Shown here: positions 1 to 64,000 of the stretch, in pieces
Numbering within the stretch: the stretch's first letter is position 1
Layout: every line of letters starts with the position of its first letter
NCBI RefSeq assembly: GCF_012027615.1
Contig: NZ_SNUT01000002.1
Span: 1-64,000 of the forward strand
From: Thermococcus sp. 21S7
GTDB taxonomy: Archaea > Methanobacteriota_B > Thermococci > Thermococcales > Thermococcaceae
Direction of reading: 5' to 3'
Length of the DNA stretch: 64,000 nt
Notes under the pieces: generated by a model
Databases searched by the model: none
What the model saw: only the letters and a program-made list of their open reading frames with translations
Told to the model about the DNA's origin: nothing
Position numbers and translations under genes: made by a program

Positions 1-142
1 AAAAGCTGGTTACATTGTTCTCAAAAGCGTGAGTGATGAGAAAGTTCACGATTTCCCGGTAAGTCTGGAAAAGCCCATCTAATCCTTCGGGTGTTCCCTT
101 GAGTTTGAATTTTGCCGTGAGTTTAATTGTCTCTGAGGGCAT
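1..142 (-). CDS. tnpB: TnpB of an IS607-type element, N-terminal fragment (runs off the window)
   Basis: Reading the minus strand from the ATG at 142 gives an open frame that continues past base 1, beginning MPSETIKLTAKF and including a short YREIVNFLI helix. This is the usual N-terminal start of archaeal TnpB proteins (RuvC-like RNA-guided nucleases carried by IS605/IS607 elements). The start overlaps the end of the upstream tnpA by 20 bases, the usual tnpA-tnpB coupling of IS607 elements. Only about 47 residues are visible, so catalytic residues and intactness cannot be judged. Family assignment rests on the N-terminus and the neighbour. Confidence 0.8.
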   Translation of the reverse strand, partial: MPSETIKLTAKFKLKGTPEGLDGLFQTYREIVNFLITHAFENNVTSF

Positions 143-731
143 TCTTTACCGCCTCAACGAGGCGTTTTTTCTTGCGAGAACGAGCCCCGTAAAGCTTTCC
201 AGCGAAGGATGTTATGATGGCTAATAAGTCCTCAACAAGTTCTTTTTCTGGTGTTTTCTCCTCATCGTCGAAGATTACTTCAATCTCAACGCCGTGAGAG
301 TTAAAGTATTGTTCGAGGTATTTGAAGCCGAAGCGGGTAAGCCTGTCCCGGTAAGTTATGATTACCTTGGTCACTTCTCCGCTCTCGACGAGTTTGAAGA
401 GCTGTTTTAATCCTCTCCTGTTCTCGTTCAATCCAGAGGAAATGTCGGTGAGGATTTTGGCCACTTGATAACCTCTGGATGAGGAGTAATTCTTAAGGTA
501 TTCAACTTGTCTTTCTAAGTCTTCCTTCTGGTCCCGGCTTGAAACTCTTGCGTAAATCACGACCTTATCAGGGATTTTACCCTCAAGAATCCTCTTAATT
601 TCGCTTTCTGGAACTCGGTATTCTTTGCCAACCCGATATGCTTTAATCTCGCCGGATTTTATTTTCCTAATTAGTGTCGGCTTGCTGATGCCTAAGAGTT
701 GTGAGGCCTTGCCCGTCCGATAAAGCCTCAT
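123..731 (-). CDS. tnpA: IS607-family serine recombinase (transposase TnpA)
   Basis: This 202-residue protein catalyses excision and integration of an IS607-type element. Residues about 5-50 form a MerR-like helix-turn-helix (GKASQLLGISKPTL, then an RVGKEYRVP wing). Residues about 57-190 are a resolvase catalytic domain: YARVSSRDQ carries the nucleophilic serine, and YRDRLTRFG carries conserved arginines. The ATG at 731 is preferred over an upstream GTG at 746, because the sequence between them (GGAGTGGGG) is the ribosome-binding site. The gene looks intact, and tnpB follows with a 20-base overlap. The element ends just upstream, where a truncated host gene begins at 795. Confidence 0.92.
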   Translation of the reverse strand: MRLYRTGKASQLLGISKPTLIRKIKSGEIKAYRVGKEYRVPESEIKRILEGKIPDKVVIYARVSSRDQKEDLERQVEYLKNYSSSRGYQVAKILTDISSGLNENRRGLKQLFKLVESGEVTKVIITYRDRLTRFGFKYLEQYFNSHGVEIEVIFDDEEKTPEKELVEDLLAIITSFAGKLYGARSRKKKRLVEAVKNALRDN

Positions 732-794
732 ACCCCACTCCACCAAAATGAATTATAAAATAAAAACACTTAAACTTTACGCTTTTAACTATCT

Positions 795-1277
795 ATGAAA
801 CAGCCCCTGGGAAGGCTGGTTCCAACTGTCGAGGAGGTTCTACGCTCCTTTCAGGATGTCCTTCTAAACGCCGACGTTAAGGAGATTGAAGCCGTTGAGG
901 GAACTCTAAAACTCGTCGAGAGACGCGGAGTTCTTGAAAACACCGTGTTTTCCGCCGAGAATCCGGATATAGTGAAGGCCATCATGAGGGAGTGTCCGGA
1001 ATGCAAGGTTGGGTTCTCGATAGTCGGGTATTCCTCGGTTTTCTGGATACCGCGTCTTAGGGGCATGGGTTCAATCCACGTACCGATAGACGCGGTCTCG
1101 TACATCGGCTATCGGCCGCTGGTGATCCTCCTACGAACCCTCAGGAGGCGCGGACTGAAGGTCTACCTCTGGAACTACAGGATGAATGAATTGGCCTGGG
1201 TTCCCAGGCTCCTGCCCCTGGCGGATGCTGTTATCTCCGATGATCCCGCCAGGCTGAGGAAAGGTTTTTACGTCTGA
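795..1277 (+). pseudogene. Glycerophosphodiester phosphodiesterase remnant lacking the catalytic N-terminal half
   Basis: The 160 residues align by eye with the C-terminal part of the intact paralogue downstream: VPTVEEVL with [17 protein letters not shown] with [15 protein letters not shown] with LRVALW, and ADAVISDD with FDVVIAND. The first 85-90 residues of the fold are missing, including the HRG and ELD catalytic motifs of the family. An in-frame stop lies at 786-788, just before the ATG. The IS607 element abuts the break, so this is most likely a gene interrupted by IS insertion. The remnant would lack activity alone. The next gene starts 19 bases downstream, which suggests an original tandem operon. 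Confidence 0.8.
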
Positions 1278-1296
1278 GACCTATCAGAGAGAGGCG

Positions 1297-2049
1297 ATGC
1301 TCATGTGGGAACGCGATAAGGTTATCATCCTTGGACACAGGGGCTACATGAGCGCCTATCCCGAGAACAGTCTCCTGGCCTTCCGGAAGGCCGTGGAGGC
1401 GGGCGCGGATGGAATCGAGCTGGACGTATGGTTGACCCGGGACGGAAGGGTCGTCGTCATGCACGACGAGAGCATAGACAGAACGAGCAACATGAGCGGA
1501 AACCAGAAGAACATGACGCTGGAGGAGCTGAAGAAGGCCGACATAGGCGGGGGCGAAAGAATTCCGACGCTTGAGGAGGTTTTTGACGCCCTTCCGGAGG
1601 ATGCGCTCATCAACATTGAACTCAAAGACGTCGATGCGGCGGGGGAGGTCGCTAAAATCGTGGCCAGGAACGGCCCTGAAAGGGTCATGGTGTCATCCTT
1701 CATCGTAGATGCACTCAGGGAATACAGGAAGCACGATAAGAGGGTCGTGATGGGCCTTCTGATAGATCGGGAAGAAGTCGTCCCCCTTATTCCGCAGCTG
1801 AAGGCGGAGCTCAATCTATGGTCAATAAACGTCCCCGTGGAAGCGATACCCCTCATCGGGTTTGAAAAGACTGTTCAGGCTCTTAGCTGGGCGCGCTCCC
1901 TCTGTCTCAGGGTTGCTCTCTGGACCGAGAACGACGTTCTGTTCTACCGGGACGACAACCTGGCCAAGCTCAGGGGGCTGTTCGACGTCGTTATAGCGAA
2001 CGATGTGGAGAGAATGATGGAGTATCTTAAAACGCTTGGGCTCAGGTGA
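1297..2049 (+). CDS. Glycerophosphodiester phosphodiesterase
   Basis: This 250-residue cytoplasmic TIM-barrel enzyme is expected to hydrolyse glycerophosphodiesters to glycerol phosphate and an alcohol. Near the N-terminus it shows the family motifs GHRGY (about 13-17), the acidic ELD pair (about 41-43) and VMHD (about 54-57). It later has NIELKD, VMVSSF and the C-terminal LWTEN and FDVVIAND strands. Length is normal for archaeal members. ATG at 1297 or 1303 could both start; a GAGGCGA site lies just upstream. It follows a truncated paralogue by 19 bases. The physiological substrate in an ether-lipid archaeon is not evident from sequence. Confidence 0.92.
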
Positions 2050-2089
2050 AACTTTTAAGATTCCCTTCCTTACTTCATACGGTGAGGAT

Positions 2090-2758
2090 ATGCGGTTGGG
2101 TCCGCTCCTGGTACTCGCGGCCATCGTCCTGATGCTGGCCGCCGCAATGGTGCCTCCTGTGAGGTACGCTCCCCCGCCCCGGTTGCGCGTGGATTCCAAC
2201 ATCTACGACTTCACGGAGGAGCTTGAGGCGCACAACGTAACGAAGCCCTATCTATGTGAGCCCGCCGAGAGGATTCTCGTTACGTGCCGCATTCGCTCCA
2301 ACTGGGAGCTGAACAGAATCATTGCGGCGCTTGATGGGTTTCCACACTTCCCTATAGAACTCGACGATGGCTACGACGAAACAGATGTCATCGTTTTCAA
2401 CAAAAGCGAGTTCTACTCCGCCCTTCCGTATACATGCATCCCCAGGGGAACCGTTGAGAAACATCCCGACCTGGACAGGGAACGGCTGGAGGGGGAGCTG
2501 GAAGCCTACCGCGAGCTGGAAGGTCTCATCGATGACCCCGTCGAGAAGGAGTTCGTTCACAATCGCACCGTTGAGCTGGAGGCGCTCCTCGGATTGAGGC
2601 AGAGGGAGCCGGTCTGCAACGCAACGTTCGCCCGCGTCATCCTGACGTACCCCGTAAGGAGGGAGAGCAACGCACCCCTGATGGCGGCCCTGTGGACGGG
2701 CGTCATCCTCACGGGAACTGCCGGGCTGGTGATGGTATGGAGGGAAAGAAGGCTCTGA
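2090..2758 (+). CDS. Membrane protein of unknown function, first of a tandem paralogous pair
   Basis: A 222-residue protein with an N-terminal hydrophobic segment (about residues 3-22), a roughly 160-residue external region and a C-terminal membrane segment (about 195-215) before a basic RERRL tail. The external part has paired cysteines and a charged helix-rich stretch with several Glu-Leu repeats, possibly coiled coil. The ATG at 2090 sits behind GGTGAGG and is preferred over an upstream in-frame ATG at 2036 that lies inside the previous gene. The following gene overlaps by 22 bases and has the same architecture. I do not recognise the family. Confidence 0.75.
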   Translation: MRLGPLLVLAAIVLMLAAAMVPPVRYAPPPRLRVDSNIYDFTEELEAHNVTKPYLCEPAERILVTCRIRSNWELNRIIAALDGFPHFPIELDDGYDETDVIVFNKSEFYSALPYTCIPRGTVEKHPDLDRERLEGELEAYRELEGLIDDPVEKEFVHNRTVELEALLGLRQREPVCNATFARVILTYPVRRESNAPLMAALWTGVILTGTAGLVMVWRERRL

Positions 2759-3420
2759 TACTTGCGGTGGCCCCGTTCGTGATCTTCATAATCCTGGGCT
2801 CGATATTCGTCGGCACATACTACAGGGAGACGTCCCTGGCCCGTGAACAGGTCTCCGCGATGGACGAACTTGAGGGGATTGGAGAGGAGAACGTCCCCTG
2901 GGGCGGGCTCTGCAACATTGTGAACATATACGTCACGGTGAGGGACCGGGAGGATGCCGCAAGGCTGGAGGAGTTTCTAAGGGATGGGGGAATAGGGGTT
3001 TCGGTTTCGAGGCACGGTGAGGGGTTTATATCGATGACCGGCAGGGTCGCACTCAGGGACGTTGAAGGGATTGTGGAGAAAAGCCGGGAGAACGGATGGG
3101 TGGCGGTGTATCACAACAACTCCGATTTCTGCACCAGGACAGTTTCCGAACTTGAAAGGGAGAACCGGATAATATCCGCCCACCTGGATAAACTCTCCCC
3201 CGAGAGCAGGGAAGTTCTCACCGGAATTATGGAGAGAAACCGCAGGAACATTGAGGAAATTGAAAGCGAGATGAGACTGTGGGCGGATTTGAACATCATG
3301 GTCGATTCCGGTCCCGCATCCACACCCGAAAGCTTCCACGACCTGTCAGGCTTCCTGGCGACGTGGGGCGTTGTGCTGGGAATGGTGTTCCTTCTTCACG
3401 GCATCTTTAAGAGAAGATAG
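2737..3420 (+). CDS. Membrane protein of unknown function, second of a tandem paralogous pair
   Basis: A 227-residue protein with an N-terminal membrane segment, an external domain of about 170 residues, a C-terminal membrane segment (TWGVVLGMVFLLHG) and a KRR end that suggests a cytoplasmic C-terminus. The middle contains a long charged helix (TVSELERENR to IESEMRLW) that mirrors the equivalent helix of the preceding gene. The start at 2737 follows GGTGATGG and overlaps the previous stop by 22 bases, so the two are probably translated together and their products may pair in the membrane. No known domain recognised. Confidence 0.75.
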   Translation: MEGKKALILAVAPFVIFIILGSIFVGTYYRETSLAREQVSAMDELEGIGEENVPWGGLCNIVNIYVTVRDREDAARLEEFLRDGGIGVSVSRHGEGFISMTGRVALRDVEGIVEKSRENGWVAVYHNNSDFCTRTVSELERENRIISAHLDKLSPESREVLTGIMERNRRNIEEIESEMRLWADLNIMVDSGPASTPESFHDLSGFLATWGVVLGMVFLLHGIFKRR

Positions 3421-3422
3421 AG

Positions 3423-4097
3423 TCATCCGCCCTTCTTTTTCATAAGCTCCTGCACCCATCCGGGAATCTGGCAGCTTCCTGAAAGCTTGGCGTTGAGTTT
3501 CCGGATTTCAGATTTTCCTAAGGGGTCTATCACCTTGCCAATAATCCGTATCTCCTTGGGGCTGAAGTCCTCCCCAATCATGATGGTGACGTTGCCGGAC
3601 ATCATGGTGTCGTCCTTTCCCGGGAAGAGCCTCACCGTGTAGCGGTAGGTTCTGCTCAGCTCGTCGCCACCGATCTCCATTCCCGTACCCACGGCCCTGA
3701 GGGCGAACTTCACGGGGTCATACGATGTCAGCACGGAGCGCTCTGCTTCTGAAACGTTCATCGTGACGGTTTTCTCGCTTCCATTGATAATAATCCGCTG
3801 GACGAGGCTGTCTCCTGTAAGCACTGTCCACCACTCAACACCGTCCTTTTTCCCGTGGAAGAAGTAAGTACCGTTGAAGTAACCACCGTCAATGGTCGAA
3901 TTGACGGAAATGTTCCCCCGGACGAGGCTTATGCGCTCCTCGTAGGAATAGCAGTTCAGGGCCCCCAGCCTTGAGAGTATCTTGGCCTTGTAGTTCACCG
4001 GAGTGTCTGTGGAACCTCCTTTTCCGCGGAGGTAAGCTGCCCCGGCCCCGACCGCGATGAGTAGGATGATGACGAGCGCTAACATCCTTCGGTCCAC
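3423..4097 (-). CDS. Membrane-anchored exported protein of unknown function
   Basis: A 224-residue protein with one N-terminal membrane anchor (about residues 4-22, no lipobox cysteine) followed by an external domain rich in beta strands and Asn-X-Ser/Thr sites. It contains two well separated cysteines (LNCYSY and SGSCQIP) that could form a disulfide. The fold is reminiscent of LolA/LppX-like lipid-binding domains and of the lipoprotein encoded at 5103-5861; this is only a resemblance. The likely start is a GTG at 4097 behind GGGGGTGAT; an ATG 12 bases inside is the alternative. It converges on the preceding plus-strand pair with a 2-base gap. Confidence 0.7.
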   Translation of the reverse strand: MDRRMLALVIILLIAVGAGAAYLRGKGGSTDTPVNYKAKILSRLGALNCYSYEERISLVRGNISVNSTIDGGYFNGTYFFHGKKDGVEWWTVLTGDSLVQRIIINGSEKTVTMNVSEAERSVLTSYDPVKFALRAVGTGMEIGGDELSRTYRYTVRLFPGKDDTMMSGNVTIMIGEDFSPKEIRIIGKVIDPLGKSEIRKLNAKLSGSCQIPGWVQELMKKKGG

Positions 4098-4146
4098 CGT
4101 ATCACCCCCAGATCTCCATGAAACCGCGTCTAAAATATCTTTTGGT

Positions 4147-4353
4147 TCATCCCTTTAACGCTTCGAACTTCTGGAGGAATATCCTGAGGTCTGTCTTGAA
4201 GGGTTCTTCAGCGCGCTCTATCTCTCCCCTGAGGAGCTGGAGGAAACTCTCTTCATCCGCTGCTTCCTCCCATAGGCGTCTCACGAGGTTCTCCAGTTTC
4301 TCGTGGTATTCCACGTACGGCCTCGCTTCAAACAGGGCCTCTTCCAGCTTCAC
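4147..4353 (-). CDS. Small acidic helical protein of unknown function
   Basis: A 68-residue, charged, apparently all-helical protein with no membrane segment or cysteines. Its ATG at 4353 overlaps the stop of the PrsW-type protease gene by 4 bases (ATGA), a typical translationally coupled arrangement in this genome, and that is the main support for calling it real. It may be cytosolic and partner the protease, which is inference only. No family recognised. Confidence 0.65.
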   Translation of the reverse strand: MKLEEALFEARPYVEYHEKLENLVRRLWEEAADEESFLQLLRGEIERAEEPFKTDLRIFLQKFEALKG

Positions 4354-5057
4354 ATCTCATCCCTCCGTTTGAACCAGTAGTACCAGAGCCGGCCGACGTC
4401 CTCGGCCTGACCCATTATCAGGAAGTAGCGGAGTATCGCGAGGTTCACGAGTATGAGCAGTATGAGGATAATGTTGTACGCCGGAACCTCGCGGCTCAGG
4501 AAGGCGTAGTAGTCCCAGACGAAGTGCAGGAGCATCGCGAGGAGGAAGTACGGCGTGACCGAGTCCACCTTCCCCTCGGCCTTCATCCCGTAGCCAACGC
4601 CTATAACCGCGCTCCAGGCGCCGTGGGCGAGGGGCGTTAGGAAAGCCCTCACGATGGTTACCGAAACGCCGTATCCCAGCCCGTAGAGGAAGTTCTCAGT
4701 CGCGGCGAAGCCCAGCCCGGCGGCAACGCCGTAGACGAGGCCATCCATTATGCCGTCCATCTGACCGGCTCTAAACGGCCACCTGATGGCCAGGGCCTTT
4801 GCCGGCTCTTCAACGATTCCCGCAACCATCGCCACGTAGAAGGCCGTCGTCGGGAGAACCGGGGCCACGGCCCCTCCCAGCGTCAGGACGCTCTCTATTA
4901 TGTAGGCTATGCCGACTGAGACCGTCGCTCCCAGCAGGAAGGTCCCTATGACGTACCTCCTGGGCTCGGGCTCGTACCTGTCGGCGTGATAGAAGTACCA
5001 GAGTACCACCAGGGCCGGAGCGTATGCGAAGAACACTATAGCACTGAGGAAATCCAT
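4350..5057 (-). CDS. PrsW-family intramembrane metalloprotease
   Basis: A 235-residue polytopic membrane protein with about seven hydrophobic segments. The PrsW/CPBP-like signature is complete: EEPAK at about 83-87, ENFLY at about 121-125 and LAHGAWS at about 145-151 supply the glutamate and histidine residues expected of the membrane-embedded active site. In bacteria PrsW cleaves an anti-sigma factor, but archaea lack that target, so the substrate is unknown. The ATG at 5057 follows GGTGAAGTGAGG. It is co-transcribed with the small protein at 4147-4353, which overlaps its stop codon. Confidence 0.88.
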   Translation of the reverse strand: MDFLSAIVFFAYAPALVVLWYFYHADRYEPEPRRYVIGTFLLGATVSVGIAYIIESVLTLGGAVAPVLPTTAFYVAMVAGIVEEPAKALAIRWPFRAGQMDGIMDGLVYGVAAGLGFAATENFLYGLGYGVSVTIVRAFLTPLAHGAWSAVIGVGYGMKAEGKVDSVTPYFLLAMLLHFVWDYYAFLSREVPAYNIILILLILVNLAILRYFLIMGQAEDVGRLWYYWFKRRDEM

Positions 5058-5102
5058 ACCTCACTTCACCAAAAGAAATTGGGGGACTGAAAATTTAAAG
5101 GT

Positions 5103-5861
5103 TTAGCATTTTCCAAGGAGTTCCTCCAGGTTAAGTCCCTGCTCCTTCAGGTAGTTAACGAGGGTCTCCGGGGGTTTCACCGAAACCGCGTTGACGTTCC
5201 TTATCTCTATCGTTATCTCGTCCACCCATCTTTCGCTTCCCTTCCGGTAGTACGCCTTCTGGGTTATCCCCACCGGGACGAGGTCCTTGGTCAGCTTAAC
5301 CGTCATGGTACCGCTGTAGTCCTTCTCGCTCCCGCCTTCTCTCCAGATCGTGTGGTTGACCGTGATGAGGTAGTAGCCGCCCTCCGTCGTCACGGTCGCG
5401 TTTTCAAGCGGAAAATTCCTCCACAGGCTGTCGAGGAGGGTTGAGTTCACCTCCGGACCATTGCCGTCTTCGTAGCATGAAAACTGCCAGTTCACGAGGC
5501 CGCTCTTGTTCGTCAGGGTTACGAAACCTGCCTTGGTGGTGTAGTAATAGATGGCATAGACCATCTCCCCCGTCCTGCTGGCCACGGTGGCCGAGGACTT
5601 CATCTCGTTTTCCCTGTCTATGGCAACGGAGGAGTGAAGCGTCGCAACGAGTTTGGTTCCGTTGTACGTTTTAATGTCCATGATGTACTCATAGCTCTTT
5701 ATCCCCGCAACGGCGCTCTCAAGCTGCTCCTTCGTAAAGGGCAGATTTGGAGTCGTCGTTGTGGTGGTCGTCGGACTGCCTCCTCCCGAGGAGATGCAGC
5801 CGGATACGAGAACCGTGAGAATGAGCATCAAGCCGATGATTCCGGGGTATACCTTTCTCAT
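5103..5861 (-). CDS. Exported lipoprotein of unknown function
   Basis: A 252-residue protein with a signal peptide ending in a lipobox (LVSGCISS, cysteine about 22). A serine/glycine and poly-threonine linker (about 25-37) follows, typical of Thermococcales surface lipoproteins. The remaining 210 residues look like a beta-rich LolA/LppX-type domain with several Asn-X-Ser/Thr glycosylation sites. A GGTGATGAA site lies directly before the ATG. It resembles the membrane-anchored protein at 3423-4097 in layout. Specific function unknown; lipid or ligand binding at the cell surface is a guess. Confidence 0.8.
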   Translation of the reverse strand: MRKVYPGIIGLMLILTVLVSGCISSGGGSPTTTTTTTPNLPFTKEQLESAVAGIKSYEYIMDIKTYNGTKLVATLHSSVAIDRENEMKSSATVASRTGEMVYAIYYYTTKAGFVTLTNKSGLVNWQFSCYEDGNGPEVNSTLLDSLWRNFPLENATVTTEGGYYLITVNHTIWREGGSEKDYSGTMTVKLTKDLVPVGITQKAYYRKGSERWVDEITIEIRNVNAVSVKPPETLVNYLKEQGLNLEELLGKC

Positions 5862-5908
5862 TTCATCACCCGGAGAATAGTTCCGCTTCCGGTATTAAAA
5901 CCTTGGCA

Positions 5909-6589
5909 TCAGAGCGAGCCCAAGACCCTGATCAAGTCGGCGAGTCTGCCGAAGTCCAGGAGTTCGTCGTCCAACGGGACTAGGGTCCTAGCACCGGAGA
6001 GGTCACACGTCCTGAGGAAGGGGGAGACTATCTCCCTGAGCACGTCGTTTCCGTACGCCCATGGGCTGAACGCGGGCAGAACTATCAGTTCCTCACCCAT
6101 CAGGAAGACGGGCACCTTGAGGAGTGCCCCCACCTCATCCCGGAGCCGTATGGCGGGATGCTCATGCCCTATGATGAAGCGCTCTCCATCGACGAGTTTG
6201 TGACCGTGAACCAGCTTCCAGTGCCCGAGTTCCAGCTCATCGACGACCTCAACGCCCAGCTCCCTGAGCCAGAGCGTTCCCACGTCGTGGTTTCCCCTCA
6301 CTAGGATCAGCTCGTCAACCAAAGGCCCAACCTCTTCAACGAACGCCCTCAGCTCTTCCCTCTCCCGCCATTCGGGCACGAAGGAGTGCTTCAGGTCGCC
6401 GTCCACAACGAGGGTTTTTGGCCTTTCCCTCTCTAGGAGGGACTTCAGCCTCCCCACGACCTCGGTGAACACCCTCGGCAGGTAAAAGCCCTCCCTTGCC
6501 ATGCTGACCTCGTAGCCCAGATGCAGGTCTGCTATGATGAGCGCCCTTCCGAGTTTCAGGGCCTTTTCGGGCAGCGGTGTGGGTCTCAT
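5909..6589 (-). CDS. Calcineurin-like metallophosphoesterase (archaeal SbcD-related family)
   Basis: A 226-residue phosphoesterase with the metal-binding blocks in order: ADLHLGYE (about 20-27), a GD block within VVDGDLKH, RGNHD (about 98-102) and VHGHK (about 128-132), then IGHEHP near 141. This matches the compact archaeal SbcD-related phosphoesterases that act on nucleic acids or nucleotides; the true substrate is unknown. There is no Shine-Dalgarno site at the ATG. A TATA-like GTTTAAAAGC lies about 28 bases upstream (6612-6621 on the minus strand), so the mRNA is probably leaderless. The promoter faces the divergent one of the next gene. Confidence 0.88.
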   Translation of the reverse strand: MRPTPLPEKALKLGRALIIADLHLGYEVSMAREGFYLPRVFTEVVGRLKSLLERERPKTLVVDGDLKHSFVPEWREREELRAFVEEVGPLVDELILVRGNHDVGTLWLRELGVEVVDELELGHWKLVHGHKLVDGERFIIGHEHPAIRLRDEVGALLKVPVFLMGEELIVLPAFSPWAYGNDVLREIVSPFLRTCDLSGARTLVPLDDELLDFGRLADLIRVLGSL

Positions 6590-6680
6590 GTGTTGAAGTT
6601 TGGCCTTCGGCTTTTAAACTTTGTTAGGGCAACCGAAAAGGTTTTAAATCTGCCCACCAAAGGAACAATGGTGAGTAAAA

Positions 6681-6959
6681 ATGCCCTACATTGGTTTCGC
6701 CAAGAGCCCCTACGGGCCGGCAAAAACTTACGAAGTTTTGATGAGGGAGCTTGAGAAACTGGGGTTCAGGGTGTTCTTCTCCAAGCACCACTGGATGGGA
6801 GACGCTCCCTTTGGGCTCATAGTGGCTGAGACGGATAAAGGAAACGTGGCGATAAGGTGGAACCTCTCGGGGGAGGTTGACCTGAGACTTGAGAAAGTCG
6901 AGGGCGGGGACTTCGAAGAATTCGTGGAGGATACGATGGAGTACCTCACGGGCGACTGA
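6681..6959 (+). CDS. Small conserved-looking protein of unknown function
   Basis: A 92-residue soluble protein, mixed alpha/beta in appearance, with no membrane segment and no cysteines. The ATG is preceded by GGTGAG at 6670-6675, and a TATA-like GGTTTTAAATC lies about 35-40 bases upstream, so expression signals are good. It stands alone between a divergent phosphoesterase gene and a convergent membrane-anchored protein gene. No domain recognised. Confidence 0.7.
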   Translation: MPYIGFAKSPYGPAKTYEVLMRELEKLGFRVFFSKHHWMGDAPFGLIVAETDKGNVAIRWNLSGEVDLRLEKVEGGDFEEFVEDTMEYLTGD

Positions 6960-6991
6960 TCTGACCTCATCCCAGCTAAAGGGCGAGGATT

Positions 6992-7561
6992 TCAGGGAGA
7001 AATGTAGTGAATCCCTGTCCGGTTCATGAGTTCCCTCACTTCGTCTATTCCCAGCAGTGCGTAATCCCTGTCCATGGGGGGAGCGGTGTAGCCTATGTAT
7101 GAACCGTTGACGAATCTCCAGTTTCCTATCTGTTTGAAGTAGACGTCCTTCCTTTCTGTTGAACTCTTGCTGAGCCATACCTCGACCGTCAGGACCTCCG
7201 GTTTCTTTGTGAAATTGACTGCGAGGACTCCGTATCTAAGGACTCCGTTGTCGCAGTCCTGGACATCGGAATCGAGACCGAGAGCTTTCAACGTCCCCCC
7301 GTCTATCTCGTACACCGTCAGCTTGCCCCTCCCGTCGAACGAATAGAGAAATGCCACCATACAGTCCGTCAGTATTCTGTCCTCCACCATGAACTGCCAT
7401 CCCGTGGAATTGGACGGCTTCTGAGTTCCAACGTACACGGCGCTGACCTTGGGAACCTGGGGAGTAACACCGCCGATAAGGTTGTCCCTGAGGGGCCCCC
7501 ATGCCACGAGCAGCACGATGGCGAATGCTACAACCACGATCACCATAACCTTGTTTGCCAT
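6992..7561 (-). CDS. Membrane-anchored exported protein of unknown function
   Basis: About 189 residues: a short N-terminal membrane anchor (MANKVMVIVVVAFAIVL) and an external domain with two cysteines (TDCMV and VQDCDN). I place the start at the ATG at 7561, behind GGTCGGGAGC; a GTG at 7573 would add four residues. A TATA-like sequence lies near 7585. No known family recognised; the anchored layout resembles the other surface proteins in this part of the window. Confidence 0.7.
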   Translation of the reverse strand: MANKVMVIVVVAFAIVLLVAWGPLRDNLIGGVTPQVPKVSAVYVGTQKPSNSTGWQFMVEDRILTDCMVAFLYSFDGRGKLTVYEIDGGTLKALGLDSDVQDCDNGVLRYGVLAVNFTKKPEVLTVEVWLSKSSTERKDVYFKQIGNWRFVNGSYIGYTAPPMDRDYALLGIDEVRELMNRTGIHYISP

Positions 7562-7594
7562 GCTCCCGACCACTACACTCTATAACCTAATGAA

Positions 7595-8281
7595 TTAATA
7601 AGAATTTCCTAAGCGCCGGCTCTTAACGTTCTCAATGACGTCGAATATGCTCCACAGGTCCCTTATCACGTGGAGGTGCGGGATCAGCGCGAGCCTCTCA
7701 CGGTTCTTTTCAACGAACCTGGCGCTGAACGGGAAGTAGTACCAGACGTACTCCGTGTTCTCATCGCCGTGCCCTATGAAGCGCCAGGGCTTGTCGTCAA
7801 CCCAGACGAATATCTCGTCCCCGTACTTCTCCCGAACCCTTCTGAAGGCCTCCTCTATGGTCATCTCGCGACCGAAAACTATAACGTCGTCGAACAGGTC
7901 GTAGATGCCCATCTCCTTGAGCCTTCGGACCTTCATGCCGTCGATGAAGTCCTCGGCCGAGAAAGAGATGACCGTGTGGCCCTCCTCCTTGAGTTTCTTC
8001 AGCAGTTCCGGGGCATCGTCGAGGGGCCTGCTCAGCTTTGCCCTCTCCTCAAACCAGGTCTCGAAGAACTTCGTGCGCAGAAAGAACGGGGGCTTTGAGG
8101 TCTTTTTGTGGCTACCGAACGTGGGTCTCTCAAAGTAGTTCTCCAACTTAGTGAGGGCTTTGGCCCAGAATCCCTTGAAGGGCAGCCAGCGGTAGCGTCT
8201 CTCCAGGGCCCGTCTGAAGGCCTCCTCAATGCACGAGTAAGTGTCCGCCAGTGTTCCATCGAAGTCGAAGGCTATTATCAT
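7595..8281 (-). CDS. HAD-superfamily hydrolase
   Basis: A 228-residue soluble phosphohydrolase. The nucleophile motif is DFDGTLADT at the extreme N-terminus, motif II is TVISFSAED, and motif III/IV is FVWVDDKPWRF near residue 165. The cap, about residues 15-90, is helical and aromatic-rich. The ATG at 8281 is chosen because GGAGGGGTC lies right before it; the upstream in-frame ATG lies outside that site. Substrate cannot be predicted. The gene is divergent from gcvPA. Confidence 0.85.
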   Translation of the reverse strand: MIIAFDFDGTLADTYSCIEEAFRRALERRYRWLPFKGFWAKALTKLENYFERPTFGSHKKTSKPPFFLRTKFFETWFEERAKLSRPLDDAPELLKKLKEEGHTVISFSAEDFIDGMKVRRLKEMGIYDLFDDVIVFGREMTIEEAFRRVREKYGDEIFVWVDDKPWRFIGHGDENTEYVWYYFPFSARFVEKNRERLALIPHLHVIRDLWSIFDVIENVKSRRLGNSY

Positions 8282-8344
8282 GATGACCCCTCCCAAAGCT
8301 CTCCAATCTGGCCTTTAAGGGTTTTTCCTTCCGCCCGAAACACA

Positions 8345-8357
8345 AAGCATATAATCC
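8345..8357 (+). promoter_or_regulatory. TATA box upstream of gcvPA-gcvPB
   Basis: AAGCATATAATCC is a good archaeal TATA element centred about 55 bases before the gcvPA start codon. That leaves a short leader of about 30 bases containing the GGGTGAT ribosome-binding site. Confidence 0.55.
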
Positions 8358-8406
8358 TCCCCGAACTATCTTCAATGACTGTCTTAAAGCTTAGAGGGTG
8401 ATAGGC

Positions 8407-9747
8407 ATGGGAAGGCACTACCTCCCCAACGCTGCGCATAAGGAAGAACTTGCCAGGGAGATTGGTTTCTCCTCCGTTGAGGACCTCTTTTCCGACGTTC
8501 CAAAAGGCATGGTCAAGGAGTTCAACCTTCCGGAGGGTAAGAGCGAATACGAGGTTTTTCTCGAACTCAACGAGGTTCTCTCCAAGAACAGAACCGTTCT
8601 TGAGATGCCCAGCTTCCTCGGAGCCGGGACGTACTTCCACTACGTTCCAGCCCACGTGAAGTACCTCATCGAGAGGAGCGAGTTCCTGACGGCTTACACC
8701 CCGTACCAGCCGGAGGTAAGCCAGGGCATGCTCCAGGCTCTCTTCGAGTACCAGAGCCTCATCGCGGAACTCGTTGGCCTCCCGATAGTCAACGCCTCGA
8801 TGTACGACTGGGGAACGGCCATGGCCGAGGCGGCCCTGATGAGCGCTAGGGTCAAGAAGAGGAGCAAGTTCGTAGTCCCGAAGGCCCTCAGTCCAGAGAA
8901 GAAAAAGGTTCTGCACACCTACACTGCAGGCCCGGGGGTCGGGATAGAGTACGTCGACTGGAATGAAAACGGCCAGATGAACATCGAGAAGCTTAAGGAA
9001 GCGGTTGACGGCGCCGCAGGGGTATACGTGGAGATTCCAAACTTCTTTGGGGTGCTTGAGGAAGAAATCGCCGCCATCGGAGAGATAGCCCATGATGCGG
9101 GAGCGCTCTTCGTGGTCGGCGTTGACCCAACGATCCTCGGCGTGGTGGAGGCGCCCGGAGAACTTGGAGCCGACGTTGTCGTCGGTGAGGCCGCATACTT
9201 CGGAAACCCGATGAACTTCGGCGGCCCGAGGGCGGGAATATTCGCGGTTAGGAACGATAAGAAGCTCATACGTCAGATGCCTGGAAGGGTCATCGGAATG
9301 AGCAAAGACGCCGATGGGAAGAGGGCCTTCGTCATGACCCTCCAGACCAGGGAGCAGCACATAAGGCGCGCCAAGGCGACCTCGAACATCTGTTCAAACG
9401 AGGCCCTGGTGGCGGTCGCCGCGGCGATATACCTCGCGACCCTCGGACCGAAGGGTCTCAGGGAACTCGGAGAGGTCATCCTCAAGAACACCGCCTACCT
9501 CAGGAAGAGGCTTTCAGAGGTCGCCGAGATTCCCTTCGAGGGAGTCAGCTTCAAGGACGTCCTTGTGAGGTTCAGCCGGCCCTACGGGGAGATACACGAG
9601 GCCCTTCTTGAGAGGAACATCCACGGTGGCTACTACGTAGGGGAGCACTTCCCGGAGCTGGGAGAGAGCGCCCTCTTCGCGGCCACCGAGACGACGAGAA
9701 AGGAATGGGTCGATGCACTCATCGAGGCCTTGAAGGAGGTGGCCTGA
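8407..9747 (+). CDS. gcvPA: Glycine dehydrogenase (decarboxylating) subunit 1
   Basis: At 446 residues this is the N-terminal half-equivalent of the P-protein of the glycine cleavage system, which decarboxylates glycine and passes the aminomethyl group to lipoyl-H protein. It begins [15 protein letters not shown] and carries the family blocks [19 protein letters not shown] and [15 protein letters not shown] at 8407 follows GGGTGATAGGC; a GTG nine bases upstream lies inside that site. The stop codon abuts the start of gcvPB, so the two subunits are co-translated. No H- or T-protein genes are in this window. Confidence 0.95.
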
Positions 9748-11253
9748 ATGTTCCGCCAGGCTAAGTGGGATGAACCGCTCATCTTTGAACTCTCCCGCGA
9801 GGGGAGGATTGGCTACACAATGCCGAAGCCGATTGAGGACGTCAGCGTTGAGGTTCCCGAGAAGCTGAAGAGAAAGAGCCCCCTCAACCTCCCCCAGCTG
9901 AGCGAGCCGGAGGTGGTTAAGCACTACACCCGCTTAAGCGAGATGAACTACGGCGTTGACTCGGGCATATATCCGCTCGGCTCGTGCACCATGAAGTACA
10001 ACCCCAAGATAAACGAGGAGATTGCCGGTCACCCCGGGGTCGCCTACGTCCACCCGTATCAGGACGAGAGAACCGTCCAGGGCGCGCTTAGGATAATGTG
10101 GGAGCTGGAGCAGTGGTTGAAAGAGATAACCGGCATGGACCGCTTCACCCTTCAGCCCGCCGCTGGAGCCAACGGAGAGTTCACGGGAGTTATGATAATC
10201 CGCGCCTACCACCTCGACAGGGGAGAGGCCCAGAGAACTGAGATGCTCGTACCGGACTCGGCCCACGGAACGAATCCGGCGAGCGCTGCTATGGCGGGCT
10301 TCAGGGTCATAGAGATACCTTCCAACGAGAACGGAACAGTTGACCTTGAGGCTCTTGAGAACGCCGTGAGCGAGAGAACCGCCGGCTTGATGCTCACGAA
10401 CCCCAACACCCTCGGTATCTTCGAGGACGAAATACTTGAGATAGCGAAGATAGTCCACAAGGCGGGCGGGCTTCTCTACTACGACGGCGCCAACTTAAAC
10501 GCCGTCCTTGGCAAGGTTAGGCCCGGAGATATGGGCTTTGACGTCGTGCACCTCAACCTTCACAAGACGTTCTCGACCCCGCACGGCGGCGGCGGTCCCG
10601 GCAGCGGGCCGGTCGGAGTTAAGGACTTCCTCCAGGACTATCTGCCCGTCCCTCTGGTGGGCTACGACGAGGAGCGCGGTTACTACCTCGACTACAACGT
10701 GCCAAAGAGCATAGGCAAGGTCAAAGAACTCTACGGCAACTTTGCGGTGATGGTGAGGGCTCTGGTTTACCTCAAGGTCATGGGCAGGGAGGGCCTCAGG
10801 GAGGCCAGCGAGGTGGCGGTTCTCAACGCCAACTACCTCACCCAGAAGCTGAAGGGCACGCGCGGCTACGAGTTGCCCCACAAGGAGCTCAGGAAGCATG
10901 AGGTTGTGTTCAGCGCCGAGCCAATGAAGAGGGAGACGGGAGTTAAGGCCCTTGATGTGGCAAAGAGGCTCCTTGACTTCGGTCTGCACGCGCCGACCAT
11001 CTACTTCCCGCTGATAGTCCACGAGGCACTCATGATAGAGCCCACCGAGACCGTCAGCAGGGAGGAACTCGATGCGTACGTCGAGGCACTCAAGAGGATA
11101 AGCGAAGAGGCCTACAGCAACCCGGAGGTCGTCAAGAGTGCACCGCACAACGCCGCCGTGAGGAGGGTGGACGACGTTCTAGCCGCCAAGAGGCCGATAA
11201 TCACCTGGCGCATGTACAGGGAGCTGAAGGAGAAGGGAGAGGTTGATATCTAA
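9748..11253 (+). CDS. gcvPB: Glycine dehydrogenase (decarboxylating) subunit 2
   Basis: A 501-residue PLP-binding partner of GcvPA. The pyridoxal lysine lies in [15 protein letters not shown] (about residue 273), followed by the PGSGPVGV loop. Upstream blocks include [20 protein letters not shown] and [11 protein letters not shown], all typical of the C-terminal half of P-protein. The ATG directly follows the gcvPA stop codon (TGAATG) with GGAGGTG as ribosome-binding site. Full length for the family, with no anomalies. Confidence 0.96.
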
Positions 11254-11315
11254 AGGACGCGGCTTTATTCCCTTTTCAGCATTTCTTTTCTGCCATTTTT
11301 GTCCCTTACTTCCCA

Positions 11316-11379
11316 CATATGCACCGAAAAGTTAATAAAGACTCGCCCGAATCAATATGTAACAGAAAAGTTGCATATG
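11316..11379. promoter_or_regulatory. Inverted octamer pair around a candidate promoter
   Basis: CATATGCA (11316-11323) and its exact reverse complement TGCATATG (11372-11379) lie 48 bases apart. The first is followed and the second preceded by a GAAAAGTT copy, so the arms have a composite structure. A TATA-like GTTAATAAAG lies between them at about 11331-11340. This could be an operator for the gene starting at 11390. Confidence 0.4.
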
Positions 11380-11389
11380 GGTGGTGAAA

Positions 11390-11698
11390 ATGGACGAAGT
11401 TGTGGGGAAGTACAAAACCGTTCATTATGAGGACGTTGTTGAGGAATATGAAGTGCCCGTGAGGGGATTCCTCTTCAAGGACGGCCGGCTTGAGGGGGTG
11501 TACGTAAAAGGGGGCATCCTTCCGGTCACGGAAGAGCTTCCCAGGGACGTTCATGAGGACATACTCCGTGGAAGGAGCGGCAAAAGGCTACTCGTGAGGG
11601 AAGTGAGGTACGCGGGGGCGGAGGTCCTTGAGGTCTGCATCCATGATGGCTACAGAACGTGGCCCGTTCACGTGGCCAGGCTTCCGGAGGAAAGCTGA
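11390..11698 (+). CDS. Small protein of unknown function
   Basis: A 102-residue soluble protein, charged and probably alpha/beta, with one cysteine near the C-terminus. The start at 11390 is preferred because the preceding GGTGGTG is a ribosome-binding site; GTG codons within that site are less likely starts. The promoter region is unusual: an inverted octamer pair (CATATGCA at 11316 and TGCATATG at 11372) brackets a TATA-like AGTTAATAAAG, which suggests repressor control. No family recognised. Confidence 0.65.
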   Translation: MDEVVGKYKTVHYEDVVEEYEVPVRGFLFKDGRLEGVYVKGGILPVTEELPRDVHEDILRGRSGKRLLVREVRYAGAEVLEVCIHDGYRTWPVHVARLPEES

Positions 11699-11789
11699 AC
11701 GAAAAGAGCACTTCTAAGAACCATTATTCACAAATACACACCATCCACAAACGAAGTTTGTCCGTCAAACGGCGTTTTTCAGAAGGTCA

Positions 11790-11867
11790 TGGTGGGCCCG
11801 GGGGGCTTTGAACCCCCGACCACGCGGTTATGAGCCGCGCGCTCTGACCAGGCTGAGCTACGGGCCC
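11790..11867 (-). tRNA. tRNA with anticodon CAU (elongator Met, or Ile2)
   Basis: A full cloverleaf on the minus strand: acceptor GGGCCCG pairs with CGGGCCC, the anticodon loop reads CTCATAA, and the T-loop is TTCAAAG. Discriminator A is followed by encoded CCA (11790-11792). The CAU anticodon fits elongator methionine or the isoleucine tRNA whose C34 is modified; sequence alone does not settle this. It is co-oriented with tRNA-Asn six bases away. Confidence 0.92.
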
Positions 11868-11873
11868 ACGGGA

Positions 11874-11949
11874 TGGCGCCGCCGCCCGGACTCGAACCGG
11901 GGACCGCCGGATTAACAGTCCGGCGCTCTACCGACTAAGCTACGGCGGC
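11874..11949 (-). tRNA. tRNA-Asn (GUU)
   Basis: The cloverleaf has acceptor GCCGCCG/CGGCGGC, D-arm GCTTAGTCGGTAGAGC and anticodon loop CTGTTAA giving GUU. The T-arm includes GGTTCGAGTCC. Discriminator G and CCA are encoded. It lies upstream of the CAU tRNA, probably in the same transcript. Confidence 0.95.
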
Positions 11950-12019
11950 ACAACCCAATGTATGGGATACAGGGGGGATTTATAAAACTTACGGTGGGTG
12001 GTCAGGCTGAAGAGAAAAC

Positions 12020-12027
12020 TTTATATT
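12020..12027 (+). promoter_or_regulatory. TATA box of tRNA-Thr
   Basis: TTTATATT is centred about 28 bases before the first base of tRNA-Thr, the canonical archaeal spacing. Confidence 0.7.
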
Positions 12028-12051
12028 CCACGCTAGCTCTCTTAAAACCGT

Positions 12052-12128
12052 GCCCCGGTAGCCTAGCCTGGCGGGGCGGCGGACTTGTAATCCGCCGGTC
12101 GCGGGTTCAAATCCCGCCCGGGGCTCCA
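12052..12128 (+). tRNA. tRNA-Thr (UGU)
   Basis: The cloverleaf has acceptor GCCCCGG/CCGGGGC, anticodon loop CTTGTAA giving UGU and T-loop TTCAAAT. Discriminator U and CCA are encoded. It has its own TATA box. A solo tnpB element begins about 160 bases downstream. Confidence 0.95.
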
Positions 12129-12284
12129 CTCTAACAAACTTTTGCATGGCAAAAGTTTGATCAAAGGATTGTGATTCCTTTTGAAAACCGTGTTCTGTAC
12201 GTGGATTTCTTTGAGAACCACTTTTTGGGCAGAAAGGGATTCATCCCAAAGAGGTGTTTTCAGAAGTCTTCGCGAAGTTTGACA
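12129..12284. other. Gene-free tRNA-flanking gap with repeat relics
   Basis: No convincing gene. The stretch holds an imperfect palindrome AACTTTTGCATGGCAAAAGTT (12137-12157) near the tRNA end. It also holds two segments shared with the gap before tRNA-Val: AAGTTTGATCAAAG with GTGATTCC (12153-12178), and CTTCGCGAAGTTTGAC (12268-12283). It looks like degenerate former mobile DNA. Confidence 0.45.
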
Positions 12285-12294
12285 TTTTTCCAAG

Positions 12295-12314
12295 CCTCGC
12301 CCTTCAGGGCGGGG
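12295..12314 (+). repeat. Left-end hairpin of the tnpB element
   Basis: CCTCGCCCTTCAGGGCGGGG forms an 8-pair stem with a TTCA loop. It has the same stem design and loop as the right-end hairpin at 13720-13739. Confidence 0.65.
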
Positions 12315-12391
12315 TACTGTGTTCTGTAAATTACCCATCAATCAGGAAAGCAACAGTCTTTTAAACCTTAAAAACCATAACAGAACTTGAA

Positions 12392-13708
12392 ATGAAGAGA
12401 GCGGTGACAGTAAAACTCCAACCCTCGAAGGAGCAGGAGAAAATCCTTTTCGAGCTGGCATATGGAACTGCAATAGTATGGAACAAAATCAACTACGAAC
12501 GCCTGAAACAGTTCAGGGAATATGGAAAGATAGATTTCGGGACGACGGAAAAGGAAGTTTACTATGCATTCAAAGACTGGGTCGGTGGTTCAACAGTCCA
12601 GCAGTTGGCAAGAAAGAACGCCGAGGCCTGGCGATCGTTCTTCTCCCTCAGCAAGAAGAAAAAGAGTGGCGAACTACCGGAGTGGTTCGAGAAGCCTTCT
12701 CCACCAGGTTTCGTCAGAAAGAGAAACGGAAGAAAGCTCTTCGCAATCCCCCTGAGAAACGACCAGTACAAGATCAGAGGAAACGTTATCGAATTGCGGA
12801 GGCTCGGCAAATTTGGGAAACTCGAAATCCAGTTCAAGGGGAGAATACACCTGAGGGGAAAGCAGGGACGTCTTGAGATAATTTACGACGACGTGAAGCG
12901 GAAATGGTACGCCCACTTGAGCCTCACAGTAGGGGAGAAACTTGAGTATGATGGTTGGGTCGAGCTCCCGAGACGACCTAAAGGGAACTACTCCGCTGGG
13001 ATCGACCTCGGGATCAACAACCTGATGGCTGTCTACGTTGAAAACGGGGAAAGCTTCCTCGTGAACGGTCGGCCGTTGAAGAGCATAGCCTTCTACTGGC
13101 AGAAGAAAATTGGCGATTACCAGTCGAGACTCAACAACTCCGGTTACAAGACGAGTAGGAAGTTCAGGAGGATGCATAAAAAAGCCAAAGTCCAGGTCAG
13201 GCATTACATCAACACGGCAGTCAGGCAAACGGTGAGAAAGCTCTATGGGTTGGGAGTTTCCAGAATTATCGTTGGTTACCCAAAAGGCATTGCAAGAAAC
13301 TCTGATAGAGGCAGGAAGCAGAACTACCTCCTCTCCCACGTTTGGCGGTTCAATTATCTCATCAAACGTCTCACTGAGGTCGCTGAGGAGTACGGCATCG
13401 AGGTTGTGGTTGTTGATGAGGCTTTCACTTCTAAGGTTTGTCCTCTCTGTGGCCAACGCCACTCCAATGGGAGAATTTTTAGGGGTTTATTCAAGTGCCG
13501 CAGAGAGGGTGTTGTTATGAATGCCGACTTGGTTGGCGCTTTCAACATTTTGAAGAAGAGCGTGAAAACGATAACCCCGAGCCTTCCGGCCTTATCGGGA
13601 GGTAGGGGTAACTGGGGCAAGACCGTCCCAGGGGGGTTCGAAGAACCCGTTCTAATGGGTTCCCTGATGAGAACTCCTCGAACCTCCCTGTCGTTGGCGA
13701 GGGGTTAA
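12392..13708 (+). CDS. tnpB: TnpB, RNA-guided RuvC-type nuclease of an IS605-like element
   Basis: A 438-residue protein with the N-terminal TnpB/OrfB fold (MKRAVTVKLQPSKEQE) and the three RuvC blocks: SAGIDLGINN (catalytic Asp), VVVDEAFTSK (Glu) and MNADLVGAFNIL (Asp). The zinc ribbon has CPLCG, but the second knuckle reads FKCRREG, with one visible cysteine rather than CxxC. The active-site residues are intact. Known TnpB proteins are guided by an omega RNA made from the 3' end of the element, and a fitting structured 3' end is present. No Y1 transposase accompanies it. Confidence 0.93.
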   Translation: MKRAVTVKLQPSKEQEKILFELAYGTAIVWNKINYERLKQFREYGKIDFGTTEKEVYYAFKDWVGGSTVQQLARKNAEAWRSFFSLSKKKKSGELPEWFEKPSPPGFVRKRNGRKLFAIPLRNDQYKIRGNVIELRRLGKFGKLEIQFKGRIHLRGKQGRLEIIYDDVKRKWYAHLSLTVGEKLEYDGWVELPRRPKGNYSAGIDLGINNLMAVYVENGESFLVNGRPLKSIAFYWQKKIGDYQSRLNNSGYKTSRKFRRMHKKAKVQVRHYINTAVRQTVRKLYGLGVSRIIVGYPKGIARNSDRGRKQNYLLSHVWRFNYLIKRLTEVAEEYGIEVVVVDEAFTSKVCPLCGQRHSNGRIFRGLFKCRREGVVMNADLVGAFNILKKSVKTITPSLPALSGGRGNWGKTVPGGFEEPVLMGSLMRTPRTSLSLARG

Positions 13709-13755
13709 ACTGCTGGAACCCTCGCCGTTCACGGCGGGGAGGAGGTCAGTGCCAG
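13560..13755 (+). ncRNA. Candidate omega (guide) RNA region at the 3' end of tnpB
   Basis: By analogy with characterised TnpB systems, the guide-RNA scaffold overlaps the 3' end of tnpB and the right end. Here the segment CCCTCGCC at 13719-13726 can pair either with GGCGAGGG at 13696-13703 or, shifted by one base, with CGGCGGGG at 13732-13739. That gives two mutually exclusive stems around the stop codon. Boundaries are inferred, not read. Confidence 0.4.
13720..13739 (+). repeat. Right-end hairpin of the tnpB element
   Basis: CCTCGCCG-TTCA-CGGCGGGG is an 8-pair stem with a TTCA loop, 12 bases after the tnpB stop codon. It matches the left-end hairpin in length and loop. Confidence 0.65.
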
Positions 13756-14256
13756 CCCAGTGGTTCCAAGCAGACCCCGGGAATGTCAAGATTTTCAGCA
13801 ATTACCGCATTAAATTTGGCCGTTCACGTAGACCAGCTCTAGTAGCATCACATTCGAGATTTGAAGGTCTATTCTCCTTCTAATTTTTACAAAAAACCGA
13901 CCAAGTTTTGCTCATGTTTTACCAAAATATGGCAATTGAAACCTCCAAAAAATAGCATGATGACAATCTTCTCCGGTGAAAGATGTCAAAACTCCAGCAT
14001 GTTTGGGGGGGGTTTAGTCAGTTTTCAAGAAGTTTGAACCTCGAACCCGTGCCGGGCCTTTATAAGCCTTTCCCAGTAGGGGTGAACATAGGGGTGCATC
14101 AGGGTAGCTTTCCGGCATGGAAAACGGTTCTTAAACTTTTCGTAACCGATATAAACCCCCCTGGGCGAGTTACCACTCGAAAAGCTTATATACCGAAACC
14201 CGCAGGTGGGAGGTAGTGATAATCGTTCTTAAAAAATGTTAAGGGGGCAATTCTCG
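13756..14256. other. 500-base gap before the RNA polymerase operon
   Basis: No convincing gene. The first 250 bases are A+T-rich with no long frame. An 8-G run lies at 14005-14012. The last 200 bases hold three TATA-like elements in the plus direction: CCTTTATAAGCC (14057-14068), CCGATATAAACCC (14146-14158) and AAGCTTATATACC (14182-14194). The first two may be additional polymerase-operon promoters or may drive a short untranslated RNA. Confidence 0.5.
14182..14194 (+). promoter_or_regulatory. TATA box for the rpoH-rpoB operon
   Basis: AAGCTTATATACC is the strongest TATA element before rpoH. Initiation would fall near 14215, giving a leader of about 40 bases to the GTG start. Two further TATA-like sites lie upstream. 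Confidence 0.6.
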
Positions 14257-14505
14257 GTGGCGGCGAAAAAAGAATTTGATATATTCACTCACGAGCTGGT
14301 TCCTGAACACAGGATACTCAGCGAGGAGGAGAAAGAAGAGCTCCTCAGACGGTACAGGATCAGAATTTCCCAGCTTCCGCAGATCAAGGCTTCGGACCCT
14401 GCTGTTGTTGCTCTCGGCGCAAAGCCCGGCGACGTTCTTGAGATCAAGAGGAAGAGCCCGACGGCGGGCTACTATTACTACTACCGCTTGGTGGTTGAGG
14501 ACTGA
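14257..14505 (+). CDS. rpoH: DNA-directed RNA polymerase subunit H
   Basis: This 82-residue archaeal Rpb5 C-terminal-domain homologue is part of the polymerase jaw. The conserved blocks [18 protein letters not shown] and the C-terminal [11 protein letters not shown] are all present. I choose GTG at 14257 (protein [14 protein letters not shown] after the initiator) because family members start here; an in-frame ATG at 14236 would add seven unrelated residues. GGGGG lies nine bases upstream of the GTG. It opens the rpo operon, with rpoB following after 17 bases. Confidence 0.95.
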
Positions 14506-14522
14506 TTCTGCGAGGTGAGATT

Positions 14523-17500
14523 ATGGCATCGAGAGGACCGACCGTTGTTGATGTTACTCCCGACGACCTCTGGCTCGTTATGGAGGCATACTGGAAAGAG
14601 AAGGGACTCGTCAGGCAGCACCTTGATTCTTACAACGCGTTCATTGACTACGGGATGCAGAAGGTCATAGACGAGTTCGGCGGCATCAAGCCAGACATCC
14701 CGGACTTCGAGGTCAAGTTTGGGAAGGTTCGCCTCGGCGAGCCGGAGTTTCAGGAAGCCCAGGGACAGAGGAAGCCCCTCTATCCGATGGACGCCCGTAT
14801 AAGGAACCTCACCTACTCGGCCCCGCTGTACCTTGAACTCATCCCCGTCGTCAACGGCATCGCCCAGGAGGCCGTCGAGGTCCGCATCGGAGAGCTTCCG
14901 ATAATGCTCAAATCCAAGGCCTGCAGACTCTACGGCCTCAGCGACGAGGAGCTGATAAAGCTCGGTGAAGACCCGAAGGATCCGGGAGGATACTTCATCA
15001 TCAACGGTTCCGAGAGGGTTATAGTTTCTATCGAGGACCTCGCCCCGAACAAGACCCTGGTTGAGAGGGATCAGAGGCAGAACAGGGTGATAGCCAAGTG
15101 CTTCTCCTACAGACACGGCTACCGTGCGCTCATCACCGTTGAGAGAAGGAAGGACGGGATTCTCTACGTCAACATACCGAACGTTCCGAGGCCAGTCAAG
15201 TTCGTCTACGTCATGCGCGCGCTGGGCGTTCTCAGCGATAGGGAGATAGTCGAGGCGGTTAGCGACGACCCGCGCATACAGCACGTTCTCTTTGACAACC
15301 TTGAGGATGCGAGCGACATAACCACCCAGGAGGACGCCCTCGACTACATAGGTAAGCTCGCCCTCCCAGGCCAGCCGAAGGAATACAGGCTCAGAAGGGC
15401 CCAGCACATTATAGACAACAACCTCCTGCCCCACATGGGCGTTGAGGAGAAGGACAGGAGCGCAAAGGCCTACTACCTCGGCATGATGGCCCTTAAGGTT
15501 CTGGAGCTCTCCCTCGGACTCCGTGGGGAGGACGACAAGGACCACTACGCCAACAAGAGGCTCAAGCTCGCTGGAGACCTTCTCAGAGACCTCTTCCGCG
15601 TTGCCTTCGGCCAGCTCGTTAAGGATATGCAGTACCAGATGACCAAGACCTACCAGAGGAAGGGTGAGCGCTACACATTCGAGAACATCCAGCGCTTTGT
15701 GAGAAACTCGATAAGACCGGACGTCCTCAGCGAGAGAATTGAGCACGCCCTCGCTACCGGTGCCTGGCCGGGCGGGAGAACCGGTGTGAGCCAGCTTCTC
15801 GACAGAACCAACTACATGTCAACCCTTTCTCACCTCAGGCGCGTCACTTCTCCCCTGAGCAGGGATCAGCCTCACTTCGAGGCGCGTGACCTTCACGGAA
15901 CCCACTGGGGAAGAATCTGTCCAACCGAAACGCCCGAAGGTCCGAACTGTGGTCTCGTCAAGAACCTCTCCCTCATGGCCCAGATAACCACCGGAATCCC
16001 TGAGGAAGAGGCCAGGGACTACCTGAGCAGGCTCGGCGTTATCCCGATAGAGGAGCGCAGACCGAACCCGGAGCTCTGGCGCGTCTACCTCAATGGAGTC
16101 CTGGTAGGAACCGTGGAGGATGGAGAGGGTCTCGTAAACAGGATAAGAACCGACAGGAGAAGCGGAAGGATAAGCGACGTCATAAACGTCGCCCTCTACC
16201 AGGACGAGGAGGTCAGGGAGATATACGTCAACAGCGATGACGGCCGCGTTAGGAGGCCGCTCATCATAGTCGAGAACGGCAAGCCGAAGCTCACCAGAGA
16301 GCACATCGAAGGAATAAAGAGCGGCACCCTGACCTGGAGCGAGCTCGTCAAGATGGGCGTCATCGAGTACCTCGACGCCGAGGAGGAGGAGAACGCCTAC
16401 GTTGCCACCTGGCCGTGGGAGGTCACCGAGGAGCACACACACCTCGAACTCATGCCCGCTGCGATACTCGGTATCCCCGCTTCACTCGTTCCGTACCCGG
16501 AGCACAACGCGGCCCCGCGTAACACCTACGGCGCCGGTATGGCCAAGCAGAGCCTCGGTCTCGGCTGGGCCAACTTCAGGATTCGTGTTGACACCCGCGG
16601 GCACCTCATGCACTACCCGCAGGTTCCGCTCGTTAACTCAAGGATAATGAAAGCTGTCGGTTTCGAGGAGAGGCCTGCCGGCCAGAACTTCGTGGTCGCC
16701 GTGCTGAGCTACGGCGGATACAACATGGAAGATGCGGTCATCATGAACAAGGCCTCCATAGAGCGCGGTCTTGCTCGCTCGACCTTCTTCAGAACCTACG
16801 AGGCCGAGGAGAAGAGGTATTTGGGCGGTCAGACCGACCGCTTCGAGGTTCCCGACCCGACGATACAGGGCTATCTCGGCGAGAAGTACTACAGACACCT
16901 CGACGAGGACGGTATAATCTTCCCCGAGTCAAAGGTCTCCGGCAAGGACGTTCTCGTCGGAAGAACCTCGCCACCGAGGTTCCTTGAGGAGCAGAGCGGC
17001 CTTGGGGGTATAATCCTCCAGGAGAGGCGCGAAACGAGCGTTGCAGTCAGGCCGAGCGAGAGGGGCATCGTCGACAAGGTTATCCTGACCGAGACTGGCG
17101 ACGGAACCAAGCTCGTCAAGGTGACCGTGAGGGACCTCCGTATTCCTGAGTTCGGAGACAAGTTCGCTTCGAGGCACGGTCAGAAGGGTGTCATAGGCCT
17201 CATCGTCCCGCAGGAGGACATGCCCTGGACCGAGAGCGGAATCGTTCCCGACCTCATAGTCAACCCGCACGGTATCCCGAGCCGTATGACCGTCGGACAG
17301 CTCATCGAGGCTATCGGCGGAAAGGTTGCGGCGCTGAAGGGAAGGAGAGTCGACGGCACCGCGTTCATCGGAGAGCCGGAGGAAAAGCTCAGAAAGGAGC
17401 TTGAGGAGCTTGGATTCAAGCACAGCGGAAGGGAAGTCATGTACGACGGCATAACCGGAAGGAGACTTGAGGCGGACATATTCGTGGGCGTCATCTACTA

Positions 17501-17891
17501 CCAGAGGCTCCACCACATGGTCGCCGACAAGATGCACGCGAGGAGCAGGGGTCCTGTTCAGGTCCTCACCAAGCAGCCGACGGAGGGAAGGGCCCGCGAG
17601 GGAGGTCTCAGGTTCGGTGAGATGGAGCGTGACGTCCTCATCGGTCACGGCGCCGCGATGCTGCTCATAGAGAGACTGCTCGAAGAGAGCGACAAGACCG
17701 AAATATGGGTCTGTGAGAACTGTGGACACCTAGCACTCGAAGACAAGCGCAGAGGAAAGGTCTACTGCCCTGTCTGCGGAGAGGAAGAGAAGATAAGCAA
17801 GGTGGAGATGAGCTACGCCTTCAAGCTGCTGCTGGATGAGCTGAAGGCGATGGGAATAAGGCCGTCTCTCAACATAGTTGATAGGGTGTGA
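14523..17891 (+). CDS. rpoB: DNA-directed RNA polymerase subunit B (unsplit)
   Basis: At 1122 residues this is the full-length Rpb2 homologue, with no B'/B'' split as found in methanogens and halophiles. It shows [10 protein letters not shown], the [13 protein letters not shown] block, GYNMEDA, the [12 protein letters not shown] catalytic-core motif, and a C-terminal zinc ribbon (CENCGH then CPVCGE). The ATG follows GAGGTGAGATT. It forms the active centre with RpoA1. The stop region overlaps the ribosome-binding site of rpoA1. Confidence 0.98.
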
Positions 17892-17896
17892 TCGCC

Positions 17897-20614
17897 ATGC
17901 AGTCGATGAAAAAGGTCATCGGAAGTATTGAGTTCGGAATCCTCTCACCCCAGGAAATCAGAAAGATGAGCGCGGCCGAGATTACAGTCCCAGACACCTA
18001 CGACGATGACGGCTACCCGATAGAGGGCGGCCTCATGGACAAGAGGCTGGGTGTCATAGACCCGGGACTGCGCTGTGAGACCTGTGGGGCGCGCGCCGGA
18101 GACTGTCCCGGCCACTTCGGTCACGTCGAGCTGGCCAGGCCGATCATCCACGTCGGATTCGCGAAAACAATTCACCGCGTTCTGGAGAGCACCTGCCGCG
18201 AGTGCGGAAGGATAAAGCTAACCGACGAGGAGATAGAGGAGTACACCCACAAGTTCGAGGTCATGGGCGACAGGAAGAAGGCCAAGGACAGGCTCATCAA
18301 GGAGATACACAAGAAGGCCAAGGAGAGGATGGTCTGCCCGCACTGCGGTGCTCCCCAGTTCCCGATCAAGTTCGAGAGGCCGACCATCTACTGGGAGCTC
18401 AGGAAGGACGAGGAGGGCAACGAGTACAAGCACAGGATGATGCCGAGCGAGGTCAGGGACAGGCTTGAGAAGATACCCGACAAGGACTTACCGCTCCTCG
18501 GACTGCACCCTGAGAAAGCCCGTCCAGAGTGGATGGTCCTCACGGTTCTGCCGGTTCCCCCGGTTACGATGAGACCGTCCATCACCCTTGAGAGCGGCAT
18601 CCGTGCCGAGGATGACCTCACCCACAAGCTCGTCGATATCATTCGTATCAACAACAGGCTTAAGAGCAACATCGAGGCAGGTGCGCCGCAGCTGATTATT
18701 GAAGACCTCTGGGACCTCCTCCAGTACCATGTCACCACCTACATCAACAACGAGACCTCTGGCATCCCACCGGCCAAGCACAAGAGCGGAAGGCCGCTCA
18801 AGACCCTCGCCCAGCGTTTGAAGGGTAAAGAGGGACGCTTCCGTGGAAACCTCAGCGGTAAGCGCGTCAACTTCTCGGCCCGTACGGTCATAAGCCCCGA
18901 CCCGATGATAAGCATCAACGAGGTCGGCGTCCCGATGGCCGTCGCCATGGAGCTCACCGTTCCGGAGAAGGTCACCGAGTTCAACTTCGAAAAGCTCAGG
19001 AAGATGGTCCTCAACGGTCCCGAGAGGTATCCGGGCGCCAACTACGTTATCGACCCAGAGGGAAGGAGAATCCGTCTCATGGAGAACAACCTTGAGCTAA
19101 TCGCCGAGAAGCTAGACCTGGGCTGGACGGTCGAGAGGCACCTGCTGGACGGTGACATAGTCCTATTCAACAGGCAGCCGTCCCTGCACAGGATGAGCAT
19201 AATGGCCCACCGCGTTAGGGTCATGCCGTACAGGACATTCCGCCTCAACCTCGCAGTCTGCCCGCCCTACAACGCGGACTTCGACGGTGACGAGATGAAC
19301 CTCCACGTTCCGCAGACGGAGGAGGCTCAGGCGGAGGCAAAGATACTCATGGAGGTCCAGAACCACATCATCTCGCCAAGATACGGAGGCCCGCTCATCG
19401 CCGGAATTCAGGACCACATCTCAGGCGGCTACCTGCTCACCCGTGAGGGTGCCTACTTCACCCGCTCAGAGGTCGAGCAGATGCTCATGTTCGCGGGCGT
19501 TGACGTGAAGAAGCTTCCGGAGCCGGACAAGGTTGAAAACGGTGTCGAACTCTGGAGCGGAAAGACGATATTCTCGCTCCTCCTCCCAGACGACCTCACC
19601 ATCTGGTACCGCAACAAGCTCTGCGACGAGCCTGAGAGGTGTGAAGCCCTTGAGAAGCTCATAGAGGAGAAGCTCATCCCCGACGAGGAGGAGGTCAGGG
19701 CTTTAGCGTACGACGGCTTCACCTACATCCTCAATGGAAAGCTCCTCAGCGGTGCGATAGACAAGAAGGCCTACGGAAGGGAGGACGGAAAGCTCCTCGA
19801 CCTCATCGTGAGGGAGTACGGCGTGGAGAGGGCGAGGCAGTTCCTCGACCAGGTCACCAAGCTCGCGATTTGGGTCATAACGCACAAGGGCTTCACGACC
19901 GCGATAGACGACGAGGACCTTCCGAGCGAGGCCCTCGACAGGATTCACGAGATAATACGCGAGGCTGAGGAGAGGGTTAACAGGCTCATAGAGGCGTACA
20001 AGAACGGCGAGCTTGAACCGCTCCCGGGTAAGACCCTTGAGGAGACTCTGGAGAGCAACATCATGGCCGTTCTGGCCGAGGCGCGTGACAACGCCGGTAA
20101 GGTCGCCGAGAGGTACCTCGGTATGACCAACCACGCGGTCATCATGGCCAAGACCGGTGCGAGGGGTAAGATGCTCAACATCACCCAGATGGCGGCAATG
20201 CTCGGTCAGCAGTCCATCCGTGGAAAGAGGCTCTACCGCGGCTACCGCGGAAGGGTTCTCACGCACTTCAAGCCGGAGGATCTTGGGGCCAAGGCCAAGG
20301 GATTCGTCACCAACTCATATAAGAGCGGTCTAACCCCGCAGGAGTACTTCTTCCACGCAATGGGTGGACGTGAGGGACTTGTCGACACGGCCGTCAGAAC
20401 TGCCCAGAGTGGTTACATGCAGAGGAGGCTCATCAACGCGCTCCAGGACCTCAAGGTGGACTACGACGGAACGGTAAGAGACCCGACCGGAATCATCGTC
20501 CAGTTCAAGTACGGCGAGGACGGAATAGACCCAATGAAGAGCTGGGGAGGCAAGACCGTGGACGTTGATAGGGTGATTGTGAAAACCCTGCTCAAAGTGA
20601 GGGGGAAGGGGTGA
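17897..20614 (+). CDS. rpoA1: DNA-directed RNA polymerase subunit A'
   Basis: This 905-residue N-terminal part of the largest subunit has zinc motifs CETCGARAGDCPGHFGH and CRECG/CPHCG. The magnesium-binding NADFDGDEMN motif (about residues 459-468) holds the catalytic aspartates. The bridge-helix region includes GGREGLVDTAV. ATG at 17897 is chosen because GGTGTGATCG immediately precedes it; a GTG nine bases upstream overlaps the rpoB stop. The natural split to A'' follows after 5 bases. Confidence 0.98.
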   Translation: MQSMKKVIGSIEFGILSPQEIRKMSAAEITVPDTYDDDGYPIEGGLMDKRLGVIDPGLRCETCGARAGDCPGHFGHVELARPIIHVGFAKTIHRVLESTCRECGRIKLTDEEIEEYTHKFEVMGDRKKAKDRLIKEIHKKAKERMVCPHCGAPQFPIKFERPTIYWELRKDEEGNEYKHRMMPSEVRDRLEKIPDKDLPLLGLHPEKARPEWMVLTVLPVPPVTMRPSITLESGIRAEDDLTHKLVDIIRINNRLKSNIEAGAPQLIIEDLWDLLQYHVTTYINNETSGIPPAKHKSGRPLKTLAQRLKGKEGRFRGNLSGKRVNFSARTVISPDPMISINEVGVPMAVAMELTVPEKVTEFNFEKLRKMVLNGPERYPGANYVIDPEGRRIRLMENNLELIAEKLDLGWTVERHLLDGDIVLFNRQPSLHRMSIMAHRVRVMPYRTFRLNLAVCPPYNADFDGDEMNLHVPQTEEAQAEAKILMEVQNHIISPRYGGPLIAGIQDHISGGYLLTREGAYFTRSEVEQMLMFAGVDVKKLPEPDKVENGVELWSGKTIFSLLLPDDLTIWYRNKLCDEPERCEALEKLIEEKLIPDEEEVRALAYDGFTYILNGKLLSGAIDKKAYGREDGKLLDLIVREYGVERARQFLDQVTKLAIWVITHKGFTTAIDDEDLPSEALDRIHEIIREAEERVNRLIEAYKNGELEPLPGKTLEETLESNIMAVLAEARDNAGKVAERYLGMTNHAVIMAKTGARGKMLNITQMAAMLGQQSIRGKRLYRGYRGRVLTHFKPEDLGAKAKGFVTNSYKSGLTPQEYFFHAMGGREGLVDTAVRTAQSGYMQRRLINALQDLKVDYDGTVRDPTGIIVQFKYGEDGIDPMKSWGGKTVDVDRVIVKTLLKVRGKG

Positions 20615-20619
20615 GATAG

Positions 20620-21795
20620 ATGGTCGCCGCAAAAACCATCAAGAGCATGGTTGACAAGGCCGAGCTTCCCGACAACATCAAGGAAGAGCTCTACAACAAG
20701 CTCATCGAGTACAACAGGAAGTACAATCTCAAGAAGACTGAGGTTCAAGCCATCATAGACGAGGCCGTCAACGAGTACCAGAGGGCACTCATCGAGCCGG
20801 GCGAGGCGATAGGAACCGTCGCCGCGCAGTCCATCGGAGAGCCATCAACCCAGATGACCCTCAACACCTTCCACTACGCAGGTGTCGCTGAGATTAACGT
20901 CACCCTCGGTCTGCCGAGAATCATCGAGATCGTCGATGCCAGAAAGAACCCGTCAACGCCCATCATGACCGTTTACCTGGACGAGAAGCACCGCTATGAC
21001 CGCGAGAAGGCCCTGGAGGTTGCGAGGCGCATTGAGGGAACGAGCCTTGAGAACCTCGCCAGGGAGACCACCATAGACATCCTCAACTTCGAGTTCATAG
21101 TTGACATAGACCCGGAGAGGCTTGAGAAGGCGGGTCTTGACATGGAGAGGATTCAGAGGAAGCTGGAGAGCTCCTTCAAGAGCGCTGAATTTGAAGTTGA
21201 CGGCTACACCGTCATAATGCGCCCCAAAAAGGTCGGCAAGCTCTCCGACCTGAGGAGGCTCTCCGAAAAGGTTAAAAAGCACCGCCTTAAGGGTCTCTCG
21301 GGCGTCGGGAAGACCATCATAAGGAAGGAAGGCGACGAGTACGTCATCTACACCGAGGGCTCAAACTTCAAGCAGGTCATCAAGGTTCCGGGCGTTGACC
21401 CGACGAGAACCAGAACCAACAACATCCACGAGATCGCCGAGGTGCTCGGCATCGAGGCGGCAAGAAACGCCATCATCGAGGAAATCGTCAACACGATGCG
21501 CGAGCAGGGTCTTGAGGTTGACGTCAGGCACATCATGCTCGTCGCCGATATGATGACGCTCGACGGCGTGATACTGCCCATCGGCAGGCACGGTATAGTT
21601 GGGGAGAAGGCCAGCGTGCTTGCCAGGGCCGCTTTCGAGATCACCACCCAGCACCTCTTTGAGGCGGCTGAAAGGGGTGAAACCGACCCGCTCAACGGTG
21701 TCGTCGAGAACGTCCTCATAGGACAGCCCGTGCCCGTCGGTACGGGAATCGTCAAACTGGCAATGAATCTCCCCCTGAGACCGAAAAGGGAGTAG
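20620..21795 (+). CDS. rpoA2: DNA-directed RNA polymerase subunit A''
   Basis: This 391-residue C-terminal part of the largest subunit carries the trigger-loop region [20 protein letters not shown], followed by LNTFHYAG and the late block [15 protein letters not shown]. No intein is present. The ATG follows GGGGTGAGATAG, 5 bases after rpoA1, keeping A' and A'' translation coupled. Confidence 0.98.
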
Positions 21796-21808
21796 GGAGG
21801 TGTAGTTA

Positions 21809-22554
<746 letters not shown>

Positions 22555-22564
22555 GGTGATGCTC

Positions 22565-23008
22565 ATGCCTGGAAAGAAGGCCCCGTATGGAGAGTTTGCC
22601 GGAAGGAAGCTCAAGCTCAAGAGAAAGAAGTTCCGCTGGAGCGACATAAGGTACAAGAGAAGGGTTCTCCGCCTCAAGGAGAAGAGCGACCCGCTCGAAG
22701 GCGCCCCGCAGGCCAAGGGAATAGTCCTTGAGAAGATAGCCGTCGAGGCAAAGCAGCCGAACTCCGCTATGCGTAAAGCAGTCCGTGTTCAGCTCATCAA
22801 GAACGGTAAGGTCGTCACTGCCTTCACCCCCGGTGACGGTGCCATCAACCACATAGACGAGCACGACGAGGTCATCATCGAGGGAATCGGCGGCCCCAAG
22901 GGTGGTTCCATGGGTGATATCCCGGGAATCAGGTACAAGGTCGTCAAGGTCAACAGGGTCAGCCTCAAGGAGCTCGTCAAGGGAAGGAAGGAGAAGCCGA
23001 GGAGGTGA
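22565..23008 (+). CDS. rps12: Ribosomal protein S12
   Basis: A 147-residue S12/uS12 decoding-centre protein with the conserved [14 protein letters not shown] block and the [13 protein letters not shown] region. ATG at 22565 is selected because GAGGTGATGCTC lies directly before it; two ATGs within that site would add three residues. It is followed by rps7 after 5 bases. Confidence 0.97.
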
Positions 23009-23013
23009 AGTGA

Positions 23014-23661
23014 ATGGCCAAGGCAATCGCTGAGCGCTTTTACCAGCCTAAGGAGCTTAAGGTCATGGGCAGATGGAGCGTTGAGGACGTCGTCGTGAAC
23101 GACCCGTCGCTCAGGCCATACATAAACCTCGATGCGAGAATCCTCCCGCACAGCCACGGAAGGCACGCCAAGAAGTCCTTCGGAAAGGCTCAGGTTCACA
23201 TCGTTGAGAGGCTCATCAACAAGGTCATGCGCAGCGGCGCCAGCGGCCACAAGGTCGGCGGCCACTTCATGAGAAGGGAGCACCGCTCGCTCATGAGCAA
23301 GAAGATGAAGGCCTACGAGGTCGTTAAGGAGGCCTTCATGATCATCGAGAGGAGAACCAAGCAGAACCCGATTCAGGTTCTCGTCAGGGCCCTTGAGAAC
23401 TCCGCCCCGAGGGAGGACACGACCACCATCGCCTTCGGTGGAATCCGCTACCACATGGCCGTTGACGTTGCACCCCTCAGGAGGCTCGACATAGCCCTCA
23501 AGAACCTCGCCCTCGGTGCGAGCGCCAAGTGCTACAGGAACAAGACCAGCTACGCCCAGGCTTTGGCGGAGGAAATAATCGCCGCCGCCAACAAGGACCC
23601 GAAGAGCTTCGCCTACAGCAAGAAGGAAGAGATCGAGAGGATTGCCCAGTCCTCACGCTGA
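23014..23661 (+). CDS. rps7: Ribosomal protein S7
   Basis: A 215-residue S7/uS7 protein that nucleates the 30S head. Conserved segments include [27 protein letters not shown] and the C-terminal [19 protein letters not shown]. It ends the rpo-rps operon. The elongation-factor genes often found next in other archaea are not here; a toxin-antitoxin pair follows. Confidence 0.97.
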
Positions 23662-23713
23662 GGGCTGGCAGGCTTTCTCCACTATTCTTCGCTTTTCTCG
23701 CGTTGTTATCGGA

Positions 23714-23724
23714 AGGTTTTTATG
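23714..23724 (+). promoter_or_regulatory. TATA box of the vapBC pair
   Basis: GGTTTTTATGC lies about 38 bases upstream of the vapB ATG. A GGTGAATG ribosome-binding site lies between, so the pair has its own promoter. Confidence 0.55.
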
Positions 23725-23757
23725 CTTTGTGAGTAAGACTATTCTGGTGAATGTAAG

Positions 23758-23988
23758 ATGACCACTGTAAAAGTTTCTTCAAAGGGCCAGATAGTTTTAC
23801 CCAAAGCCATTCGTGAGAAGTTCGGCATCAAAGAGGGCGACGAGCTTGAGGTTCTTGACTTTGGGAACGAGATTGTGATAGTTCCGATAAAGAAAGGCCT
23901 AAAACTCAGGGGACTCGTGAAGTTTGAAAAACCCGCAAAAGAGATTCTGCGAGAGATTAGAGCAGAGGAAGAAGAACTGGAGGACTGA
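23758..23988 (+). CDS. vapB: AbrB/MazE-type antitoxin (VapB)
   Basis: A 76-residue DNA-binding antitoxin. Residues 1-48 form a swapped-hairpin AbrB domain: VSSKGQIVLPKAIREKFGIKEGD is the textbook signature (shown here up to position 27), followed by VLDFGNEIVIVP. The acidic C-terminal tail (EIRAEEEELED) would wrap and inhibit the toxin. The vapC start follows two bases after the stop. Autoregulation of its own promoter is expected for the family. Confidence 0.93.
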   Translation: MTTVKVSSKGQIVLPKAIREKFGIKEGDELEVLDFGNEIVIVPIKKGLKLRGLVKFEKPAKEILREIRAEEEELED

Positions 23989-23990
23989 GG

Positions 23991-24386
23991 ATGAAAGTTG
24001 TTCTGGACAGCCACGCAGTTCTTGCCTACATAAACGACGAGCCCGTATCCGAAAAGGTTCAGAAATACCTTGATCTCGGAAGGAATGGAAAGGCGAAATT
24101 GTATATGAACGTGGTTAACCTCGGGGAAGTCTATTATGTCCTCTCAAGGCGAAAAGGGGTTGATGTGGCCAATATTGCGATGGCCCTTTTAAAGAAAGAA
24201 CCAATAACGTTCGTCATTGCTGATGAAAGGCTTGCCCTGATGGCGGGCAGGATAAAGGCCTTTCACAAGTTGAGCTATGCCGATGCTTTCGCCGCCGCTA
24301 CTGCAATGGACCTCGATGCGGTTCTTTTAACGGGTGATGACGAGTTCAAGAGCGTTGAGGACAAGGTGAAAATCGAGTGGCTTTAA
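23991..24386 (+). CDS. vapC: PIN-domain ribonuclease toxin (VapC)
   Basis: A 131-residue PIN-domain RNase with the four acidic metal-ligand positions: Asp6 (VVLDSHAV), Glu46 (NLGEVYY), Asp98 (LSYADAF) and Asp116 (LTGDDEF). VapC toxins typically cut tRNA or rRNA. The gene is intact and coupled to vapB. It sits directly after the essential rpo-rps operon. Confidence 0.93.
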   Translation: MKVVLDSHAVLAYINDEPVSEKVQKYLDLGRNGKAKLYMNVVNLGEVYYVLSRRKGVDVANIAMALLKKEPITFVIADERLALMAGRIKAFHKLSYADAFAAATAMDLDAVLLTGDDEFKSVEDKVKIEWL

Positions 24387-24399
24387 AAGGGAGCTCATT

Positions 24400-25125
24400 C
24401 TAGACTTTGCTAAACCTCACCCGGAATGAGTTTCTGTCTTTATCGATTCTCGGTGAAGATCTGGCGTAATAGCCGTCATAGGCGAAGTCACCGAAGAACA
24501 TTTGGCCACCACCTCTCACTTGCTCGGTTTTCCCTTTCCCAGTAACCTCAACTCTCAGGATTCCATCGTTCCCGGGTAAAAGCCTGAATCCCCTGATAAT
24601 GCCCCTGAAGGGCCTCACGGTGATGGCACCCTCCCAGAAGTCCAGAAACACGGGGGAGAGCCGGCCGGTTATTTTTATGTACTCCCCTCGTTTGAAGGTC
24701 ATCTCCCCGGTCAGCTTCTCCTCAATGGGGACGTACACGAAGGACTCTCCTTCCCTGCAAAGCCGAAAGCGAACCGGAAAACCTATGACCGCCCTTGAGA
24801 GAACCCCGAAGTCCACCGCGAGGTACACCGTTCCCCACCAGGTTTTCCTCTTCTCATCATCACACGGCACGTCTCGCCCCGCTTCGGGAATTGTCCGGGC
24901 GTACCCGCCAAGAATCCTGGCGACTACGCTATACCTCCCTTCATTGTCCAGGGGTTCAATTGAAGGGGTTGCGTTGTTTAGTACCTCCACGTTGTCTATG
25001 GTAGCCTCGATAACGGGTTCTATCTCAATTTCTTGCCCTATCCTGAATACTTCAAAGGGATCCTTCACTCCACCAGAGGTTATGTCCGAGAGCACTGTAT
25101 CGTCAACGTGGAGGTTTAGCTCCAT
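24400..25125 (-). CDS. Protein of unknown function
   Basis: A 241-residue soluble, mostly beta protein with no signal peptide and two cysteines (VPCDDEK, RLCREGE). It contains several regularly spaced VxVxG-like strands, which suggests one or two beta-sandwich domains. The ATG at 25125 follows GGGAGGTAGCT. It lies in the same direction as the phosphodiesterase gene upstream (20-base gap), so they may form an operon. No family recognised. Confidence 0.75.
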   Translation of the reverse strand: MELNLHVDDTVLSDITSGGVKDPFEVFRIGQEIEIEPVIEATIDNVEVLNNATPSIEPLDNEGRYSVVARILGGYARTIPEAGRDVPCDDEKRKTWWGTVYLAVDFGVLSRAVIGFPVRFRLCREGESFVYVPIEEKLTGEMTFKRGEYIKITGRLSPVFLDFWEGAITVRPFRGIIRGFRLLPGNDGILRVEVTGKGKTEQVRGGGQMFFGDFAYDGYYARSSPRIDKDRNSFRVRFSKV

Positions 25126-25145
25126 AGCTACCTCCCCAATCCCTC

Positions 25146-26264
25146 TTAAACCAAACTCTTCCCAACCATGTTTCCCGGCTTCTCGACTCCGAAGAACTTC
25201 AGCACCGTCGGCGCTATGTCCATAAGGCTTGCATTCTCAGGCTTGGCATCCTCAAATCCCCACAGAATCAGCGGAACTTTAAGGGCCGGTTCGTTCATCG
25301 AGCCGTGCATCCCCCTAACCCAGTGGCTCACTCCCTTTATGCCCTTGCACATCCTGTGGGAGCAGAACCAGTAGCCGGGCTTGGCGGAGACTATCAGCTC
25401 GCCGCTGTTCGGGCTGTTGAGATACTCCAAATCCTCACGGAAGAAGACGGCCTTAACTCCCGGCGCCCGTCTGAGAACCTCAAAGGCCTCCTCGGCCTCG
25501 TTTGGATTCCTCAGATAGACATGAACCCCGCCGCCGGAGGAAACCCGGAGGGTCTCAATCCCGTACTTCCTCAGGTAAGTCCTCAGGTTCACCCAGGTGT
25601 GAACCTCCTCCTGCCCGTGGTCGGCGAAGATTATGAAGGCGTATTCGTCTTTGAGGCGCTCCCATAGGGTTCTAACTGCAGTGTCAACGGTCTCAACGGC
25701 CTTTAGAGCCCCCTCGCTCAGAGGGCCGTGATCATGGCTCATGCCGTCAATCGAGGCGAAGTGGACGAGCAACAGGTCAGGCCTGCACTCCTCGTAGAGG
25801 TACAGCGCGGAGCTGAGAACCCAGGCGTCCTTCCTCCAGTCCCGTCCGTGCTGGCGGTACATCCTATCGCTTGAGAAGAAGGGCGGAAAAATCCTCACGT
25901 CGGTGCCGCTGAAGGGTGGCATGGTGTACCCGGAGACGCTGGCGGTTCTAACGCCCCTGGCACGGAGAATATCAACGACCGTTGGAGCCTTGATGACACT
26001 GTGGGGGTTGAACGCTATTTCGTAGTCATAGAAGTTGACCTTCCTGTCAGCGAGGCGGTCGTAGTAGCCGTTCTCAACGACGCCGTGGTCTTTCGGCCAC
26101 ACACCGGTCATGACGCTCGTGTGAACTAGGTCGGTGAGCGTTGGGAAGATGGAATCAACCACCGCAAAGCTTCCGCTCTCGGCTAACTCGCTCAGGAATG
26201 GCATATGTTTGAGGTTGTAAAGGCCGTTCCCGTCGATGCTTATGAGGGCGAGCTTTTTTCTCAT
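25146..26264 (-). CDS. Type I phosphodiesterase/nucleotide pyrophosphatase-like enzyme
   Basis: A 372-residue alkaline-phosphatase-superfamily protein. It starts MRKKLALISIDGNG, giving the first metal Asp. The threonine in FPTLTDLVHTSVMTG is the likely nucleophile, and VHFASIDGMSHDHG and IFADHGQEEVH supply further metal ligands. These match archaeal members that act on phosphodiesters or phosphonates. ATG at 26264 sits behind GGTGATGGAA; in-frame ATG or GTG codons upstream overlap that site. Substrate unknown. Confidence 0.88.
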   Translation of the reverse strand: MRKKLALISIDGNGLYNLKHMPFLSELAESGSFAVVDSIFPTLTDLVHTSVMTGVWPKDHGVVENGYYDRLADRKVNFYDYEIAFNPHSVIKAPTVVDILRARGVRTASVSGYTMPPFSGTDVRIFPPFFSSDRMYRQHGRDWRKDAWVLSSALYLYEECRPDLLLVHFASIDGMSHDHGPLSEGALKAVETVDTAVRTLWERLKDEYAFIIFADHGQEEVHTWVNLRTYLRKYGIETLRVSSGGGVHVYLRNPNEAEEAFEVLRRAPGVKAVFFREDLEYLNSPNSGELIVSAKPGYWFCSHRMCKGIKGVSHWVRGMHGSMNEPALKVPLILWGFEDAKPENASLMDIAPTVLKFFGVEKPGNMVGKSLV

Positions 26265-26324
26265 TTCCATCACCGGTGTCAGCCTGACGTGCACTCCATC
26301 ATCTTCAGTGGGATGGAGTGGTCA

Positions 26325-27593
26325 TCATCCACCTGCCCTTTCTCCGGTGATGCGGTATAAATTCTTTCCGAGCCATTCGTCCAGGGTTTTCTGTCTCGCG
26401 AGGCTCCCGAGGATGTAGCTTCTCGCAAGGTATCTCTCAAAGGGATGCTCAAGACGCCCCCTTATGGCGTCAAGGGCCTCGTTGAGCGTCTCGAAGCGCC
26501 CTATCAAGTTGCCCATCGCCTTCTTCACTCCGAGGCGAATCTGCCAGACGCCAACAGGGGCATAGTACTCCGGCGTTACCTCGCGGAAGACCACGGCCCT
26601 CGCCTGCCGCCTCCTTGCCCTAAGGGCTTCGAGGACGCTCAAGCGGGCGGCGTGGTAGGCACCGGCGGTTTCCTTGACGTACTCCTTCCTCCCGCGGAAG
26701 TCCTCGTAGTCGTGGATTACACTCGGCTCGCTCGCACCGAAGAGCGAGCCCTTCAGCCAGACCTCAAGAAGTTCGAAGGCGTAAGGCTCCGGCATCATGA
26801 GAACTGCGTAGCGGTTGCCCATGAACCTGTGGAAGTACACTTCATAGTCGTTTATCTCAGGATAGTGGAGGATTTCCCTCCGCAGGTTCTTCCCTATCGT
26901 ATCCTGAACGGCAGTTATGCCCCACCTCGTTGGGACGAGTCTCTTGTCGAGGCCGAGGAGACCGGCGGAGAGGAGCCTTATGATGTAGTACTCGTCGAAG
27001 CCCCAGTTGTAGAGGCGCATTATAGCCGCTTCCGCCTTCAGCTCATCACTCACGACGTAGTCGGTCCTCCTTGGAATCCTGGGATTCTCAGTGAGCTCGA
27101 AGTCAAGCAGCTCGGCCTTCGGCCCTATCGGCGGCGCAAACTCGCTGGGGATAACTTTGAGAACGGGCTTCCTCTTGAGGAGCACCTCGCTGTCAACGGG
27201 CTTTATCGACATCGCCAGTTCCTGAACCTCGCCGAGGATTCTACCGCTTCGCCTCACGCGAACGTCGGCCTTCGTCTCGCCCATGACGAGAAGCGAGCGG
27301 TAGTAGAGGATGTCCTTTATAGTCCTGTTCTCCCACTTCATCGGGCTGTCTAGATGGCTGGTGTTTCCCTCGATTGGGGGCACGAGCGGGCCTATGCGAA
27401 CCTTGGGATAACCGTACTCCCCAACAAAGATGCTTGGAGGGGAGGAGCCAAAGAGATGGCGTTTGTTCAGTTTCTGCTCGACGGTGCGAGCTACCCTAAA
27501 CCTCTCAAGGATCGGACAGGTTGGTCTTCCACAGAGGAGCTTTCTGCCCTTGCAGACCGCACAGAGTTTCGAGTTAAAGACCGGAGCGCTCAT
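26325..27593 (-). CDS. nreA: NreA, archaeal PCNA-interacting DNA repair protein
   Basis: A 422-residue Nre-family protein. The N-terminus has the zinc-binding pattern CAVCKGRKLLCGRPTCP and the family blocks SSPPSIFVGEYGYPKV and IGPLVPP. At the C-terminus, QKTLDEWL looks like the PCNA-binding motif reported for NreA. The start at 27593 is preferred over upstream ATGs: a TATA-like element (plus-strand bases 27615-27624) is centred 27 bases upstream, so the mRNA is leaderless. NreA acts in repair of DNA damage; the biochemical step is unsettled. Confidence 0.92.
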   Translation of the reverse strand: MSAPVFNSKLCAVCKGRKLLCGRPTCPILERFRVARTVEQKLNKRHLFGSSPPSIFVGEYGYPKVRIGPLVPPIEGNTSHLDSPMKWENRTIKDILYYRSLLVMGETKADVRVRRSGRILGEVQELAMSIKPVDSEVLLKRKPVLKVIPSEFAPPIGPKAELLDFELTENPRIPRRTDYVVSDELKAEAAIMRLYNWGFDEYYIIRLLSAGLLGLDKRLVPTRWGITAVQDTIGKNLRREILHYPEINDYEVYFHRFMGNRYAVLMMPEPYAFELLEVWLKGSLFGASEPSVIHDYEDFRGRKEYVKETAGAYHAARLSVLEALRARRRQARAVVFREVTPEYYAPVGVWQIRLGVKKAMGNLIGRFETLNEALDAIRGRLEHPFERYLARSYILGSLARQKTLDEWLGKNLYRITGERAGG

Positions 27594-27614
27594 CGAGGGT
27601 AGGTAAGCGGTAGG

Positions 27615-27624
27615 GTATTTATGG
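27615..27624 (-). promoter_or_regulatory. TATA box of nreA (leaderless transcript)
   Basis: On the minus strand the element reads CATAAATACC and is centred about 27 bases before the nreA ATG, so transcription would start at or next to the start codon. No Shine-Dalgarno site is present. Confidence 0.6.
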
Positions 27625-27809
27625 TTTGTTCCCAGGAAACGTTGCTTCGCAAAGCTTGACCAAAAGTCCGTGATTCCCTTTCCAATTTGCATTATGATGT
27701 TGTACTGTCATTGGAGCATTCCCGAACAAGGATTCACTGAACCCTTCCAAAAGAGCACTTCACAAAAAATCACTCCTCGATCAGATTTTTGCTTGGTAAA
27801 AGGTTCTTA
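27625..27809. other. Gene-free gap between nreA and tRNA-Val with repeat relics
   Basis: No gene seen. The segment 27646-27682 (CTTCGCAAAGCTTGACC then GTGATTCCC) matches two pieces of the gap downstream of tRNA-Thr at 12153-12178 and 12268-12283. The rest is low-complexity and A+T-rich. It is likely a relic of mobile DNA near tRNA genes. Confidence 0.4.
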
Positions 27810-27887
27810 TGGTGGGCCCGCGGGGATTCGAACCCCGGACCTCCACCTTGTCAGGGTGGCGTCATAACCAGTCTAGACCACGGGCCC
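27810..27887 (-). tRNA. tRNA-Val (GAC)
   Basis: The cloverleaf on the minus strand has acceptor GGGCCCG/CGGGCCC, anticodon loop CTGACAA giving GAC and T-loop TTCGAAT. Discriminator A and CCA are encoded. It is paired with tRNA-Ala ten bases away in the same direction. Confidence 0.95.
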
Positions 27888-27897
27888 AACCCAAGGA

Positions 27898-27975
<78 letters not shown>

Positions 27976-28236
27976 ACACCCAACAGCACCGCACGGCTCT
28001 AAAACCCGGCTTACGTTCCTCCCCGGGCCCTCACCCGTGCGGGCATTTACCTATCATCGGGTTGGCTTTATAAACTTTACGCTTTGTTCCTTCGCCTTTA
28101 TGTCCTCCTCGGAGCGCTTTGAAGGTAAGAGCGCCCAACTGAGGGCCGACCTTGTGAACGTTGGTCAACCGTGGGATGCCAATTCATGGGATAAGGTTTA
28201 TAAGACTCTCCCCCAACCAACCGTGAGGCGAGACCG
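27976..28236. other. Gap between tRNA-Ala and the DUF357 gene
   Basis: No gene seen. It contains a TATA-like GCTTTATAAACTTTACGC (28067-28084) whose last 15 bases (TAAACTTTACGCTTT, 28071-28085) recur exactly at 771-785. A second TATA, GGTTTATAAGAC (28195-28206), suits the gene at 28237. A possible TATA for the tRNA pair lies near 27997-28006 on the minus strand. Confidence 0.4.
28195..28206 (+). promoter_or_regulatory. TATA box upstream of the DUF357 gene
   Basis: GGTTTATAAGAC lies about 37 bases before the GTG start at 28237, with a GAGGCGAG site between. Confidence 0.55.
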
Positions 28237-28524
28237 GTGGGACGGGAGATAACCGAAGAAAAGCTCCAGAGGTACTTTAAAATCACCGCTGAAGCGCTGG
28301 AGACCCTTGAAATAGCGGTTCATGAGAAGAGCCTTTTAAGAACCGTTGCGGAGGACTTCCTCACCATGGCGAGGAGCTATTTTGAGGATGCAAGGTACTA
28401 CTACGAGAAAGGCGACTACGTGACTGCCTTTGCCGCGCTCAACTACGCCCACGGTTTCATCGATGCCGGCGTAAGGCTCGGAGTCTTTAGGGGAGAGGAC
28501 GACAGACTGTTTGCCTTTGGCTGA
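28237..28524 (+). CDS. DUF357-family helical protein
   Basis: A 95-residue all-helical protein. The C-terminal half ([27 protein letters not shown]) is the typical DUF357 block, shown here across two helices. The start is a GTG at 28237 with GAGGCGAGACC upstream. Function is unknown; the family is archaeal. The DUF555 gene follows 10 bases later, a common archaeal pairing suggesting co-function. Confidence 0.85.
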
Positions 28525-28534
28525 GGTGGGAGCT

Positions 28535-28915
28535 ATGGGGGACTACGTGGTTGTTTTGGAGGCACCCATTATAGTGAGGGACGTCGAGACGAGCGAGGAC
28601 GCGATAAATGTGGCTGTGAGCAAGGTGGCTAAGGCCCTCAACAAGGAGAAGCTCGACTTCGTGCGCGTTGAAATCGGCTACTCCCAGTGTCCGGTATGCG
28701 GGGCCCACTTTGAGAGCGCCTTCGTCATAGGCTCCGTGGGCCTGGTTGGAATGTACCTGACGATTAAGGTATACAACGCTCAAACCATCGAGCACGCCGA
28801 AAGGATAGCCAAGGCCGTCATCGGCAAGGCCCTCAAGAAGGTTCCGCTCAAGGTCTATGAGATAAGGGAGCTCACCGAGGAGGAAGAGGGGAACGGTCTG
28901 GAGCTTGACGGCTGA
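28535..28915 (+). CDS. UPF0212/DUF555-family protein
   Basis: A 126-residue protein starting MGDYVVVLEAPI, with a zinc-like CPVCG pair near residue 54 and a glycine-rich hydrophobic stretch (FVIGSVGLVGMYL) that is probably a buried strand-turn rather than a true membrane span. ATG at 28535 follows GAGGTGGGAGCT, which rules out the upstream in-frame ATG. Archaea-specific family of unknown function, in an operon with the DUF357 gene. Confidence 0.88.
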   Translation: MGDYVVVLEAPIIVRDVETSEDAINVAVSKVAKALNKEKLDFVRVEIGYSQCPVCGAHFESAFVIGSVGLVGMYLTIKVYNAQTIEHAERIAKAVIGKALKKVPLKVYEIRELTEEEEGNGLELDG

Positions 28916-32434
<3,519 letters not shown>

Positions 32435-32569
32435 TCCACCACCCGTTGGAGTAAGGGGGTGGGCCTTTTTAAATTTTTTGAAGGGGCTGTTTCTTAGTTT
32501 GTAACATTTGAAGCGTTTGGGATTTTGTTTTGCGTAATTTTTAAAATAGTTTTGGAGTTTATGTTGTGG

Positions 32570-32672
32570 TGGGGGGCAGTCTCTGGTATGTGGGGTTGTT
32601 AAGCCCGAATGGGGAGTGCTCAACCCGAAGATGTGGGGTCTCCGTTCCCCCTGAAAGCCCTCCAATGAAAAT
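32570..32672 (+). ncRNA. Candidate structured non-coding RNA
   Basis: From about 32570 a nested fold is possible. The outer stem is GGGGG (32571-32575) with CCCCC (32647-32651). The inner stem is GGGTTG (32593-32598) with CAACCC (32621-32626), carrying a three-base bulge and an AGCCC/GGG core. A promoter-like TATA lies 25-30 bases upstream of the outer stem. The fold vaguely recalls archaeal H/ACA guides, but no clear ACA box follows. Strand is inferred from the TATA position. Confidence 0.35.
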
Positions 32673-32683
32673 GGGAGGAGGAA

Positions 32684-32731
32684 GGTTATCCGCTACGATT
32701 GGTTCACAAGTTCCAGAAGTAGCGGACAACC
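32684..32731. repeat. Long imperfect hairpin upstream of rps8e
   Basis: GGTT (32684-32687) pairs with AACC (32728-32731). TCCGCTAC (32689-32696) pairs with GTAGCGGA (32719-32726), with one A/C mismatch between them. The 22-base loop can form a further TGG/CCA pairing. It could be a terminator-like element, an operator or part of an RNA. Confidence 0.5.
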
Positions 32732-32744
32732 AGAACGGCTAGAA

Positions 32745-32756
32745 AAGCTTATAAAC
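32745..32756 (+). promoter_or_regulatory. TATA box of rps8e
   Basis: AAGCTTATAAAC lies about 58 bases before the rps8e ATG. A leader of about 30 bases with GAGGTGAG follows. Confidence 0.6.
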
Positions 32757-32808
32757 GAACCCCCCAAAGTGGCGATAGGTTGAGTATTAAGCTCATGAGG
32801 TGAGATAA

Positions 32809-33201
32809 ATGGCTATATGGCAGGGAAGGTCACTCAAAAAGCCTTCAGGCGGAAGGATTATCCTCGCTAGAAAGAAGAGGAAGAGGGAGCTGGGAAGAGA
32901 GCCAGCTTTCACCAAGGTCGGTGAGGACAGGGAAAAGAAGAAGATAATCAGAACCTACGGTGGCAACAGGAAGGTTAGGCTCATCGAGGCCCTCTACGCC
33001 AACGTCTTCGAGAACGGCAAGGGCAAGAAGGTTAAGATAATCAGCGTCATTCAGAACCCGGCCAACAGGCAGTACGTCAGGAGGAACATCATCACCAAGG
33101 GCGCCATCATCGAGACCGAGGCAGGCAAGGCCATCGTCACCAGCAGGCCCGGTCAGGACGGCGTCGTCAACGCCGTTCTCATCAAGGAAGAGAGCGCCTG
33201 A
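32809..33201 (+). CDS. rps8e: Ribosomal protein S8e
   Basis: A 130-residue archaeal/eukaryotic small-subunit protein. It begins [15 protein letters not shown] and has [11 protein letters not shown] and the late [18 protein letters not shown] block. Length is normal for archaea. It is transcribed alone from its own promoter. The 3' side runs into the first of the two 72-base direct repeats. Confidence 0.96.
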
Positions 33202-33223
33202 ACTCTTTTCTCCTTTTAAATGC

Positions 33224-33295
33224 TATCGTTAAGTACCGTTAACCCTGAGAACTTTACGCTACCGTTAACTTTCATGGCTTTGCAGTGGTTAACGA
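33224..33295. repeat. 72-base direct repeat, copy 1
   Basis: This segment matches 34588-34659 at 66 of 72 positions by eye. It contains four GTTAA-centred motifs (ATCGTTAAG, ACCGTTAAC, ACCGTTAAC and an inverted GGTTAACG). It overlaps the stop codon of the AlbA_2-type gene (33289-33291). Confidence 0.85.
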
Positions 33296-34584
33296 CGAAC
33301 TATCTCGTACCTTCTCTGGGCGCCCCTTCCGATGGCCTTCACGAGGCCAAGGGCTTCGAGCTTTTCAAGCCTCTTTAACACGGCAGGCTTCGAGAGGCCA
33401 ACGTACTCTGCTATCTCCCCGCTTCTCCTAGGGACGGCGAGAAACTCAAGGATTTTCCTATCAGTATCATCCAGAAGCTCGCCGGTTTTCTTCTTGAAGA
33501 CCACTTCAAAGCGGTTTGCGCTGCTCTTGAACTCCACCTCCACGAGGCCGTGCTTCCTGCATTCCTCGCGGATTAACCTCAACCCATAGCCGTACTTCTC
33601 GATGTAGCCCGCATCGTACATGAGTCCACAAAGGTTGGGGTTCCTCGGCACGTGTTCGGGGTCTTCGAGGTCCACTCCCGGCATCAGGCCCCCCGGATTT
33701 CTTATTACAATCCTATCGGGATGAATGAAAATCCTGACGTCCGCGGGGATTGCGTAGTTTCTGTGGGCGAAGGCGTTTATGATAGCCTCCCTAACGGCCC
33801 TTGTGGGATACTCGGGCAGTTTGGTTCTCTTTGTCCCCACCACCACTTCTATCGTGCTGAACTGGGAAAGAAGCTCCGCGTACATCTCATCTATAACCTT
33901 CCATACCGGCCCGTGGAACTCCCTGCTCCATACGGGTCTCTCCCCGTCCATTTTGACGATTCTGCCCCCTGCGTGCGGTATGAACTCGTCGACATCGGTG
34001 AAAAACAGGACCCCCGCGTTCGTTAGCTTGTCCCCCTTAATCGCCTTTGAACTCCTCAGGTAGCGGCTCCAGTCTTCCCGCGGGATACGCCTGCCCCTTG
34101 CCTTCTCCACCGCCGAGAAAAACCACTCAACGTATTCTTCCTTCATCTTCGTGAGCTCGGCCGCTGGAAACTCGTCCCAGGTAACCGCCCCCAGCTCGGA
34201 GGAGAGCATGAGAATCTCCTGGATTGAAAGGGGCCTTATTCCAGAGCCTATCCTGATGTAGGCGACTCCGCCGATGGAGCAGAGGTTCCGGGACTTTGGA
34301 ACCTCTACGACAAGAACGTTTCTGCCACCAATCTCAAGCACGTGGGTTTTTACCTGCAGAGGCGGGGTGACGCTCTGAAGTGAGGAGGATATCGTTTCCC
34401 TGGCCTTTTTGATGTCACATCCCAAAACATTGCCCTCGTCGCTTACGCCTATCAGAATGTAGCCACCGTCGGCGTTGGCCATGGCGCATATCTCTCTGGC
34501 GATTTCAGGCGTTGCCCTGCGTTTGAACTCTATCCTCTCGTTCTCCCCCTGACGGATGAGTGCCAGAAGTTCGTTCACATCCAT
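33289..34584 (-). CDS. AlbA_2/Schlafen-type ATP-binding transcriptional regulator
   Basis: A 431-residue three-domain protein. Residues about 10-125 form an AlbA_2 (divergent AAA_4) domain (ERIEFKRR, ANADGGYILIGVSDEG, AYIRIGSG). Residues about 250-370 form an HATPase_c_4 domain (REAIINAFAHRNY, IRNPGGLMPG, YGLRLI). The C-terminal 60 residues are a winged helix (SGEIAEYVGLSKPAVLKRLEKL). Such proteins are usually DNA-binding regulators. It is exceptional in having a 72-base direct repeat on each side: one covers its promoter, the other its stop codon. The ATG at 34584 has no strong ribosome-binding site. Confidence 0.88.
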   Translation of the reverse strand: MDVNELLALIRQGENERIEFKRRATPEIAREICAMANADGGYILIGVSDEGNVLGCDIKKARETISSSLQSVTPPLQVKTHVLEIGGRNVLVVEVPKSRNLCSIGGVAYIRIGSGIRPLSIQEILMLSSELGAVTWDEFPAAELTKMKEEYVEWFFSAVEKARGRRIPREDWSRYLRSSKAIKGDKLTNAGVLFFTDVDEFIPHAGGRIVKMDGERPVWSREFHGPVWKVIDEMYAELLSQFSTIEVVVGTKRTKLPEYPTRAVREAIINAFAHRNYAIPADVRIFIHPDRIVIRNPGGLMPGVDLEDPEHVPRNPNLCGLMYDAGYIEKYGYGLRLIREECRKHGLVEVEFKSSANRFEVVFKKKTGELLDDTDRKILEFLAVPRRSGEIAEYVGLSKPAVLKRLEKLEALGLVKAIGRGAQRRYEIVRR

Positions 34585-34587
34585 GAT

Positions 34588-34659
34588 TATCGTTAAGTAC
34601 CGTTAACCCTAAAAACTTTACGCTATCGTTAACTTTTCTGGCTTTACAGTGGTTAACGA
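34588..34659. repeat. 72-base direct repeat, copy 2 (promoter side)
   Basis: Near-identical to 33224-33295. It covers the region directly upstream of the AlbA_2 gene start, including an A+T-rich AAAGTTTTTAGG (minus strand, about 34608-34619) that could be its TATA box. The GTTAA motifs therefore surround the promoter. Confidence 0.85.
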
Positions 34660-34677
34660 AGATAAAAGAAGCGCGGG

Positions 34678-35757
34678 TCAGAGCTCAAGCTCTTCCCGGT
34701 ACTTCCTAAGCTCCCGCTCCATTATCTTTCTTGCCTGCTCCTCGACCATCGGTTTGACCATCTCGATGACGCGTCTCTTCAGCTCATCCAGGCCTTCGCC
34801 GTTGAGTGCAGAGATTCTGAGGGGTTCGAGACCTTTAGCCCTGACGAACTCCTCTACCCTTCTAATCTTCTCCTCGTCGGCTATGTCCACCTTATTGAGG
34901 ACCACGATGAATGGGAACTCTCCGAATTCGCTGTAAATTTCCTCGAACAGGTGTGTCTGCTCCTCTATCGGATAGCCGCAGTACTCGCTGGGGTCGAAGA
35001 TGTAGACGATGACCTTTCCGAGGTGCTTGAGCGCCAGGATGGCCTGTCTCTCCACCTCGTTCCTCTCGCTCAGCGGCCTGTCAAGAAGACCTGGAGTGTC
35101 TATGACTTGGTACTTAAGGTAGTGCTCCTCGAACTGGCCGACGTTTATGCCCTTGGTGGTGAATGGATAGCTCGCGACCTCGGGCTTCGCATTCGTTAGG
35201 GCCCTCAGAAGGGTGCTCTTCCCAACGTTGGGGTGGCCGGCTATCACTACGGTTGGAAGCTCAAGGTCAACGACCGGCAAATCTTTCAGCACGTTCCTCG
35301 CCCGGTTGAGGTACTCAAGGTCGTCGGCGATGTCCCTGAGAACGTCCGCAACGCGGCCGTAGAAGGCCCTTCTGAGCCGGGCTATCTCATCTGGGTCCCT
35401 GGAGTAGCGTATCTTTTCAACGTACCTCTGTTCCAGGTTCCTTATCGTTTTTATCGCCCAGTTGACCCTCGCGAGGGAGCGGTGAAACTGGTCCCTGTCA
35501 ACGAGCGTGTCAACCAGTTCCCTGTAGAACGCCGGCAACTCCGAAACGCCCGGCGTTCTGTCCAGGAGCTTTCTGAGGTTGTCCCTCACCACGTTTGAGA
35601 CCGTTCTTACGCGGAGCTCCTCCCGCTGCCTCGCCTTTGCCCTTGGGCCGCCCTTGGGGGTGAATGCCGATGCGGCTTTCTCGGCCCTCCGGAAGGCCTT
35701 ATCGATGAGCTCGTCAGCGGTAAGCACGGTCGGCATTTTTTCGAACGGATTCTTCAT
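34678..35757 (-). CDS. NOG1-type GTP-binding protein
   Basis: A 359-residue Obg-HflX superfamily GTPase. An N-terminal helical domain of about 160 residues precedes the G domain, with G1 GHPNVGKST (about 174-182), G3 DTPG, G4 NKVD and G5 SALNGEG. The C-terminal helix is charged. The domain order matches archaeal homologues of the eukaryotic ribosome-assembly GTPase NOG1, so a role in 50S maturation is likely. The ATG at 35757 follows GGAGGGGTGGAGAG. Confidence 0.93.
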   Translation of the reverse strand: MKNPFEKMPTVLTADELIDKAFRRAEKAASAFTPKGGPRAKARQREELRVRTVSNVVRDNLRKLLDRTPGVSELPAFYRELVDTLVDRDQFHRSLARVNWAIKTIRNLEQRYVEKIRYSRDPDEIARLRRAFYGRVADVLRDIADDLEYLNRARNVLKDLPVVDLELPTVVIAGHPNVGKSTLLRALTNAKPEVASYPFTTKGINVGQFEEHYLKYQVIDTPGLLDRPLSERNEVERQAILALKHLGKVIVYIFDPSEYCGYPIEEQTHLFEEIYSEFGEFPFIVVLNKVDIADEEKIRRVEEFVRAKGLEPLRISALNGEGLDELKRRVIEMVKPMVEEQARKIMERELRKYREELEL

Positions 35758-35818
35758 CTCTCCACCCCTCCTTTTCTCTCGCGATGTTGGGCTTTTCGGC
35801 TGGGTATTTAAAGGTTCG

Positions 35819-36625
35819 CTAAAGCTCGATGGTCTTGCCCGCGTGGAGCGGCTCTATCCTCTCACCGAGCATGGCTTTCAGGTACGCGTATGAATCAATG
35901 CCGGTGCAGTGGCCGGCGTAGAGCCGTTCGGCCTCTATCCTCCCGGTAACTTCGTTGAGGATTTCCCTCTTGGCACCGTTGAGGTGTAAACCTCCTATCA
36001 GCGCTTTAACCGGCTTCCCGCTCACGTCTTCAGCGTGCCACGCTATGTTCAGAACCCCCGAGTGACCGCAGCCGGTGACGACGGCGGCACCATTGCCGAG
36101 GTCGATTATCAGCGCCATGTCGTCAGGAACGGAGTCCCTCTCCAGTTTTCCATCTTTTTCAACGTAGCCCACCGCCCTGTCCCACGTGCGCCTGGGTACC
36201 TCTCCCGAGCTCCAGAACCCCGGTGCGAACTCAAAGGGCTCCTTCCTGAGAACGAACTCCGCTCCCAGTTCTTCAAGTTCCTCCATGCCGAACGGGATGC
36301 TGATGTCCCTTCTTCTGGGTTTCAGGGCTATCCTTTTTCTGAAGATTTCAGGGTGTCCTATTACCTTCAGCGGCTTCGTTCTGGCTTCGAGGAGGGCCTT
36401 CATTCCCCCGGTGTGGTCGTAGTGTCCGTGGGTGATGAAGAGGAAGTCTATCCCGTCCACGTCGATTCCCAGCTCCCCCATGTTGTGCAGGAGCATGTCC
36501 CCATCCGTGCCGGTGTCAATGAGAACCCTGGTTCCTCCGCGCTCAACGAGCGCCGAAAAGCCGTGGGCGCCGAGGAGGCCTTTCCTAAACCCGGCGTGGT
36601 TTTCGTATATCACCGTCAGTTTCAT
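35819..36625 (-). CDS. MBL-fold enzyme, likely dihydropterin-RFAP synthase family (COG1237)
   Basis: A 268-residue metallo-beta-lactamase-fold protein with the THGHYDHTGG metal motif (about residues 64-73), further ligands in TGCGHSG and GGLHL, and AGHCTG near the C-terminus. This pattern is that of the archaeal family annotated as 7,8-dihydropterin-6-methyl-RFA-phosphate synthase in methanopterin synthesis. The assignment agrees with the DHPS-like and beta-RFAP synthase genes at 61-63 kb. ATG at 36625 follows GGGGTCGTG. Confidence 0.82.
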   Translation of the reverse strand: MKLTVIYENHAGFRKGLLGAHGFSALVERGGTRVLIDTGTDGDMLLHNMGELGIDVDGIDFLFITHGHYDHTGGMKALLEARTKPLKVIGHPEIFRKRIALKPRRRDISIPFGMEELEELGAEFVLRKEPFEFAPGFWSSGEVPRRTWDRAVGYVEKDGKLERDSVPDDMALIIDLGNGAAVVTGCGHSGVLNIAWHAEDVSGKPVKALIGGLHLNGAKREILNEVTGRIEAERLYAGHCTGIDSYAYLKAMLGERIEPLHAGKTIEL

Positions 36626-36681
36626 CACGACCCCTCGAAAAGTTTATGTTCCCGGGAATTAAAACCCTTGGTGTGGTTGCC

Positions 36682-37497
36682 ATGGTTAACATCGGTGAAT
36701 ACGTAACCCCCTTGGTTTCAGGCATCGTCGTTGCACTCTCGTCTTGGCTTTCCATCAGCCCGGAGGGATACTTCGTTTCAAACCTCCTTCGGGGCATTGA
36801 TCAGGCCTACGTGGACTACCTTGTGCCCGCTTACCTGGGGGTCACCTTCGCGGTTCTCTTCTACTTCAAGGAGGAGATAGCCCTCGGTTCTCAGAATGTC
36901 CTCCGGAAGAGCTTCGACCCGGACACCAGGTACCTCCTCTACGCCGCCATCTTCACGGTTCTCCTCGGTTACCCCATACTCGTCGAGGTCAGGGACGTAA
37001 TCGGCCCCCGAACCTCCGACATGGTGAACGCCGCGATTGGCGCCCTGATAATCCTCCTCGGTCTGCTTGCGGGTACGAAGTCAGGGGCACCGTTCAAGGG
37101 AGTGGAGAGCCGCATTCGGGAGGAAAAGGGTGAAGCAACTCTCCTCGATGCCATGCTCTCCGGCCTCTCGCAGGGGATTGCACTCCTCGGCGGCATCTCC
37201 AGGAGCGGACTGGTTCTCCTGGGTCTCCTGTGTACGGGCATAAACGTGAGGCGAGCCCTTGAGATGAGCTTTATCGTGGCCCCCGTATACTTCGTCATGA
37301 AGCTCGCGTTCCTCGGGGGCTGGGAGCCCGCACTCCCGGTTTCGTTGCTCTTCACGGCTTTCCTAGCTGCGTTCGTCGTCAGCATCGTAACGATGAAATC
37401 CCTCGTAAAGCTCTCGGAATCCGTCAGCCGGAGGGGTTTTCTGGTCGCATTTGGTTCAATCGCCGTCGCTGTTTACCTGCTGGGGGTGATACTGTGA
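36682..37497 (+). CDS. BacA/UppP-type polyprenyl-diphosphatase homologue
   Basis: A 271-residue polytopic membrane protein with about eight spans. The C-terminal signature GISRSG matches the PGxSRSG active-site loop of undecaprenyl-diphosphatase. The first motif, normally EFLPISSTGH, reads WLSISPEGYF here, so it is divergent. In archaea the likely substrate is a dolichol-type polyprenyl diphosphate used in glycosylation. ATG at 36682 follows GGTGTGGTTGCC. The next gene starts inside its stop codon, giving an operon with a sugar nucleotidylyltransferase. Confidence 0.82.
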   Translation: MVNIGEYVTPLVSGIVVALSSWLSISPEGYFVSNLLRGIDQAYVDYLVPAYLGVTFAVLFYFKEEIALGSQNVLRKSFDPDTRYLLYAAIFTVLLGYPILVEVRDVIGPRTSDMVNAAIGALIILLGLLAGTKSGAPFKGVESRIREEKGEATLLDAMLSGLSQGIALLGGISRSGLVLLGLLCTGINVRRALEMSFIVAPVYFVMKLAFLGGWEPALPVSLLFTAFLAAFVVSIVTMKSLVKLSESVSRRGFLVAFGSIAVAVYLLGVIL

Positions 37498-38753
37498 AGG
37501 CCGTCGTCCTTGCTGCTGGAAAGGGTGAGAGGTTGCGCCCGCTGACCGATGACAGGCCGAAGGTGATCCTTAAGGTCGCGAACAGGGCGATAATCGAGTA
37601 CGTGCTTGGGAACCTCGACCCCTTCGTGGACGAGTTCATCGTGGTGGTTCGCTACGAGAAGGAAAGGCTGATGAATGCCCTGGGAGACGAGTTCAACGGA
37701 AAGCCAATAACCTACGTCGAACAGCTCCCGGGGGACGGAACCGCCAAGGCCATCGAATCCGCGGGCGAGTTGATAGGGGACGAGGAGTTCATAGTTGCGA
37801 ACGGGGACATATACTTCGAGATAGATGGAGTGAAGGAACTCGTGAGTGCCTTCAGGAGGGAAAGGGCTGATGCGGCGCTGCTCGTCAAGGAGTTCGACGA
37901 TTTGAGCCATTTCGGCAAGATCGAGGTCAAGGGGAACCTGGTCACGGCCGTCAGGGAAAAGCCCGGCAGGGTTTCGGGCTACGCGAACCTTGGCGTCTAC
38001 ATCTTCAAACCCGACGTCTTCGAGTTCATCAAGAAAACCCCCCTCAGCGAGCGCGGGGAGTACGAGATAACCGACACCCTCAACCTGATGCTCGAAGCGG
38101 GGAGGAGGATAACCTACGCCGTCTATTCCGGCTACTGGAACGACGTTGGCAGACCCTGGAACATGCTGGAGCTGAACGAATACCTCCTCAAAAACAAGCT
38201 TAAACACAGCATCAGGGGCATCGTTGAGGAAGGCGCCACCCTGGTTCCTCCCGTTGAGATTGGCGAGGGCACGGTCGTCAGGAGCGGGGCCTACATAATC
38301 GGGCCGGTTAAGATAGGCAGGAACTCCCGCATCGGACCGAACTGCTTCATAAGGCCGTACACGAGCATAGGCGACAACTGCCACATAGGCAACGCCGTGG
38401 AGGTCAAAAACTCCATCATAATGGACAACTCCAATGCCCCGCACCTTAACTACGTCGGGGACTCGATAATCGGGGAGAACACCAACCTCGGCGCCGGTAC
38501 CATCACTGCAAATCTGAGGCACGACAAGGGCACTGTAAAAGTCGAGATAAAGGGTAAGCTTGAGGACTCCGGAAGGCGGAAGCTCGGGGCCATAATAGGC
38601 CACAACGTCAAGGTGGGAATAAACGTTAGCATCTACCCGGGCAGGAAGGTTGGGAGTAACGCTTTTGTAGGCCCCGGTGTAATAGTGGACCGAAACGTTC
38701 CGACGGGAAGTCTGGTCGTGGTGAAGCAGGAGAAAACGGTGATGATGAGATGA
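37494..38753 (+). CDS. Bifunctional sugar-1-phosphate nucleotidylyltransferase/acetyltransferase
   Basis: At 419 residues, the N-terminal Rossmann domain (AVVLAAGKGERLRPLT, GDGTAKAIE, VANGDIYF, NDVGRPWN) activates a sugar-1-phosphate with NTP. The C-terminal left-handed beta-helix of hexapeptide repeats (GEGTVVRSGAYIIGPVKIG, GENTNLGAGTITANLRHD; each given in part) resembles GlmU-like acetyltransferases. Archaeal relatives make UDP-GlcNAc or dTDP-glucose. GTG start overlaps the upstream stop by 4 bases and the downstream gene overlaps likewise, so three genes are coupled. Confidence 0.92.
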   Translation: MKAVVLAAGKGERLRPLTDDRPKVILKVANRAIIEYVLGNLDPFVDEFIVVVRYEKERLMNALGDEFNGKPITYVEQLPGDGTAKAIESAGELIGDEEFIVANGDIYFEIDGVKELVSAFRRERADAALLVKEFDDLSHFGKIEVKGNLVTAVREKPGRVSGYANLGVYIFKPDVFEFIKKTPLSERGEYEITDTLNLMLEAGRRITYAVYSGYWNDVGRPWNMLELNEYLLKNKLKHSIRGIVEEGATLVPPVEIGEGTVVRSGAYIIGPVKIGRNSRIGPNCFIRPYTSIGDNCHIGNAVEVKNSIIMDNSNAPHLNYVGDSIIGENTNLGAGTITANLRHDKGTVKVEIKGKLEDSGRRKLGAIIGHNVKVGINVSIYPGRKVGSNAFVGPGVIVDRNVPTGSLVVVKQEKTVMMR

Positions 38754-39856
38754 CCTGGGACACGGTCATCCCGTATTTAAACTTTTTATCGAGATGGGTG
38801 CTCTTCATCACCGTGTTCTACAAGGCGTACTCCACGAGGGAAAAGGGATGGGCCCTCCTGACCACCGCGTTCTTCATCAACGCCTTGGATGTGGAGAGCT
38901 ATATTCTGGAACCACTGGGTTTCAATATACACCCCGAGGCCTATATGATAGCCGCGAAGATACCCAACTTTTTCATCGCGTTTCTTCTCATTTGGGGCGC
39001 CATACATTTGAAGCATGGCGGGAGCAGGTTCAAGCACGTTGTTTATATGTCCGTGTTCTTTATAATCTCGTATATCTGGCTCATACTCCTGGCCACGGAC
39101 GCCTTTAGTGACCCTACCGAGCGTGCGATTCTTCCCTCCTTTGCACTCGGAAGCTCACTCATCTACATTGGATTCGTTCTGAAGAAGAACTTAATTTCCG
39201 ACCACAAGGTTGAAAGTCTGTTTCCGTGGGGCTTAATGCTCCTTGGCGCCCTAAACCTCACCTATCCCGTGACTCGCTTTCTGGACTGGTTTGCCCCAAT
39301 TGGATTCCTCTTGGGGGCAACGTTCAGACTCGTGGCGGCTGTGGGGGCGATAAAATTTGTGTTCTACCCATTTAAGCCTGTGCGGAGAATTGAGATGAAC
39401 TCTCTGCCCCCGGGCGGCGTTCTTGTTCCGAGCAAATCCGTGGGAGATAATGTTCTGGCCGACCTTGTGAAGCGGGGAGGCATTGTTCTGGTAACCCGAC
39501 GAAACGTTGAGGAACTGAGAAAAGCACTGCCGTCTGAGTCCCTCGTGTTCTGGGTGACTAGGGCAAAGGAGGGAAAGCTGGAAGATTCGCCGGCAATATA
39601 CGCCATAAGTCCATCGAGAATCGACATTTTGACTGATTTGATGGCTAAAGCTGTGGAGCAGGGATATAGGACGGTTTATCTGGACGTTTTCGAGTACCTG
39701 ATGGTTGAGAACGGATTCGAGAACGCCATCAAGTTCGTGCTCAACGTCAAGGATAGAATCGTGAGTGCGGGGGGAACGATGTTCCTTGTAATTGATGTCA
39801 ATACCCTGGATCCCCACCAGGCAAGGATAATAAAAAGGGAATTTGAGGAGGTGTAG
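38750..39856 (+). CDS. DUF835-domain protein with N-terminal membrane sensor-like region
   Basis: A 368-residue protein. Residues 1-205 hold about seven membrane segments; residues about 215-368 form a soluble domain ending in VYLDVFEYLMVENGFENAIKF and LVIDVNTLD (each shown in part), the DUF835 pattern common in Thermococcales. The arrangement looks like a receptor or signalling protein. It is translationally coupled to the nucleotidylyltransferase gene. Ligand and output are unknown. Confidence 0.82.
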   Translation: MTWDTVIPYLNFLSRWVLFITVFYKAYSTREKGWALLTTAFFINALDVESYILEPLGFNIHPEAYMIAAKIPNFFIAFLLIWGAIHLKHGGSRFKHVVYMSVFFIISYIWLILLATDAFSDPTERAILPSFALGSSLIYIGFVLKKNLISDHKVESLFPWGLMLLGALNLTYPVTRFLDWFAPIGFLLGATFRLVAAVGAIKFVFYPFKPVRRIEMNSLPPGGVLVPSKSVGDNVLADLVKRGGIVLVTRRNVEELRKALPSESLVFWVTRAKEGKLEDSPAIYAISPSRIDILTDLMAKAVEQGYRTVYLDVFEYLMVENGFENAIKFVLNVKDRIVSAGGTMFLVIDVNTLDPHQARIIKREFEEV

Positions 39857-39859
39857 CTT

Positions 39860-41032
39860 TCAATCCAGTCCCATCTTTTCAAGGAAGCGCTTGTAGTAGT
39901 GGGTGTCCTTCTCAAGCTCCGCCTTCTGGAGGAGCTGTCTCTCGATTGCCCTAAGTGCGTCGTGAACGGCCTGTATCGCGCCCCAGGTTTCTCCGGTTGC
40001 TATGAACACTCCCCTGTCCGTCACCACCCTCATCCTGGCCTGGTAGAGGTGCACTCCCCTGAAGCGCTCGTTGAAGCGCCTGATGTAGAGGTAGATTATG
40101 CCCTCCTGGCCGAGGAGGTCTTCGTAGCCGTCAACGAAGCGCCTCACGTCCTCGATTATCCTCTCCCTCGTGAAGTCGCTGAGCACATCCGCGTCTCCGC
40201 CAAGCTGGAGGTAGAAGCGAACCTCCTTCTCAACCATTCTTGAGATTGGCAGGAGCATGTCCTTGACGGTGAGGATTCCCCTGACCCTGTTGCCCTCGTC
40301 AACGACAACTAGTCCGTCTATATCGTTGTCCATCATCGTCTTGACGGCGTCCCTCAGCGTTGCCTCGGCAGGTATGGTTATAACACCCCTTATCATCACG
40401 TCGCGGAGCTGCATGCTGAAGGGGGGTATCTTTTCACCGGCGACCTCTCCGTACTGGGCCTTAAAGCGGGGCTTGATGAACCTTATTATCAGATCGTGCA
40501 GGGTAACGAGGCCCTCAAGTCTTCCTTCCTCGTTTACCACGGGTATCCTTGAGATTGCGTGGTCGCGCATCGTTGCGAGCGCCTTTGCGACCGTGTCGTC
40601 GGGCTTCAGGGTTATAACGTCCTTCGTCATGAAGTCCTCGACTTTCTTTTCCCCGAACTCCTCCTTAACGATCCTGTTGAGGAGCTCCATATCGCTTATA
40701 ACACCTGTGATTTCAGCCTTGCTCTCCCCAACAGGGAGGGAGCGCAGGTCAACCTCGATCATGAGCTTGGCGGCCTTGCTGAGGTCCTCATCCGGTTTAA
40801 TAACCGGGGCGGTCTTGTAGACGTCTTTAACCTTGGCCTTGGTTGGGTCCCACTTGAGGTGGGAGCGTACTATCAGGTCCTGAGTCAGGACTCCCTTGTA
40901 CAGGTTTCCGTCGAAGACCAGAATAAGGTCGGGGTCTTCCTTCTCAAAAATTCCGATCGCCTCAGAAAGCGGGGCGTCGATGTCTATTTTCTGGAACCTG
41001 TCGGTCATAACCTCCTGCACAAGAATACCGAC
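39860..41032 (-). CDS. Four-CBS-domain protein with a hibernation-factor-like C-terminus
   Basis: A 390-residue protein. Four CBS modules occupy about residues 5-250 (for example VQEVMTDRFQKID, VEDFMTKDVITLKPDD, AISRIPVVN, GLVVVDEGNRVRGIL), a pattern that binds adenine nucleotides. The C-terminal 130 residues contain YLYIRRFNERF and a strand-helix ending ALRAIERQLLQK that resembles the ribosome-binding fold of YfiA/HPF proteins. A role as an archaeal ribosome hibernation or dimerisation factor sensing nucleotides is plausible but inferred. ATG at 41032 follows GGAGGTGG. Confidence 0.82.
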   Translation of the reverse strand, partial: VGILVQEVMTDRFQKIDIDAPLSEAIGIFEKEDPDLILVFDGNLYKGVLTQDLIVRSHLKWDPTKAKVKDVYKTAPVIKPDEDLSKAAKLMIEVDLRSLPVGESKAEITGVISDMELLNRIVKEEFGEKKVEDFMTKDVITLKPDDTVAKALATMRDHAISRIPVVNEEGRLEGLVTLHDLIIRFIKPRFKAQYGEVAGEKIPPFSMQLRDVMIRGVITIPAEATLRDAVKTMMDNDIDGLVVVDEGNRVRGILTVKDMLLPISRMVEKEVRFYLQLGGDADVLSDFTRERIIEDVRRFVDGYEDLLGQEGIIYLYIRRFNERFRGVHLYQARMRVVTDRGVFIATGETWGAIQAVHDALRAIERQLLQKAELEKDTHYYKRFLEKMGLD

Positions 41033-41138
41033 CATTTCTGCCACCTCCTTTTCACTTATTATTAGGGTGGCCAATAATTTAAACCTTTGCAACCGAGAGC
41101 TTTTAGTTAATTTAAGTTAATAAAGTTTTCGCGGAAAG

Positions 41139-41148
41139 ATTTATAAAA
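41139..41148 (+). promoter_or_regulatory. TATA box of tRNA-Ser
   Basis: ATTTATAAAA is centred about 29 bases before tRNA-Ser, canonical spacing for an archaeal tRNA promoter. Confidence 0.75.
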
Positions 41149-41171
41149 CCGGTTAGCAAACCAAAGACCGC

Positions 41172-41257
41172 GCCGGGGTAGCCTAGCCTGGGAAGGCGCG
41201 GGACTCGAGATCCCGTGCGCTTTGCGCACCAGGGTTCAAATCCCTGCCCCGGCGCCA
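41172..41257 (+). tRNA. tRNA-Ser (CGA)
   Basis: The cloverleaf has acceptor GCCGGGG/CCCCGGC, anticodon loop CTCGAGA giving CGA, a long variable arm (TGCGCTTTGCGCA) typical of serine tRNA and T-loop TTCAAAT. Discriminator G and CCA are encoded. Confidence 0.96.
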
Positions 41258-41471
41258 ACTGCCGAGCCCATTGAGGGTTGCTTTCCAGATTTTCACACTT
41301 CTTATTGTGTTCCCTTTGACAAGACACCCTCCGGATGTTGGAATGGATGAAATCCAGTCAAGCCGGTGTTTGGATAAAACTCCACCCGCCGCCAAAATTG
41401 AAAAGGAGATGCAGTTCTCCGCCGTATTCACGGAATTTTGACTTTTGCTCAAGCTTTTTCTAAGAGCCTGC
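41258..41471. other. Gene-free gap downstream of tRNA-Ser
   Basis: No gene seen in about 210 bases. Moderately A+T-rich, with no clear terminator or repeat beyond short homopolymers. A segment TTTTGACTTTTGCTCAAGCTTTTTC near the end faintly recalls the relic sequences next to the other tRNAs, but the match is too weak to call. Confidence 0.4.
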
Positions 41472-42362
<891 letters not shown>

Positions 42363-42458
42363 CTATCACCGCCATAAAAAGACCTCATTACCCCTTAAAC
42401 CTTTCCACTCCGGGAAAAACCTTTTATTTGGTGCAGACCCTACCTCTACGGTGGGCCC

Positions 42459-43940
42459 ATGCTAGAGCTCAGAAAGTACATCAACATCTCGGATGACATC
42501 TTCGTGGTCAAAAACCTCATCGGGGCGATCCTTCAGGGTGTTGGACTGGCGTACCTCTTCCCGGTGCTGCTCGTGTGGCTCTACCCCGATGAAATCAATT
42601 ACGTTGTGTACTTTGCCCTTCCTGGAGTGTTCTCCATTCTGCTCGGCGCATGGCTCGCGAGGCACATGGGTAAGATTGAAGATGTTAACCTCAGACAGGC
42701 CATGGTCTCGGCCGCCTTTACCTGGCTCTTCGCATCGCTCATAAGCGTCGTACCCTTTATCTACATAGCCAACATGTCATTCGTTGACTCGTATTTCGAG
42801 AGCATGAGTGCGTGGACCGGCACCGGTCTCACCATGATGAGCCACCTTGAGAGCTATCCCCACATACTCCTCTTCTGGCGCGCCTGGATGCAGTGGCTCG
42901 GTGGAATCGGTATCGTGCTGGTTGCGTTGACCATTCTCATCCGCCCCGGTGTTGCGGCGGCCAGGCTTTACCGCGCCGAGGCGAGGAGCGAGAGGATAGT
43001 TCCCAACTTGGTGAACACTTCGAAGGTTATCTTCCAGATTTACTTTGTCCTGACCGTTGTGGGCGTTTACCTGTACTACATCAACGGAATGTCGCTCTTT
43101 GATGCCGTCATACACTCCATGACCGGCCTTGGGACGGGCGGTATGAGCAGCCACGACCTGAGCATCGGCTACTTTAACAGCACCTCCATAGAGGCCGTCA
43201 CTATATTCCTTATGATAATGGGCGCCGTCAACTTCACCGTTCACTACAGGCTCTTCAGGGACAGACACCTCAAGCCCTTCTTCGAGGACGTTCAGGTCAA
43301 GTACATGTTCATCTTCCTGTTCCCCGCGATAGCGCTAATAGCCCTCAGCCTCACCCAGGTTGGGGACGGCATAGGCGACGCCCTCAGGCAGGCAGTTTTT
43401 CACTCCGTTTCGGCCATAACCTGTACTGGATTCGGAATCGCCGACCTGAGCAAGTACCCGGAGCTTGGCAAGTTCATACTCGGCATTCTCATGGTTATCG
43501 GCGGCGGCGCGGGAAGCACCGCGGGCGGCATAAAGCTCATACGCGTCATACTAATGTACGAGAGCCTCAAGTGGACCCTCCAGAGCGCAATACTGCCCAA
43601 GGGTGCCGTCATCAAGAGGAAGGTTGGCAACTACCTTTTCAGTGAGGAGGACATTCAGGAGGTTATGAGCTTCACGATGACGTACTTCGCCTTCCTTCTT
43701 ATGGGCACGCTCTACACGATGCTCCGCCTCGGTACGAGCCTGACGGATTCGTTCTTTGAGATTTCGTCAGCCCAGGGCAACGTTGGCCTCAGCATCGGTA
43801 TAACCTCCCCGGCACTGCCTGTTGACATCAAAATCCTCCTCATCCTCCACATGTGGATTGGGAGGCTGGAGATATTCTCGACCCTTGTGTTCATCATAAG
43901 CGTGTTCTTCCTCGCCCCGAGGGTGGTGACGAGGAGATGA
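42459..43940 (+). CDS. TrkH-type potassium transporter
   Basis: A 493-residue integral membrane protein with the four-fold M1-P-M2 architecture. The four pore loops read TGTGLTMM, TGLGTGGMS, TCTGFGIAD and QGNVGLSIG, each with the filter glycine. It would move K+ (or Na+/K+) across the cytoplasmic membrane; the regulatory TrkA subunit is not in this window. Its last codons overlap the ABC ATPase start (ATGA), which is unusual for this family. Confidence 0.93.
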   Translation: MLELRKYINISDDIFVVKNLIGAILQGVGLAYLFPVLLVWLYPDEINYVVYFALPGVFSILLGAWLARHMGKIEDVNLRQAMVSAAFTWLFASLISVVPFIYIANMSFVDSYFESMSAWTGTGLTMMSHLESYPHILLFWRAWMQWLGGIGIVLVALTILIRPGVAAARLYRAEARSERIVPNLVNTSKVIFQIYFVLTVVGVYLYYINGMSLFDAVIHSMTGLGTGGMSSHDLSIGYFNSTSIEAVTIFLMIMGAVNFTVHYRLFRDRHLKPFFEDVQVKYMFIFLFPAIALIALSLTQVGDGIGDALRQAVFHSVSAITCTGFGIADLSKYPELGKFILGILMVIGGGAGSTAGGIKLIRVILMYESLKWTLQSAILPKGAVIKRKVGNYLFSEEDIQEVMSFTMTYFAFLLMGTLYTMLRLGTSLTDSFFEISSAQGNVGLSIGITSPALPVDIKILLILHMWIGRLEIFSTLVFIISVFFLAPRVVTRR

Positions 43941-44779
43941 ACGTCATAAGCGTGGAGGACCTCAGCTTCAGGTACAGGAGGGCGGGGGAGTATTCGCTGA
44001 AGAACGTGAGCTTCAAAGTTAGGCAGGGAGAGCTCCTCGGGATAATCGGGCCGAGCGGGAGCGGAAAATCCACGCTCTGCCTGACCCTCAACGGCGTGAT
44101 TCCCAACTCGATAAAGGGTGATTTCTCGGGCGATGTAATAATTAGGGACCCGGAGACCGGGGAGGAGTACAACACCAAGGAGACTCCGGTGGCGAAGCTC
44201 TCAACGCTCGTCGGCCTCGTACTTCAGAATCCTGAGAGCCAGCTCTTCAATATGACCGTCGAGGAGGAGATAGCCTTCGGCCTTGAGAACCTGGGATTCG
44301 ATAGAAACGAGATACTCAGAAGACTCCGGTGGGCGCTGGAGGTAACCGGACTGAGGGGACTTGAAAACGAGTTCCCGCCCAACCTGAGCGGGGGGCAGCA
44401 GCAGAGGCTGGCCATAGCGGCGGTTCTGGCCATGGATCCGGCCGTGCTTGTTCTGGATGAACCGACGTCCCAGCTCGATCCCGTCGGGCGGAAGGAAGTC
44501 CTGGGACTCATCTCCCTCCTCCGGAAGGAGCACGGCATCACTGTGGTTCTGGTCGAGCACCACACCGACTACATCCTCCGCTTCGCCGACAGGGTGCTGG
44601 TCATGGCGGGGGGAGAAATCGTCCTGGAGGGAACCCCCGGGGAGATAGCCGAGGAGGCGGAAACCCTGAAAAAACTGGGTGTCAAGATACCTGCGGGTTT
44701 GGAGATTTTTCACGAGCTTAGAAAAAAGGGAATCGACGTCAGGGATTATCCTCCCTTGAGAGAATTCCTTCCAGTGTGA
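43937..44779 (+). CDS. ECF-type ABC transporter ATPase
   Basis: A 280-residue ABC ATPase of the energy-coupling-factor (CbiO/EcfA) type: Walker A GPSGSGKST, Q-loop LVLQNPESQLF (the NPESQ form is typical of ECF ATPases), signature LSGGQQQR, Walker B AVLVLDEPTSQLDP and H-loop VEHHTDYI. The start at 43937 is inside the TrkH stop. No EcfT or S-component gene is adjacent, so its membrane partners lie elsewhere. Convergent overlap of 41 bases with the next gene. Confidence 0.92.
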   Translation: MNVISVEDLSFRYRRAGEYSLKNVSFKVRQGELLGIIGPSGSGKSTLCLTLNGVIPNSIKGDFSGDVIIRDPETGEEYNTKETPVAKLSTLVGLVLQNPESQLFNMTVEEEIAFGLENLGFDRNEILRRLRWALEVTGLRGLENEFPPNLSGGQQQRLAIAAVLAMDPAVLVLDEPTSQLDPVGRKEVLGLISLLRKEHGITVVLVEHHTDYILRFADRVLVMAGGEIVLEGTPGEIAEEAETLKKLGVKIPAGLEIFHELRKKGIDVRDYPPLREFLPV

Positions 44780-45302
44780 TATTCTCGCCTTCAAGCTTGC
44801 CTTTAAGCTCGTAGAGCTTCATGTTTACCTCAAACCGTGAGTTTGGGTCCTTTATCTTCTCGGCTATTCTGAACGCCACTCCAAGGATTTTCTCGGCCTC
44901 TTCCCTGTCCCTCTCGGCAACTATTGATGCGATTGAATACAGGGCCATTACCCTGTGGAACGGGCTGGTGATGTGCCTTAGGATTACCGTAGCTTTCTCA
45001 ACTTCGCCCTCCCTGTAGAGCATCTCCGCCAGCTGGACGAGTATCATGTCCAGCTTTTCTGGGTCTTTAACAAGTTTCATGGCATACGCGGCTTTATCAA
45101 GCAACCCCTTGTTGATCATGTTCAGGATAATCTCCTTCATAATGTTTGGATGGTTTGAGGACAGGTCGATGGCTGCTTTTATGGCCATGTCCCCGTTCAT
45201 ATCATCCTTGAGGTAGTAGAACAGCGCCGCCAGGTCGGAAAGTAGTATCGCCCTCTGGAGGGGGCTGAGGATGGTGTTGGTAAGAAGGGTTATCTCCTTC
45301 AA
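44739..45302 (-). CDS. Helical-repeat protein of unknown function
   Basis: A 187-residue all-helical protein with repeating amphipathic helices that look like degenerate TPR or HEAT units (for example AIKAAIDLSS, AAYAMKLVKD, VALRHI-like segments), suggesting a protein-binding scaffold. It likely starts at TTG (45302), overlapping the stop of the upstream small gene as TTGA. It is the last gene of a four-gene operon with the CYTH protein and archaemetzincin. Its 3' end runs 41 bases into the convergent ABC gene. Confidence 0.72.
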   Translation of the reverse strand: MKEITLLTNTILSPLQRAILLSDLAALFYYLKDDMNGDMAIKAAIDLSSNHPNIMKEIILNMINKGLLDKAAYAMKLVKDPEKLDMILVQLAEMLYREGEVEKATVILRHITSPFHRVMALYSIASIVAERDREEAEKILGVAFRIAEKIKDPNSRFEVNMKLYELKGKLEGENITLEGILSREDNP

Positions 45303-45556
45303 CTTGGCCCGTACGCTCCGGTGTTGGGGGATTCTGGAGATTCCATGTTTAGTTTGATTTCAGATATGAGCTTTCTTATTATCATCCTCAATGCAAGGAA
45401 CAGGTTGTGGTCTTTCTTTATCTCTTTGAGCTGGAGTATGGCCATATCGATGTTGTCCTCGCTCAGGTGCTCCTCTATATCTTCAAGTATCTCAAGGTCC
45501 GATTTTTTGCTTTCTTCTTTGGCCATCAGCTTAAAGAACTCATCGAGCTTTCCCAT
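45299..45556 (-). CDS. Small helical protein of unknown function
   Basis: An 85-residue charged helical protein, N-terminal part lysine/glutamate rich, C-terminal tail Ser/Pro rich. The ATG at 45556 overlaps the end of the CYTH-domain gene by 17 bases and has GGAAGAGGAGAAC upstream. The helices (LEILEDIEEHL, LRMIIRKLI) resemble those of the next protein in the operon, so the two may interact. No family recognised. Confidence 0.7.
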   Translation of the reverse strand: MGKLDEFFKLMAKEESKKSDLEILEDIEEHLSEDNIDMAILQLKEIKKDHNLFLALRMIIRKLISEIKLNMESPESPNTGAYGPS

Positions 45557-46094
45557 GTTCTCCTCTTCCCTCCATTATGAGTTCTAGGTATGACCTAGTT
45601 TCAAATTTTTTTACCCCTAACTCCTTTAAGATGTTTTTGAGTCTTTCTATGATACCAGTTATCTCCCCGGGCTCCTGGGTCAGCATCTCAATCTCAATGA
45701 ACTTGCCGAGGCCTTCTACCTCATCCAAATCTATTATGATGCCCTTGTCCACGTAGTACTTCTCCCTCGTCTTCTCTATGGTTAGAACCTCCTCAAACCC
45801 TAGGCTTCTGAGTATCTCCGTGTGCCTGTCGGGGTCGCTTATTGGAACCTCTATCTCCTTCCGGGTCTTCGAGTTCTGGTCTATCTTTGGCCCCTTGTAC
45901 GTGAGAAACGCCTCGAAGTGCCCGTTGAAGCGTCTTATCCTTATCCTGAGGGCTTCGTCGGTTTCGGCGAAATCCCTGCACGGGTGTCTGAAGTAGGTGT
46001 CCTCGTGGTGCTCCTTTCGTATCAGCTCAAAGCTCTCCCTAACGCGCTCAAACACATCCTCGTTTGCGTATCCCTTAACCTCAATCTCTATCAT
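45540..46094 (-). CDS. CYTH-domain protein (CyaB/class IV adenylate cyclase-like)
   Basis: A 184-residue CYTH (triphosphate tunnel) protein. The N-terminal EIEVKGY carries the ExExK signature, followed by basic and acidic strands (LRIRIRR, FLTYKGPK, KTREKYYV, IIDLDEVEGLGKFIEIE) lining the tunnel. Members act on triphosphates such as ThTP, polyphosphate or ATP; the actual substrate here is unknown. The ATG at 46094 follows GGAGGTTGAGTT and overlaps the archaemetzincin stop by 4 bases. Confidence 0.9.
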   Translation of the reverse strand: MIEIEVKGYANEDVFERVRESFELIRKEHHEDTYFRHPCRDFAETDEALRIRIRRFNGHFEAFLTYKGPKIDQNSKTRKEIEVPISDPDRHTEILRSLGFEEVLTIEKTREKYYVDKGIIIDLDEVEGLGKFIEIEMLTQEPGEITGIIERLKNILKELGVKKFETRSYLELIMEGRGEHGKAR

Positions 46095-46654
46095 AACTCA
46101 ACCTCCAGGTTTTTCTTAAGTCTCCCAAAACACACGGGACAGTAAACTGGTTCCTTGATGTCAGTGTCAAGGATGGAGTTGGAGAAGTGCATAACGCACC
46201 GCTCATCCGGGCAGTGCCCCAGGCCAAAAACGTGGCCCAGCTCGTGCATGGCCTCCTTGATTGCCCTCTCGATGAAGAGCCCCTCGTCCGGGGCATCTCC
46301 GTAGGATTCGGGTCTGAGCCTGAACGTCGAGATAACCGCCGCCCCAAGTCCGGCGTGTGCGAGGCCAAAGACGAAGTTCAGCCCCTCCTCGTAGAGGTCG
46401 AGGCTGGTTATCCCAAGGACGGCGTGCGCTTTTTTCTCCATTCTCAGTTTGGAGAGGGGTGGCAGGAACTTCCTCCCAAGGTACTGGCGTCTCAGAGGAT
46501 TGTAAGCGTCGGAGAACCAGTTCTCGGGGAGGGAATCACCCACCGCGACGGGAATGCCCAGGGATGCGTAGTAAGAACCGATGAACTCTCCCACTGCCTT
46601 AATCACCCGCCCCTCGACCATTCCAATGGATACGAGGAGTATCACCCTCAACAC
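46091..46654 (-). CDS. amzA: Archaemetzincin zinc protease
   Basis: A 187-residue protease with the metzincin signature HELGHVFGLGHC at about 137-148, the Met-turn VMHFS, and the family-specific extra cysteines (CPDERC, CPVC) that bind a second zinc. GTG at 46654 is the likely start, with GGAGGGG upstream; a second GTG nine bases inside is possible. First gene of the operon with the CYTH protein and two helical proteins. A long, structured upstream region with an inverted repeat over a TATA box suggests regulation. Confidence 0.93.
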   Translation of the reverse strand: MLRVILLVSIGMVEGRVIKAVGEFIGSYYASLGIPVAVGDSLPENWFSDAYNPLRRQYLGRKFLPPLSKLRMEKKAHAVLGITSLDLYEEGLNFVFGLAHAGLGAAVISTFRLRPESYGDAPDEGLFIERAIKEAMHELGHVFGLGHCPDERCVMHFSNSILDTDIKEPVYCPVCFGRLKKNLEVEL

Positions 46655-46772
46655 CCCTCCAAAGGCCCAGGTTTCTTCCAGCTCGCGTGTGGGGTGAGGG
46701 AGCCCTCAATCGAAGGCGGGAACCGGCCCGGTGTAGGCTCTGTCCCCACTTTTCCCACCGTTGTTTAATTCG

Positions 46773-46800
46773 CCTTTGGGGAGATAAACCTTTCCAAAGG
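46773..46800 (-). promoter_or_regulatory. TATA box inside an inverted repeat upstream of amzA
   Basis: CCTTTGG (46773-46779) and CCAAAGG (46794-46800) form a perfect 7-base inverted repeat whose spacer carries the minus-strand TATA-like GGTTTATCT. It lies about 130 bases before the amzA start, so the leader would be long, with a further palindrome TGAGGG-AG-CCCTCA at 46695-46708. Confidence 0.45.
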
Positions 46801-46831
46801 AAGAAGAGAAGAGGCCTCACGGGGAGGCTGC

Positions 46832-47869
46832 TCACGGAGTGAGGTCCATCTCACGAAGCTCCTCAAGGAAGTGCTTGGCGAACTCGATGGTCTTGTCGAT
46901 GTCCCTGAGGTCAGCCGTCTCGACCTGGCTGTGCATGTACCTTATCGGTATGCTGAGAACGGCCGTCGCAACGCCCTCCCGGTTGATCTGCATTATGTTG
47001 GCGTCGGTTCCGGTCGGCCTCGGTGAAGCCTCAACCTGGAGCGGTATCTCGTACTTCTTGGCGACCTCGTCTGCGAAGGCCCTGACCTTGGGGTTGATGT
47101 TCGGGCCGACGTCCATAACCGGGCCGCCTCCGAGCTTGGGCACGATTTTACCCTTGTCGCCGACCTGCTTGGCGAAGGTAACGTCCATGGCTATGCCTAT
47201 CTCCGGGTCTATGGCGTAGCTGGCGACTCTGGCACCGCGGAGGCCGACCTCCTCCTGCACGGAGGCGACGAAGTATATGTCAGCCTTGTGGTTCTCAACT
47301 GCCCTGGCGGTCTCTATCATGGCGTAGAGGCAGACGCGGTCGTCGAGGTACGGGGTGGCGATCCTGTTCTCGTTGAGCTGGACGAAGGCTGGGGCGAACT
47401 CACCGACGGTCCCGACGCGGAAGCCCATCTCCTCGGCTTCTTCCCTGCTGTCCGCGCCGACGTCCACAACGATGGTGTCCCAGTCCGCGGCCTTCTTCCT
47501 GTCCTCTGGCTTCTGGAGGTGGGGCGGTATGTGGCCGACGACTCCAAAGCGCTCGCCCTTCTCGGTGAAGAACCTTATCCTCTGGGCGACGAGGGTTCTT
47601 GGGTCAACGCCTCCAACGGGAACGACGTGGAGGTAGCCCTCCTTGTCTATGTGGTTGACCATGACGCCTATCTTGTCCATGTGGGCCGCGATCATTATCC
47701 TCGGCCCGTTCCCCTTCTTGTGGGCGATAACGTTGCCGAGCTTGTCAACGTATATCTCGTCCACGTGGTCCTTCAGGGCCTCAAAAACGACGTCCCTTAT
47801 TCCAAGGAACTCGTAGCCGGAAACTCCCGGCGCCTCCACAATTTTCCTGAGCAGTTCAATGTTCGCCAT
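46832..47869 (-). CDS. M42-family TET aminopeptidase
   Basis: A 345-residue cytosolic metallo-aminopeptidase of the M42 (TET) type, which builds large dodecamers that trim peptides from the proteasome. Ligands visible are AAHMDKIG (His, Asp), TPYLDDRV (Asp), [10 protein letters not shown] (catalytic and metal Glu), MDVTFAK (Asp) and a C-terminal YMHSQVE (His). ATG at 47869 follows AAAGGAGGCG. It is monocistronic. Confidence 0.93.
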
Positions 47870-47942
47870 GGCTTTCGCCTCCTTTAGATTTCCATCTGAA
47901 TGTATCCGCCCGTGTTAATAAGGTTTACGAAAGAAAAGGGAT

Positions 47943-49469
47943 TCAGCCGAGGATGACCTGCAGGTAGGCCTCCTCCTCCGGCTCCAGGTGGTCTATCTCC
48001 CACACAACTTTTCCGTCGCCTATTTTCGCGTTCCCCTTCGTCGCCCTGACCACTACTGCGTTGACGCCCTTCTCGAACCTGAAGTTATCAACACCCCTCA
48101 ACCTCGGCGCCTTCACCTTCACGAAGTAGTACCTGTCGAGGGTTTCCTCCTGGACTATCGGTCTGAAGAACGCTACGTACGAACTTCCGGCCAGAACCGC
48201 ACCCGCGATCAGGAGTATGGCCGCCAGCGGGCCGTAGTTCCTGGGGGGCTTTGCCGGGGTGGTGGCGGTGGTCAGCGGTGCCGTGGTCGTTGTCGGCGTG
48301 GTGGTAGTGGGGGTCTCCGTCTCGGGGGGGATGACCTTTATCGTCGCCTCCCCGGGGAGGTACCGGTCGCTCTCGGCCCTCACCATCAGGGTCCCGTAGC
48401 CGGTTTTGTTGAGGTTTACGAGTGCCGCCCCGGTCGTGTTGGTAACGCAGTACGCCGTTCCCTCCGGCCCCGAGACCACAACCGTGACGTTCGGAACGGG
48501 GCCGGAAGGGTTTCTCACCCTCACCCAGAGTTCGTCCTTCAGCTGTCCGACGTCGACCGTTAACCTCTGCACCTCAACGGAAGTCCTCTCAATCCTCCCG
48601 TCCAGGTTCATGACGATTCCGTAGGTGCCCGGCCCCGTTACGGGATATTCGACCAGGCCGTTTTCGTCCGTTGTGAAGTGCGCCCCGTTTATGTAAACGT
48701 CGATGTCCCCGACCCCGGCGCTGCCCTCCAGAATCCGGACGTAAATCGCTCCCCCTTTGTAATACGCCCTGTACGTTAGGTTCCTCTGGTAAATCTCGAA
48801 GGTTCTTCTGGTCTCCCTGTAAACTCCACTGAAGTTCGCCCACAGTGAAACCGTGTACCGTCCGGGGGAGAGGCCCTTTATGGGCACGGTCTCCCGCCAG
48901 CTGCCGCCGGGACGGACGTAGGTCACGGTGGTTACGTTGAGGATCCTTCCGCCGGGTCCCTCAAGGGAGTAGCCCACCCTCCCGCTGAGGATGCCGTTTG
49001 ACCGGGAGGATATTTCGAGCAGAACGTCCTTCTCCTTCCCGTATATGTATCTGTCATCGGCCGTTATCGTCAGTCTGAAGTCCATAAGGGTCTTTACCCT
49101 GACGTGGATGACATCCTCGCTGTACACCTCCCCAACCCGTGCGACGAGCCTCACGGTGTAAAGGCCGGGCCCGGCGTTCAGAATCTTGAGTACTATCGTA
49201 TCACTTATGCTACCTCCGGGCCCGAGGGGCTCCCTTATAACCTTGGTCTGGTACAGAAAACCCTCGGCGGGCCCCGAAAGGTAGACGCTGAAGTTGCTCA
49301 GAGTTTCGTTCCCCAGGTTCGTGACGTTGAAGGGAATCACGAGGGTATCCCCTGGCAATCCCGAAAACTCGTGGTTGAGGGCCGAGACATGAATAACCGG
49401 CTGGGCGCTCACGTACGGGAGGAGAATCGGAACCAGCAGGATTATCGGCAGTATGCCCTTAAACTTCAC
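47943..49469 (-). CDS. Membrane-anchored surface protein with beta-sandwich repeats
   Basis: A 508-residue protein with an N-terminal signal peptide, about four Ig/CARDB-like beta domains (FNVTNLGN, GPGLYTVRLVARVG) rich in Asn-X-Ser/Thr sites, a Thr/Pro-rich linker (about 378-400), one membrane segment (about 411-430), and a cytoplasmic tail of about 75 residues. A GTG start at 49469 overlaps the end of hjc. An S-layer-associated or cell-surface interaction role is likely. The cytoplasmic domain has no recognised family. Confidence 0.8.
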   Translation of the reverse strand: MKFKGILPIILLVPILLPYVSAQPVIHVSALNHEFSGLPGDTLVIPFNVTNLGNETLSNFSVYLSGPAEGFLYQTKVIREPLGPGGSISDTIVLKILNAGPGLYTVRLVARVGEVYSEDVIHVRVKTLMDFRLTITADDRYIYGKEKDVLLEISSRSNGILSGRVGYSLEGPGGRILNVTTVTYVRPGGSWRETVPIKGLSPGRYTVSLWANFSGVYRETRRTFEIYQRNLTYRAYYKGGAIYVRILEGSAGVGDIDVYINGAHFTTDENGLVEYPVTGPGTYGIVMNLDGRIERTSVEVQRLTVDVGQLKDELWVRVRNPSGPVPNVTVVVSGPEGTAYCVTNTTGAALVNLNKTGYGTLMVRAESDRYLPGEATIKVIPPETETPTTTTPTTTTAPLTTATTPAKPPRNYGPLAAILLIAGAVLAGSSYVAFFRPIVQEETLDRYYFVKVKAPRLRGVDNFRFEKGVNAVVVRATKGNAKIGDGKVVWEIDHLEPEEEAYLQVILG

Positions 49470-49860
49470 CCTTTACCACCCCTTCGAGGGACCTCTGCCT
49501 CCCGATAACCTCGTCGAAGGTAAGATAGTTCCTTGTTTGCAGACTTACCTTATAGTTTTTGCCGCTTTTTTTCAGGTTCTCCGGGCGGAAGAAGCGCCAG
49601 CCGTTGTTCACGAACTTGACCGCTATAAGGGGCTCCGCACCGAACTTTCCGGCAAAGGAGACGAGCTTCTCGTAATCCTCGCTGCTGAAGTATAACCTCT
49701 CGCCCCTGGTGCTCTTCACCTCTATGCAGAGGTACAGCCTTCCGTTGCCGGCCACTATGTCGATTTTCTTGCTCCCGGCGGAGCGCACCACCGCGAAACC
49801 GGCCTTTTCGAGCATCTTTATAAGCTCCCTCTCTGCACTCGCACCCCTTCTGTACTTCAT
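49459..49860 (-). CDS. hjc: Holliday junction resolvase Hjc
   Basis: A 133-residue homodimeric nuclease resolving four-way DNA junctions. The catalytic set of the nuclease superfamily is visible: Glu10 (GASAEREL), Asp34 (KKIDIVA) and the Glu47-Val-Lys49 pair in LCIEVKST. GGGGGTG precedes the ATG. The stop overlaps the start of the surface-protein gene by 11 bases. Confidence 0.95.
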   Translation of the reverse strand: MKYRRGASAERELIKMLEKAGFAVVRSAGSKKIDIVAGNGRLYLCIEVKSTRGERLYFSSEDYEKLVSFAGKFGAEPLIAVKFVNNGWRFFRPENLKKSGKNYKVSLQTRNYLTFDEVIGRQRSLEGVVKGEV

Positions 49861-49931
49861 TGCACCCCCTCATCCCCTATTGCCCGGTTAGGTTTATAAG
49901 CTATGTCGTGGAGTTAAGGCCGGTGATGGAC

Positions 49932-50456
49932 ATGGCGATTTATGAGTTGGCCGGAAAGAAGCCTAAAATTCATGAGACCGCTTTCATCGATGAAACCGCC
50001 TCGGTCATAGGCGATGTTGTTCTTGAGGCGAAGACGAGCGTCTGGCCGTCGGCGGTTCTGAGGGGGGACATAGAGAGAATCCATGTCGGCGAAGGTTCGA
50101 ACGTCCAGGATAACGTCAGCATACACACCTCCCACGGGCAGCCCACGATAATAGGCAGGTACGTTACAATAGGCCACAACGCCGTCGTTCACGGTGCCGA
50201 GATTGGCGACTACACCATCATAGGCATGGGCGCCGTCGTTCTGGATGGTGCCAAGATAGGCAAGCACGTCGTCATCGGCGCCGGGGCGCTCGTACCGCCC
50301 GGCAAGGAGATACCCGACTACAGCCTGGTCGTCGGCGTTCCGGGCAAGGTCGTCAGGCAGCTCAGCGAGGAGGAAATCGAGTGGACCAAGAAGAACGCCG
50401 AGATTTATATCGAGCTTGCCGGGATGCACCTCTCTGGCAGGAAGAAAATCGAGTGA
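49932..50456 (+). CDS. Gamma-carbonic anhydrase-like hexapeptide protein
   Basis: A 174-residue trimeric left-handed beta-helix. The three zinc-binding histidines are present in VSIHTS and TIGHNAVVHG. It may hydrate CO2, but many homologues have unproven activity. The ATG at 49932 has GGTGATGGAC before it; a TATA-like GGTTTATAAGC lies upstream, near 49890. It is followed by uppS after 5 bases. Confidence 0.88.
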   Translation: MAIYELAGKKPKIHETAFIDETASVIGDVVLEAKTSVWPSAVLRGDIERIHVGEGSNVQDNVSIHTSHGQPTIIGRYVTIGHNAVVHGAEIGDYTIIGMGAVVLDGAKIGKHVVIGAGALVPPGKEIPDYSLVVGVPGKVVRQLSEEEIEWTKKNAEIYIELAGMHLSGRKKIE

Positions 50457-50461
50457 TGGTC

Positions 50462-51256
50462 ATGATTTCCCGTCTGGTTTCCCACGTTCCCCACATTTTA
50501 TTCAAGCCCGTTTACGATGTTTACGAGGGCTATCTTCTGGACAGGGTTAAGAGCGGCCGCATCCCAAAGCACGTGGCCATAATCATGGACGGGAACAGGA
50601 GATGGGCGCGGAAGCTGGAGAAGCCCCCCTGGTACGGGCACCTCTTCGGCTCCCAGAAGCTTGAGGAGATACTGGAGTGGTGCCGCGAGCTCGGCATAAG
50701 GACGCTCACCGTTTATGCCTTCTCCACCGAGAACTTCAGGAGAACCCCCGAGGAGGTAAACGCCCTCATGAACCTCTTCGAGGAGAAGTTCAGGGAGCTG
50801 CTCAAGGACGAGAGGGTTCACAGGTATGAGATTCGGGTGAACGTACTGGGGAGAAGGGAGCTCCTGCCAGAAAACGTCAGGAAAGCCGCTGAAGAGGCTG
50901 AAAAGGCCACGAGGAAGTACGGCAACTACACCCTCAACATAGCCCTTGCCTACGGGGGGAGGAGCGAGATAGCCGACGCCGTGAGAGACATAGTAAGGGA
51001 CGCCTTAGCAGGAAAGATAAAACCGGAGGACGTTGACGAGGAACTCATAAAGGAGTACCTGTACTACCCGAACATGCCCGACCCCGACATCGTTATAAGA
51101 ACGGGCGGGGAGGAGAGGATAAGCAACTTCCTCTTGTATCAAATCGCCTACAGCGAACTCTTCTTCGTCGACGTTTACTTCCCCGAGTTCAGGAAGATAG
51201 ACTTCCTCAGAATCATCCGCGAGTACCAGAAGAGGCAGAGGCGCTTCGGAAGGTAG
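50462..51256 (+). CDS. uppS: Cis-prenyltransferase (UppS-type polyprenyl diphosphate synthase)
   Basis: A 264-residue enzyme making long-chain cis-polyprenyl diphosphate, the lipid carrier for glycosylation. The active-site block HVAIIMDGNRRWAR has the catalytic Asp, followed by GHLFGSQKLEE, YAFSTENF and the late IRTGGEERISNFLLYQ and YFPEFRKIDF. GTGATGGTC precedes the ATG. It pairs functionally with the BacA-type diphosphatase at 36.7 kb. Confidence 0.96.
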   Translation: MISRLVSHVPHILFKPVYDVYEGYLLDRVKSGRIPKHVAIIMDGNRRWARKLEKPPWYGHLFGSQKLEEILEWCRELGIRTLTVYAFSTENFRRTPEEVNALMNLFEEKFRELLKDERVHRYEIRVNVLGRRELLPENVRKAAEEAEKATRKYGNYTLNIALAYGGRSEIADAVRDIVRDALAGKIKPEDVDEELIKEYLYYPNMPDPDIVIRTGGEERISNFLLYQIAYSELFFVDVYFPEFRKIDFLRIIREYQKRQRRFGR

Positions 51257-51314
51257 CTTTCCATCATCGGGGCCAGCCCCTGGCGGAAAGACCCTTTTTA
51301 AAATTTTCCGCTAA

Positions 51315-51323
51315 AGCTTATTA
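51315..51323 (+). promoter_or_regulatory. TATA-like box for the 51.4 kb gene pair
   Basis: An A+T-rich GCTTATTAACG near 51315 precedes the start at 51357 by about 40 bases, with GGTGGTGATT as ribosome-binding site. Confidence 0.45.
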
Positions 51324-51356
51324 ACGTTGGGCGAGATTTCATCACGGTGGTGATTA

Positions 51357-52040
51357 ATGGCCTACGGTGAGCTGAGCCCGAGAATCAAGAAGGTCTACGC
51401 CCAGGTGAGATATCTGGATGACTATCACTGGGAGATAAACGATGGAAAGATAACCGGACTTCACAAGAAGAGCAACGTCAGGGTCACGATAGAGGTCGCC
51501 GACAACAGGGAACACGCCGAGAAGATGGCTGAAAACGGGAGCGGCGGGGGAATCAGAATCATCGCCATCCCTGACAAGAGCGTCTTCTTCATCCACAACG
51601 GCGTCTTTGTACTGACCTACCGCTACCTGAAGGCGACCCTCGCGGACATAAACGACCACATAGTCTGGAGCGGCTTCAAGGTCGTCGAGGACGGGGGGAA
51701 CCTCATCCAGGAGGACTTCTACGAGTACCTCGGGGGGGCCTTCATCAACCACATCAAGAACAACATGCTCGCCGGCCAGGATTACATCTTCTGGCAGTTC
51801 TACAAGTGCGAGGAGTGCGGAAAGTACGTTGACGTTGAGAGCCTGGAGAGGCACCTCAAGGGACACGGCATAAAGCACCACGAGAAGAGCGAGGAGCGCT
51901 ACGAAGTCTTTGAGATAAACTTCAGGGACGGTAAAATCTACGACAAGTACGGCAAGGAGGTTCCAATGGCGGACTTCAGCGAGGAGGCCCGGGACTTCCT
52001 CAGCGAGATAATGACGGGGGCCCCGGGAGGGGGCGGGTGA
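51357..52040 (+). CDS. Conserved-looking protein with a CxxC...H...H zinc-finger-like motif
   Basis: A 227-residue soluble protein. Residues about 1-145 are alpha/beta without a recognised family. At about 160-182 the sequence [19 protein letters not shown] continues to a KGHGIKHH stretch, giving a C2H2-like zinc finger. The C-terminus is glycine-rich. The start is strongly supported by GGTGGTGATT. Its stop lies 4 bases before the frameshifted RecA-fold gene, suggesting an operon. Nucleic-acid binding is a guess. Confidence 0.75.
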
Positions 52041-52044
52041 AGGC

Positions 52045-52810
52045 ATGCCTGAACTCGATATCCTGAAGATATTTCCAAGTGAACACGTTGCCGGTTCCAC
52101 AATCTCAGTTATCTACGATGCATATTCCTCCGCCTGGCAGATTCCCCTCCTTTTTCTCAAGAGGGCGGTTAGTGAGGGCTATTTTGGGATAATATCTAAC
52201 TACAGCGTCCCGCTTAGGAGCTTTATACAAAGGGGGGAAGGGTGTGGGTTTCGACTTGAGAAGCTCACTGGAAAGCGGCGACCTCGCAATTATAGACGTG
52301 TTTGGTTCTAGATACGCTAAGGTAGAGGACGAAGTTCCCGGCGTCTTCTACCTCGATAGGGTCGAACCGGAGACGATAAACCCCAAAATAGACAGGATAT
52401 ACTGCGGTCCCCTGCGGGATAGGGTGAAGTCCGGCAAGGTGCTGCGGCTCGTCTACACCCTCGATGGTGCCGCCATGATGCTGGGAGAGGAAAATACTCT
52501 GAAGTTGCTGAACCAAACTGTGGCCGCGAGGAGTGTGAGATTCCCAGAGTCCGTTCTGGTTCTCCCACTCAACTCCGATATGGTTTCAAAGCGTTTTGTT
52601 GCTTGGGTCTCAAACCTCAGTGACTACGTTCTTCTTGCCAAGTCGTGGATTCGGGAAGACCATATAAAGGAACTCCTTTACCTGTTGAAAGCGCCATACG
52701 CCGAGTTTGAACCCAGTGTGTATCACCTATCGGTGAGAAAGAGCAAAGAAAAGATATTCCTGAAAAAGCTGAAAGAATTAACCCCTGAACTTGGGGCGCC
52801 TGCTGAGTAG
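52045..52810 (+). pseudogene. RecA-fold (RadA/KaiC-like, Walker-less) protein gene with a frameshift
   Basis: Two overlapping frames together spell one protein. The first (52045-52311) starts MPELDILKIFPSEHV and matches the first half of a RecA-like core with no GKT loop (VIYDAYSSAWQIP in its place). The second takes over at about 52237-52244 with FDLRSSLESGDLAIIDVFG, the expected next segment. Skipping one G in the 6-G run at 52232-52237 joins them as RGKGVGFDLR. A true mutation, a sequencing error or a programmed shift are all possible. GTG at 52244 could also start the second part independently. Confidence 0.7.
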
Positions 52811-54655
52811 CAGAGGCAGGGGCCTCGGCCTGTACGGGAAGCCCTCGGTCTTCCCCCTGATCTCCTTGATGAGGTCTTCGAGTTGCATCTCGACCTGGGG
52901 ACCATCCCTTCTCCTGACGGTTACGGTGCCCTGCTCCTTCTCGTTCCTGCCGACAACGACCACGTAGGGAATCCACTCCTTCTCGGCCTTCCTTATCTTC
53001 TTGTTGAGCCTGTCGCCGGTGTCATCGACATCAACGCGAATCTTTGCCCCCTCCAGCTTTCCGGCCACGTAGAGCGCGTAGTCCATGACCTCCTCGCTGA
53101 CCGGGACAACGCGGACCTGTATCGGGCTGAGCCAGAGCGGGAACATCGGCTTCTTGCCCATAGCCTGAAGTTTTGCCTGCTTCTCAAGGATGGCGTACAT
53201 AACGCGCTCTATGGCTCCGCTCGGCGAGCAGTGGAGTATGAGCGGGTGCTCCTCCTTGCCTTCCTCGTTGTAGTAGGTTATGCCGAAGCGCTCGGCGTTC
53301 TCGACGTCGATCTGGACTGTGCTGAGGGCTGCGGCTTTGTCGAGGTTGTCCACGAAGTTGAACTCGAACTTGAGTATGAAGTAGAAGAACCTCTGCTTCC
53401 ACATCTCGATGAGGACGGGCTTGCCGATTATCCTCGCCAGCTCGACGATGAAGTCCCTGTTCTCCTTCCAGAAGTCCTCGGTGAACCTTATGGCGACCTC
53501 GTAGTCGTCAGGGGTGAGGCCAACTCCCCTGAGAACCTCCATGCTGAGCTTGTACTGCTTCTTGAACTCGTCCATGGCCTGCTTGAGGTCCTTAGCCACG
53601 GTGTGCATATCGGGCATCGTGAAGGCCCTGAGCCTCCTCAAACCACTAAGCTCGCCGCTCTTCTCGCGCCTGAAGGAGTAGCGGGTGAGCTCGTACATCC
53701 TGAGCGGCAGGTTGCGGTAGCTTATGGTGGCGTCCTTCTTGATGAGGAACTGGCCGAAGCAGGCCGCGAAGCGGAGGAAGAACTTCTTGTCGCCGCTCTT
53801 GACGACGTACTGCCTCGCCGGGAAGCGGTTGAGGTACTTCTCCAGAGCGGGGTGCTCGAAGTCGTACATAATCGGAGTCTCGACCTCCATGGCGCCGTAC
53901 TCTATCACCTTCTCGGTGACGTACTGCTCAAGCAGTCCCTTGATGAGCCTTCCCTTGGGGTAATACCTGAGGTTTCCGCCGTCGCTTCCCGGTTCGTAAT
54001 CAACCAGCTCGTGTTCGAGCATGAGCCTGACGTGCGGCGGCTCCCTGTCGGCTATCCTGTTCTTGCTTATCTCGTAGTTGGCGAACTTCCTGAGGTTCTC
54101 GTGACCGGTGAAGTCGAACTTATCGACCTCGACCAGCTCGCCCTCCGGCGTGAGCACGTACCAGTAGCTCTTCAGCTCCTCCTCCTTCTCAAGGGCTATG
54201 TTGCGCTCCTCCTTTGAAACCGCCTCTCCGCTCGGGACTATCGTTCTGCTGAGCTCCGCCAGCGGATGGCCCTTGCAGCTCAGCTTGAAGGCCTTGTAGT
54301 AGCCGAAGGGGGCGCGCTTGACCTCGAAGCCCTCCTCTTTCAGCTTCTCTTCTATTTTCTGGAGAACCTTCAGCGCCACGTCGGGCTTCGCGAGTTCGCT
54401 GCTGAGGTGTGCGAAGGGGTAAACGAATATCCTGTCGGCCTTAACCTGCGATGCAACGTCCTTAATCTCGGCAACGGCCTTCTCAACGACCTCCTCCGGG
54501 TTGGTCTCGTCGGCCTTCTCAACGCTCATGAAAACCGCAAGAACCTCCTCAAGTCTGCCCTTCTTCTGCTCGTCACTTATCGGCTCCGGGTTCTTGAGGG
54601 CCTTGTCTTTTACCTCGTATTCCAAATAGTCGCTGTGTATCAGAAGCATTCTCAT
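52778..54655 (-). CDS. thrS: Threonyl-tRNA synthetase (archaeal type)
   Basis: A 625-residue class II synthetase. The N-terminal 140 residues are the archaeal D-aminoacyl-tRNA-deacylase-like editing domain ([20 protein letters not shown]). The catalytic core includes [34 protein letters not shown] and the motif-3 block [15 protein letters not shown], followed by the anticodon domain ([13 protein letters not shown]). ATG at 54655 is family-typical and preceded by GGTGGTGGTTAAGG. The 3' end overlaps the frameshifted gene by 33 bases. Confidence 0.96.
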
Positions 54656-54777
54656 CCTTAACCACCACCATAGGCTCAATTGGAATTACTAAAACTTTTC
54701 CCTTCGCCCTTATAAATCCTCCCGCATGGCAAAGGCTTAAAAAATCCGGGCTGGAACTTTCATGGAGGTGTGGGAGA

Positions 54778-55365
54778 ATGGATGAAAAGAGGAGTGCAAG
54801 GAACGGTGACCTGGTTCTTCCCGGCGACTACCTCGGCGTCATCGAGGAATACTTTCCCGGCGAGGGCGTTAAGGAGGAGAACGGTGAGCTCTATGCAATA
54901 AGGGCGGGTAAGGTGAAGATAGACCAGAGTAAAATGGAGATAAGCGTTGAGCCCGTGACGGACACACCCCCGCTTCCGCAGCCGGGCGACATCGTCATCG
55001 CAAAGATACTTGAGGTCAAGCCCCAAGCGGCGATAGTTCAGCTTATTAAAATCGAGGGAAGGAACGACAGGGAGATAGCGACATCGAAACTCGCTGGAAT
55101 CCACATCTCCCAGGTGAGGGAGGGCTACGTGGAGGGCATGAGCAGCGAGTTCAAGATAGGCGACATAATCAGGGCGAGGGTCATAGCGAACGAGAAGAGC
55201 CCAATCCAGCTGTCCACAAAGGGTCACGACCTGGGTGTTGTCTACGCCCTCTGCTCCAGGTGCAGGGCTCCCCTCGTGAGGCGCGGCGACAAACTCATCT
55301 GCCCGCGCTGCGGCCACGTCGAGACCAGAAAGCTCTCATCACTGTACAGGAAGCTGAAGGTGTGA
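54778..55365 (+). CDS. csl4: Exosome complex RNA-binding subunit Csl4
   Basis: A 195-residue cap subunit of the archaeal RNA exosome: an N-terminal domain with GDLVLPGDYLG, a central S1 domain (GDIVIAKILEVKPQ), and a C-terminal zinc ribbon (CSRCRAP then CPRCGH). GGAGGTGTGGGAG precedes the ATG. It is followed closely by the DUF2067 gene and rpoL, a well-known Thermococcales order linking RNA decay and polymerase genes. Confidence 0.94.
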   Translation: MDEKRSARNGDLVLPGDYLGVIEEYFPGEGVKEENGELYAIRAGKVKIDQSKMEISVEPVTDTPPLPQPGDIVIAKILEVKPQAAIVQLIKIEGRNDREIATSKLAGIHISQVREGYVEGMSSEFKIGDIIRARVIANEKSPIQLSTKGHDLGVVYALCSRCRAPLVRRGDKLICPRCGHVETRKLSSLYRKLKV

Positions 55366-55367
55366 GC

Positions 55368-56000
55368 ATGGCGAGGGCAAAGAAGGTAATAACGATTCAC
55401 GTCCGCGACGACAGGGAGAAGGAGGAGTTCCTCAGAGAGCTCCAGAGGCTTCGCCTTCCCGCGTTCATCTACGTTCACGCCAAGCTCAACGACCTCAAGA
55501 TAAACGTCCAGGGAACCAAGGAGGACATCAGGGAAGCCATCCGCAGGATACGGGAGATACACAGCCGCGTCAGGGCCAAGCTCTATCCCGACAGGCGCGG
55601 CCTCTACCGCTACACGATAGACGACTTCCTTCGTGAGGCGGGGGCGAGCGTCTCGACCCCGATACTCGTGAAAACCCTTGAGCTTCTCGGAGAAACCGTT
55701 GAACTGAGGGAGGGCGAGCTGATAACCTCCATGCCCTGGGAAGAGCTGGTTTCACTGACCGGAACGCTCGGCGAGTACCTCTCGGAGGTCTCCCTCCAGA
55801 CCACCAGGCAGATAAGGGAGGTTATCCTCCCAGTGGCGGTTCTCAAAAACCTCGACCCGATGGAGGTCATCGACCTGCTCGTTGAACTCGGCCTCGCCGA
55901 GTGGAAGGAGGATAAGTTTAAATACGAACTGGTGAAGAACAAGGAGCAGGCGATGAAAGAGCTCCTCAAACACTTAGAAGGTGAGGAAAATGAAGATTGA
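55368..56000 (+). CDS. DUF2067-family protein
   Basis: A 210-residue soluble protein starting [15 protein letters not shown], mixed alpha/beta, with [16 protein letters not shown] and a charged C-terminal region. Members of DUF2067 sit next to csl4 and rpoL in Thermococcales, so a role in RNA metabolism is suspected. The start two bases after the csl4 stop is preferred over ATGs inside csl4. The end overlaps rpoL by 11 bases. Confidence 0.85.
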
Positions 56001-56277
56001 GGTCATCAAGCGTGAGGAAAACGTCATCGAGTTCTACCTTGAGGGGGAGGATCACACCTTCGCCAACCTGCTCAACGAGGTGCTCCACGAGAACAAGCAC
56101 GTGACCTTCGCGGGCTACACCATCGAGCACCCGGTTCTCATGGCGCGGAAGCCGAAGTTCAGAATCGTCACCGACGGCAAGGTTACGCCGGAAAAGGTCC
56201 TGGAGGAGGCCGCCCAGAAGATATTCGACAGGGCCAGGGCGGTTCTGGACGCTTGGAAGGCCGCCGTGGGCGAGTGA
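55990..56277 (+). CDS. rpoL: DNA-directed RNA polymerase subunit L
   Basis: A 95-residue Rpb11-type assembly subunit that pairs with subunit D. The core motif [12 protein letters not shown] and the late block [21 protein letters not shown] are conserved. The ATG at 55990 follows GGTGAGG and overlaps the DUF2067 gene; three residues earlier is another ATG. Confidence 0.95.
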
Positions 56278-56373
56278 GTTCCTTCTCCATTTTCTACCCG
56301 GCATCAAAACCCTTAAATGCCGAACTCTTCTAACTCTAAGTTGAAACCAGCGACCCCCTCTGGGGTGGAACTC

Positions 56374-57687
56374 TTGGAACGTTCGAGGTATCTGCTCCTA
56401 GTCATACTGTCCGGCCTGTCCCTGCGGCTTGTCCTTGCGCCGCATTCGGCGGGAAGCGATTTAGCCCAGTTCTACGGCTTTGCCGGAACCATGCTGGAAA
56501 AGAAGGCCTGTTTCTACGCTTACGCCGACGCGACCGGATTCCAGGGCAAGGGATGGCCCTACCCCTGGCCCTACGTCTACGGTCCGGTCATGGCGTACGT
56601 CCTTGCGCTTCTGAGGCACGTTGTTGGCGGCTCCGTCAGAGCCTTCTGGAGCGGTGGGAACTACTACGTTTACATCGACCCAACGTGGGCGTTCGCCGTC
56701 AAGCTGGTTTTCATTCTCGCCGACACCGGCGTGGCCCTCCTCCTGTACCTCCTCCTGCGGGAAAAAAGCGAAGGGCGCGCGATCCTCGGTGCGGCACTCT
56801 ACTACCTCAACCCCATCACGATATACGTCTCCGCCGTTTACGGGATGTTTGACGGACTTGCGCTGCTCTTCTTCCTCCTCGGCCTCTACCTCCGGCGGTG
56901 GGAGCGCTCCTCCTACGCGCTCTATGGATTTTCTCTGGCCCTCAAGCACACACTCACCTTTCCGGCGGTTCTCTCACTCTGGGATGCCGTGCTCGAAGGA
57001 AAGCGGGCCGTCCAGCGCATTGCCTTCTTCCTGCTCTGCGGCCTTCTTCCTTTCCTGCCCATGATAATCCTCTGCCCATCGAGCCTGAAGGGGCTGCCTA
57101 ATCTGCTAGGGGGGATGGACGTCTCGTACACAGACCCGGTCTCGTACAGCATGAACGGGGTTTCGAGCCTCGCGACTTACCTCCACATGACAAGGGGAAG
57201 CGAGACCCTCTTCGTTCTCAGGCACTGGTACGTTCCGGCGGTCGTTCTTCTCGCCCTGGTTCTCTGCAGGCACGCGTTTAACCGAAACCTTGCCGTCTCC
57301 ACCGCCCTTGCGTACGCCGTTTTCACGGCCACGTACTGGCGCGTCAATCCTCAGTATCTTCTCCCCCTTGTGGCGTTCCTGATAATCCTCGCCGCCGCTG
57401 AGGGGGGCGCGGTGACGCTCCTCTCACTGCTCACCACGGTATACGTGGGGGTCTGGCCCATAATGCAGCCCTCCTCCTTTTGGTTCCACGTCCACATGGA
57501 GAACCCCAGCTGGACGTTCGTCCGCTTCGTCGATGCGGTGACGTTCAGGGTTTTCTCCGATGGGCCCTACGTTGCATACAGCATCGGGCTGACGCTTCTC
57601 CTCTACGCGGTGATACTGTCAGCCACGGTTCCGTACCTCAAAAACCTTAAATCCTGGCTCTCGGAGAGGAAGTGGGTGAGAGCTTGA
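56374..57687 (+). CDS. Polytopic GT-C-type glycosyltransferase-like membrane protein
   Basis: About 437 residues with at least nine membrane segments. An acidic site follows the first span ([12 protein letters not shown]), which resembles GT-C (mannosyltransferase or Alg-type) loops. Later spans include [10 protein letters not shown] and [11 protein letters not shown]. It probably transfers sugars from a polyprenyl carrier, fitting the uppS and BacA genes nearby. A TTG at 56374 preceded by GGGGTGGA is the likely start; an ATG at 56317 overlaps a TATA-like element and is unlikely. It overlaps the next gene by 4 bases (TTGA). Confidence 0.78.
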
Positions 57688-58070
57688 GGTACGAGAGGAA
57701 CTTCACCGACAAGGGACTTTCAAAGTTCGGCGATTCGCTGGTCAACTTCGTCTTCTCGCTGGCGCTGAGTGAGTACCTCGGACGGCCGACTGGTGAGAGG
57801 GTTCCGAACGCTTCACTGAGCATAGCCCTTGAGCTGGCCGGGCTGAGGCACGTGATTCCGCCGAGAACCGACAAGCACGGTAAGGGGGACATAGCTGAAG
57901 CAATATTCGCCTACGCGTGGCTGGAGGGAGAGATAACCGTGGAAGAAGCCGTTGGGATTCTGGTGGAGAACTTCACCGAGGACGTTGCACACTTTTCAAG
58001 AAGAAAGGAAGCGATAGGGAAGGCCTTCGCTGAGGTTTTTAAGGTAATAGGGGAGAGGCTGGGACTATAG
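57684..58070 (+). CDS. Archaeal ribonuclease III family protein
   Basis: A 128-residue stand-alone RNase III-like fold with the acidic pocket visible in [34 protein letters not shown] and [19 protein letters not shown] (each in part). It resembles archaeal short RNase III family members. The start is probably TTG at 57684, inside the previous stop and behind GGTGAGAGC; a GTG at 57672 is the alternative. RNA substrate unknown. Confidence 0.85.
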
Positions 58071-58871
58071 GCTCGTCAGCAGTTCTATCAGCCCCTGCTT
58101 CGTCGGAACCTTCACGAACTTCTCGGGGTCTTTGACCTTGAGGAGAAGCGGAACATCGCCAAACAGGCGGAGAACCTTGCCGAAGGGAATCTTGCCCTCC
58201 CCCGGCAGGAGGTGAAGGTCGCCGACGCCGTAAGCCAGGGCATCCTCCGGTTCGACCTGCGGGAAGAGCTTTCCGAAGTTGTCGTGTACCATGAGTATGA
58301 CCGTCCTCTCAGTGCCGAGCTTGACGTCCTCCAGCAGCTTGTCGGCGTCGCCCTGTGCGCTGAGGAAGGCGTGAGCAACGTCGAGGGCGAAGCCGACGTT
58401 TTCTCTGTCCACGTTGTCAACTACGTAGAGTGTGTCCTTGACGCTGAAGGTGTTTTCAAGGGCTATCTTAATGTTGAACGGTGCCACCATGTCGGCCAGC
58501 TGCTGTATCGCCTCTATCTCAAGGTCGAGCCTCCCGGTTCTCCCGCTCTGCATTACGATAACCTTGGCTCCGAGCTTTATCGCCACGTCTGCCATCGCCC
58601 TGGCAACGCGGAAGTGGCGCGTGTAGTATATGTGGTCGCGCAGGTTGACGGAGGTGGGCATCCTGATGATGTAGTCGATGCCGACGCCGCGAAGGGTTGT
58701 TTCTATGTTTCTGAGCTTCTTTTCGACGACGACGCCGTTCATGATAAGTCCAAGAGTGTGCGGGAATATTGAAACGAAGTCGTAGTTCTTTATCTTGACG
58801 TCGGCCAGAACCGAGGCGAGGGTCTTGTCCTTGGTGACGAAGTGCGGGTAAATCGTTACGCCTATCTCCAT
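58065..58871 (-). CDS. Sugar phosphate isomerase/epimerase-like TIM barrel
   Basis: A 268-residue AP-endonuclease-2/xylose-isomerase-like TIM barrel. Metal-binding residues appear in LENTFS (Glu), ALDVAHA (Asp, His), MVHDN (His-Asp) and [12 protein letters not shown]. Members isomerise or epimerise sugars, or cut DNA at abasic sites; the shortness and loops favour the sugar group, but this is uncertain. The ATG follows AGGTGATAGC. Convergent with the RNase III gene by 6 bases. Confidence 0.83.
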
Positions 58872-59002
58872 GCTATCACCTAGGAGAGAGTTGAGCGCTG
58901 GATATAAAAGCTTACCTTTTTCTTCTGAAAGCCTCCCCTTCAGGAGAGGTCAGCGAGGGCAGGGTTTAAAAGTTCGGGCCGGAGATATAGGTGGGTGAGC
59001 GA

Positions 59003-60007
59003 ATGAGGGAAAACATCTGGAAGTACATCGCTGCGGTTCTCGTACTCCTTCTCGCGGCGTCGAGTGTGGCGGTTCTCCTGCTCTACATGCAGAATTCGGA
59101 GCTCAAGACCTACCAGCCATCCAACGCCACGACCACCGTGATCGTTCAGGGGCCCAACGTCACGTGCAACACCACCTCGTACCAGCTCAGAATAGACGAA
59201 CTCCAGAGGCAGGTCGATTTCCTGAAGGCACAGCTCAGGGAGCAGAACATGCCCGAAGGCAACGCGACGATAGCCATAGTCCCCATCTTCGGCCTCATAA
59301 ACGACTACACTGCCCTCAGCGTGATTCCAACCTTGAGAGAAATCGCCAAGAACGATTCCATCGCGGGCGTTGTTCTGTGGATAGAGAGTCCCGGTGGCTA
59401 CGTTGGGTCAGTCAGGGAGATATATTCCACCGTCAGGAAGCTCAACCTTGTAAAGCCCGTTGTTGCGTACACCGGCGGCATAGCGGCCTCCGGCGGCTAC
59501 TACATAGCCGTCGGCGCCGAGGAGATAATAGCCGACCCCCTCGCCGAGGTTGGGAGCATAGGCGTTATCTACGTTCACTACAACCTCCAGCAGAACTATG
59601 AGTCGAACGGGGTGAAAGTGGAGGTCTTCAAGACGGGTCCATACAAGGACATGGGCGCCGAATGGCGCGGTCTCACGGATGAGGAGAAGGCCATGATAGC
59701 GGAGACCGTTGACACGTACTTCCAGGGCTTCCTTCAGGCAGTGAGCAGCGGCAGGGGCATGGACATCAATGAGACGAAGAAATACGCAACCGGAAGGACG
59801 TGGTTCGCCATGAACGTCACGGGAAGCCTGGTTGACGAGACCGGCGACCTGGACTACGCGGTCAGCGTACTTGAGGATATGCTAAACGTCACCAATCCGA
59901 GGGTAGTCATCTACAGGGGTTCGTCTCCGTCGGATTTTGGGATATTCGGGAGCACCGCCCTGCTCCTCGACCCGAGGTACGTTAGCGCGTACGTGAGAAA
60001 GGGGTGA
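59003..60007 (+). CDS. sppA: Signal peptide peptidase SppA
   Basis: A 334-residue membrane-bound peptidase with an N-terminal anchor (residues about 5-30), a short coiled region and the Ser/Lys-dyad core: Ser163 in GGIAASGGYYIAVGA and Lys215 in TGPYKDMG. It degrades signal peptides left after secretion. ATG at 59003 follows GGTGGGTGAGCG; a GTG twelve bases upstream lies inside that site. It is followed after 5 bases by a PH1570-like gene. Confidence 0.95.
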   Translation: MRENIWKYIAAVLVLLLAASSVAVLLLYMQNSELKTYQPSNATTTVIVQGPNVTCNTTSYQLRIDELQRQVDFLKAQLREQNMPEGNATIAIVPIFGLINDYTALSVIPTLREIAKNDSIAGVVLWIESPGGYVGSVREIYSTVRKLNLVKPVVAYTGGIAASGGYYIAVGAEEIIADPLAEVGSIGVIYVHYNLQQNYESNGVKVEVFKTGPYKDMGAEWRGLTDEEKAMIAETVDTYFQGFLQAVSSGRGMDINETKKYATGRTWFAMNVTGSLVDETGDLDYAVSVLEDMLNVTNPRVVIYRGSSPSDFGIFGSTALLLDPRYVSAYVRKG

Positions 60008-60012
60008 TGGCC

Positions 60013-60495
60013 ATGCTCTGCGAGGAGAAGCTTGAGGTGTTTGAGAACGGCTTCGTCGATGGGAAGTTCCACATGAGGGTGGAGTTCTACGGCGGCGACG
60101 CCAGAAGGCTTCTCCTTGCCGTCATCAGGGAGCTGTACCTTCCCGACTACGGGGAGGACTACGTCTATCCCTTTGAGTGCGCCAAGGAGTTCTGGGGAAT
60201 CTACATGGATGGCAGTGAAGCGGTCGCCGAGGAGTTCAGGCCGAGCCCCATAAAGTTCCTCAACCAGAGCGTTCTCAACAGGCTGGAGAAGGCATTAGAG
60301 GAGACGGGCGCGCCGGAAGAGGTCAGGGAGAGCATAGACTTTGAGAAGGCAGAGGTTCACAGGCTCAAGAAAGGTTTATTAGCCCTCGGGAAGAACTTCG
60401 TCCTTGACGAGGGTACCAAGACCCTCATAGTCTTCAACAAGCCGAGCGCGAGGGAACTGATACTGAAGTACCTGGGGATGCTGGATGGAGCTTGA
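60013..60495 (+). CDS. PH1570-like protein
   Basis: A 160-residue soluble protein resembling the Pyrococcus PH1570 family (a structural-genomics family of unknown function): FYGGDARRLLLAVIREL, YVYPFECAKEFWGIYMDG, LNRLEKALEETGAPEE and KYLGMLDGA (each in part). It starts at ATG 60013 behind GGTGATGGCC. The end overlaps the AI-2E gene by 11 bases, so an envelope-linked role is possible. Confidence 0.78.
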   Translation: MLCEEKLEVFENGFVDGKFHMRVEFYGGDARRLLLAVIRELYLPDYGEDYVYPFECAKEFWGIYMDGSEAVAEEFRPSPIKFLNQSVLNRLEKALEETGAPEEVRESIDFEKAEVHRLKKGLLALGKNFVLDEGTKTLIVFNKPSARELILKYLGMLDGA

Positions 60496-61480
60496 GGCGG
60501 GAATCTGGATAGCCGTTTCGCTCATAGTTCTCTACCTCGTATGGGAGACGGTTAGTCCCATCCTTTCTCCCATCATCCTTGCAGTGACGCTCGCCTACAT
60601 CCTCTACCCCCTCCACGAGAGGCTGGCTAGGAAAACCGGCAACCGGGTCTCGGCGTTCATCATGACTGCCGTTCTTACGGTGATCACCTTCCTCTTCATA
60701 ATCGGGTTTGCCCTCTGGATAAACGACGTCAAGAGCTCGCTCGCGCACTACATCAACGCATTCTTCGAGTGGCTTCTCACCTGGAACCTCCCGGCCGCCG
60801 TCTACGAACTCCTCCAGAAGCTCGCGGAGGACATTCCAAAGCGCTTTGAGGAGTACGTTCTCGGCTACACCTACTCCCTCCCCAAGCTCTCCCTTCAGGC
60901 CATAGTCATGGTCTTCGCCTTCTACGGCATGCTCATAAACGCCAGGGCCATCCGGAGGGAGGTTTACTCGCTCCTGCCGCCCGAGAACAGGGAGCTGGCC
61001 ATAAAGCTCCTTGAGAAGGCGGGCGAGACACTTCACAATCTCCTCCGCGGCTGGCTGGCCATCAGCATCCTCAAGGGTGTCTTCACCGCCGGCGGCTTCC
61101 TCCTCTTCGGACTCGCCAAACCCGGCGGAGCCATAGCCGCGGGAATCTTTACAGTCATATTCGAACTCCTTCCCGTTTTTGGAGGCTGGGTGGTCTGGCT
61201 TGCGGGGGCAGTCTACATGATCAACGGCGGCAACGTCGCCGGTGCCGTTGTCTTTGCCCTCTATGGAATAGTCTTCATTTCCCCCATGCCGGACATGCTC
61301 CTAAGGCCGAGACTCGGGACAAGGGAGAAGGGCGTCAACGCTCTCATCTCGCTCGTTGGAATCTTCGGCGGCTACCTGGCCTTTGGATTCGTGGGAATAA
61401 TAATCGGCCCCGTGGCGCTTTCACTGCTGGCGACGCTCGTCGAAGAATGGAAGGAAGTTAAAGTGAAAAGCGCCGGATGA
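60485..61480 (+). CDS. AI-2E family transporter
   Basis: A 331-residue integral membrane protein of the AI-2E (UPF0118/TqsA) superfamily, with about eight spans. The conserved domain shows PILSPIILAVTLAYILYPL, a central cytoplasmic region around LLPPENRE, and the C-terminal GxVGIIIGPV-type motif (GFVGIIIGPVALS). Relatives export sodium or small molecules, so the name does not fix the substrate. Converges on the DHPS-like gene with a 23-base overlap. Confidence 0.9.
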   Translation: MELEAGIWIAVSLIVLYLVWETVSPILSPIILAVTLAYILYPLHERLARKTGNRVSAFIMTAVLTVITFLFIIGFALWINDVKSSLAHYINAFFEWLLTWNLPAAVYELLQKLAEDIPKRFEEYVLGYTYSLPKLSLQAIVMVFAFYGMLINARAIRREVYSLLPPENRELAIKLLEKAGETLHNLLRGWLAISILKGVFTAGGFLLFGLAKPGGAIAAGIFTVIFELLPVFGGWVVWLAGAVYMINGGNVAGAVVFALYGIVFISPMPDMLLRPRLGTREKGVNALISLVGIFGGYLAFGFVGIIIGPVALSLLATLVEEWKEVKVKSAG

Positions 61481-62276
61481 AGTGGGCGACCCTGACCGCG
61501 TCGAGGGTTTCTTTGACGTCGTGCGTTCTGACTATGTGTGCCCCCTTGAGGACTGCTATTGCCGTTGCCGCCAAACTTCCCGGAAGCCTTTCCGCAGGGT
61601 CTTTTCTGCCGGTTATGGCACCGATGAACGATTTCCTGGACACCCCAATAAGGATCGGTCTTCCCAGAATTTTGAGCACCTCAAGATTGGCTATGACCTT
61701 TGAGTCCCACTCGTACCAGGGCGGCCACTCCGGGCGGAGGAAGCCTATCGCCGGGTCTATGGCTATTTCGTCTATGCCGTGCCTCCCGGCTATGGTGAGA
61801 CTCTCCTCCAGAAGGTTTATCACGGTGTGAACCGGGTCGCTGAGGTTCCTCACCTCTCCATGGGCGCAGACTATCAGGGGGGCACCGTATTCACCGGCCA
61901 CCTCGGCCATCTTCGGGTCTCCCTTCAGGCCGGTTACGTCGTTTATGACGTCCGCCCCCGCCTTCAGAGCTTCCTCCGCGACCCTGGCACTCGTCGTGTC
62001 TATGCTTATCGGCACATCCACGTGGTCGCGGATGGTCTTAATCGCCCAAACGGCTCTCCTTACCTCTTCCTCGACCGGAATCTGGGTCTCAAGGTATGGG
62101 GCGGTCGACTTGGCTCCGATGTCGATGAAAGACGCCCCCTCCTCAACCATCTTTACCGCGGTCTTAATCAGTTCCTCCCCGTCGTTCCTGACGCTCCCCT
62201 TGTAGAAGCTCTCAGGCGAAACGTTGATGACGCCCATTATCCTGGGCTCGCTCAGGTCAATTCCCGCGAACTTCAT
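61458..62276 (-). CDS. Dihydropteroate synthase-like protein of archaeal pterin synthesis
   Basis: A 272-residue TIM barrel with the DHPS motifs: MGVINVSPESF near the N-terminus, IDIGAKSTAPY, SIDTTSARVAEEALKAGADVIND (in part), and late IGVSRKSFIGAI and RTHDVKETLDA. In archaea such proteins join a pterin to a p-aminobenzoate-like unit on the route to methanopterin-type cofactors. ATG at 62276 follows GGAGGGTGAAACC; ORF sequence further upstream belongs to the divergent partner. It is divergent from beta-RFAP synthase. Confidence 0.9.
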   Translation of the reverse strand: MKFAGIDLSEPRIMGVINVSPESFYKGSVRNDGEELIKTAVKMVEEGASFIDIGAKSTAPYLETQIPVEEEVRRAVWAIKTIRDHVDVPISIDTTSARVAEEALKAGADVINDVTGLKGDPKMAEVAGEYGAPLIVCAHGEVRNLSDPVHTVINLLEESLTIAGRHGIDEIAIDPAIGFLRPEWPPWYEWDSKVIANLEVLKILGRPILIGVSRKSFIGAITGRKDPAERLPGSLAATAIAVLKGAHIVRTHDVKETLDAVRVAHFIRRFSL

Positions 62277-62307
62277 GGTTTCACCCTCCATATTGAAATG
62301 GCCGCTG

Positions 62308-62318
62308 GATATAAAAGG
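62308..62318 (-). promoter_or_regulatory. Divergent promoter region between DHPS-like and beta-RFAP synthase genes
   Basis: The minus strand has a TATA-like TTTTATATCC about 35 bases before the DHPS-like ATG. The plus strand is less clear, with GGTGATCC as ribosome-binding site for the partner. The 72-base gap probably carries the control of both genes. Confidence 0.45.
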
Positions 62319-62348
62319 ACTTTCGCCCTTCCAGTTCTGGTGATCCTC

Positions 62349-63317
62349 ATGATAATCCGCACTCCACGGAGGCTTCATCTCGGTCTCGTAGACCCCGCCG
62401 CCACATTTGGAAGGCGATTCGGAAGCCTCGGCGTTGCCCTTGAAGGCGGCTACGAGGTCAGAATCGTCGAGGGAGATGCTATGGAGATAATCGCTGAGGG
62501 CGAGGACAGAAAAACCATCGAGTTCGCCATAAAGCGCATGAACTCCGCTTACGAAACCGGGGTCAACTACGTCGTCGAGGTCAGGAAAGCAATCCCCCGG
62601 CACGTTGGCCTCGGTTCCACCACCCAGCTCAGTCTAGCGGTCGCAACGGGGATAACCCGGCTTAAGAACCTGAACCTCCCGGTTGAGGAGCTGGCGAGGG
62701 TTCTCGGAAGGGGGAGGAATGGCGGTGCTGGAATCTACTCCTTCGCCCACGGTGGATTCGTCATAGACGGCGGCGTTAGGAACGGCATTCCACCCCTGAT
62801 ATTCCGCGAGGACTTCCCGGAGGAGTGGGGCTTCCTCCTGGTGATTCCGGAACTTAAACCCGGCCTCGACGAGGAGGAGGAAAGGCCCGTGATGGCTGGG
62901 GTTGTGGGAAGGACCGACGTCGCCATGGAGATAAGCCACAGGATTCTGCTCGGCCTCCTTCCCGCACTCAAGGAGAGGGACGTGAGGGCTTTCGGTGAGC
63001 ACCTCTCCGCAATACAGAGGCTCGTTGGAAAGCACTTCGAGCCGTACCAGGGAGGGGAGTTCAGGGAGGACGTTAAGCTTATACTCGACTTTCTTGCCGG
63101 AAAAACCTACGGCCATGGCCAAAGCTCCTGGGGCCCGACTGTTTACGGGCTGATAATGAGGGACGAGTTCCCAAGGCTCAGCGCCGAGGCCCACGACTAC
63201 CTAGGGGAGCACGGGATAAGGGCGAAGGTCGAACTCGGCGTCCCGAACAACACCGGGGCGGAGGTAATCGGGGAGAGCGCGTTCCTTGAGAGGCTGATAA
63301 AATCCGTGGGTGGTTAG
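62349..63317 (+). CDS. Beta-ribofuranosylaminobenzene 5'-phosphate synthase
   Basis: A 322-residue GHMP-kinase-like enzyme that condenses p-hydroxybenzoate or p-aminobenzoate with PRPP in methanopterin-type cofactor synthesis. It begins MIIRTPRRLHLGLVD and has the GLGSTTQLSLAVATG nucleotide-type loop, GGRNGGAGIYSFAHGG-like loop (read as GRGRNGGAGIY) and GQSSWGPTVYG. The start at 62349 follows GGTGATCC. Together with the DHPS-like gene it forms a pterin-pathway locus. Confidence 0.9.
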   Translation: MIIRTPRRLHLGLVDPAATFGRRFGSLGVALEGGYEVRIVEGDAMEIIAEGEDRKTIEFAIKRMNSAYETGVNYVVEVRKAIPRHVGLGSTTQLSLAVATGITRLKNLNLPVEELARVLGRGRNGGAGIYSFAHGGFVIDGGVRNGIPPLIFREDFPEEWGFLLVIPELKPGLDEEEERPVMAGVVGRTDVAMEISHRILLGLLPALKERDVRAFGEHLSAIQRLVGKHFEPYQGGEFREDVKLILDFLAGKTYGHGQSSWGPTVYGLIMRDEFPRLSAEAHDYLGEHGIRAKVELGVPNNTGAEVIGESAFLERLIKSVGG

Positions 63318-63318
63318 A

Positions 63319-64000
63319 TTGACGCTGGATCGGTTCATCAGGGTAAAATATAAGGTCAACGAGGGGAAGGTGGAAGTTCTCAGGGAGATTCTAAGCGAAC
63401 TTGGCATCGACTGCGCGAGGGTGATAGAAGAGAGGGTTGACCTTCAGTTCGACGCCCTTAAAAACCTCCATGCGAACCTTGGAGACGATGAACTCTTCAT
63501 CAAGCTGGTCATAGCGAACTCTCTCGTGAGCTATCAGCTGACGGCAAAGGGCGAGCGGTGGTGGTGGGAGTTCTCCAGGTACTTTTCGGAAAATCCGCCG
63601 GGAAGGAGCATATCGGAAGCATACTCCCGATTTCTGCCGAACTCCAGGACCAACCGGCGACTCGTTGCGGGGAAGGTCAAAAGGCTGGAAAGGGCGGAGC
63701 CGTTCCTTGACTCACTGTCGCTCGGCCATCTGAAGGAATACTACTTCAACGGCATGGAACACCTGCGCGACGAGCTTGCAAAAACCCTCGGCTCGAAGAG
63801 AAGCGCCAAGACGATAGTCTTCGCGGTTAAGATGTTCGGCTACGCGGGCAGGATAGCCTTCGGCGAGTTCGTGCCTTACCCCGCGGCCATCGAGATACCC
63901 GACGACGTGAGGATAAACGCCTACACGAGGAGGTTCACGAACGAACCGCCGGTGAGCTTCTGGATGGGAATTGCGGAGGAAACTGGAATTCCGCCTCTTC
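63319..64000 (+). CDS. AGOG-type 8-oxoguanine DNA glycosylase/lyase, C-terminus cut by the window
   Basis: About 227 residues are visible from a TTG start at 63319, two bases after the previous stop, with GGGTGGTTAG upstream. Family features are QFDALKNLH, ANSLVSYQLTAKGERWWWEF, the catalytic-lysine segment SAKTIVFAVKMFGYAG (Lys near 164) and IPDDVRINAYT with the catalytic Asp. The protein removes 8-oxoguanine and cleaves the DNA strand. It runs off the window end but is otherwise intact. Confidence 0.9.
   Translation, partial: MTLDRFIRVKYKVNEGKVEVLREILSELGIDCARVIEERVDLQFDALKNLHANLGDDELFIKLVIANSLVSYQLTAKGERWWWEFSRYFSENPPGRSISEAYSRFLPNSRTNRRLVAGKVKRLERAEPFLDSLSLGHLKEYYFNGMEHLRDELAKTLGSKRSAKTIVFAVKMFGYAGRIAFGEFVPYPAAIEIPDDVRINAYTRRFTNEPPVSFWMGIAEETGIPPL

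Follow-up and report, generated by a model that had tools for sequence, protein, structure and literature searches.

The window analyzed here is a 64,000-nucleotide stretch of DNA from Thermococcus sp. 21S7 (contig NZ_SNUT01000002.1, positions 1 to 64,000). Between the convergent genes for ribosomal protein S8e (rps8e, plus strand) and a NOG1-type GTPase (minus strand) lies a single gene, which is enclosed by two direct copies, R3 and R5, of a 72-nucleotide repeat denoted R. The features of the locus are as follows.

32809..33201, plus strand: ribosomal protein S8e (rps8e), left flank, outside the cassette
33224..33298, minus strand: R3, the downstream, operator-like copy of the repeat, 66/72 identical to R5; its half-site cores start near 33227, 33237, 33253, 33263, 33279, and 33289, and it includes the stop codon of the gene
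33289..34584, minus strand: cassette gene, 431 amino acids, COG2865-like, SLFN_AlbA_2 plus HATPase_c_4 plus winged HTH
33337..33474, minus strand: winged helix-turn-helix (LrpA-type, Pfam), residues 371-416, candidate reader of R
33496..33741, minus strand: HATPase_c_4 domain, residues 282-363 (PF13749, E 1.5e-19)
34228..34545, minus strand: AlbA_2 (Schlafen-type) domain, residues 14-119 (PF04326, E 1.2e-22)
34588..34662, minus strand: R5, the upstream copy of the repeat, likely promoter-operator of the gene, with a geometry common to orthologs of several genera
34610..34615, minus strand: TATA-like TTTTTA read from the sequence, at the conserved position -31 to -26 from the ATG
34678..35757, minus strand: NOG1-type GTPase, right flank, outside the cassette

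The two copies (33224-33295 and 34588-34659) were found to be identical at 66 of 72 positions, exactly the figure given in the initial annotation, and the pair can be extended to 75 nt at 91% identity, with an E value of 1.8e-23 for the second copy. The repeat pair is real and far above chance. The same annotation had placed the copies over the stop codon and the promoter of one gene, and this holds: R3 includes the TAA stop codon of the minus-strand gene, and R5 lies 4 nt ahead of the ATG and contains the likely promoter. No further clear full-length copy was found in the same genome.

The encoded protein matches SLFN_AlbA_2, HATPase_c_4, and an AsnC/ArsR-type HTH in Pfam, all above the cut-offs. 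With the three domains in this order it belongs to the COG2865-like AlbA_2/HATPase/HTH proteins, a family that is already known though uncharacterized. The best structural match of the AlphaFold model (mean pLDDT of 88.5) is 3lmm (DIP2311), an uncharacterized protein with the same domain set that is also the best match in fold plus sequence to a solved chain; Schlafen cores were matched over a shorter stretch. Unlike the cassette, 3lmm comes without a described flanking-operator arrangement, and no description of such an arrangement was found in a limited literature search. In a comparison with the acidic catalytic triad of Schlafen-type nucleases that covered part of the triad, E14, E16, and E19 were found to be invariant in 19 homologs. 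PADLOC returned partial matches only, to pAgo-linked and CARF/Csa3 models. No transposase or recombinase domain was detected in the protein by Pfam or structure comparison, and no integrase domain was detected by Pfam in the cassette gene, the one gene covered by that search. The AlbA_2/HATPase part may serve regulation alone or have a role in conflict.

R is a quasi-palindrome in which six CGTWAA half-sites are arranged dyad-symmetrically about a TATA-like box. In the direction of the window gene, the half-sites are located at -74 and -64 (forward), -43 (reverse), -38 (forward), and -17 and -7 (reverse) from the ATG, and the TTTTTA lies between those at -38 and -17. These positions are identical in the type A, g3, g4, and g6 copies, which represent the window gene and three other genera, with one -64 half-site altered in G083. 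In the type C, D, G064, and G028b copies the distal triad is displaced by ~9-10 nt, roughly one turn of the helix, and the proximal triad (-38 or -37, -17, and -7) is kept at a Methanosarcinaceae locus (L217) and at two loci of the Methanomicrobiales type (L215 and L220). Every intact ortholog found in Thermococcaceae has R directly upstream of its start codon. Half-sites are thus laid over the gene's own promoter and conserved with the gene, as in autoregulated winged-helix repressors, and we infer from this arrangement that R5 is the promoter-operator of the cassette gene, read by the encoded HTH. Minus-strand BLAST matches suggested that the repeat is inverted in type B genomes, but R is quasi-palindromic and its profile scores both strands alike, so this reading was rejected. 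A fixed chromosomal site, such as an origin or a dif-like site, was also rejected since many genomes have no R and R travels together with the gene.

The NOG1 regions of 60 relatives were compared with the window. The R-gene-R arrangement occupies the rps8e/NOG1 gap in 12 genomes of the genus Thermococcus, and three versions of the gene, ~72% alike, are found at this one site: type A (G000, G049, G022, G004, G011, and G002), type B (G035, G038, and G043), and type C (G020, G018, and G030). The gene of G043 is broken into two frames with stops, and G061, from another genus, has a frameshifted gene copy between two R. The empty site with a single repeat that had been envisaged in the initial annotation exists: 14 Thermococcus genomes have a single R without the gene beside NOG1 (G059, G028, G032, G042, G025, G041, G036, G047, G055, G054, G052, G007, G013, and G044). 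This R is damaged in G025 and G041; the contigs of G052 and G054 are short, and rps8e was not found on them. In the type-a single repeats (e.g., G042), the outer flank of R3 is on the left and that of R5 is on the right, as recombination between R3 and R5 would be expected to leave them. The remaining genomes compared have no R, and the insertion point is undefinable from them because their gap sequence is not readily alignable. An integron-like cassette array was found at the site in none of the 60 relatives.

The same gap holds other genes. A gene for a ~300-residue membrane/zinc-ribbon-like protein is present there, in either orientation, in many relatives (G006, G009, G039, G027, G029, G014, G017, G026, G015, and G076), and a gene resembling a PIN/VapC toxin is present in G021 and G013. 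The rps8e/NOG1 gap has the look of an accessory-gene hotspot. Beside NOG1 in G001 (L103) there is a degraded C-terminal remnant of a related gene (residues 337-425, ~42% amino acid identity) without a recognizable R.

Across the family, a profile search with R gave matches in 44 of 94 genomes, usually in one or two places each. The gene is found at other loci, with a single upstream R and 65-77% amino acid identity, in G064, G065, G067, G070, G071, G083, G084, and G093. R3 was not found in the other Thermococcaceae genera that have the gene at other loci, and R3 is therefore dispensable for persistence of the gene. R without an intact gene was found in G073, G075 (with an N-terminal remnant), G082 (with a C-terminal remnant), G081, and G068, as well as at second sites of G061, G059, G020, and G056. 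There is one gene copy per genome and not the multiple dispersed copies of a transposon or insertion sequence. Comparison of G069, a g3 genome without the gene, with the g3 locus gave one neighbor at 62%. The picture that the initial annotation had set against a cassette, an ancestral gene without repeats and without copies elsewhere, is not what these genomes present.

Two further observations were made at these loci. R or the cassette gene often adjoins genes for archaeal AAA-type ATPases, recognized by eye in the ORFs from RRVGKT/RQVGKT motifs, in G041 (L100), G038/G043 (L131/L127), G064 (L195), G071 (L184), the second site of G020 (L192), and G083 (L183). At the second locus of G028 (L198, 4952-4999), a weak R-like array (E 0.057) lies behind a diverged gene copy, and its half-sites are of the CTTAACG type, like those of that copy's own upstream operator.

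Orthologs in other archaea (36-59% amino acid identity) have their own flanking direct repeats of the same half-site kind. The identities were determined to be 80% over 110 nt (L217), 94% over 70 nt (L218), 87.5% over 80 nt (L225), 88% over 76 nt (L227), 80% over 75 nt (L228), and, for the Methanomicrobiales-type L313, 85% over 78 nt; L315, of the same type, also has flanking repeats. The repeat sequences vary between lineages and agree within each cassette, and many Methanomicrobiales-type orthologs have the upstream array only. Flanking repeats were found for 19 of 79 family genes versus 8 of 145 control genes. In place of such repeats, a duplicated stretch from the 3' end of a neighboring gene brackets the R-gene unit at L213 and L223, and the same kind of duplication was found at L238, a distant bacterial homolog. 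The duplicated neighbor 3' ends are located as follows.

L213: 3748-3850 and 5324-5426
L223: 3746-3817 and 5300-5370
L238: 2924-2978 and 4407-4461
L258: 3835-3950 and 5401-5516

These duplications around AlbA_2-family genes are of a kind that an integration might produce, but as evidence of target duplication they are suggestive only, given the flanking repeats of 8 of the 145 control genes. Carriage by viruses or plasmids was considered and rejected: a scan of viral contigs gave no relatives, there was no match to the R core pattern, and the relatives on plasmids and phages are distant, at 24-32% identity among the matches listed.

The downstream copy was examined by comparing divergence in the half-site cores with that in the spacers. 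For R3 versus R5 within a genome, the core and spacer divergences were determined to be 0.014 and 0.079 for type A, 0.065 and 0.211 for type B, and 0.149 and 0.344 for type C, with p ~0.002 for each type, values that are optimistic since tests on related sequences are pseudoreplicated. Among the R3 copies of type A genomes, the cores differ by 0.037 and the spacers by 0.109. The intact type-a single repeats have no detectable constraint (cores 0.102, spacers 0.120). The type-b single repeats have kept their half-sites without the gene (cores 0.081, spacers 0.331), perhaps because the gene was lost recently or because something else reads R. R3 and R5 also share type-specific sequence, including a central insert in types C and D, and over the whole repeat they are 89-96% identical within type A genomes. 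As judged from this conservation, R3 is more than debris.

Gene types A, B, and C each form a strongly supported clade with the hosts interspersed. By these trees the histories of the gene versions disagree with those of their hosts, where the host tree is that of NOG1/S8e, which comes itself from the exchanged region and has modest support. The AU test did not reject monophyly of all gene types at the rps8e site (p 0.08 and 0.14) and gives no grounds to claim that they arrived there independently. The divergence at four-fold sites in the gene versus NOG1 was determined to be 0.16 versus 0.48 for G000-G022, 0.17 versus 0.53 for G000-G004, 0.09 versus 0.36 for G049-G022, and 0.15 versus 0.45 for G020-G018; in several pairs the gene has accumulated about one-third of the synonymous divergence of NOG1, which is ~100 nt away. 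The difference is no general rate effect, since it is absent from pairs such as G022-G002 (0.27 versus 0.26), and it is reversed for G038-G043 (0.41 versus 0.20).

Along the locus, divergence shifts at or near the repeats, and the cassette has therefore been exchanged largely as a unit. G020 and G018 show 3-7% divergence in the gene, 16% on the R3 side, and 7-18% in NOG1. Between G038 and G043 the differences are 4% in rps8e, 30% in the gap with R3, 12-20% in the gene, and 0% just past R5; the flanks are alike, the gene and the R3 side have been swapped, and the last differences on the right lie within R5. The G000 gene is itself a mosaic within type A, with its 3' sixth more diverged than the remainder.

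We consider it probable that the locus is a horizontally exchanged, self-regulated one-gene cassette, the twin operators of which double as recombination ends. Several units of a winged-helix protein, most likely the cassette's own product, would bind the six half-sites of R, thereby masking the TATA-like box and repressing the gene. Between rps8e and NOG1, the gene is directly followed by a second R, and because the two copies are direct repeats, recombination between them would delete the gene and leave a single R. Incoming cassettes would recombine at R, the presumed crossover site, or at short flanks, and gene versions would be swapped between species as units. Host homologous recombination, the likely machinery for both loss and exchange, would suffice to explain them. 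Homology in the flanking rps8e and NOG1 genes could also move cassettes without any role for R.

It is rather unlikely that the arrangement is purely regulatory, with twin operators for DNA looping or tight autorepression, single repeats that are deletion scars, and exchange that is incidental through the flanking housekeeping genes. The better conservation of half-sites than of spacers in R3, the dyad-symmetric multi-site operator over the promoter, and the recurrence of downstream operator copies in unrelated lineages all agree with regulation, but binding alone leaves unexplained why, within a genome, R3 and R5 resemble each other in their spacers too, as in the type A repeats above. Two further points against it are that exchange ends at or close to the repeats and that many orthologs have no R3. 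That the pair arose by chance as a local duplication of no broader significance is scarcely credible: direct repeats of this size can come from slippage or duplication, yet the relatives already contradict this origin, since at this site the pair occurs with three gene types and in two genera, and it recurs, with other sequence, around orthologs elsewhere.

The suggestion in the initial annotation of a regulatory or mobile cassette, or a product of recombination, gains from the exchange boundaries and from the R upstream of orthologs, but autonomous mobility does not share in this. A self-mobilizing one-gene element, in which the encoded protein or a helper recombinase acting in trans would use R as an attachment site and produce a 1.36-kb R-gene circle plus a single R, would account for the occurrence of both R-gene-R and a lone R at one site, for several loci per family with a patchy distribution, and for the duplicated neighbor 3' ends around the R-gene unit (L213 and L223) and the distant homolog (L238). 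We nevertheless regard it as improbable. Since there is no recombinase or transposase domain, each genome has a single gene copy, and a scan of viral contigs gave no relatives and plasmid and phage records only distant ones, autonomous mobility is a minority view, and homologous recombination suffices. Equally doubtful is the broader proposal of a minimal mobile unit widespread in archaea, whose product would both repress from and synapse or recombine at its own end-duplicated operator, so that the switch is the attachment site.

The self-regulated, exchanged cassette resembles several known systems in part. Repressors of the Lrp/AsnC and ArsR type are negatively autoregulated winged-helix proteins with multi-site operators; the C-terminal HTH and the half-site arrays over the promoter are similar here, but the cassette differs in its six dyad-arranged half-sites and in having another complete operator downstream of the gene. 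Solo long terminal repeats are remnants of recombination between direct repeats, much like the single R found where other genomes have R-gene-R, but the cassette has no retroelement genes and R is a predicted 72-nt promoter-operator. In integrons and tycheposons, as here, single genes pass between genomes as cassettes at sites bounded by repeats, but no integrase or tyrosine recombinase was identified in the cassette gene and there is no cassette array at the locus.

A repeat pair that was otherwise unexplained thus gains a likely function, and single genes are found to be swapped between species without their neighbors. With the predicted operator as a guide, members of a large family of uncharacterized archaeal Schlafen-like regulators can be located and tested. 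Because genetic tools work in Thermococcus, direct tests of the main claims are feasible. If recombination also takes place at the operator, a single 72-base sequence would couple regulation to horizontal transfer.
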